A stretch of DNA of 29,408 bases from a virus: positions 1 through 29,408 of the IMG/VR virus record IMGVR_UViG_3300044814_000069; one strand, written 5' to 3'. The position numbers and the translations under genes were made by a program. The notes beneath the pieces are model-generated. The model did no database searches, was not told the DNA's origin, and saw nothing but the letters and a program-made list of their open reading frames with translations. Positions 1-29,408 of the stretch are shown one piece after another. Position 1 is the stretch's first letter. Each line of letters begins with the position of its first letter.

Positions 1-924
1 CTTCAGCCGCAGAGCGTCATCGTTCGCCAGAATCGACAGGTACCGCAACCACTCATGCTCGGCCTTGACCAGGAAGCCGTTCTCACCGTGCCGGATGAAC
101 GAGCGGTACACATCGCAGTCGGTGGCGATGGCCGGGATGCCACGGGCCGCGTACTCCAGCACCTTGATGTTCGACTTGCTGTAATCGAAGGGCCGCATGG
201 CGAGCGGGGCTAGTCCGATGTCAAAGTCGAGCGTCGCATAGTAACCGGGCGGGTCGTCGTAGACCGGTACCCACCGGCTGTACTTAGCCCGCTCCCCGGC
301 CTTGAACGTCGGCCGGAAGTCGGTGCCGCCGAGCCGCAGGTCCCAGCCGGGGAAGCGCTTCAGGAACCGGCGCACGGGCTCGGCTACCACCCCGACGTCC
401 GCCCCGTGACTGGCCCCGCCCTGGTAGCCGACGGCCGGACGCTTGTTCTCCTGCCGCGGCATGTCCAGTACGAACGCCGGGATGCAGTTGGGCAGCACCG
501 CGACATCCTGGTTACCCGTACTCTCGCGCATCACCCCGGCCAGGTACTCCGTGGTGACGGTCACCAGATCGGAGACCTCGGCCATGTGCGTCACCGCATC
601 CCGGATCTCCGGCTTGCTGTACAGGTGGTAGGCATTCCAGTTCTCCGGGTTGATGCTGAACACGTCGTCGTCGGTGTCGTAGACCAGCCGCGAGAACGGC
701 CCCCGGGCGCGGCGCCAGGCCTCCATCCCCTTGTGCAGGTTGAGCCGCTGCCCGACAATCACGTCGTAGCCAACCAGGTCGGAAGAGGTGATTGTGGCGC
801 GGTCGTCATCATTCGCCGACAGGAAGGTCACCTCGTGACCGTGCTTCGCCAGCTCACGTAGCGGCATCGCGACCCGGTACCAGCAGCAGCCTGAGCCGCC
901 ATCGTGGAGAGCGAGGATCTTCAT
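1..924 (-). CDS. GT-B (GT4-like) glycosyltransferase, 3' end cut by window edge
   Basis: Translated from the minus strand, this frame is open from the ATG at 924 to the left edge (308 codons, no stop). The product begins MKILALHDGGSGCCWYR, then has a first Rossmann half with YDVIVGQRLNLHKG and VYDTDDDVF. A second half holds VGYQGGASHG, a stretch like DFDIGLAPL, and KVLEYAARGIPAIATD followed by GENGFLV. That last group is the donor-binding signature of GT4-type GT-B enzymes, which transfer a sugar from a nucleotide-sugar donor. It overlaps the upstream PLD-like gene by 4 bp (ATGA), so it is co-translated as the last visible gene of the sugar island. Acceptor unknown; virion protein or host glycan are both possible. 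Family call firm, substrate not. Confidence 0.85.
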   Translation of the reverse strand, partial: MKILALHDGGSGCCWYRVAMPLRELAKHGHEVTFLSANDDDRATITSSDLVGYDVIVGQRLNLHKGMEAWRRARGPFSRLVYDTDDDVFSINPENWNAYHLYSKPEIRDAVTHMAEVSDLVTVTTEYLAGVMRESTGNQDVAVLPNCIPAFVLDMPRQENKRPAVGYQGGASHGADVGVVAEPVRRFLKRFPGWDLRLGGTDFRPTFKAGERAKYSRWVPVYDDPPGYYATLDFDIGLAPLAMRPFDYSKSNIKVLEYAARGIPAIATDCDVYRSFIRHGENGFLVKAEHEWLRYLSILANDDALRLK

Positions 925-1544
925 GTGATCAAGCCGTTCTTCTTCACCGCAGCAGCCCGGCGCATCAAGCCCACCTTGTGCTCGGTGTCCAGCCGGGCGC
1001 CGAACCGGGACAGAAACACCGGATTACAACTTACTAGCAAGGTGTTATTTTGAGCGCGATAACCGGGTGCGGGCTTCTTCGTCACGTCCACGCTGATCCC
1101 GGTGCCCTCGCCGGACGCCGACCAGTTGGTCGAGCCTTCCCACCCCAGGCCCTGCCCGGTCAGCACGCCGCCTTTGGTGTGACTGATCTGACTGGTAGCC
1201 GACGTGGTGACCACGAAGCTGTTGTAGAAGTCCGGGTTGTTCACTACATCCAGTGCGAGAATCGCCCGCTCGTGCACCCCGCCTGCCTGTGACTTGTCCA
1301 GCGTGCCCTGCACCGCCACGTTCGGGTTCCGCATCAACTGGACGATCGCGTCATTGAGTGCCTGGTCATCGTAACCGAACATGTTCATCTTGAGGCCCAT
1401 TGTCTCGTGGACAAGCAAGTCCAGCAAGATGGAGTGAATATCATCCCGGCCAGCGAAAAACAAGTAATGATCCCCGTACCCCGGGGTCAGGAAGCCCTCC
1501 GGGGTGTACTCGCCGAAAGCGGCCAGTCGGGGGTCATCAGTCAT
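921..1544 (-). CDS. PLD-like protein with one HKD-type motif
   Basis: 207 aa. The middle contains ISHTKGGVL, an HxK motif as in the phospholipase D/nuclease superfamily, followed by GSTNWS, matching the GS-N-S element that usually follows HxK. Upstream is a helix-strand unit typical of the fold (DIHSILLDLLVHETMGLKMNMFG). A single HKD half of about 200 aa matches the bacterial Nuc/PLDc_2-like proteins, which act as dimers on phosphodiesters (DNA, RNA or lipid). The D of HxKxxxxD is not at the canonical spacing, so activity is uncertain. It lies inside the sugar island with a 4-bp overlap with the downstream glycosyltransferase gene. No signal peptide is seen. It could be a DNA end-processing nuclease or a transferase. 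Confidence 0.65.
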   Translation of the reverse strand: MTDDPRLAAFGEYTPEGFLTPGYGDHYLFFAGRDDIHSILLDLLVHETMGLKMNMFGYDDQALNDAIVQLMRNPNVAVQGTLDKSQAGGVHERAILALDVVNNPDFYNSFVVTTSATSQISHTKGGVLTGQGLGWEGSTNWSASGEGTGISVDVTKKPAPGYRAQNNTLLVSCNPVFLSRFGARLDTEHKVGLMRRAAAVKKNGLIT

Positions 1545-1547
1545 AGC

Positions 1548-1628
1548 TCAGACGGTGCCCGTGGTGAGCAGCAGTACGATCACGATGATGACCAGGACAA
1601 GCAGCGCGACATACAGCAGATTCGGCAT
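1548..1628 (-). CDS. 26-residue single-pass membrane peptide
   Basis: A very short frame starting MPNLLYVALLVLVIIVIV and ending LLLTTGTV, almost entirely one hydrophobic helix. Its ATG lies 4 nt after the TGA stop of the preceding 54-aa membrane gene, in a purine-rich context, and its stop lies 3 nt before the PLD-like gene's start. The tight packing between two co-directional genes and the clean transmembrane character argue that it is real. No function can be assigned. Small phage membrane peptides of this kind can act in superinfection exclusion or host-membrane perturbation, but nothing here shows which. Confidence 0.5.
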   Translation of the reverse strand: MPNLLYVALLVLVIIVIVLLLTTGTV

Positions 1629-1631
1629 CAC

Positions 1632-1796
1632 TCACCAGCGTCCGTTGGGGCCGTAGACCCGAAAGGCCAGGTGGCCACACACGAAGACCATGGCGATGAA
1701 GCCGAGGACGATCAGGTGCTGCACCGAGATTGACTTGTCGATCCACCCGACAACAGCCGCGATGATGAAGATGACACCAGCGATAACCGCGAGCAC
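1632..1796 (-). CDS. 54-residue two-helix membrane protein
   Basis: GTG start preceded by an AGGAGG ribosome-binding site 5 nt upstream, one of the best in the window. The product has a first hydrophobic helix (VLAVIAGVIFIIAAVVGW), a short polar turn (IDKSISVQH), a second helix (LIVLGFIAMVFVCGHLAF) and a basic tail (RVYGPNGRW). It begins about 10 nt after the GT2 glycosyltransferase stop and is followed at once by the 26-residue membrane peptide. Co-location with sugar-transfer genes might mean a membrane anchor or accessory for them, but that is inference from position only. Confidence 0.65.
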   Translation of the reverse strand: MLAVIAGVIFIIAAVVGWIDKSISVQHLIVLGFIAMVFVCGHLAFRVYGPNGRW

Positions 1797-1805
1797 GATG
1801 ACCTC

Positions 1806-2531
1806 CTAAGCCACCCGGCCGCCGAAGAAGAGGGACGGCCACACATCTACTGTAACCTCTGGCACCTGTATATACCCGATCCCGGCATGTATCCACCGGT
1901 TGACCAGGTCCCAGTCCTCGAAGTCGCCGGCCGGACCCCAGGTACCGTGTAGCAATATCTCGCGGCGGTGCATGATCATCGGAGTGCCGATGTTACCGCA
2001 GCTAGGCGGTCCCCAGCCGATCTCCGTCACTGGGTCTGCCCCCTCCGGCGGCCGGTGCGACGCCATCAGCGACGAGGCCCAGCCCGCTTCCGGGTGCTCC
2101 GCCAGGGCGGCGGCGAGCTTAGCTACATGCTCTGGGCGCAGCGTATCGTCGTCATCACAGTAAGCGATCAAGTCTCCAGCGGCCTGTTCGATTCCACGCA
2201 GTCGTGCGAGATGTCCCCAGTGCGGGGCGAGATCATGCTGGGGCAACTCGTAGAACCACACCGGATGATTACGTCCTTGCCGGATGTCCTGGCAGTCCGT
2301 AGCGGGCATGCTGCTCTGGAACTTCTCCGCTAGCTCCGGGTCAGGCCCGTCCGAGACAACGATGTGCTCAACGTTCGGGTACGTCTGACCCTGAACCCCA
2401 GCGATGCACCTGTTGAACAGCAGCTCGTGCCGGTGCCAGGTGGGGGTGACGATCGAGACAAGAGGCAAATGCAACGGACATCCAGCCTTAGTTACCCCAG
2501 GTTCTGAGTGACTGACTGAACGAAACTCCAA
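1806..2531 (-). CDS. GT2-family glycosyltransferase
   Basis: 241 aa from the first possible start. LVSIVTPTWHRHELL near residues 24-38 is the first strand of a GT-A nucleotide-sugar binding fold, followed by GQTYPNVEHIVVSDG. YCDDDDTLRPEH (about 124-135) carries the acidic DxD-type metal and donor site. GT2 enzymes are inverting transferases using UDP- or GDP-sugars. The annotated start overlaps the upstream 66-aa gene by 40 bp, so translation may begin later, for example at a TTG near residue 20, since the fold itself starts near residue 23. It sits mid-island with other glycosyltransferases and epimerases. Acceptor unknown. Confidence 0.85.
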   Translation of the reverse strand: MEFRSVSHSEPGVTKAGCPLHLPLVSIVTPTWHRHELLFNRCIAGVQGQTYPNVEHIVVSDGPDPELAEKFQSSMPATDCQDIRQGRNHPVWFYELPQHDLAPHWGHLARLRGIEQAAGDLIAYCDDDDTLRPEHVAKLAAALAEHPEAGWASSLMASHRPPEGADPVTEIGWGPPSCGNIGTPMIMHRREILLHGTWGPAGDFEDWDLVNRWIHAGIGYIQVPEVTVDVWPSLFFGGRVA

Positions 2532-2692
2532 GGGGCGAATATCCGCATGTGGTCCCCGGTTTCCGTTTCGTCGAACATCAGACCGTGATCCTGAAAATCG
2601 ATGGCGGCCACTGACGGGAAAACATGGCCGTCACGAAAATACACTGTCAGGTCAGCACTAGAATCGAACACTACCCTCTTGATGTCAGTCAT
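2492..2692 (-). CDS. Small hypothetical protein (66 aa)
   Basis: Begins MTDIKRVVFDSSADLTVYF after an AAGGG ribosome-binding site. The sequence alternates hydrophobic and polar residues, suggesting a small beta-rich domain (FRDGHVFPSVAAIDFQDH). It lies between the epimerase gene (stop 9 bp upstream) and the GT2 gene, which it overlaps by up to 40 bp. Not recognised. Position suggests an accessory of the sugar island. Confidence 0.55.
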   Translation of the reverse strand: MTDIKRVVFDSSADLTVYFRDGHVFPSVAAIDFQDHGLMFDETETGDHMRIFAPWSFVQSVTQNLG

Positions 2693-2701
2693 ACCCTTAT
2701 C

Positions 2702-3685
2702 CTACCCGCCCCCGGTTAAGTGGCATGGCTTCCCTCCCTGGCTGACGATGACATCGCGGATAATGTCGTCCAGGCTCCGGGTAACCTGGAAGCCAGCCAG
2801 CTCACGGACAGCCGTGCAGTCCGGGACACCACGCTGCATGTCATCCCAGTCAGCACCCATCACGTCCTCCAGCGGCTGATAGGTAACCTTCCCGGTCCCG
2901 CCTGCCAGCTCCAGTACGCGGATCGCCAGGTGGCCGACGCTAACCTGCTCTGATGCGCCGATGTTGACCGCCCGCCCGTACGCTTCCGGAACCAGGGGCA
3001 GCGTGGCCAGCGCGGGCACCACATCGGCCACGTGGCAGAAACTGCGCCGCTGGCTGCCATCTCCGTGCACGGTCAGCGACTCTCCCGCTAGCGCCTGCTG
3101 AACAAACCGGGGGATGACCATACCGAACTCGGCGCTCTGCCACGGCCCGGCAATATTGAACGGCCGGACGATGACCGCGCGCAGCCCGTGATCCCGCGCG
3201 TAGGCACTGATCATCGACTCGTCGGCCGCCTTCGCCTCCGCATAAGCCCAGCGCGGGCGCAACGGCGAACCGAGCGTACGCAGCGCATCCTCCTGCAGGG
3301 AGCCGGGAGTAGTGCCGTAGATCTCGCTGGTCGACGTGAACAGCAGCACGGCTCCGTACCGGGCCGCCGCAGTGGTGACGTTCCGGGTGCCCTCCAGGTT
3401 AACCTCCAGGCTGTGCCGCCAGTGATCCCGAATGGTGAGCGTGCCGACGGCTGCAGCCAGGTGATAGATCACGTCCGCACGGCGAGCCAGTCGGTACACA
3501 AGATTTTCCTCTAGCACCGACCCGGTCACTAGCCGGAAACCAGGGCCATCACGTAGGCCAGCCAGATTCTCCGGGTTCCCGGTACTCAGGTCGTCGAGCC
3601 CGGTGACATTATGACCCAGCCGAATCAACTCGTCACACAAGTGCGATCCGATAAACCCTGCCGCTCCAGTGACCAGCGCCTTCAC
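2702..3685 (-). CDS. NAD-dependent nucleotide-sugar epimerase/dehydratase (extended SDR)
   Basis: The start is placed at GTG 3685, which overlaps the stop of the GT17-like gene (GTGA); the fold begins at once with VKALVTGAAGFIGSHL, the GxxGxxG NAD-binding motif. TSTSEIYGTT supplies the catalytic Ser/Thr and YAEAKAADE the Tyr-x-x-x-Lys pair. VRPFNIAGPWQ and the HGDGSQRRSFCHVADVV region are the substrate-side motifs of UDP/dTDP-sugar epimerases and dehydratases. 327 aa is the normal length. It converts one nucleotide sugar to another in the cytoplasm, presumably feeding the neighbouring transferases. Exact substrate cannot be read; 4-epimerase, 4,6-dehydratase and UDP-xylose synthase are alternatives. 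Confidence 0.88.
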   Translation of the reverse strand: MKALVTGAAGFIGSHLCDELIRLGHNVTGLDDLSTGNPENLAGLRDGPGFRLVTGSVLEENLVYRLARRADVIYHLAAAVGTLTIRDHWRHSLEVNLEGTRNVTTAAARYGAVLLFTSTSEIYGTTPGSLQEDALRTLGSPLRPRWAYAEAKAADESMISAYARDHGLRAVIVRPFNIAGPWQSAEFGMVIPRFVQQALAGESLTVHGDGSQRRSFCHVADVVPALATLPLVPEAYGRAVNIGASEQVSVGHLAIRVLELAGGTGKVTYQPLEDVMGADWDDMQRGVPDCTAVRELAGFQVTRSLDDIIRDVIVSQGGKPCHLTGGG

Positions 3686-4464
3686 CGTGGCCTGAACCAG
3701 CCCGGCGGGCACTTCCGCTCGTAGATCCACTTCGGCCAGCTCGCGTCCACGTCGACCGGGTGCAGCGGACCAGCATACCCATGGCGGCCGAACGGATTAG
3801 CGCCCTGCCGGTAAAATGCCTCGTCGACCAAAGTCGCCGCAATGTTGGCCACGTCTTCCGTATGCGGCGTGGAATCCAGCTTCGCTTGCACACCAGGCAC
3901 ACCGCCCAGCCAGGTCAAATGATGCCCGCTGCCAGGGAGTGGTCGGCCACTCCAGATCTCACGTCGTGCTTGCATAAACGACGTCACGTCTTCCACCCGA
4001 GCGACCCCGGATGTTCGTAGCTGATCCCATACCCAGTCCACCGCAAAAATGCAGCACATCATCTCAAAAACAAACAAACCCTGCCAGGGGGCCAGCGCAG
4101 CCTCAATGGCGTAAGCATTGGGAATCTCATCCAGGTCCGCGAGGATCAGTACATCGCTAGAATCCGCATCCTGCAAGCCCCGACCGATCGCATCCCGCTG
4201 CGCGCCCTCACGCTGCCAGGCTGCCTCTCTGGTATCACCGCCGATGTCCGCTAGCTCGCTGGCCACCACGTGCACGATTTGATTCGCCCACGGTGCAAAT
4301 CGTTCCCTATTCTCCATGTACACCAAAGGCTTCGGGTGCCCGCGGTGGTCAACCGGGGCTTCCACCAGCACGTGCTTGTACACCGGATACTGCTCGAACT
4401 GAACCAGACGGCACTCCAGCATGTCCAGCTCATCCCGAAACATGAACGTATCCCACAAGCGCAT
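3682..4464 (-). CDS. GT17-like glycosyltransferase
   Basis: 260 aa. The opening MRLWDTFMFRDELDMLECRL, then VEAPVDHRGHPKPLVY and ENRERFAPW, match the N-terminal layout of GT17 (the beta-1,4-GlcNAc transferase, MGAT3-like family). AWQREGAQRDAIGRGL leads to VLILADLDEIP (about residues 105-115), which holds the acidic donor/metal site. In eukaryotes GT17 adds bisecting GlcNAc; bacterial and phage members are uncharacterised. It overlaps the upstream methyltransferase gene by 1 bp and the downstream epimerase by 4 bp, so all three are translationally coupled. Confidence 0.75.
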   Translation of the reverse strand: MRLWDTFMFRDELDMLECRLVQFEQYPVYKHVLVEAPVDHRGHPKPLVYMENRERFAPWANQIVHVVASELADIGGDTREAAWQREGAQRDAIGRGLQDADSSDVLILADLDEIPNAYAIEAALAPWQGLFVFEMMCCIFAVDWVWDQLRTSGVARVEDVTSFMQARREIWSGRPLPGSGHHLTWLGGVPGVQAKLDSTPHTEDVANIAATLVDEAFYRQGANPFGRHGYAGPLHPVDVDASWPKWIYERKCPPGWFRPR

Positions 4465-5009
4465 TAGAGCACCTCCGCGAAACTGACCCCACGCGGAGTT
4501 CGCAATGTGATAACCCGCAGCTCACCGCGCTCCTCGAAGGGGAAGAGCTGAGGGCGAACCGTGTGATGCGGCGCCGCGTCATGCACGCCGATAACCGCAC
4601 CGGGAATCATTCGGGGCAGCAGGTGCTCGATGTCCCGGCCCCGGGTGGTACCACTGTCTACCCAAGCGAACCCGATCCTGTCTGGCACATCCCAGCTCGC
4701 GCTATCTCCAGCCACCACCGTTACAGGTAGCCCGGTACAGGCACGACGAGCCTGCGCTACGCACTCGAAATTAATCTCCACCGCGTACAAGTGCCCGTGC
4801 CCGTTCTTATGCAGCGCCACGCCGATCGCCTCAGTCGTCTGACCCTCCCAGGTGCCTGTTTCCACTGCAACGTCCGGCTGCAGCGCCCGCACGAACGCAG
4901 CCACCAACTCGGTAACCTCGTGCTCCGTTCCCTCCCCGTCCTGAGAATGCCAGTACTGCGGATTCGGACACCATGGCACCGAAGACGTAAATCGGTCTTC
5001 AGTCATCAC
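4464..5009 (-). CDS. Class I SAM-dependent methyltransferase-like protein
   Basis: 181 aa. VAVETGTWEGQTTEAIG is the glycine-rich SAM-binding loop (motif I), YAVEINFECVAQAR supplies the acidic residue after strand beta-2, and IGFAWVDSGTTRGRDIEHLLPRMIPGAVIGVHDAAPH resembles the Methyltransf_24 type seen in carbohydrate-modifying clusters. That type methylates sugars or small molecules. Flanked and overlapped by glycosyltransferase genes, it is most simply a sugar O-methyltransferase. Substrate inferred from context only. Confidence 0.75.
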   Translation of the reverse strand: MMTEDRFTSSVPWCPNPQYWHSQDGEGTEHEVTELVAAFVRALQPDVAVETGTWEGQTTEAIGVALHKNGHGHLYAVEINFECVAQARRACTGLPVTVVAGDSASWDVPDRIGFAWVDSGTTRGRDIEHLLPRMIPGAVIGVHDAAPHHTVRPQLFPFEERGELRVITLRTPRGVSFAEVL

Positions 5010-5716
5010 GCACCAACCTGATGATAATTCCGGAGTGCCGCGGCATCCTCAGCCCGCCAGGTAACGTACGGCTCAGAGAAGAACTCGGTCGGCCGGTAAC
5101 CACTACGACTCTCCTGGTAGGTCTGATCGTCATTGTGCCCGGTTAGGTCAAACCGGTCCTGCAGCACAGTGATCCCCGGCTCGGGCGTAACAGCGATCCC
5201 GGCCTCCCGGGCCACCAGCTCGTACCAGGAGTCCGTCGCGGGCAGCGGGCAGAACCGGCCGAGCACGTAAAACACGTCCATGTGCACGATCGGAAAGCAA
5301 ACCCAGCCGGGAAAATTGTCCTCGGGATAGATAACCGAACAGGATAGCTGAGCGCGCACAATGTCATCCCAGCCGCGGGTCTGCATCAGCCCGTCATCAC
5401 CCCAGGTAGGCAGTACCCACTCCCCGGTCACCTGATCCAGCAGCCCGGTATAGTAATGCGCCAGTCCCGGATAGCCGTAACGCTCGGGAGCTTCCCAGAT
5501 GACGTCGGCACCGAGCACCTTCGCCGTCTGCGCCGTCTCCGGGTCATCCGGGTCATGTGCGACGAGGACTTCCAGTAGCTCAGGGTGCGCAGCCTGCTCT
5601 CGCAGTGACGCGATCGAGGCGGTGAGCATCTCCGGGCGGCGACGAGACGGCAGCGTCACCGAGATGACCCCCAGGCGACGGTCGGCCAGGGGAATCAGCT
5701 GGAGCGGGAGCATCAC
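5006..5716 (-). CDS. GT-A-fold glycosyltransferase (GT2-like)
   Basis: 236 aa. LGVISVTLPSRRRPEMLTAS is a GT-A first strand and helix; LEVLVAHDPDDPET follows, and VTGEWVLPTWGDDGLM gives a divergent DD metal/donor site. The C-terminal half, rich in Trp and Tyr (FPIVHMDVFYVLGRF, YPEDNFPGW), matches phage-encoded glycosyltransferases rather than cellular cell-wall enzymes. Overlaps of 4 bp on both sides place it in one translation chain with two methyltransferases. Substrate unknown. Confidence 0.75.
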   Translation of the reverse strand: MMLPLQLIPLADRRLGVISVTLPSRRRPEMLTASIASLREQAAHPELLEVLVAHDPDDPETAQTAKVLGADVIWEAPERYGYPGLAHYYTGLLDQVTGEWVLPTWGDDGLMQTRGWDDIVRAQLSCSVIYPEDNFPGWVCFPIVHMDVFYVLGRFCPLPATDSWYELVAREAGIAVTPEPGITVLQDRFDLTGHNDDQTYQESRSGYRPTEFFSEPYVTWRAEDAAALRNYHQVGA

Positions 5717-6267
5717 GCAGGCACCTCGATAATGCCAAGTCCGGGAGAATCCGGACCGCCAGGGACGTGCCGCCAGGATACCCCGGTCTCCGCACTCCAG
5801 TCATTGAGTGCCCTGGAAACCCCGGGCCAGCCGAGCGGGTAGAAGCGGGTTCCCTCGGTCTTCGTGTCATGCAGGAGAACCGTGCCGCCGGGGCGCACCT
5901 TTGGCACGTACAGGCGCAGCTCCGCTAGCGTGTGCTCATAGGAGTGGCTCGTGTCAATGAACAGCACGTCCGCGTCATCTGGGCAAAACGAGATTGCTTC
6001 CTTCGTCCTGTCGTCAGCGACTAGCAGGTGCCAGCATGCCAGGGAACGCCATGACTCCGGAACCTGCGGTTCAGCAACGTCAACTGACCACACCTCACCG
6101 TCCCAGGCTGCAGCTGCCGCCAGGAACGCCGCCGTAGAGTTGCCAGTACGAACACCCAGTTCGATCACACGCGCATCCTGGAGGCAGGCTGCATTGTAAA
6201 GCAGCGGCATCTGCTCAGTGATGTCATGGAACTGCGCTGCGCGGGCCTGGTATTCCGCGGTAATCAC
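5713..6267 (-). CDS. Class I SAM-dependent methyltransferase (Methyltransf_24-like)
   Basis: 184 aa. ARVIELGVRTGNSTAAFL is motif I, EVWSVDVAEP the strand-2 acid, DADVLFIDTSHSYEHTLAEL the catalytic-domain strand 4, and VRPGGTVLLHDTKTEG strand 5. This DTSHxYE...LHD pattern is typical of methyltransferases in glycan and antibiotic clusters. It is related in layout to the methyltransferase at 4464-5009 but diverged, so two different positions or sugars may be methylated. It overlaps the GME-like epimerase by 4 bp. Confidence 0.82.
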   Translation of the reverse strand: MITAEYQARAAQFHDITEQMPLLYNAACLQDARVIELGVRTGNSTAAFLAAAAAWDGEVWSVDVAEPQVPESWRSLACWHLLVADDRTKEAISFCPDDADVLFIDTSHSYEHTLAELRLYVPKVRPGGTVLLHDTKTEGTRFYPLGWPGVSRALNDWSAETGVSWRHVPGGPDSPGLGIIEVPA

Positions 6268-7232
6268 AGCTCAGACTTTACCTGGTCATAGACCCAGGCG
6301 TAAGTGCGCTCCATGCCCTCGCGGAAAGAAACCTGCGGCTTCCAGCCGACCGTCTCGCGGATCTTGGTGTCATCGCTCGGCCGGCCGCCGACGCCAACCG
6401 GGCCGTCAGTGTACACCCGGCCCACCCGGTAGTCAGCGATATCCTCGATAACGGCCACCAGCTCGTCAATAGAAGATGCCTTAGGCGAGCCAACGTTCAG
6501 CGGGTCCGTGCAGTCGCTGACAGCAATGGCCATCGTCGCGGCGACCGCGTCGTCCACGTAAGTAAAGGTGCGCCGGGCGGTACCGTCTCCCCAGACCTCG
6601 ATTGTCCTTGCCCCGGTCAGCTTGGCCATTGCCACCTTGCGGCACAGCGCCGTAGGAGCCTTCTCCCGGCCGCCCTTGTACCAGCCGTTCGGCCCGTACA
6701 CCGAGTAGTAACGGCCAATGCGCGCCTTCAGGCCCTTGTCCCGGGCGTACGCCTGGTACACGAACTCCGCGTACAGCTTCTCCCAGCCGTACCCGTTTTC
6801 TGGGTCGAAGTAGGTAGACAGCACGTCCGACTCTTTGATAGGAGGCGTGTCCGGACTCTCCTGGATGTGCAGCGGGTAGATGCACGAGGAGCTGGCGTAG
6901 TAGATACGTGCCCCGGCGAGAGTGGCAGCGCGGGCCATCTGCGTATCAGCGAGAATGTTGGTCATGCAGTCGGCGTGGTGATAGCTGATATAGCCCATAC
7001 CACCGGAGTCCGCGGCGAGATGGTAGACAACATCATTGCCCGCAGCAGCAGTCTGCGCGTTCGCTTGCTCGGACAGGTCCAGCTGCGCCATGTTCCGCGC
7101 CTCCGGGTGCACCTGCTTCCACTCGCTCAGCGGCCGAAGATCCGCCGTCTGCACCTGGTCGCCACGTTCCAGCAGTGCCCGGGTCAGATGACCACCGATG
7201 AACCCGCCCGCCCCGGTAACCAGAGATCTCAT
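6264..7232 (-). CDS. GDP-mannose 3,5-epimerase-like SDR enzyme
   Basis: Start placed at ATG 7232, where MRSLVTGAGGFIGGHLTRAL opens the NAD-binding fold; the in-frame upstream stretch has no conserved content. The run GGMGYISYHHADCMTNI, YYASSSCIYP, NGYGWEKLYAE, RYYSVYGPNGWYKGGREKAP and EVWGDGTARRTFTYVDDA closely follows GDP-mannose 3,5-epimerases (GDP-mannose to GDP-L-galactose/L-gulose), including the YxxxK-type catalytic pair. 322 aa is slightly shorter than plant GME. A GDP-sugar enzyme suggests at least one neighbouring transferase uses a GDP donor. First gene of the sugar island, 10 bp after a small Cys-rich gene. Confidence 0.85.
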   Translation of the reverse strand: MRSLVTGAGGFIGGHLTRALLERGDQVQTADLRPLSEWKQVHPEARNMAQLDLSEQANAQTAAAGNDVVYHLAADSGGMGYISYHHADCMTNILADTQMARAATLAGARIYYASSSCIYPLHIQESPDTPPIKESDVLSTYFDPENGYGWEKLYAEFVYQAYARDKGLKARIGRYYSVYGPNGWYKGGREKAPTALCRKVAMAKLTGARTIEVWGDGTARRTFTYVDDAVAATMAIAVSDCTDPLNVGSPKASSIDELVAVIEDIADYRVGRVYTDGPVGVGGRPSDDTKIRETVGWKPQVSFREGMERTYAWVYDQVKSEL

Positions 7233-7242
7233 ATCCGGTACT

Positions 7243-7389
7243 CTACAGCTCCTTGAGGTACCTGTAAGTCTCGTGATGCGCAACAGAGCAGAAGAAAATT
7301 TTCCGGCCGCTCTCGTAGTGCGTATCAAACAGGCCAGGTATGTCCGGGAGGCACATCCGGTCGCAGGTCCAGCAGAAGTAAACAGCCAC
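7243..7389 (-). CDS. 48-residue Cys/His-rich protein, probable zinc binder
   Basis: GTG start 4 nt after the previous stop. Product VAVYFCWTCDRMCLPDIPG then HYESGRKIFFCSVAHHETY. CxxC near the N-terminus and a later C-x3-HH make a compact zinc-knuckle pattern. It is wedged between two co-directional genes with gaps of 4 and 10 bp, supporting coding status. Similar tiny zinc proteins are common in actinophage genomes. Role unknown. Confidence 0.55.
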   Translation of the reverse strand: MAVYFCWTCDRMCLPDIPGLFDTHYESGRKIFFCSVAHHETYRYLKEL

Positions 7390-7393
7390 CAGA

Positions 7394-7543
7394 CTACCTA
7401 GTGCGGTCGTCCTTGTAGTCGTGACCCTTGTCAGCGTTTTTCACGGACGCCCTCTCCGCACCGCTCACCTCGGGCGTGCCGCCGGTCTGACCGCCCTTCG
7501 CGGGCTCAGTACCACTGGCGTACACACGGGCCAGGTCGCTCAT
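7394..7543 (-). CDS. Small polar protein (49 aa)
   Basis: Begins MSDLARVYASGTEPAKGGQ and ends KGHDYKDDRTR. It is rich in Gly, Thr, Lys and Asp with no hydrophobic core, so probably disordered. Its ATG overlaps the stop of the upstream 83-aa gene (ATGA). It is the most promoter-distal member of the run of low-complexity proteins that follows the capsid gene. Function unknown. Confidence 0.55.
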   Translation of the reverse strand: MSDLARVYASGTEPAKGGQTGGTPEVSGAERASVKNADKGHDYKDDRTR

Positions 7544-7791
7544 ACCTGCTCCCACCCTCCGCTGCCAGACGCGCCGTCACCGGGCCAGGAATCCGCGGAC
7601 GCCACGCCCTCCGGACTCGCACCGCCGCCGTCCTGGATCTTCCGCCAGGGACCGCCCCCGCTGTCGCCCCCCACAGCGTCGTAGATGGTCGTCGCCGCGG
7701 TCTGGTCCTCACTCGCCCCCGGGTCAGTCGCATCATACGGCTGCCACGGCTGCGCGGGCGGAGCGGTAATCGGGTCTGGTGCGTCAGGCAT
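7540..7791 (-). CDS. Low-complexity acidic/Gly-rich protein (83 aa)
   Basis: MPDAPDPITAPPAQPWQPYD opens the protein; the middle is Gly/Asp/Ser-rich and the C-terminus reads GGWEQV. The neighbouring 75-aa product ends GRWGQV, so the two may share a terminal recognition motif or be distant paralogues. Located in the head operon downstream of the capsid gene. Probably a disordered structural or decoration-associated protein; no domain recognised. Confidence 0.6.
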   Translation of the reverse strand: MPDAPDPITAPPAQPWQPYDATDPGASEDQTAATTIYDAVGGDSGGGPWRKIQDGGGASPEGVASADSWPGDGASGSGGWEQV

Positions 7792-7800
7792 GTCATACTC

Positions 7801-8028
7801 CTAAACTTGTCCCCAGCGGCCGGGGCCGTTTTCAAAGTTCCCGGTGGCATTTCCCTCCCGGTCAGCCGGGCCGCTGCCACCGTCCACCGTCATCCACACG
7901 CCCGCGATACCCGGGGCATCAGTAGAGTCCCAGGAAGCGGGCGTCATCCCGCGGCGCACGTTGGTAGCAGCCAGCACATGCGGCGAGTCCTGCGCCAGGG
8001 GGCCGTTAACCGCCGGGTTCCCCGCCAT
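7801..8028 (-). CDS. Small structural-region protein (75 aa)
   Basis: Start placed at ATG 8028 because a GGAGAAG ribosome-binding site lies just upstream and the preceding gene stops at 8030. Product starts MAGNPAVNGPLAQDSPHVL and ends GRWGQV, resembling the end of the 83-aa neighbour. Gly/Asp/Asn-rich with a few Trp. Unknown function; position suggests a minor virion or assembly protein. Confidence 0.6.
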   Translation of the reverse strand: MAGNPAVNGPLAQDSPHVLAATNVRRGMTPASWDSTDAPGIAGVWMTVDGGSGPADREGNATGNFENGPGRWGQV

Positions 8029-8029
8029 C

Positions 8030-8344
8030 TTACTTCTCCCGGGCCACATCGGGCGCGGTCGTCTTGCCCCAGCTTGCCGCCCCGGGCGCGTGACCTTTAC
8101 TGCCGCGCGCCTTCGGCTTACCGTCGGTGCCGGGCCTGATCGCCGTATCGTTGCTCATCTCAATTGCCGGGTCAGACTGGACATCCCGGTCCTTCAGCAC
8201 GTCGACCGGCTGGGACCCGGGCGCCGTCATCGCCTCCTCGTTACTGGAGACCATGTTGCCGCCTGCCTGGCTCGTTGGCGCGAGACTCTTCATCGCCAGC
8301 TCGGAAATGTCCTTGCAGGAGCCGTTGTTCACCCACTCAGCCAT
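8030..8344 (-). CDS. Small hydrophilic protein (104 aa)
   Basis: MAEWVNNGSCKDISELAMKS leads into a Ser/Thr/Ala/Pro-rich and then Lys/Gly-rich region (GKPKARGSKGHAPGA). Its start overlaps the stop of the coiled-coil protein (TAATG). No recognised domain; predicted disordered C-terminal half. One of the cassette of small proteins between capsid and sugar genes. Confidence 0.6.
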   Translation of the reverse strand: MAEWVNNGSCKDISELAMKSLAPTSQAGGNMVSSNEEAMTAPGSQPVDVLKDRDVQSDPAIEMSNDTAIRPGTDGKPKARGSKGHAPGAASWGKTTAPDVAREK

Positions 8345-8628
8345 TACCCGCCTCCGCTCTTCCCGTCGCCAGCAGCAGCAGGCTTGTCGGCACTTGCCGC
8401 CTTCTCCAGCGCGGTGATCCGGTCGTGGTGCTCACCCAGCTGAGCCGAGTGGCCGTCCAGCTGGGCCGTGTGACCCTCCAGCTGCCCGTCATGAGCATCC
8501 AGCCGCTTGGCATTCCCGGCATGACCCTGGGCGAGCGCGGACAGCATGTTCTGCGCGCCGTCGCCGAGGTTCGGCTTAGCGGGCGCCATCTTAGCGGCAG
8601 CAGGCTTAGCGGGCTTCGCGGTAGCCAT
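8344..8628 (-). CDS. Ala/Lys-rich coiled-coil protein (94 aa)
   Basis: An Ala/Pro/Lys-rich N-terminus (MATAKPAKPAAAKMAPAKPN) precedes about 45 residues with a seven-residue rhythm: RLDAHDGQLEGHTAQLDGHSAQLGEHHDRI. Leucines recur every seven residues with repeating HDGQL/HTAQL/HSAQL units, predicting a parallel coiled coil. The C-terminus is Gly/Ala-rich. Such proteins can act as trimeric spikes, fibres or scaffolds. No family recognised. Confidence 0.65.
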   Translation of the reverse strand: MATAKPAKPAAAKMAPAKPNLGDGAQNMLSALAQGHAGNAKRLDAHDGQLEGHTAQLDGHSAQLGEHHDRITALEKAASADKPAAAGDGKSGGG

Positions 8629-8635
8629 GACTGAC

Positions 8636-9163
8636 TCAGCCCCGGACCGCGCGCCCGCCGCGCATGACGTGACCGCCGCCCGGCTGGTAGCGGGAACTGC
8701 CCGCCTCAGGCTCGTTGCCCTTGATGCCAGGCAGCTGCGGGCCGCCGGTCGCGTAACCCGAGTCGTTAGCGCCGGTCGAATCGCCGGAACCGCTGAGGCT
8801 GTCCGACGTCGTCACGTTCTGGTACGGGCCGATGCCGTCGCTCGCCTGGGTGTACGTAATCGAATCCGGGCCGCCGTCGTGGACCTGGGCGCCCTGGCTG
8901 CCTGGCGCACCCGACTGGGTGATCTGGGCATCGGTAACCCCGGTCAGTCCGTCACTGACCTGACCGGGCTCGTTGGTCGCGTCAGCTGAGCCGGACGCAC
9001 CCGCCGAGCCTGGGGCACCCGTCCCCGTCGGCAGCGGGCCGCCGAAGATGTTGTTCTTCCCGCTCGGCGGGTACTGACCGGGTTCGTTGGTCGGGTCACT
9101 CGACTCCGCGGTACCCGAGTACGGGCGGTTCGCCGCCTGGGTCTTGTCCTTGTTGCTGGCCAT
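8636..9163 (-). CDS. Disordered Gly/Ser/Thr-rich protein with TNEPGQ repeats (175 aa)
   Basis: AGGAGG ribosome-binding site 6 nt before the ATG. The product is rich in Gly, Ser, Thr, Pro and Ala with two TNEPGQ copies and many GSG/GASGS stretches, ending HVMRGGRAVRG. No folded domain is evident. The excess of Ser/Thr and its place upstream of the glycosyltransferase island make it a candidate acceptor for O-glycosylation, but that is inference. Confidence 0.65.
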   Translation of the reverse strand: MASNKDKTQAANRPYSGTAESSDPTNEPGQYPPSGKNNIFGGPLPTGTGAPGSAGASGSADATNEPGQVSDGLTGVTDAQITQSGAPGSQGAQVHDGGPDSITYTQASDGIGPYQNVTTSDSLSGSGDSTGANDSGYATGGPQLPGIKGNEPEAGSSRYQPGGGHVMRGGRAVRG

Positions 9164-9188
9164 TACCAGCCTCCTGTTCGGTTACTCG

Positions 9189-9602
9189 TCACAGCCGGCC
9201 GCCGTATGCCGCCTGCAGCTGGACCTTGGTACTGTATTCCGCCTCGGTGCGGTCAGCGCCCCGGCTGACCGCGTAGTCCACCCAGGCGGCCTTCGGGTCC
9301 CCGGGCGCCGGCTGGGCCATCTCTTCCACGGCAGGCTCCGAAGCCGGTTCCGGAACTGGTTTCGCAGGCGGCTCTGACTTCGCGAAAGGAGGGTCAAGCG
9401 GAGGCGGCGGAACCGGGGCACCCGCCGGTGCTGGCTGCGAAACCCCGGCAGCAACAGGCGTACCCGAAACCCGTACCGCGTTCCCGTCCCTGACGAGCGC
9501 CTCACCCTCCTCATCCGGAACCTCGAAGTCAGTCCCGGGCGGCGGCCACGCCTGGTCGTCGTACCGGCCGCCGGACATCTGAAAGGCCATCTGGATAATC
9601 AT
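9189..9602 (-). CDS. Virion-associated protein with Pro/Ala-rich linker (137 aa)
   Basis: Start set at ATG 9602, overlapping the stop of the zinc-finger gene (ATGA); the longer upstream frame only reads through that gene. MIIQMAFQMSGGRYDDQAWP then FEVPDEEGEALVRDGNAVRV forms a short folded head like small head-region proteins of actinophages. A Pro/Ala-rich linker (about 40 residues) follows, then a C-terminal helix pair (DPKAAWVDYAVSRGADRTEA) like the peptide-scale helical domains found at ends of capsid-accessory proteins. Confidence 0.6.
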   Translation of the reverse strand: MIIQMAFQMSGGRYDDQAWPPPGTDFEVPDEEGEALVRDGNAVRVSGTPVAAGVSQPAPAGAPVPPPPLDPPFAKSEPPAKPVPEPASEPAVEEMAQPAPGDPKAAWVDYAVSRGADRTEAEYSTKVQLQAAYGGRL

Positions 9603-9862
9603 GTACGACCTCGCGAGTAAACCGAATGGGGTGAGCACTGGGCGCACTGAAAGTTCTTCTCGTGGCTGTCGGTGATGACGATAGTCCCGGGTACTCCGAG
9701 GTGCCCGCACGGCAGCCGCTGCATTAGGCGCCCCTCGCTCCGGCACCTCCGGCAGACATTCCGGCCGTCAGGCAGCAGGGACGGCTCCCGGACAGCATTG
9801 CCACCGCAGATAGCGCAGCTCACCTTGCGGTGAACCTTGCCGATCTTACGCCGGTTGCTCAT
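9599..9862 (-). CDS. Zinc-finger protein with three Cys pairs (87 aa)
   Basis: ATG 9862 is preferred over an in-frame TTG at 9883, since GGAGG lies 10 nt before the ATG. The product carries CAICGG, CRRCRSEGRL, LPCGHLGV and CAQC: a treble-clef or double zinc-ribbon arrangement on a basic scaffold (MSNRRKIGKVHRK). It lies directly downstream of the capsid gene. DNA or protein binding cannot be distinguished. Confidence 0.65.
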   Translation of the reverse strand: MSNRRKIGKVHRKVSCAICGGNAVREPSLLPDGRNVCRRCRSEGRLMQRLPCGHLGVPGTIVITDSHEKNFQCAQCSPHSVYSRGRT

Positions 9863-9908
9863 CCGGGAACCACCTCCACTCAATGGTGCTCTGGTTGACC
9901 AGACCGGG

Positions 9909-11177
9909 TCAGGTCGTAGGTCCTTTGTAAGTCTTAATGGCCCCGGTCTGGTCGACTAGCGTGCCATCTCCACGGAGGATCGCGCGGAAGGACACCAGGT
10001 CGGAACCGAACGCGAAGTCGTCGGACCGCTCGAACCGCACTCCGCCGACCAGCCGGACGAAGAACTGGCTGAAGTCACCGAAGGCGATCGAGAAGGCGCT
10101 GGTCGCCTGGGCGGGCATGAACGGGTCGGCCACGAGCGGCTTGCCGAGCAGCAGGTCGGGCGAGCCGAGCACCGCGGACGGCTCCCAGATGGGACGGCCG
10201 ACGGTGTCGGTGATCTTGCGGAACCCGCCGATCGTCTTGTCCGCCGCGAGCCAGTAGCAGCTACGGCTCTGGCGGTAGGGAGCGATAACCGAGTACTCCA
10301 GGTCCACCAGGTTGGCGTAGCTGGGCGCACCGGACACGCCGGTCGTCGCGCCGGTCACGCCAGGGCTGGAGGTAACAGTGCCGGTGAGCAGCCCGGTCGG
10401 CGCCGAGGCGCTGTTGATCAGGTCGTTGCCGAACTTGTTACCGAGCGCGCGGCCGGCCTGCATGGCCAGGTAGCCGAGCAGGTCGACAGCGGTGTCGTCG
10501 ATCAGCTCGCGGGCGACCTGGATCATCACGCCGTACTTGTACGCGGACAGCGAGGTCATGCTGAACCCCGGGTCAACGCCCGCGGCGAGCAGGTTACCTG
10601 CCTGAGTGGACTGCGCGGTGACCGCGGTGTGCGCCGTGGTCTTCGGGATCTGCAGCGTCTCGCCGCCGCCGGTGTTGAGCACCGTGGGACCGCACTGCAT
10701 AAGACCGCTGACCTCAATGAGGTGCGCGATCAGCATGTCGTAGAAGTCCGTCGGCACGACCGAGCTGGCGTTGGTGTTAGAACCCGCGCCCGCCGTGGTC
10801 AGGATACGGTAGTTGATCGGGCCGTGCGCGTCACTGTCGTGCTTGAACTCCAGCGACCGGGCACCGGACTCACCCCTTGCCCACTTGCGCAGTTCCGTGT
10901 CCACCTGGGACTGCGCGGGGCCTGAGTCACGGGTCTGCGGCCGGTCAGCGAGCGCGTTGTAGGTGTCGTCCGCTTCCTTGGCGCGCTTCTCAGTGTCGAG
11001 GACGGCCTTGATGCGGGTGTCCAGCGTGGACATCTCTTCCTGCATCGCGTCCCAGCGGCCCTGCTCGTCGGGAGTAAAGCTGCGGTTCTCTGACGCCGCG
11101 TCTTCAGCGATCTTCTTCGCGTCGTTCCAGACGTTCAAGCGTCGATCCCGGAGGCGTTTTGCTACCTCGCTAGCCAT
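9909..11177 (-). CDS. HK97-family major capsid protein
   Basis: 422 aa, normal for the family. The first 70 or so residues are a highly charged helical delta-domain (MASEVAKRLRDRRLNVWNDA, then EEMSTLDTRIKAVLDTEKR), which acts as internal scaffold and is removed by the prohead protease. The HK97 fold follows: TDFYDMLIAHLIEVSGLM, GETLQIPKTTAHTAVTAQ, MTSLSAYKYGVMIQVARELI, LGYLAMQAGRALGNKFGNDL, and the C-terminal GDFSQFFVRLVGGVRFERSD...FRAILRGDGTL. The gene order portal, protease, capsid is canonical, except for an HNH gene inserted on the other strand just upstream. A hairpin overlaps its ribosome-binding site. Confidence 0.95.
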   Translation of the reverse strand: MASEVAKRLRDRRLNVWNDAKKIAEDAASENRSFTPDEQGRWDAMQEEMSTLDTRIKAVLDTEKRAKEADDTYNALADRPQTRDSGPAQSQVDTELRKWARGESGARSLEFKHDSDAHGPINYRILTTAGAGSNTNASSVVPTDFYDMLIAHLIEVSGLMQCGPTVLNTGGGETLQIPKTTAHTAVTAQSTQAGNLLAAGVDPGFSMTSLSAYKYGVMIQVARELIDDTAVDLLGYLAMQAGRALGNKFGNDLINSASAPTGLLTGTVTSSPGVTGATTGVSGAPSYANLVDLEYSVIAPYRQSRSCYWLAADKTIGGFRKITDTVGRPIWEPSAVLGSPDLLLGKPLVADPFMPAQATSAFSIAFGDFSQFFVRLVGGVRFERSDDFAFGSDLVSFRAILRGDGTLVDQTGAIKTYKGPTT

Positions 11178-11184
11178 TACGGCT

Positions 11185-11203
11185 TTCCCCTTTCTGTGGG
11201 GAA
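11185..11203 (-). promoter_or_regulatory. Hairpin overlapping the capsid gene ribosome-binding site
   Basis: On the minus strand TTCCCC pairs with GGGGAA across a 7-nt loop. The 3' arm is the only Shine-Dalgarno-like run before the capsid ATG at 11177, so folding would hide it. Six perfect pairs are seen; a regulatory role is inferred. Confidence 0.35.
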
Positions 11204-11265
11204 TCGGTTTGGATAACCGGCTCCGTCCACACCCGGGAGGGGTAGCTACGGCCTCGGAAAGGTGC

Positions 11266-11271
11266 TACGTT
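11266..11271 (+). promoter_or_regulatory. -10 box of a probable leaderless promoter for the HNH gene
   Basis: TACGTT lies exactly 7 nt before the ATG at 11279 and there is no ribosome-binding site. This places the transcript start on or near the start codon. No -35 hexamer is recognisable. Confidence 0.4.
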
Positions 11272-11278
11272 AACTCGT

Positions 11279-11953
11279 ATGGCCTATTTCATAGAACTTT
11301 CTGGCCTGCGCTTCGAGCACCTGACTGTTCTCAGGATAGCAGAAGGCCGACGTATCCGGGGAGGACTCGTCTGGCTGTGCCGCTGCGACTGCGGTACCGA
11401 AAAGATAGTTTCCTCGAACGCGCTGCGCTCAGGGCATACGAAGTCATGCGGATGTAAGCAGCGAACGGGACGTCACGGCCAGTCAGCTACTCCCGAATAC
11501 TGGGCGTGGCTCTCAATGAAGCAGAGGTGCCTCAACTCGCGACACAAGGAGTTCCCCCGATACGGCGGCCGGGGCATCAGCGTATGCCAAAAATGGATCG
11601 ACTCGTTCGAGGCATTTTTCACGTACATCGGCCCGCGACCGGGTCCCGGGTACAGCCTGGACCGCGAAGACAACGACGGGAACTACGAACCCGGTAACGT
11701 TCGCTGGGCCACCGCTTTTGAGCAGACTCACAACCGGCGCGCTAACAAAAAGAAACTTCCCCGGTACGCCGAGTGTCATCCCGATCAGTTGCACGTCTCT
11801 CAGGGCTTGTGCAACGCGTGCTACCTGAGACAGTGGCGTGAGCAACGTAAATCCGACAAGCAGGCGCGCCGGGCGGACTGCCACCCCAACGAACTGCACC
11901 TTGCTAGAGGTCTGTGTAACAAGTGTTACAAAGAGTGGCGAAAGAGGGGGTAA
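11279..11953 (+). CDS. HNH homing-type endonuclease with tandem C-terminal zinc motifs
   Basis: 224 aa, transcribed against the head operon. Residues 32-60 form a zinc ribbon (WLCRCDCG...SCGC) followed by a YWAWLSMKQRCLN helix and the nuclease core RYGGRGISVCQKW...SLDREDNDGNYEPGNVRWAT (about 95-145), the LDRxDNxGxYxPxNxRWAT form of the HNH motif. The C-terminus has two copies of CHPxxLHxxxGLCNxCY (166-182 and 201-217), probably zinc-binding DNA-contact modules. Such free-standing genes cut a specific site in related phages lacking them and spread by repair. Inserted between protease and capsid genes without breaking either. Confidence 0.85.
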   Translation: MAYFIELSGLRFEHLTVLRIAEGRRIRGGLVWLCRCDCGTEKIVSSNALRSGHTKSCGCKQRTGRHGQSATPEYWAWLSMKQRCLNSRHKEFPRYGGRGISVCQKWIDSFEAFFTYIGPRPGPGYSLDREDNDGNYEPGNVRWATAFEQTHNRRANKKKLPRYAECHPDQLHVSQGLCNACYLRQWREQRKSDKQARRADCHPNELHLARGLCNKCYKEWRKRG

Positions 11954-11999
11954 CTTACGAGAGCTAACGCGCTATCTGTAACTATATCGCCACTCTCCG

Positions 12000-13004
12000 C
12001 TATCCTTCGTCTACGAATGGATCTTCCATGTTGGCCTGCAGCGCGAGCATCGCCTGCTGACCGGACAGCACCGGCTTGGGCGGGGCCTTCTGCGTGGCCT
12101 TCGGGCCAATGTTGTCGGTGCGCCGGAAGAACTCCATCGCGCGCCCCTCGCTCAGCCGGGACCTGACCTCTTCCGCGTCGCCCTGCACCCACATCGCCAG
12201 TGACTCTACCGCGCCGTTGATCGCCCGCGCGGCGGCGGTCGAATCTGGGTAGGCGGGATCGAGCACCGGGGCCACGTCGACCAGCTGGACCGACACCAGG
12301 GTGCGCATCGGGTAGTTGAACTCCGACACGCCCCACTCGTCGCCGCCAGGGAACACCCGGAACGCGAAGCTAGAATGCCGCACGTCGCCGCGGTCCACGT
12401 ACTCCAGGATGTCACCGCGGGACTGCGGCGGAAGCACGTTATACGCCAGGCCGGTCTCGTCCACGTGCAGGTCGAGCGTACGAGCGTGCGTGGTACCGAG
12501 CAGCATGTCGTCCTTGTGGTTGTACCGGCACACCACGTCCGGCCAGTTCTCCAGCCGGGACTCATCGAACGCGGTGCCGTTCACCTGCTCGACGAACCCG
12601 CCGAGCTTGCGGCTCAGCTTGTTGAAGCAGGCCGCGTAGCCGAAGATGCGCTTAGGGCCGCCACCAGAATCGGTACGGACTTCGAGCGGGAACCGGGTGA
12701 ACCGGCGCTCCGGGAAAGCGCCCTCGGGCATCGAGCCCTCGCCGAACGCGGACCGCTGCGAGCCGGACACCTTGATGCCGAATTTGCGGGCAGCGCTCAT
12801 GATCTTCGGCAGCGCCATCTTGCCGAACGGTGACTCCGGGGCGCGAGACAGCGCGTTGCGGGTGTGCGCCTCGTCATGCACCGGGAAGTGCCGCTTGCTC
12901 CGCGGCACCGTCCGGCCCGACGGGTCGCGCGTACCGCCCTCCTCGATATACGCGAATGCACTGTCTGGCAAGTTGTTCTGGGCAGAAGCGCTAAGGTCAG
13001 CCAT
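12000..13004 (-). CDS. Prohead protease (S78-like) with N-terminal phage domain
   Basis: 334 aa. Residues about 10-80 (LPDSAFAYIEEGGTRDPSGR, then KRHFPVHDEAHTRNAL, FGKMALPKIMSAARKFGI) form a domain often fused to or found beside actinophage head proteins. The protease follows: RIFGYAACFNKLSRKLGGF, VCRYNHKDDMLLGTT with probable catalytic His163, and VRHSSFAFRV with probable catalytic Ser211/212. It trims the capsid delta-domain and other head proteins in the prohead. The C-terminal tail is probably self-cleaved. A plausible AAAGGA ribosome-binding site lies upstream. Confidence 0.9.
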   Translation of the reverse strand: MADLSASAQNNLPDSAFAYIEEGGTRDPSGRTVPRSKRHFPVHDEAHTRNALSRAPESPFGKMALPKIMSAARKFGIKVSGSQRSAFGEGSMPEGAFPERRFTRFPLEVRTDSGGGPKRIFGYAACFNKLSRKLGGFVEQVNGTAFDESRLENWPDVVCRYNHKDDMLLGTTHARTLDLHVDETGLAYNVLPPQSRGDILEYVDRGDVRHSSFAFRVFPGGDEWGVSEFNYPMRTLVSVQLVDVAPVLDPAYPDSTAAARAINGAVESLAMWVQGDAEEVRSRLSEGRAMEFFRRTDNIGPKATQKAPPKPVLSGQQAMLALQANMEDPFVDEG

Positions 13005-13031
13005 ACTAATCGATTTTCCTTTCGTACGGCA

Positions 13032-14387
13032 TCAGTGGTGCCTGCCGTTCCCGTTGCCGCCGGCCGCGGCGAGCCGGGCCAGGTCTTTTTCGGAGGGAAT
13101 CCACGGACCGAGGTACTCCGGTTTCCCCTCGTCGGTGTCACGCTGCCGCCTGCGCTCCATCGCCATCTCGCGCAGCACCGCGATCACGTCGTCCATGTCC
13201 TCGCCCTCCAGGCCCTTGCGCACCGAGCCGACCTGCTGAGACAGGAACGTGTCCGGGTTGGCCACCTGGGAGCCCTGGTCCGGCACGGTCAGGCCCTGCG
13301 CCTTCAGCTTCTCCAGCCGGTCGGTGATCAGGTCCACTTCCAGCGTGATGCTCTTGAGCATGGAATCGGGGACGGCACGGATCGAGCGGGACATCGCCAC
13401 CATGACTTCGAGCGGGATCTTCTCGTCCCCGGCCGAGTTCGGGTACGGCGGCATGTCTTCCTTGTCGCGGATCTCGTCGACAGTGAGCAGGCCCATGTTG
13501 CGCTGCACGTTGTAGATGTCCGTGCGCGTCTTCAAATCGGTCTTCAGCAAGGCATCGGCATTGAACCGGACGTAGCGGTTCTGCGGCAGCAGCCCGAAGA
13601 AAGCCGTTTCAAGGCGGACTATCCACGGGCGCAGCGCCTCGATTACCTGCAAGGTACTTTGCTCAACTGTGTTGTACGTCAGGGAATCGCCGCGGGCGCC
13701 GCCCACCCGGTCCGGGGGCAGTCCGTAAATGGCGGCGATCTGGGTGGCGTTCATCTGAACGGCTTCCAGGAACTGGGCCTCACTCGGCGGGACGACCACC
13801 GGCTTGTAATCCCAGTCCCGGCCGTAAACCAGCGGCTGGTGATTCCGGATCGACGCGGTCAGCGACTCGCGGATCTCGGACGCGGCCTCAGCGTCGATCT
13901 CGATCTCGTTATTCTGGAACGTCCCGGGCGGGAAACCGCCAGCGGCGAACCAGTCGATCCCGTACCGCTGGGCCTCGTGCCCGGACGTCACGGTCAGCGC
14001 GAAAGCGCGCAGCGGGGAAATGCCCTCAGTGCGACCGGGAAGGGTGAAAGCCCGGATATGTACCATGTCATTACGCCAGTTGTCCATCTGACGGCCGTAC
14101 ACGTAAACCTGGGTGCGCAACTGGTTCCACGGCTGCTGCGGGTCGTCGATCACCGTCACCATATCCGGCGGCAGCCAGTCGATACCGGTGGGGTAACCGT
14201 AGCCGTCGCGGCCGGTAATCATGCCCCAGGCGTTCCCGTGCAGGACCAGCGATGTCATGCACTGGTAGAGCCAGTCATACAAATTCGCCGAGGTGCTCGG
14301 GGTATCGAAAAGAGACGGCCCAGTATAGCGAACAGGAGATCCCTGGCCGGGAGCGCGAATGTACAGCTTCAGCGGCAGCGAGGCCAT
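13032..14387 (-). CDS. HK97-type portal protein, true N-terminus unresolved
   Basis: 451 aa from the first in-frame ATG, but this start cuts a conserved helix: the frame continues upstream as ALYACARLLSESMASLPLKL, the usual portal helix. The upstream extension has no ATG/GTG/TTG until ATG-GGA at 14519, and that is followed at once by an in-frame amber codon (14511-14513). Portal features are clear: LYDWLYQCMTSLVLHGNAWG, IDWLPPDMVTVIDD, MVHIRAFTLPGRTEGISPLR, a clip/stem region AIYGLPPDRVGG, then EALRPWIVRLETAFFGLL. The portal dodecamer is the DNA gateway and terminase dock. The upstream gene order is disturbed by an HNH gene. Confidence 0.9.
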   Translation of the reverse strand: MASLPLKLYIRAPGQGSPVRYTGPSLFDTPSTSANLYDWLYQCMTSLVLHGNAWGMITGRDGYGYPTGIDWLPPDMVTVIDDPQQPWNQLRTQVYVYGRQMDNWRNDMVHIRAFTLPGRTEGISPLRAFALTVTSGHEAQRYGIDWFAAGGFPPGTFQNNEIEIDAEAASEIRESLTASIRNHQPLVYGRDWDYKPVVVPPSEAQFLEAVQMNATQIAAIYGLPPDRVGGARGDSLTYNTVEQSTLQVIEALRPWIVRLETAFFGLLPQNRYVRFNADALLKTDLKTRTDIYNVQRNMGLLTVDEIRDKEDMPPYPNSAGDEKIPLEVMVAMSRSIRAVPDSMLKSITLEVDLITDRLEKLKAQGLTVPDQGSQVANPDTFLSQQVGSVRKGLEGEDMDDVIAVLREMAMERRRQRDTDEGKPEYLGPWIPSEKDLARLAAAGGNGNGRHH

Positions 14388-14635
14388 TGACTCGGACAGC
14401 AGCCGGGCGCAGGCGTACAGCGCGGGCAGGCCAAGCGCCTGATCAGTGCCGTAAATGGCCCTCGTCGGGTGAACCGGCCCGCCTTGACTGAACTTCCTAA
14501 CCAGTATGGACTATCCCATGGTCGAAATTAATCGCCATGGAACACCCCCGATAACCCTACGTTCGATATTTCTATCGGCTTGGATACGATCGAGGAATCC
14601 CATAACTCCGCATCACCTCCCATCCGTGATAGTGC

Positions 14636-14641
14636 TAGAAT
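14636..14641 (+). promoter_or_regulatory. -10 box of a probable leaderless promoter for the second HNH gene
   Basis: TAGAAT ends 6 nt before the ATG at 14648; no ribosome-binding site is present. Same layout as the first HNH gene. Confidence 0.35.
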
Positions 14642-14647
14642 GGGCCG

Positions 14648-15358
14648 ATGGGAAGAAGGACTCCAGACCTCACGGGCCAGGTTTTCGGGCGTCTGCGCGT
14701 ACTGACCCGCGACTGGACCGCACCTGGTCCGCACGCTAAGTGGCTGTGCTGGTGTGCACCCGAGCTGGATGGTTGCGGCACGATGACTTCGGTAGGCAGT
14801 GGCGCACTGCGATCGGGCATGACGCAGAGCTGCGGTTGCCTGCACAGTGAGCGCACAGCGGCATCGAACGCAACCCGAACCAGTCCGTCTGCCATCCCTG
14901 TGCACCGAAACGCCAAGCCCCGCACCCGCATAGCTAACCCAGCCACGTGGAGGAGCAGCTCCCTGTCGTACGGCAGCTGGGTGAATATGATCCGACGCTG
15001 CACGCACATCAATGACCCGCGTTACCCAGACTGGGGCGGACGCGGCATTACTGTCTGCAAACGCTGGCTGTCCTTTGACAATTTCCTGGCTGACATGGGT
15101 GAGCGTCCGCCCGGTAAGACGCTGGACCGGAAGGACAACAGTGGAAACTACGAGCCCGGGAACTGTCGCTGGGCCACCCCGCATGAACAGCTCGTCAACA
15201 GCCGATTGTTCAAGCTCGTTCCTGATGTCGTCGCTGAAATCAAACGACTGCGTGCCACCGGACTGTCGCTGAGCACCATCGGCACGCAACTGGGCTTGCA
15301 CCGAAGTACTGTGTCGCGGGCACTGAGCGGAAAAAGCCGAAGCAGGCGCGTCAGCTGA
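14648..15358 (+). CDS. HNH homing-type endonuclease with C-terminal helix-turn-helix
   Basis: 236 aa on the strand opposite to the portal gene. N-terminal GRLRVL plus a zinc ribbon (WLCWCAPELDGCG...SCGC, about 32-64), then SYGSWVNMIRRCTHINDPRY, GGRGITVCKRW and the nuclease core KTLDRKDNSGNYEPGNCRWAT (about 157-177). The C-terminus differs from the first HNH protein: IKRLRATGLSLSTIGTQLGL and HRSTVSRAL form a resolvase-like helix-turn-helix for DNA recognition. The two HNH genes share architecture and core but not their targeting tails. Its arrival may explain the damaged portal 5' end. Confidence 0.85.
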   Translation: MGRRTPDLTGQVFGRLRVLTRDWTAPGPHAKWLCWCAPELDGCGTMTSVGSGALRSGMTQSCGCLHSERTAASNATRTSPSAIPVHRNAKPRTRIANPATWRSSSLSYGSWVNMIRRCTHINDPRYPDWGGRGITVCKRWLSFDNFLADMGERPPGKTLDRKDNSGNYEPGNCRWATPHEQLVNSRLFKLVPDVVAEIKRLRATGLSLSTIGTQLGLHRSTVSRALSGKSRSRRVS

Positions 15359-15523
15359 CTGCGCCACCTCATGCCGCTCGTGAAAACTCAACGGGATGCC
15401 GGAACCCTCCGCTCAGAAACGGAAGCCCGGCTCCTACGCTGGCCGCGGGCGGTAACATTTCATGTTCAGCGTACGCGCTTGCGACCGATTTCGCACATAG
15501 CAGCGGAATATCGATACTGCTAG

Positions 15524-15757
15524 CTACCTGATGATACTTTCCCGGGGTGGAGGCAGCGGGTTGTACCCGGTACCGTCTCGCCAGCCGCGGCGAACCGACA
15601 CCGCGCAGACCACCGCACCCAGCCAGAGATGACCGGCCGTCCAGCCGAGCACCCAGAAAAAACCCAGGATCAAGGTAAGAACGACACGCGAAGGCTGTAC
15701 CTGACGTGCATCGGTCAGCAGCTCATCGAGAGGGATACGTTCAGTCGTTACGGCCAT
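15524..15757 (-). CDS. Small membrane protein (77 aa)
   Basis: Starts at ATG 15757 (MAVTTERIPLDELLTDARQV). A hydrophobic helix or hairpin, VVLTLILGFFWVLGWTAGHLW followed by LGAVVCAVSV, is closed by a basic tail (RRGWRDGTGYN). It lies between the terminase gene's downstream repeat element and the portal region. No ribosome-binding site is seen, but a TATAGT box lies 7 nt before the ATG, so it is probably leaderless. Function unknown; 15359-15523, between it and the HNH stop, shows nothing supportable. Confidence 0.6.
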   Translation of the reverse strand: MAVTTERIPLDELLTDARQVQPSRVVLTLILGFFWVLGWTAGHLWLGAVVCAVSVRRGWRDGTGYNPLPPPRESIIR

Positions 15758-15764
15758 GAACACC

Positions 15765-15770
15765 ACTATA
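15765..15770 (-). promoter_or_regulatory. -10 box TATAGT, leaderless promoter for the small membrane gene
   Basis: TATAGT on the minus strand, 7 nt before the ATG at 15757, at the downstream edge of the C-rich repeat element. No -35 match. Confidence 0.45.
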
Positions 15771-15779
15771 CGGACTGGC

Positions 15780-16219
15780 TAGTCGGCGCGGGGCGGGTGG
15801 TTCTGACCTGGCATGGCCAGTCGGCATGGGTCGACGAGGGCAGGCATGGCCAGTCGGCGAGGTGAGGCTAGCGCTGAGGAGGGATGGTTAGTCGGCCTGG
15901 CTGGGACCGGTGCGGGACGTGCGGGAACGATGTGGGATGGGTCGGATTGTCGACGGGACTGGAGCGTAACGGTATGGACTGTCGGTGCGGCCAGAACCGG
16001 GTCGAGTCGGGTAGTCGGTGCGGCCAGAACCGGGTCGAGTCGGGTAGTCGGTGCGGCCAGAACCGTATCGGAGGGGAGCGGGTAGTCGGCGAGAGATGGC
16101 TGGGCAAGGGCCGGGATGAAACGTCGGCGCGGACAGGTAGGTGCAGTGAGGGTATGGCTGGTCAGTACGGTAAGGCTTGGTTAGCCACCCTGGTGTGGCG
16201 TCTTTCTGAGTATAGCTCA
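15780..16219 (-). repeat. Dispersed promoter-hairpin-CCGAC element, copy 1
   Basis: Read on the minus strand it begins at the terminase stop codon: TGAGCTATACT (16209-16219), then a conserved block at 16165-16201 containing GCCAC-ACCAGG-GTGGC (5-bp hairpin) and TAACCAAGCCTTACCGTAC. About 380 nt of C-rich, G-poor DNA follows, built from units starting CCGACTAnCC. The start and conserved block match copy 2 almost base for base. A stop codon interrupts the only shared frame after eight codons. Possibly a non-coding RNA with its own -10 box (TATACT), or a Rho-loading 3' region. No known class recognised. Confidence 0.7.
15986..16089 (-). repeat. 33-nt tandem repeats inside element copy 1
   Basis: Two identical 33-nt units (15986-16018 and 16019-16051) and a third, altered 38-nt unit (16052-16089). 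On the minus strand each unit starts CCGACTACCCG and ends GGTTCTGGCCGCA. Confidence 0.9.
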
Positions 16220-18877
16220 GCCAATTGACTTGCGGGGATCGTAGCTCCGTCGTTTTTTATTGAGCGCCCAACTGGCCAGGGTCGCCGCCACGATAGGCGT
16301 GATATCCGATTCAGAGTCTTTCCGTGACCAGGCCTGGCCGCCGTCGCCCACCACCCGGGTCTCCGCAGACGCGATAGCCGACCACAGCGCCGGCGCCTGC
16401 TCCTTACCCAGGTGGATAACCTGCCGGTTCCGAACTGCGGTGACGATCTGGCTAAATGCCTCGGCCTCGTCACCACTCATGGCGCGCACGACTTCGAGTC
16501 CCGCGTTCTCGGCGGCATCGGCAAGCCCGGCCGCCGGACCGTTCTTCGGAAAGCAGATCGCGATGGGCCGGTGCGCCCGGCGCAGCTCTACCAGCCGGGG
16601 GACCACCCAGCCAGTACCTTCCCGGCTGCAGCCCCGCGGAATCTCCAGGACAGTCTTGTACCCGCCGTCAGGTTCCCGCCGGTGCCACGCCGCACTGATC
16701 GTCGAGACCTTCATCTCCGGATCAGTGTCGACCGCGAACGCCAGCGGGCGCACGGCACCGCCCGGGTCCGGCATTGCGCAGCGCTCCCACGCCTCTTCGC
16801 TGATGACCGACCAGCTTTCCTCTTCTTCCGGCCAGTCACCCACCCCGAGGCGTTCCCGGTCGAACGCCACCATCGACATCGACGCGAATTCCTTCATGAC
16901 GTGCTCATAAGAGATACGCAGGTTGAACGCCGGATTAGCGCGCGCCCACGAACGCGGGTCGTCCCGGTCGTCATGGCGGTCACAGATAACGTACCTGTTG
17001 GTCTTCCGGCCAAGCACCTCGTCGCGCGGGCACAGGTCAGTGTGCGGGTCGATCGACCACTCGGCGCCCATCAGCGTCTGGTCATGCCTGAGGATGCGCC
17101 GCCGTACCATCGCCAGCTGCACCGAGTCGTGGTACCCGGCAGAGGCCGTGTAAATCATCTGCGGGTTAGCTACCGCGGACATAGTCGGCATCGACGCGCC
17201 GACCTGCTCGTCACTCAGGAACATGCTCTCGTCATATACGACGCAGTTCCCCACGTTGATCCAGTCCTCTAGCACGAAATTCTGGTGCTCAGGGACCACC
17301 GCGCAGAAAACCTCCTGCACCTGGCCCGTTTCCTCCGCGCTAACGACCGTCCAGCCGAGCCGGTCGTTGCGGGCACGTCCCTCGCTAGCCCGTTCGAAGC
17401 GATCGTAGTGCTCAGCCTTGAGAAAGAACTCCGGTCGCAACGTGGAGCTGACAAACTGGACCTTGTAGAGCGTAACCACCCCGTCACCGTAACCACTGCT
17501 CGTCTCCGACCGGGTAACCCCGTACGTACCGATGCCCAGGCGGGCGGCTAGTACCTGGACGAACTCCAGGTTCTCCCGGCTGGCCGAGGACAACTGGGCC
17601 AGGCCGCCTTCTGTGACGTTGCCATCCGCCGCGAAGTACCCTGCCAGCCAGCCGTACAGGTAGGGTACTGACTCATCCAACGGCGGCCGGTCCTTGAAGA
17701 AACGCGGCAACCCCGTGACCGCAACACCCGGAACATCATTCGGCGTGCGGATGCCCCGGTTCGGGCTAAGGCCGAAATACGGCAGCAGGAGAGCCTTAGT
17801 GCCCCATAGCTCTACCTTCGACCCCCACTGGTCCCGGCTGCCGTCCCCGAACGTGAGACCATGCGCGATACCGAACTGCGAAGGCCTCGAATGCCAGATC
17901 TTCGTCTTCGGCAACCGCCAGGCAAGCTTGTGACCCGCGCGAAGATCCCTCGTCAGGATCTCCCGCGACGGCTTCCCGGACCGGCTATCCCGTACGAGCC
18001 AGCGATGGCCCGCGGTAGCCTGGATCATCTTCACCTGCTTGTTACGGCGCAGCGTAACGTTCCAGAGGGCACGCTCGCCAAACGACCTGATCTCCGCCTT
18101 GTGCCAGGCACCCCCGTACCCCGAACCAGCGTTCACCAGAACATCCTGGTACGTACCTGCGGTCTCCGCGAGAGTCTTCAGCCCGTCCCTGGTCCAGTAC
18201 CTGGTATCCCCGGAAAAGCAATCGGCGGTGAACGAACGACCCGAACCGCGGGAACGGGCCAGGAAGCGGAGCCGGCCGCCAACATTGCGCCTGACGTGCT
18301 TGCCGCCGGGACCGAAGATCAGCGTGGGCGCCGACTTCAGCTCGATCGCCTCGTCACCATGCGAGGTCATGACTCTTTTCACCCGGCGGGACAGGCCGTC
18401 GTAGTTGGTGATCGTGTCCCGGACCCGGCGGAAGTGCTCGGCGGCAGCCTTGAACTCATGCGCGGTGTGGATGATCATCGACTCGCCGAACAGGAACAGG
18501 CCGCCCAGCTCGCGCGCCTCCAGGATGACGTTCTTGCCGTTCTGGCGGCTCACGATAAGCGCCGACTCGAACGCCGCCCACTTGCCGTCCGGGGTGATCC
18601 CCAGCATCTCGGTAAGGCTCCAGCGCTGCCACGGGTCCAGGTCGTACCCGTAGTGCGGCACCCACTGGTCGATCAGCTCCTCGGCCGCGTGGTTCCCGCA
18701 GCCGGACTTGTAGCCGGGCACGGCGCAGGAAATGCAGTCCAGTTGCTTGTCCCGGTGCCGCGGCGGAGCCGTCCAGAAGCGGGGAGACTGACTGCCCGTC
18801 GGCGGGTTCGGCAGCAGCGTGCCGTCCGGCAGGAAAACATCCGGAACGGCGACGACACGGTACGAGGCGGCTGTCAT
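16217..18877 (-). CDS. Large terminase subunit (TerL) interrupted by an intein
   Basis: 886 aa as translated; removing the intein (residues 220-544) leaves 561 aa, the usual TerL length. Extein features: an N-terminal CISCAVPGYKSGCGNHAAEE Cys cluster, DPWQRWSLTEMLG, Walker A-type SRQNGKN (110-116), HTAHEFKAAAEHFRRVR (adenine/motor region), and ADC-VVYDES (Walker B, 218-551 across the intein). The nuclease half has AFAVDTDPEMKVSTISAAW, with a metal-binding Asp, and the late SRKDSESDITPIVAA. TerL packages DNA by ATP hydrolysis and cuts genome ends. Its start overlaps the small upstream gene (ATGA). The stop codon is the first triplet of the dispersed element. Confidence 0.95.
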   Translation of the reverse strand: MTAASYRVVAVPDVFLPDGTLLPNPPTGSQSPRFWTAPPRHRDKQLDCISCAVPGYKSGCGNHAAEELIDQWVPHYGYDLDPWQRWSLTEMLGITPDGKWAAFESALIVSRQNGKNVILEARELGGLFLFGESMIIHTAHEFKAAAEHFRRVRDTITNYDGLSRRVKRVMTSHGDEAIELKSAPTLIFGPGGKHVRRNVGGRLRFLARSRGSGRSFTADCFSGDTRYWTRDGLKTLAETAGTYQDVLVNAGSGYGGAWHKAEIRSFGERALWNVTLRRNKQVKMIQATAGHRWLVRDSRSGKPSREILTRDLRAGHKLAWRLPKTKIWHSRPSQFGIAHGLTFGDGSRDQWGSKVELWGTKALLLPYFGLSPNRGIRTPNDVPGVAVTGLPRFFKDRPPLDESVPYLYGWLAGYFAADGNVTEGGLAQLSSASRENLEFVQVLAARLGIGTYGVTRSETSSGYGDGVVTLYKVQFVSSTLRPEFFLKAEHYDRFERASEGRARNDRLGWTVVSAEETGQVQEVFCAVVPEHQNFVLEDWINVGNCVVYDESMFLSDEQVGASMPTMSAVANPQMIYTASAGYHDSVQLAMVRRRILRHDQTLMGAEWSIDPHTDLCPRDEVLGRKTNRYVICDRHDDRDDPRSWARANPAFNLRISYEHVMKEFASMSMVAFDRERLGVGDWPEEEESWSVISEEAWERCAMPDPGGAVRPLAFAVDTDPEMKVSTISAAWHRREPDGGYKTVLEIPRGCSREGTGWVVPRLVELRRAHRPIAICFPKNGPAAGLADAAENAGLEVVRAMSGDEAEAFSQIVTAVRNRQVIHLGKEQAPALWSAIASAETRVVGDGGQAWSRKDSESDITPIVAATLASWALNKKRRSYDPRKSIG
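17246..18220 (-). other. Intein with LAGLIDADG endonuclease inside TerL
   Basis: 325 residues, Cys220 to Asn544 of the precursor. Block A is CFSGDTRYWTRDG, block B is QATAGHRWLV (the TxxH motif), and a LAGLIDADG-type motif reads LYGWLAGYFAADG. Block F is VPEHQNFVLED, and the end is VGN followed by Cys+1 of the C-extein. The usual penultimate His is a Gly. A second, degraded LAGLIDADG repeat is not obvious. The insertion point splits the Walker B strand, so TerL is inactive until splicing. In-frame length and intact splice residues suggest a functional element. Confidence 0.92.
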
Positions 18878-19155
18878 CCTTCACCCGCCAGCCGCTTCTC
18901 ACGCCGCTGCTTAACTTCATCAGTAAGATCTCCCTTGACCTCGCCGGGAGCCATCTCGCGCAGCTGGGCCAGCGCCAGCCTCAGCTCGCGGGCGAACCCT
19001 GAAGCATCTCGCGGGGTCAGCCCGCCCTCGTCGAGTACCCGGGCGCACATGAGCGCCACCCGGGCCACCCCGCCGCGGCGCATATTCACCGGCAGCCCGG
19101 CCAGGTCGACCCGGACCGACTCCTCCAGCGACATCTCTTCCAGCTCAGCGCTCAC
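18874..19155 (-). CDS. Small protein upstream of TerL, possible small terminase subunit
   Basis: 93 aa from GTG 19155, which overlaps the zinc-ribbon stop (GTGA) and has GAGGAG 5 nt upstream. The product VSAELEEMSLEESVRVDLAG... is mostly helical and charged (ALMCARVLDEGGL, FARELRLALAQLREMAPGE) and ends in a basic tail (KQRREKRLAGEG). Position directly before and overlapping TerL is typical of TerS, but the usual N-terminal helix-turn-helix is not evident, so this is a positional call. Confidence 0.55.
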   Translation of the reverse strand: MSAELEEMSLEESVRVDLAGLPVNMRRGGVARVALMCARVLDEGGLTPRDASGFARELRLALAQLREMAPGEVKGDLTDEVKQRREKRLAGEG

Positions 19156-19295
19156 TGTTCCTCCTCTGCGTCCCGGCCGCAGTCCTCGCACAGGTAACCG
19201 CCATCACCGTCGGCACGAATTTCGTCGTCCGGCTCGATGTCCGCGCCGCAGCCCGCGCACGAACCGTAGTAGAACCATGGCCCGAGCCTCTCCAT
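19152..19295 (-). CDS. Zinc-ribbon protein (47 aa), first gene of the head operon
   Basis: Starts at ATG 19295 (MERLGPWFYYGSCAGCGADI) and contains CAGC and CEDC separated by an acidic loop (EPDDEIRADGDGGYL): a compact four-Cys zinc ribbon with an acidic tail (GRDAEEEQ). A TATCGT box sits 7 nt before the ATG with no ribosome-binding site, so this appears to be the leaderless first gene of the leftward head operon. Role unknown; a transcription or packaging accessory is possible. Confidence 0.65.
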   Translation of the reverse strand: MERLGPWFYYGSCAGCGADIEPDDEIRADGDGGYLCEDCGRDAEEEQ

Positions 19296-19301
19296 GTACG
19301 C

Positions 19302-19308
19302 TACGATA
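19302..19308. promoter_or_regulatory. Overlapping divergent -10 boxes
   Basis: TACGAT (19302-19307, plus) and TATCGT (19303-19308, minus) occupy nearly the same bases. The minus box lies 7 nt before the ATG at 19295 (leaderless). The plus box would give a leader of about 25 nt containing the GAAAGGG site before 19339. Only one direction could be opened at a time, so the two blocks may exclude each other. No -35 hexamers recognised. Confidence 0.4.
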
Positions 19309-19338
19309 CAGCTCCGGCCGCTCGGTGAAAGGGATCGC

Positions 19339-19545
19339 ATGGACCTGAGAACCATCGAGGTCACCTGGATGGACGGCGAGGTCCAGGTCTACAAGCAGGT
19401 CACCACGTCCGTGCTCAACGGCGTGCTGCACATCCACCAGTACACCGGCATCACGAACACGCTGGCCAACGAGTGGCACTTCCCGATCAGTAATATCCGG
19501 GTGTGGAACCCAGTCACCAACGGGCACCGTACAGAGCTACGATGA
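19339..19545 (+). CDS. Small hypothetical protein (68 aa)
   Basis: ATG 19339 preceded by GAAAGGG. MDLRTIEVTWMDGEVQVYK, then TTSVLNGVLHIHQYTG and WHFPISNIRVWNPVTNG predict a small all-beta domain. It begins the rightward block and ends 85 bp before the Mom-like gene's ATG, its stop overlapping the in-frame zinc-ribbon extension of that gene. No family recognised. Confidence 0.65.
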   Translation: MDLRTIEVTWMDGEVQVYKQVTTSVLNGVLHIHQYTGITNTLANEWHFPISNIRVWNPVTNGHRTELR

Positions 19546-19630
19546 ATACATTGAGCACTACTGCCGAGGCTGTGGTGTCTGGACCCTGCTCCTGCCCGGT
19601 TACATCTGCCGGACGTGCCTGGATACTTGG

Positions 19631-20320
19631 ATGGCCAAGGCCAAGCACTCCGTTTACATCTCACACCCCGACGACGTGGACGTAAGACCAATAGGCGCCG
19701 CACTAGCCCGGGACGTCGCCGAGCGCGAGCACTACATGCACCGCAAGCCGCAAGTCAACCACGCGTTCGGACTGTACGACGATGACAACCTGACCGGCAT
19801 CTGCGTCTTCGGCACGCCGGCCAGCCGCCACCTCCAGCAGGGCGCGTGCCCGTCCGATCCCGGCCTCGTCATCGAATTCAACCGGCTCTGGGTCAGCGAC
19901 GCGATGCCGCGGAACTCCGAGTCCTGGTTCGTATCCCGCTGCCTGAACGCGATCCCGCCGTACATCGTCGTCTCCTACGCCGACACGCTGCAAGGGCACA
20001 TGGGGTATGTCTACCGGGCGCTGAACTTCCGGTACGCGGGCTGGACCGACATGGAGCGGAAAACCGCACGGCTCGACTACCTGCCCGCTGACCCGCAAAC
20101 GCACACCCGGGACGCATTCCGCAACGGCTACGCCACGAAGGTGCGACGGCAGCCGAAGGTCAAGTACTGGACGGTGACCGGAAACCGGACCGACCGGAAG
20201 CGGCTCACGGAACTATGCGGGTGGCCATCACTGGACTGGAAGACGCTCCCGCCGGTGACCGAGCACCGGCAAGAACGCCTAGCCAGTCATGGGGATAGGA
20301 CTAGAAGTCGGGAAGCTTAA
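19631..20320 (+). CDS. Mom-like GNAT-fold DNA modification protein
   Basis: 229 aa from the first ATG. HYMHRKPQVNHAFGLYDDDN, LTGICVFGTPASRHLQQG, VIEFNRLWVSDAMPRNSESW and IVVSYADTLQGHMGYVYRAL (about residues 35-130) follow phage Mu Mom and its relatives. Those proteins are GNAT-fold enzymes that modify adenine in phage DNA and protect it from restriction. The same frame stays open upstream: 19538-19630 encodes a four-Cys ribbon (YCRGCG...ICRTCL) directly joined to this ATG, but no ATG/GTG/TTG precedes it, so the true start is doubtful. The C-terminus overlaps a convergent gene by 4 bp. Confidence 0.82.
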   Translation: MAKAKHSVYISHPDDVDVRPIGAALARDVAEREHYMHRKPQVNHAFGLYDDDNLTGICVFGTPASRHLQQGACPSDPGLVIEFNRLWVSDAMPRNSESWFVSRCLNAIPPYIVVSYADTLQGHMGYVYRALNFRYAGWTDMERKTARLDYLPADPQTHTRDAFRNGYATKVRRQPKVKYWTVTGNRTDRKRLTELCGWPSLDWKTLPPVTEHRQERLASHGDRTRSREA

Positions 20321-20544
20321 ACTGGCCCGTTGTCACCGTTGCGCCCACTTTTCACGATATAAGCGATCAACTCCGGTGAGCAGCCGACCGCCTGGGCCAG
20401 CACCAAGTAGGTCCACGTGTCCGGATCTTCCCGGCGCAGCTCGCGCACCAACCGGTCCCGCTGCGCACGTTCCCGGTCGGCCAGCTCACCCTGCTGAGCT
20501 GCAGCATGATGGTGAACCCTCGCCATCGCCGCGCGCACGTCCAT
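20317..20544 (-). CDS. Small helical protein with possible helix-turn-helix (75 aa)
   Basis: An Ala/Arg/Glu-rich helix (MDVRAAMARVHHHAAAQQGE, then RERAQRDRLVRELRRED) precedes DTWTYLVLAQAVGCSPELIA, which resembles a helix-turn-helix ending YIVKSGRNG. It is the last gene of the Ro-containing leftward block and meets the Mom-like gene tail to tail. Could be a DNA-binding regulator; low certainty. Confidence 0.55.
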   Translation of the reverse strand: MDVRAAMARVHHHAAAQQGELADRERAQRDRLVRELRREDPDTWTYLVLAQAVGCSPELIAYIVKSGRNGDNGPV

Positions 20545-20547
20545 CGC

Positions 20548-20808
20548 TCAATCTTCCAGCTTCATAACCTGAAGTGAGTAGTAGCGCGTGGTGTTCAGCT
20601 TGGTCCGGCCCAGGTCCAAAACGATATTCGCAGACTCGCCCCATTCATCCCCGGCCTTGTTCACCTGCCACGCGATCGAGTCACCGTTTTCCAGCTTCCG
20701 GTTCTCGTTGCACCAGGACATCGCGCTCGCCCGGGAGCCGTGAGCGGGGTCCATTAGGTTCGATTCACCCCACTCACCGTCTTTCAGCCAGACCAGCCAG
20801 ATGTCCAT
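20548..20808 (-). CDS. Small Trp-rich protein downstream of the Ro gene (86 aa)
   Basis: MDIWLVWLKDGEWGESNLMD opens a compact mixed alpha/beta protein with DSIAWQVNKAGDEWGESANI and YYSLQVMKLED. Its ATG overlaps the TROVE gene's TGA (TGATG), so it is translationally coupled to the Ro protein. No family recognised. Confidence 0.6.
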   Translation of the reverse strand: MDIWLVWLKDGEWGESNLMDPAHGSRASAMSWCNENRKLENGDSIAWQVNKAGDEWGESANIVLDLGRTKLNTTRYYSLQVMKLED

Positions 20809-22487
20809 CAGACATCGCCCCGGCTGAAGTCAGCCAGCAAGGTGGGCACCGCGGAGTCGAAGCCAGAAACGTCCATGCTGCCCGGGTCGTCCGGGTCGGC
20901 GATGGTGAACTCGGTCGGCGTCATCGCGGCCACCGCGAGCCGCGCGCCGATGCCCGTCTTCTGCCGGTAGGCCTCCAGCGCCTGGTGCGGGTGGATGTTC
21001 CCCGCCCACGTCTCGTTGTCCGTCACTGTGAGGAAAGTGTCGACCGGCACGTTGTTCTGCTGCGCCCAGATCATGGGCAGCGCGCAGTCGGTCCCGCCGA
21101 ACGGCAGGTGCGAAACCGTGCGCACCGCGTCATCCAGCCGCTGCCGGGAGCTGATGTTCAGCGGAGTGATCGACGTATCGTACCCAGAGCCCCACCGGGT
21201 CTGGTAGCCGTAGCCACCGCCAGCAGTGAAGCCGGTGACCAGCACCTGCGACTCGGTGGCCAGGGTAACCAGGGCAAGCGCGACGGAAGCCTCCCGGCAG
21301 CTCAGCGGCAGCCCGCCGGCCAGCGAGCCCATCGACCCGCTGACATCCAGGGCGACCATGGTGCGCTTGTTAGCAGGCTCGACCGCGCCGTACGCGGCGT
21401 AGAACGCGGCATCGAGCGCGTCGCTGATCTTCGGCACCGGCTGCCAGGACGAGTCCCCGCGTACCGAGCGCCCGGACGCGTACGTCTTAGCCGCGAGCAG
21501 CACCGCAACCGGGTGCACTCGCGCTCGCTTAAGCCGCTCCGGGTCGGCCAGCTGCGCGGCGACCATGTCAGTCAGCGTGCCCAGCTGGGTCAGCACGCCG
21601 AGGGTGGTCAGCCGGGGCAGCTGGCGCATCAGCGCAGTCTGCGGCAGGCCGTGCCGGATCAGCTCGGCCCACACGTCAGGCTGGGTCAGCGCGCTGTCCG
21701 GCAGCGCCTCCCAGGGCAGGCCCGGGTGCTCCGCGATCAGAGCGACGTACGCCGCGGCCTTCGCCTTGGTGCTGGCCGTGCTGCGATCGATCGCGAGCGC
21801 GGCCAGGTACGCGGTAGCCAGCAGAGGCAGGCTGTCGAAGAACGCCCGGCGGTTCCCGCAGGCGAACTCGAACAGTGCCCGCTGCTCCGGCGTGGCGTCC
21901 CGGGTCGTCCCGTTGAACACCGGGTGGGCGAGGCGGAGCAGGTCACGGTGCTTCCAGCCATCGCGCTGCCGGTACTTGACCATCTGGTAGGCAAGCTTGT
22001 CCGCGTCCTTGGCCAGGTACCAGTCGCTGACCGCGCGGCGCATCCCGCGCCCCCAGCCGCGAAACTGCTGCGAGTACCCGGCCCAGGTGTACAGGTGAGT
22101 GCCGGTGCGAGCCACGTACGGCAGCGCGCCGAATGACGCCTTCCGGCCCTCATCATTGCCCAGGCCAGCGGCGGCGGCAAGCGCGAACAGCGCGGCGTTG
22201 TTGCGCGGCGCACGACCCTGCACTGACACGTCCATCAGCCGACTGACTAGCGTCCGAGCATCCTGCCGCGCCCAGCCGAGCACCACCTCGGCGTTATTCT
22301 TGGTGATCTTCTGCTCGGTGGCGTAGTAAGTGCCGCCTTCAGTACCGAGGGTGAGGAACCGGTGCAGCCGGGCATCGCCGGTGACCTTGAACCCGTAGCC
22401 GCCGGCACTGTTCGGTACCTGGCGCGAGTCGGCCTGCTCGGACTGCGGCGTGACCCTGGTGCTGATCTTGCGCAGTGGATCAGGCAT
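20808..22487 (-). CDS. Ro60-like TROVE/vWA RNA-binding protein
   Basis: 559 aa, close to vertebrate Ro60 and bacterial Rsr. Residues about 40-360 form the TROVE ring of helical repeats, opening with RLHRFLTLGTEGGTYYATEQ and ending LRKRARVHPVAVLLAAKTYA-like helices. Residues about 375-555 form a von Willebrand A domain with an intact metal site: DVSGSM (381-386), GGTDCALP (464-471) and VTDNETW (488-494). Ro proteins are rings that hold the ends of misfolded RNAs and bind Y RNAs on the outer surface, which gate access or tether partners such as PNPase. The RNA cluster at 23368-23838 lies about 0.9 kb upstream on the same strand. It overlaps the upstream gene by 8 bp. Confidence 0.93.
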   Translation of the reverse strand: MPDPLRKISTRVTPQSEQADSRQVPNSAGGYGFKVTGDARLHRFLTLGTEGGTYYATEQKITKNNAEVVLGWARQDARTLVSRLMDVSVQGRAPRNNAALFALAAAAGLGNDEGRKASFGALPYVARTGTHLYTWAGYSQQFRGWGRGMRRAVSDWYLAKDADKLAYQMVKYRQRDGWKHRDLLRLAHPVFNGTTRDATPEQRALFEFACGNRRAFFDSLPLLATAYLAALAIDRSTASTKAKAAAYVALIAEHPGLPWEALPDSALTQPDVWAELIRHGLPQTALMRQLPRLTTLGVLTQLGTLTDMVAAQLADPERLKRARVHPVAVLLAAKTYASGRSVRGDSSWQPVPKISDALDAAFYAAYGAVEPANKRTMVALDVSGSMGSLAGGLPLSCREASVALALVTLATESQVLVTGFTAGGGYGYQTRWGSGYDTSITPLNISSRQRLDDAVRTVSHLPFGGTDCALPMIWAQQNNVPVDTFLTVTDNETWAGNIHPHQALEAYRQKTGIGARLAVAAMTPTEFTIADPDDPGSMDVSGFDSAVPTLLADFSRGDV

Positions 22488-22887
22488 AAGGCCCGTCCTT
22501 TCGGTAGAAGTGCCCGACGATGAGATCCATGTCCATGTACATCCGGAACCGGTCGAGCGTGTAGCCGAGCGCGGCTAGTGCCGTCTCAGCCCCGGTCATC
22601 GTCGCTTCCCAGTCACCGGATTCCAGCGTCTGCACTGTGCAGTCTTCCTTGCCCGGCCCTGTCTCCGCAATGACCTCACCAAGCGGGATGATCCGGATGG
22701 TGATCTTCTCCGGCAATTCCGCCGGGTGCAGCACGCGCGGGCGGCCCGGGTCGTCCAGCGACTCGCGCTCGCCGTCAGCGAGGCGCTGCGCAGTCGCTGC
22801 CGCCTTGGCCTCAGCCCTGGCCTGCTCGGCTGCCTGCGCAGCGGCCTCCCGCTCGGCGTAACGCCGCCGGGGAGTACAGCTCGCCAT
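22480..22887 (-). CDS. Charged helical N-terminus protein upstream of the Ro gene (135 aa)
   Basis: GGAGAGG ribosome-binding site. The N-terminal 45 residues are a long Ala/Glu/Arg helix (YAEREAAAQAAEQARAEAK), likely a coiled coil. The C-terminal part (ITIRIIPLGEVIAETG, CTVQTLESGDWEATM, LDRFRMYMDMDLIVGHFYR) looks like a small alpha/beta domain. It overlaps the TROVE gene by 8 bp. No family recognised; a partner of the Ro protein is possible by position only. Confidence 0.6.
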   Translation of the reverse strand: MASCTPRRRYAEREAAAQAAEQARAEAKAAATAQRLADGERESLDDPGRPRVLHPAELPEKITIRIIPLGEVIAETGPGKEDCTVQTLESGDWEATMTGAETALAALGYTLDRFRMYMDMDLIVGHFYRKDGPYA

Positions 22888-22926
22888 TGTTATGCCTCTC
22901 CTTCCGTGATTCCTCGGTCTGGTCGT

Positions 22927-23196
22927 TCACGCGCGGTACTGACTGAGCAGTTCCTGCGCTTCGGCGATCCTGGCGGGCGCGTACTTCGCCGGGTCGTCCA
23001 GGAGGACGTCCAGGCAGCACTGGAGTCCTTCACTGGCCGCGCTGCAGTTATAGCCAGCGGCATCGTGGGCCGCGCGCAGCTTGCCTGCCAGCTCCGGCGG
23101 AATGTCACCGATGAGCGCGATAAGCGGCATGGCCCAGCTGACGTTGTTGACCAGGTGATTTGCCTCAGCCGCTTGCTGGTCTGCCGCCTTGTTCAT
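22927..23196 (-). CDS. Small helical Cys-containing protein (89 aa)
   Basis: Start at ATG 23196 with a strong AGAGGAG site 3 nt upstream rather than the earlier in-frame start. MNKAADQQAAEANHLVNNVS and IPPELAGKLRAAHDAAGYNC are amphipathic helices; GLQCCLDVLLDDPAKYAPAR follows. Predicted four-helix protein. It lies between the RNA cluster and the Ro gene. Function unknown. Confidence 0.6.
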   Translation of the reverse strand: MNKAADQQAAEANHLVNNVSWAMPLIALIGDIPPELAGKLRAAHDAAGYNCSAASEGLQCCLDVLLDDPAKYAPARIAEAQELLSQYRA

Positions 23197-23204
23197 GTCT
23201 CCTC

Positions 23205-23303
23205 TTAAAACCAGGAAAGCCCGCGGACGTGTAAGCGGCTGCCGGGTTGTTTCTTTGCATGAAGGGTAACCGACTGCCATCCGGCCCGCGGGCCGTCCTG
23301 CAT
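23205..23303 (-). CDS. Possible 32-residue basic peptide
   Basis: ATG 23303, stop 8 bp before the next gene's start, with GGGGAG about 10 nt upstream. MQDGPRAGWQSVTLHAKKQP then GSRLHVRGLSWF. Its codons overlap a perfect 14-bp palindrome (CGGCCCGCGGGCCG). Weak call; the region could simply be leader sequence. Confidence 0.25.
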   Translation of the reverse strand: MQDGPRAGWQSVTLHAKKQPGSRLHVRGLSWF

Positions 23304-23310
23304 GGAAAGC

Positions 23311-23360
23311 CGGCTCCCCGGTTGGGTGCACTCCTCACGGAGGACTTATTGAGGGAGCCG
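23311..23360 (-). terminator. Large hairpin after the RNA cluster, possible terminator or processing signal
   Basis: Minus-strand CGGCTCCC (23353-23360) pairs with GGGAGCCG (23311-23318), enclosing a smaller hairpin TCCTC/GAGGA. It follows the last RNA by 8 nt. Only GGCTTTCC follows, so a weak intrinsic terminator or an RNase processing site are both possible. Confidence 0.3.
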
Positions 23361-23367
23361 ACACCTG

Positions 23368-23533
23368 TGAAGCCCTGGCGGACATGGTGCTGAGTACCGG
23401 AACCCCCGCTCGCGCCGTGGGTACTTCACGAGCGGGGTGCCCCTGCCAACGGGGGCTGTCACGGCTGCTTTACGAGCCGCGACTCGGAATCGAACCAAGA
23501 TAACCGATCCTCGTCCGGCCCGCCAGGGCTTCA
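23368..23533 (-). ncRNA. Y-RNA-like RNA 3, with a divergent distal module
   Basis: 166 nt. Closing stem of 16 pairs: TGAAGCCCTGGCGGGC at the 5' end with GTCCGCCAGGGCTTCA at the 3' end (one G-U). The 5' motif GGGCCGGACGAGGATCGG then TTATC (23499-23521) differs at only a few bases from the other two RNAs, and the 3' motif (TCCGGTACTCA...CATGTCCG) is also kept. Between them the T-arm-like CTTGG-TTCGATT-CCGAG remains, but the acceptor and D arm are absent. They are replaced by three other hairpins, the largest CCCCGCTCG/CGAGCGGGG (9 pairs). Same Ro-side stem, new effector side. Confidence 0.8.
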
Positions 23534-23545
23534 TGGAGTTGTGTG

Positions 23546-23685
23546 AGCGAACGGGCATGTGAGTGAAAACCGGGTTTTACGCGCTCTAGCCGCTGAGCTA
23601 CACCAGGGGTTTCCCTGGTGACAGGATTCGAACCTGCGACCTCGTCCTCCAGATGGATAACCGATTCTCTTCCGGCCCGTTCGCT
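23546..23685 (-). ncRNA. Y-RNA-like RNA 2 (YrlA type) with permuted tRNA module
   Basis: 140 nt. Perfect 11-bp closing stem (AGCGAACGGGC with GCCCGTTCGCT). Conserved 5' motif GGGCCGGAAGAGAATCGG then TTATC (23656-23678) can pair its AATCGGTT with AACCCGGTT on the 3' side, leaving one bulged C. The distal part is a tRNA cut open and re-ordered: T arm GCAGG-TTCGAAT-CCTGT, acceptor CACCAGGG closed by AAAC to CCCTGGTG (8 pairs), TA, then D arm GCTC-AGCGGCTA-GAGC. This T arm, closed acceptor, D arm order is that of YrlA tRNA mimics. Not a translatable tRNA. Confidence 0.87.
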
Positions 23686-23701
23686 GTGCAGTTGTCGTTG
23701 A

Positions 23702-23838
23702 GGGTGACGGACATGTGTATGAAAACCGGGTTTTAAGTGCTCTACCGTTGAGCTACACCCTGTACCGCCGGGTGACGGGAGTCGAACCCGCTACCACTCT
23801 CTTATCAGGAGAACCGATTCTCTTCCGGCCCGTCACCC
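23702..23838 (-). ncRNA. Y-RNA-like RNA 1 (YrlA type) with a full permuted tRNA-Ile-like module
   Basis: 137 nt, first of the cluster. Closing stem GGGTGACGGGC with GTCCGTCACCC (11 pairs, one G-U). Shared 5' motif at 23809-23831 and 3' motif AACCCGGTTTTCA...CATGTCCG. Distal module in order: an anticodon-like arm TTCTC-CTGATAA-GAGAG (the loop would place GAU as anticodon), a 5-nt variable loop, T arm GCGGG-TTCGACT-CCCGT, acceptor CACCC closed by a 9-nt loop to GGGTG, TA, and D arm GCTC-AACGGTA-GAGC. Every tRNA element is present but permuted, with the Y stem lying between D arm and anticodon arm. A promoter lies directly upstream. Confidence 0.87.
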
Positions 23839-23841
23839 GAG

Positions 23842-23870
23842 AGTGTAATCCATTACAGCTAGCCGGTCAA
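23842..23870 (-). promoter_or_regulatory. Sigma-70-type promoter of the Y-RNA cluster
   Basis: Minus strand TTGACC (23865-23870), 17-nt spacer, TACACT (23842-23847). Transcription would begin near 23835-23838, exactly where the first RNA's closing stem starts. It overlaps the last codons of the 47-aa gene. Confidence 0.75.
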
Positions 23871-24002
23871 GCCGTTATCCTCATACAGGCCCCACTCCGT
23901 CATGATTTCACGGCAGCGATCCGGATCTCTGCACCAGTCCAGCGGGCGATCATGAACGACGCAGTACTCGTGCGGCTTGCTGTCGTCAGGCTCCTTCGTC
24001 AC
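23859..24002 (-). CDS. Cys/His-containing small protein (47 aa)
   Basis: GTG 24002 overlaps the stop of the upstream 80-aa gene (GTGA). VTKEPDDSKPHEYCVVHDRP then LDWCRDPDRCREIM and EWGLYEDNGLTG. The C-x2-H and C-x5-C spacing suggests a small zinc site. Its 3' end carries the Y-RNA promoter. Function unknown. Confidence 0.55.
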   Translation of the reverse strand: MTKEPDDSKPHEYCVVHDRPLDWCRDPDRCREIMTEWGLYEDNGLTG

Positions 24003-24241
24003 GCTGCCCCTTTACGGCGCCTGAGACGCGCCTGCTCGTATTCGATGCCGCCGCTGTCCACCCACTCACCGAACGCCTCGTGCGCCGCGCCGCTGCGCAG
24101 CCAGTCCGCGTACGCGTCTGCCATTGCCACAGACGGAAAGCCCGACAACTCTACCGTCGGCATCACATCCGGGTGATCGATGTCCTGCCTGGTTGCGGTG
24201 GCCAGCCTCGGCATCGGCTGCTCACCCAGTGGCTTGCCCAT
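23999..24241 (-). CDS. Small hypothetical protein (80 aa)
   Basis: ATG 24241 overlaps the membrane gene's TGA (TGATG). MGKPLGEQPMPRLATATRQD, then VELSGFPSVAMADAYADWLR and FGEWVDSGGIEYEQARLRRR. The middle looks like a short alpha/beta unit, the end a basic helix. The long in-frame extension upstream of this ATG only shadows the membrane gene. No family recognised. Confidence 0.6.
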   Translation of the reverse strand: MGKPLGEQPMPRLATATRQDIDHPDVMPTVELSGFPSVAMADAYADWLRSGAAHEAFGEWVDSGGIEYEQARLRRRKGAA

Positions 24242-25170
24242 CACGGCGCCAGGTAGGGAAACCCGTGCCCGGTGGCGATCCAGAACTTGGCGAGGGCTCC
24301 TGCCACGGTGAACAGCACGCCGATGATGATCAGGGCGATGATCAGCGCCCGGGTACTGCGGTCGGGCTGCTCGTGCAGCTGAGACGGGTGCATGACGCCG
24401 CCCAGCTTCTCCCCGGCTGTCAGCTCGCGCCCGGCCAGGTCCCAGCTGAACCGCTCGCGGATCACCGGGGGCACCACCGGCAGGCCCACCCACAGCGGGG
24501 TCCGGCCAGTGACCAGCGCCCGGTCGACCGCGGCATCCACCCGGTAGCCCTGAAGGGTCGCGCCGACCGGCGCCCAGAGCGGGTGCAGTACCCGGCCGAT
24601 CAGGAACCCGAGCAGCAGGTTCTGCCAGGACGAGTGCGCGATCCACGCGGGCGCGGTGACCCGGTAGGCACCGAACAGGGCATGCCACGCCTGCGGCAGC
24701 CCGAAGTCGAGCAGCCAGACGCCGCCGATGATCAGCACGACGGCGACCGCCGCCAGCACGAGCGGCGCGGTCACCAGCCGCCGGGTGCCAAGCCGGGTGC
24801 CCCACGTCTTCGGGCTGGCGATCAGCGTCATGACGCCCATCGTCGCGGCGGCGGGCTCACCCAGGTCGCGCAGCCCGTGCCGGTACAGCACCCAGCTCCT
24901 AGAGCTGAACAGGCCGTCCCACCAGGGCTTCAGGTTGAACACCTGGAACTTGACCCCGTCGATGCTGACGTGCCAGTTGACCTGCAGCAGCAGGAAGTAC
25001 AGCCCGGCCACGAAGCAGGCGCCGGCGAACCCGGCAATCACCTTCCAGGTGACCATCTGCCCCCAGTGAAACCGGATGGCCTTGCCATTGACCGGGACAT
25101 GGCGCGGCGGAGCCGACTGGTACCGCTGCATCGCCCGGGGGTCGGGGTCGTTGTACGCATGCTCAGTCAT
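24241..25170 (-). CDS. Multi-pass membrane protein (309 aa)
   Basis: Start ATG 25170 overlaps the lipoprotein gene's stop (ATGA). A polar N-terminus (MTEHAYNDPDPRAMQRYQSA) is followed by hydrophobic segments: VIAGFAGACFVAGLYFLLLQ, LVLAAVAVVLIIGGVWLLDF, WQNLLLGFLIGRVLHPLW and ALIIALIIIGVLFTVAGALA near the C-terminus. About four to five helices in all, with soluble loops containing RERFSWDLAGRELTAGEK. Coupled to a lipoprotein gene, it may form an envelope complex, for example in superinfection exclusion. No family recognised. Confidence 0.7.
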   Translation of the reverse strand: MTEHAYNDPDPRAMQRYQSAPPRHVPVNGKAIRFHWGQMVTWKVIAGFAGACFVAGLYFLLLQVNWHVSIDGVKFQVFNLKPWWDGLFSSRSWVLYRHGLRDLGEPAAATMGVMTLIASPKTWGTRLGTRRLVTAPLVLAAVAVVLIIGGVWLLDFGLPQAWHALFGAYRVTAPAWIAHSSWQNLLLGFLIGRVLHPLWAPVGATLQGYRVDAAVDRALVTGRTPLWVGLPVVPPVIRERFSWDLAGRELTAGEKLGGVMHPSQLHEQPDRSTRALIIALIIIGVLFTVAGALAKFWIATGHGFPYLAP

Positions 25171-25514
25171 GACTTCAGCGCCGTCGCGACGCACGCCTGC
25201 GCGCCGTCCTTGAACGCCTTTTTAGCCGCCGAAGCGTGCACTCCGGGGATCGCGGCCACGTCCTTCGCCAGGCACTGCTTCAGCGCGAACCGCTTGGCCG
25301 CGGGCACCTTTCCCTCGACACAGGACTTGAAGGTCGCGATGTGCGTCGCGGTCAGGCAGGACTGGACGAGCTTAACGGCAGCCTGCTCGTCAGCCCGGAC
25401 CGCGGTGGAACTGGCGACCGCCCGCGCCTTGCTGCCCGTCGTGCTGCCGCTGTGGCAGCCGACCACGGTTACGGCGGCCAGCGCTACCGTAGCGATGGAG
25501 ACGATAACTTTCAC
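25167..25514 (-). CDS. Probable lipoprotein (115 aa)
   Basis: Start set at GTG 25514 so that the product begins with a signal peptide: VKVIVSIATVALAAVTVVGC, with lipobox VVGC and Cys20 as the lipidation site. The mature part has four more Cys (SCLTATHIATFKSCVEGK, KQCLAKDV, AQACVATALKS), suggesting two disulfides in a small helical domain. It overlaps the multi-pass membrane gene. Surface-exposed phage lipoproteins often block receptor use or DNA entry by competing phages; that role is inferred. Confidence 0.7.
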   Translation of the reverse strand: MKVIVSIATVALAAVTVVGCHSGSTTGSKARAVASSTAVRADEQAAVKLVQSCLTATHIATFKSCVEGKVPAAKRFALKQCLAKDVAAIPGVHASAAKKAFKDGAQACVATALKS

Positions 25515-25594
25515 GGTGACCCCGTCTTTCGCGAGAGGTGAACCCCTGATGACCAGGAGATCGCCCTCATGATACCGCAAAAGACTCAGAAAGG

Positions 25595-25996
25595 CTAGCC
25601 GAACCCGCCGGGGTGCGGCATCGCGTCAACGCGACGGGCCACCTCGTCTCGCACGGCGAGCGCGAACGCAACCCGGACATGATCAGGATCAAGATCCCGC
25701 AGCAACGGCAGGTGAGCCTCACCCCGGATGAGCCCGGCCCGCCCTGCCATCCGGGCGCCCGCGATCCGCGCCGTCACGGAGTCAGCGGTCTTGCGCACCG
25801 CGCCCTCCCACGCCACCCGGAACTTGTCACTAGCCTGGCAGGCATGCGCGATCCGGGCCTGCACCACCACGATTTCCGGCGGCACTGCCTCTGTCACGAG
25901 CATCTTCCTCGGCACGGCAATCCGGGCGGTAATCCTGCGGCGCCAGATACCCAGGGCGGCAACCAGGCCCGCGAGCACCGACGGCACGATCTTCAC
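25595..25996 (-). CDS. Membrane-anchored helical protein (133 aa)
   Basis: GTG start 25996. An N-terminal hydrophobic helix (VKIVPSVLAGLVAALGIWRR) precedes a basic, Ala/Arg/Val-rich helical region (VRKTADSVTARIAGARMAGR, DHVRVAFALAVRDEVARRV). A TACCCT box 6 nt before the GTG suggests a leaderless first gene of the leftward Ro-containing block. No family recognised. Confidence 0.55.
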   Translation of the reverse strand: MKIVPSVLAGLVAALGIWRRRITARIAVPRKMLVTEAVPPEIVVVQARIAHACQASDKFRVAWEGAVRKTADSVTARIAGARMAGRAGLIRGEAHLPLLRDLDPDHVRVAFALAVRDEVARRVDAMPHPGGFG

Positions 25997-26002
25997 AACT
26001 TC

Positions 26003-26028
26003 AGGGTACGCCCGCCTTCCCGTACGCT
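26003..26028. promoter_or_regulatory. Divergent leaderless promoter pair
   Basis: Minus TACCCT (26003-26008) lies 6 nt before the GTG at 25996; plus TACGCT (26023-26028) lies 7 nt before the ATG at 26036. Neither gene has a ribosome-binding site. No clear -35 on either strand. Confidence 0.45.
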
Positions 26029-26035
26029 AGGCCTC

Positions 26036-26935
26036 ATGACGATTACCGAGTACACCGTTGTTCACCGGCATATCCCGTGGTTCCCCGCTTCAAGCACGCG
26101 AGTGCTTCCGCTAGGCCGGAACGTTCATCACGACAGCCGGAACCTGTGGTACCCGTACCGGCGCACCGCACCGACCCTAGTCACCAAGCTGCACGCCCGG
26201 AACGCGCCGATCCTCGATCAGGGTGACGTCGGCTCGTGTACCGGTAACGGCGAAGTCGGGTGCCTGGCCTGCGAGCCGGTGTTCACTACCCTGCCGCCAG
26301 GCACCAGCCTGAACGAGGCACTGGCACTAAAGGTCTACAGCGGCGCTGAGACCATCGACGGGGACGGCCCCTACCCGCCGAACGACAACGGCAGCTCCGG
26401 CCCCAGCGCCGCGCAAGCGGCAAAGAACCTGGGCCTGATCTCCGGGTACACGCACTGCCTGTCGCTCTCCGACGTGCTCGACGCACTGCAGGCCTCAGCG
26501 GTGTCGATCGGCATTAACTGGTATTCCAGCTTTGATTCACCACCGTCGTCAGGACTGCTCAGCATCAGTTCCGGCGCGTATGTCCGCGGCGGGCACGAGC
26601 CGATGCTTCGCGGCATCGACGTAGACGCGCAGACCGTTTTCGGCGACAACTCATGGGGTACCTCGTGGGGCGTGAAGGGCAGCTTCACCATGAGCTGGGA
26701 CACGCTGACCCGGCTGCTCGCCGAGGACGGCGACGGCACCGTCTCGGTTCCGCTCAGCCAGCCCGCCCCGGTGCCGGTTCCGCCGGTGCCTGTCCCGAAT
26801 CCTCCCCCGCTCTCGGATGCGGACGCAAAGCTGTGGAGCGCGACAAGCCACTGGGCAGGAGCATTCCATACCGGAGCCGCCCGGCAGGCCGCCCGCGCGG
26901 TCCTCACCTGGGGAACAGCGAAAGGCTTCCACTGA
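26036..26935 (+). CDS. Papain-fold (C1-like) cysteine protease
   Basis: 299 aa. PILDQGDVGSCTGNGEVG contains the oxyanion Gln62 and nucleophile Cys68; RGGHEPMLRGID has catalytic His187; FGDNSWGTSWGVKGSF has Asn205 and the NSWG signature. All three papain residues are present. The N-terminal 55 residues (no clear signal peptide) may be a short propeptide; after residue 240 a Pro/Val linker (PVPVPPVPVPNPPP) leads to a 40-residue helical tail. Similar proteins occur in phages and actinobacteria, roles unproven: host-protein or virion processing are possible. Leaderless start; its stop codon begins dispersed-element copy 2. Confidence 0.85.
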   Translation: MTITEYTVVHRHIPWFPASSTRVLPLGRNVHHDSRNLWYPYRRTAPTLVTKLHARNAPILDQGDVGSCTGNGEVGCLACEPVFTTLPPGTSLNEALALKVYSGAETIDGDGPYPPNDNGSSGPSAAQAAKNLGLISGYTHCLSLSDVLDALQASAVSIGINWYSSFDSPPSSGLLSISSGAYVRGGHEPMLRGIDVDAQTVFGDNSWGTSWGVKGSFTMSWDTLTRLLAEDGDGTVSVPLSQPAPVPVPPVPVPNPPPLSDADAKLWSATSHWAGAFHTGAARQAARAVLTWGTAKGFH

Positions 26936-27312
26936 GCTATACTGTAAAGGACTTACCTACGCCACATCAGGGTGGCTAACCAGGCCTTGCCGTACCACGC
27001 CTTACTGACGTACTCCACCGCTTCGTGCCCTCCCAATCCGTGCCGACTACCCGTCCCCAGCCGGACCGCCCCGGCCCTGGCCGGATCGACTTTCCACGTC
27101 TCCCCTCACCAGACCGTACCGACTTCCCACGTCTCCCCTCACCAGACCGTACCGACTTCCCACCTCGCCCCCTCCCCACCCGAACCGACCCGACAAGCCC
27201 TCCCGAACCGAGCCCGCCCGCCCCCATACCGACTACCTAGCCCCAGCCGAGTCAGCCCGCTCCGAACCGACAATCCAGTCCATCCCCCGCCACACCGACA
27301 AGCCACGCGAAA
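26933..27312 (+). repeat. Dispersed promoter-hairpin-CCGAC element, copy 2
   Basis: Begins at the protease stop with TGAGCTATACT, identical to copy 1. Conserved block at 26959-26995 has GCCAC-ATCAGG-GTGGC and TAACCAGGCCTTGCCGTAC. Then about 310 nt of C-rich, G-poor sequence with units beginning CCGACTACC, CCGACTTCC and CCGACAAnCC, ending against a strong terminator. Compared with copy 1, the block differs at only three bases (one in the hairpin loop). A proline-rich frame spans the tail, but the shared block is not in a conserved frame between copies. Same RNA-like architecture as copy 1; no known class recognised. Confidence 0.72.
27086..27151 (+). repeat. 33-nt tandem repeats inside element copy 2
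   Basis: Two 33-nt units (27086-27118 and 27119-27151) differing at two bases, each running CCGACTTCCCACGTC to AGACCGTA. A third unit starts at 27152 and then diverges. One unit holds 17 C and 4 G. Confidence 0.85.
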
Positions 27313-27348
27313 GAGGGCCGATCACCAGTCACTTGGTGATCGGCCCTC
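27313..27348 (+). terminator. Strong hairpin, probable bidirectional terminator
   Basis: A perfect 15-bp stem, GAGGGCCGATCACCA with TGGTGATCGGCCCTC, across the loop GTCACT. It sits between element copy 2 and the end of the convergent leftward operon. Only a weak T tract (CTTGCTT) follows on the plus strand. Confidence 0.7.
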
Positions 27349-27356
27349 GCGCTTGC

Positions 27357-27536
27357 TTACCGCCCGCGGTACTTCAGCTTGAGCTGCGGTCTCGCTCCCA
27401 CGCGCACGAGGCGCTGATAGGCCTGGCCAAGCTGACCCTCAGCGGACCCGGCGGCACCCGCCTTGGCGTTGCGAATGCGGTTGAGCGCCGCTTCGTAGTC
27501 GCGTTCGGCCGCGTAGATCTCGGCTTCAGTGTCCAT
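27357..27536 (-). CDS. Small helical protein (59 aa)
   Basis: Start ATG 27536, 2 bp after the upstream stop. MDTEAEIYAAERDYEAALNR and AEGQLGQAYQRLVRVGARPQ form two helices with a basic tail ending KYRGR. Last gene of the operon before the terminator. Function unknown. Confidence 0.6.
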   Translation of the reverse strand: MDTEAEIYAAERDYEAALNRIRNAKAGAAGSAEGQLGQAYQRLVRVGARPQLKLKYRGR

Positions 27537-27538
27537 GA

Positions 27539-28318
27539 TTACTCCTCCGTAACCTCCGCCCGGTAGTCTTCGGGCCGGTACATGCCAGGGGCATCGGCCT
27601 TCGGCGGGACCTGGTCCCACTTGGTAACCTGGTAGCGGCCGTACTCCTGCGACCGGCTGGCGCCGACGCCTTGCATCTGGCCGGTCAGCCAGATCATCGC
27701 CCAGTCCCGCTCCCGCATCTCGAAGTCGGCCTTGATGGTGAACGGGACGACCGCGTCTCGTACGTACTGCTCATACGAAATGCTGTCACCGCGGTGAGTG
27801 TGCACGAACTTCTGGGTGGTCCCGTCGTGGTCCATCACCGGGGAGCCGTCCGCGCGGAAGATAGGCAGGTACTCCTCAACGATGAAGAAGTGCTCCGGGA
27901 ACCAGCCCTTGATCTGCTTCTTGAAGCTGGCGTTGTCGGGGTTGCCCCACTTGCCGGTCGCCAGCTTCCCGGAGTTAGCCGCGACCATGACGGCTTCCTT
28001 CATCGCCGCCTTCAGCTGACGGCCCTCGATGAGCAGCTGCCCGGTGACCGGCGGGGTGCGCTTGAAGCCGTTGACCCCGACCATCTTCGTCGACGCCTTC
28101 TCGATGGCCTCTTCCTCATCCAGGCCCAGCTCGGCCATCGTATCCGCGATAACCTGCTGGATTTCCGCGTCACTGCGCACGTCGCGCAGCTTCGTCTTGA
28201 TCCAGCTTTCCACGACATTCGGGTCTTGCGGGATGCCGCCGGCCAGGATGCCGACTTTCAGCTCCGCCTCGTACCAGAACGGCCAGGCCTCGTTGCTGTA
28301 CTTCTCGAATGGTCCCAT
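27539..28318 (-). CDS. Unrecognised alpha/beta phage protein (259 aa)
   Basis: Starts MGPFEKYSNEAWPFWYEAEL, with two helical parts (SDAEIQQVIADTMAELGLDE, QLLIEGRQLKAAMKEAVMVA), a beta-rich middle (FFIVEEYLPIFRADGSPVMD) and a conserved-looking end: WAMIWLTGQMQGVGASRSQE then YGRYQVTKWDQV. The glycine and RSQ-YGR pattern recurs in phage proteins of unknown role. It is 2 bp from the upstream gene. Not a recognised enzyme; do not infer function. Confidence 0.65.
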   Translation of the reverse strand: MGPFEKYSNEAWPFWYEAELKVGILAGGIPQDPNVVESWIKTKLRDVRSDAEIQQVIADTMAELGLDEEEAIEKASTKMVGVNGFKRTPPVTGQLLIEGRQLKAAMKEAVMVAANSGKLATGKWGNPDNASFKKQIKGWFPEHFFIVEEYLPIFRADGSPVMDHDGTTQKFVHTHRGDSISYEQYVRDAVVPFTIKADFEMRERDWAMIWLTGQMQGVGASRSQEYGRYQVTKWDQVPPKADAPGMYRPEDYRAEVTEE

Positions 28319-28320
28319 GA

Positions 28321-28965
28321 CTACTTCCTGCCTCCTGTTGTGCTGTCCGCTTGCCGGACGAACATCTTCTCCAGCTGCTCGGGGGTGTAAAGGTCCCCAA
28401 CGACTGTGCCATCCCCCTGCGCGGCCACCCGCTTGCGTACTGCCTCGTAGATCCGGGCGTAGAACGTATTGTCCTGCGCAGCCTGCCGGTACCGGTCCCG
28501 GACCTGCTCTACCTGCTTCGCGGTCAGGTCGCCGAGCGGCTTCCGGACCAGCAGCGGCCCCTCGGTGACGGAATGATAACGGTAGAATTCCCGGCCCTGG
28601 TCCGCTCCTTCCTCCAGCGCGTTCTCCATCCCGGCGGCGAACTTGGCGAAGCGCGCTCGCTGCTCCTCACGCGGGCGCCGGGCACCGCGGCTGAGCGTCA
28701 CGGAGTACACGTAGTCACGCAGAACCTGACGGCCGCGAGCGCGAAGCCAGCCGACCAGCAGGTCCGGGTCACTTATCTCCCACCGGGAAATCAGCTCGTC
28801 GGCCGCCTGTGCCGAGATAACGGCGTCGTGCTCGTCGAGGTAGTCATTAACCTCGTCGCGAACTTCACTGAGATAGTCGCGGTCAGCGGCAACTGGCACG
28901 GGTGCCGGAGCTGCTGCCAGCGGCGGATCGACTGGTGTCCGGAACCGGGGTGTTACCGCTGCCAT
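28321..28965 (-). CDS. Unrecognised helical protein, first gene of a three-gene operon (214 aa)
   Basis: ATG 28965 is chosen because GAGGAGG lies 5 nt upstream and a promoter lies within 60 bp; the longer upstream frame would start above that promoter. A Pro/Ala-rich N-terminus (VDPPLAAAPAPVPVAA) precedes helices LSEVRDEVNDYLDEHDAVIS, ELISRWEISDPDLLVGWL, QVLRDYVYSVTLSRGARRPR and VEQVRDRYRQAAQDNTFY. No catalytic motif or family recognised. Confidence 0.65.
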   Translation of the reverse strand: MAAVTPRFRTPVDPPLAAAPAPVPVAADRDYLSEVRDEVNDYLDEHDAVISAQAADELISRWEISDPDLLVGWLRARGRQVLRDYVYSVTLSRGARRPREEQRARFAKFAAGMENALEEGADQGREFYRYHSVTEGPLLVRKPLGDLTAKQVEQVRDRYRQAAQDNTFYARIYEAVRKRVAAQGDGTVVGDLYTPEQLEKMFVRQADSTTGGRK

Positions 28966-28992
28966 CTTGTCCTCCTCGGGCTGATGACTGAT

Positions 28993-29021
28993 ACTATAAC
29001 AGACACTTATGGGTGCGTCAA
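28993..29021 (-). promoter_or_regulatory. Consensus-like sigma-70 promoter
   Basis: Minus strand TTGACG (29016-29021), 17-nt spacer, TATAGT (28993-28998), about 30 bp before the ATG at 28965. Best -35/-10 pair in the window together with the Y-RNA promoter. Confidence 0.75.
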
Positions 29022-29044
29022 CTGTTGCCTCGTGGTTTGCGCTC

Positions 29045-29408
29045 TTGGAAAGGAACAGTATCATGGCGTATAGAACTTCGGTTCCACGGACGCCACATCA
29101 GGGTGGCTACGCAAACCAGGCCTTACCAGAGTTGACGAGCCTATTCCATCCGAGCCGTCCCTCGCCGACGACCCCCGGCGCCCCTGCCCGGCCCTCCGCG
29201 GCCCAGCCCTTCCCCACCGACTACCCCCGCCCCCTCAGCACCGCACCGCCCGAACCATACCGACGAGCCGACCCTGGTCCTCCCGCGCCGAGCCCTTCCC
29301 GCCCTCGCCGACGAGCCATTCCAGTCCTATCCGGACCGGGCCCGCCCGACTACCCCCCCCGCCCCCCCCCCCCCCCGAACCAGCCCCCGGGCCCCGCCCC
29401 CCCCGCAC
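29045..29408 (+). repeat. Dispersed promoter-hairpin-CCGAC element, copy 3 (runs off the window)
   Basis: TTGGAA (29045-29050), 18-nt spacer and TATAGA (29069-29074) precede the conserved block: GCCAC-ATCAGG-GTGGC at 29092-29107, then TA, an extra CGCAA, and ACCAGGCCTTACC. The tail is C-rich with CCGACGACC, CCGACTACCC and CCGACGAGCC starts. Here an ATG at 29063 opens a frame with no stop to the window end (about 115 codons, proline-rich), so coding cannot be excluded for this copy. The last 60 bases are nearly pure C and may be unreliable. Confidence 0.6.

Follow-up and report, generated by a model that had tools for sequence, protein, structure and literature searches.

What purpose is served by the three G-poor, C-rich tails that occur in a 29.4 kb phage contig from IMG/VR? 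A sequence-only reading of the window (the whole stretch of DNA analysed here, 29,408 nucleotides) had interpreted these tails as Rho-dependent terminators or Rho-titrating decoys, with a DNA-binding iteron array as an alternative. Our analysis argues instead that they are very probably guide-RNA arrays of a phage-encoded, RNA-guided system of the VIPR type that acts with a RAMP partner protein. As described in a preprint, VIPR consists of a phage RAMP (Vipr), an accessory gene (vap) and a vrRNA built of YNNGG pentamers (PMC13142463, bioRxiv 2026.04.26.720920). The three candidate arrays are:

15769..16180, minus strand: array 1, after TerL; YC-NN-S pentamers with about 9-11 CCGACNNN punctuation units (putative guides), two of them exact 33-nt units
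26980..27307, plus strand: array 2, after the peptidase ORF; three 33-nt units
29116..29378, plus strand: array 3, which reaches the contig end and is probably cut off by it

The depletion of G in the tails is real, and they are more ordered than had been described. The C-over-G skew, whose calculation had been proposed as a check, reaches 0.39, 0.58 and 0.52 on the C-rich strand of copies 1, 2 and 3, whereas the rest of the window ranges from about 0 to 0.27. As had been noted, copies 1 and 2 use different 33-nt sequences of identical unit length, with 2.6 exact copies of one unit at 15981-16065 and, at 27087-27171, a unit repeated with 94% matching whose sequence is unlike that of copy 1. 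Copy 3 is indeed looser, its GAC-to-GAC spacings being 52, 43 and 48. A search of Rfam gave no match.

Several other features of the window deserve mention in their own right. TerL (16217-18877, minus strand) carries an in-frame intein with a LAGLIDADG_3 domain, and two ORFs on the plus strand (11279-11953 and 14648-15358), which have a stretch of 81 nt in common at 74%, look by eye like homing endonucleases of the HNH/AP2 type. A Mom-like DNA modification protein (Pfam 2.7e-30) is encoded at 19631-20320 on the plus strand. A gene at 20808-22487 on the minus strand encodes a protein with Ro60/TROVE and vWA domains (Pfam 8e-57 and 1.2e-41) and resembles the Ro genes of large mycobacteriophages. 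A minus-strand tRNA-Ile (GAT) is contained in a 156-nt tandem duplication at 23551-23840, and additional 26-nt copies occur at 23264 and 23498; this region could hold either duplicated tRNAs or Y RNAs that resemble tRNAs and lie close to the Ro gene.

The true period of the arrays is 5 nt, which was overlooked in the sequence-only reading. CC pairs separated by a lag of 5 are enriched over dinucleotide shuffles in the three window copies (z = 4.3, 4.5 and 3.6) and in ten relatives (z = 2.5 to 11.2), and all 13 arrays first tested have period 5. A semi-Markov parse resolves the arrays into two kinds of word, namely the pentamer YC-N-N-S and the octamer CCGACNNN. Among 8,564 pentamers from 94 unique arrays, position 1 is a pyrimidine in 90% (C in 77%, T in 13%), position 2 is C in 98%, positions 3 and 4 vary freely, and C or G occupies position 5 in 69%. 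The pentamers consist of a fixed S-Y-C triplet and a variable NN pair, and their consensus is not GGY. Punctuation is provided by CCGAC. GAC-to-GAC distances in the first 13 arrays almost all follow 8+5k (33, 38, 43, 48); in the larger array set 58% fit this rule, and much of the remainder is one base longer.

This grammar explains the equal unit length of copies 1 and 2, since a 33-nt unit is one CCGACNNN (8) plus five pentamers (25) and can therefore recur with different sequences in the absence of duplication. The earlier proposal that equal period with different sequence reflects selection for spacing or for C-richness, and not recent duplication, thus stands with respect to spacing only. 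About 29% of NN positions are G (0.31 and 0.26), which is close to the base composition of the genome and shows that G is not avoided as such; its scarcity stems from the fixed YC, which takes up two positions in each pentamer. Duplication has also occurred, because a near-identical phage (L011/L019) lacks one of the units, and we conclude that the exact 33-nt repeats inside each copy are recent duplications. Two of the three 33-nt units of array 2 differ at non-coding positions only and have the NN string TT AC TC TC AG GT in common. When related arrays of different phages are compared, 28 changes fall at position 5 (S), and 7 and 10 at the NN positions. Two readings of the repeat were rejected on these grounds of grammar. 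A TRAP-like or Rho-hexamer arrangement with six CC per 33 nt does not accommodate unit lengths of 8+5k with variable k, and for a G-quadruplex on the opposite strand the first two letters should be equivalent, whereas position 1 allows T (10-13%) and position 2 does not.

Similar arrays occur outside the window, with about 90 further examples in other phages. Searching with the head pattern described below led to four related phages, and searching with the unit pattern revealed arrays in some 30 further contigs of up to 158 kb; a contig scan with the hairpin alone used too loose a pattern. The largest arrays extend to 61 punctuation marks and 1.9 kb. Relatives carry arrays at the same position after TerL, with guides that are quite different.

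Conservation of neighboring genes provides a second line of evidence. Two genes of the window are of particular importance:

27539..28318, minus strand: gene Y, a RAMP (Csm3/Cas7-fold) by homology and model, Vipr-like, and by linkage the conserved partner of the array
28321..29064, minus strand: gene X, a conserved accessory protein beside Y (neighbor conservation) and a candidate vap

Arrays were repeatedly seen beside Y, and we then used Y alone as the query to fetch loci from viral contigs. An array is present in 58 of the 65 usable loci that have a Y homologue, where it lies directly upstream in 33 (5-85 nt before Y), directly downstream in 18, on both sides in 3 and elsewhere in 4; most arrays are within 85 nt of Y and on the same strand. 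At least three of the seven array-less loci are cut by contig ends, and another (L251) has an array below threshold. In a relative of low GC content (L243, 51% GC), Y is present but no array could be detected, and the scaffold letters of this relative may be different. Control loci had arrays in 0 of 174 cases (0/120 bacterial, 0/39 viral with chance hairpins and 0/15 from more distant TerL relatives).

The profile matches and the predicted structure both identify Y as a RAMP protein. Its matches among PADLOC profiles are to Csm4, Csm3 and Cas6, the best at 7e-6 (Csm4), and its AlphaFold model (pLDDT 88, pTM 0.82) finds Csm3/Cas7 proteins of type III-A and type VII complexes as the top structures in the PDB, with a VIA Z of 12.3 to Csm3 over 172 residues (rmsd 4.7). 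Similarity between the Y profile and Vipr of SUSP1 is weak and involves the C-terminal G-loop (3.5e-5 in a single-sequence search; hhalign E 0.0076, probability 5%). X, the sole neighbor of Y that is conserved in many loci, occurs beside it in 46 of 66 loci by profile and in 32 loci by blast clustering. Its model is mostly helical and gave no known fold in a PDB search. No cas1, cas10 or other cas gene is among the conserved neighbors of Y in the loci examined. Among isolated phages, Y was found in Microcystis phage Mae-JY09 (L296, PP395641) only, where X, Y and an array occur together. A search of 395 Actinomycetes genomes, conducted without a positive control, found no Y homologue. As a separate observation, the stretch of Mae-JY09 that was read has 72% GC, which, judged by host GC, is high for a Microcystis phage.

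All three copies have in common a head, ACGCCAC(A/T)(C/T)CAGGGTGGCTA (ACGCCACAYCAGGGTGGCTA), and the flanking elements in the window are:

16182..16201, minus strand: head 1, ACGCCACACCAGGGTGGCTA, with a GCCAC/GTGGC hairpin (shared-head comparison); the probable 5' end of the array RNA
16209..16214, minus strand: TATACT, a -10-like hexamer 7 nt before head 1
26959..26978, plus strand: head 2, ACGCCACATCAGGGTGGCTA (shared-head comparison)
29090..29109, plus strand: head 3, ACGCCACATCAGGGTGGCTA (shared-head comparison)
27314..27347, plus strand: strong inverted repeat agggccgatcacc..ggtgatcggccct directly 3' of array 2, a probable intrinsic terminator

In many relatives, and in many copies of the window's clade, a TANNNT hexamer precedes the head by 6-8 nt, placed as a -10 box would be, and the array of a further phage (L174) ends in the same inverted-repeat arrangement as array 2. 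The C-rich strand is the coding strand of X and Y in most phages; in the window, arrays 2 and 3 lie instead on the strand opposite to that of X and Y. Based upon the general co-orientation with X and Y, the TANNNT hexamers before the heads and the inverted-repeat terminators after two arrays, we infer that the RNA most likely corresponds to the C-rich strand. The possibility that the head encodes a short conserved peptide (VANQALPY) was rejected, as a stop comes directly in copy 1 and in two other phages (L004, L008).

These data bear on the proposal that the arrays are iteron-like and bound as DNA, for instance in replication, partition or packaging. Such a function would be compatible with direct repeats in one orientation and with the placement of one copy next to TerL, but it accounts neither for the strand bias and the promoter-like hexamers before the heads nor for the co-orientation of arrays with X and Y in nearly all phages. 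Moreover, the position of the array varies among phages, and a DNA-level array predicts neither the linkage to a RAMP gene nor the gapped target matches presented below. We therefore consider an iteron array to be extremely improbable.

Guides were cut at GAC, and 12 reading rules were applied to search for their variable bases in all the sequences that had been fetched. Only the rule that reads NN at positions 3-4 and then skips 1 nt was clearly above shuffles in the first test. Its total-match statistic (305 versus about 175 runs) was inflated by two guides that match many homologues, and we therefore relied on counts of distinct guides and on a test against Y genes. In this stricter test, guides were compared with X and Y genes alongside 25 shuffles and eleven other reading rules. 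The guide CA GG TT GG CG TA GA matches the Y codons Q-G-F-G-R-Y-E at 14 of 14 bases in 15 phages, and the guide TT AG CA CC TC GC AC TT matches, in antisense, the Y codons K-V-A-E-G-W-L-K at 16 of 16 bases in 8 phages. For both guides the skipped base is always the wobble base, and the target comprises the most conserved codons of the rivals' RAMP gene. None of the 25 shuffles gave a perfect match to an X or Y gene, and no more than a single match, confined to one gene, arose under the eleven other rules. A contiguous NNN code, NN at other positions, and skips of 0, 2 or 3 were rejected, their matches being at shuffle level. The stretch matched by each of three guides coincides exactly with one GAC-delimited unit.

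Distinct guides with a perfect match of at least 14 bases number 15, a modest excess over the 5-10 seen with shuffles in a 9.9 Mb set of phage and bacterial sequences; at 16 bases or more there are 3, versus 0-2. This modest excess suggests that most natural targets lie outside the 9.9 Mb set. The few guides decoded so far have the Y genes of rival phages as their predicted targets. One guide (L238, 6704-6736) matches at 14 of 14 bases the Y gene of its own phage as well as those of 14 other phages; the match to its own gene may reflect self-regulation or self-targeting.

Among the window's own guides there is no certain target in the sequences searched, and a single match is suggestive. The first guide of array 3 (29165..29216, plus strand) has the NN string GA CC GC TG GG TC GG AG TT, which spells codons for D-P-A-C-G-S-G-S-F with the wobble base skipped; we take this peptide to be motif I of N6-adenine DNA methyltransferases. 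Two exact matches occur in viral contigs, one of which (L299) is in frame in an ORF of this methyltransferase type, and in Actinomycetes genomes, with one mismatch allowed, 12 of 297 match, several of them as DPACGSGNF, compared with 3 of 297 for the reversed pattern. It is possible that this guide is aimed at a methyltransferase of the host or of a rival, a suggestive match noticed post hoc. A window guide with 11 pairs had no match in the target searches.

Could the arrays nevertheless be an RNA scaffold, in which the RAMP coats the RNA as a decoy or structural filament and the NN pairs go unread? The fixed YC step, the RAMP partner and the small number of targets found would all be expected of a scaffold. 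However, perfect, wobble-skipping matches to rival Y genes exist for two guides and for 0 of 25 shuffles, and NN is conserved relative to S between related arrays; a scaffold alone thus appears very improbable. Slightly less probable still is that this C-rich RNA strongly terminates transcription through Rho or titrates Rho as a decoy, as had been proposed. YC dinucleotides at fixed steps and a C-over-G skew of up to 0.58 on the presumed transcribed strand are favorable to Rho, but they leave unexplained the RAMP linkage at 58 of 65 loci, the CCGAC punctuation, the gapped, codon-register matches to Y genes of rivals and the conservation of NN over S between related arrays. In addition, the two arrays with an inverted-repeat terminator reach it only after hundreds of nucleotides. 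We abandoned the Rho reading because of the near-genomic composition of the NN positions, the RAMP linkage and the decoding. Incidental loading of Rho on array RNA may take place, as its C-over-G composition fits a rut site.

We therefore favor a guide-array function, and most likely the phage-borne array and its CRISPR-like protein recognize and silence genes of rival phages. The C-rich strand would be transcribed from its own promoters in the window and elsewhere within an X-array-Y operon. GAC would mark guide borders, giving guides of about 6-9 pentamers cut by CCGAC, and Y protomers would coat the RNA at one per pentamer, gripping YC and S and presenting NN. By analogy with VIPR, the complex of Y and RNA would bind matching double-stranded DNA and thereby repress competing phages or satellites (PMC13142463). 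Wobble skipping would allow a single guide to reach many diverged homologues.

Several implications follow. The 1-nt skip code of VIPR has been recovered independently, from sequence alone and in unrelated phages, and the reading rule is retained when the letters of the scaffold change (SYC in place of GGY). With large multi-guide arrays that carry built-in punctuation, the borders of guides and their natural targets can be computed in bulk. That the RAMP gene of the rivals is itself targeted, at conserved codons and with the wobble base skipped, points to use by phage against phage. Finally, a compact RAMP with a many-guide array could serve as a multiplex tool for DNA recognition.

How does this system compare with those already known? 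Rho utilization (rut) sites are likewise C-rich RNAs with many YC dinucleotides, but the arrays differ from them in keeping strictly to a 5-nt register, in being punctuated by CCGAC, in their linkage to a RAMP gene and in having targets that can be decoded. TIGR-Tas guides have a box C/D architecture, and assignment to that class was rejected, as Y folds as a RAMP and the code differs. Tandem guide arrays borne by phages and served by one partner protein are a feature in common, and the description of TIGR-Tas presents the Tas protein as a separate family, found via the guide-RNA-interaction domain of Cas9 (PMC12045711). Type III CRISPR-Cas systems resemble the arrays and Y in the RAMP fold (VIA Z 12.3 to Csm3), a regular nucleotide step and a ladder of unit lengths. 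Unlike type III systems, however, the arrays have neither palindromic repeats nor unique spacers, no cas gene set is near Y, the step is 5 nt rather than 6, and only two of five bases are read. Array grammar and conserved neighbors therefore place them outside CRISPR-Cas type III.

The closest resemblance is to VIPR, and there is strong in silico support that the system works in the same way. The preprint on VIPR reports a code, first described in 2026, in which the NN pairs are matched to DNA with a gap of one base, in most cases that at the wobble position, and demonstrates experimentally both DNA binding and repression of competing phages or satellites; the guides comprise 9-16 pentamers and target other VIPRs, and the systems are divided into seven types (PMC13142463). 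Common to both systems are a phage RAMP with one accessory gene and no CRISPR array (X being the candidate vap by position), a non-coding RNA whose pentamers combine a fixed triplet with a variable NN, a 1-nt skip at the codon wobble position, and guides against VIPR-type genes (Y) of other phages; the SUSP1 locus has the same layout. By contrast, the scaffold here is C-based (SYC/NN versus GGY/NN), and, relative to the VIPR guides in the text cited, the guides are about 6-9 pentamers long, separated by CCGAC and assembled into single arrays that can reach about 60 guides and a length of 1.9 kb. The window's clade has a conserved hairpin on the 5' side of the array and not a 3' tail, and the sequence similarity of Y to Vipr is weak. 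VIPR type II (the SUSP1 clade, with YNNGG repeats and a structured 3' tail) is excluded by the SYC/NN scaffold and by the hairpin before the array. We tentatively suggest, at somewhat less than even likelihood, that these arrays represent a VIPR lineage outside the published types, with an SYC/NN code, CCGAC punctuation and dozens of guides per long RNA, which would be widespread in large environmental phages and would disarm the RAMP genes, and possibly the DNA methyltransferases, of rivals.
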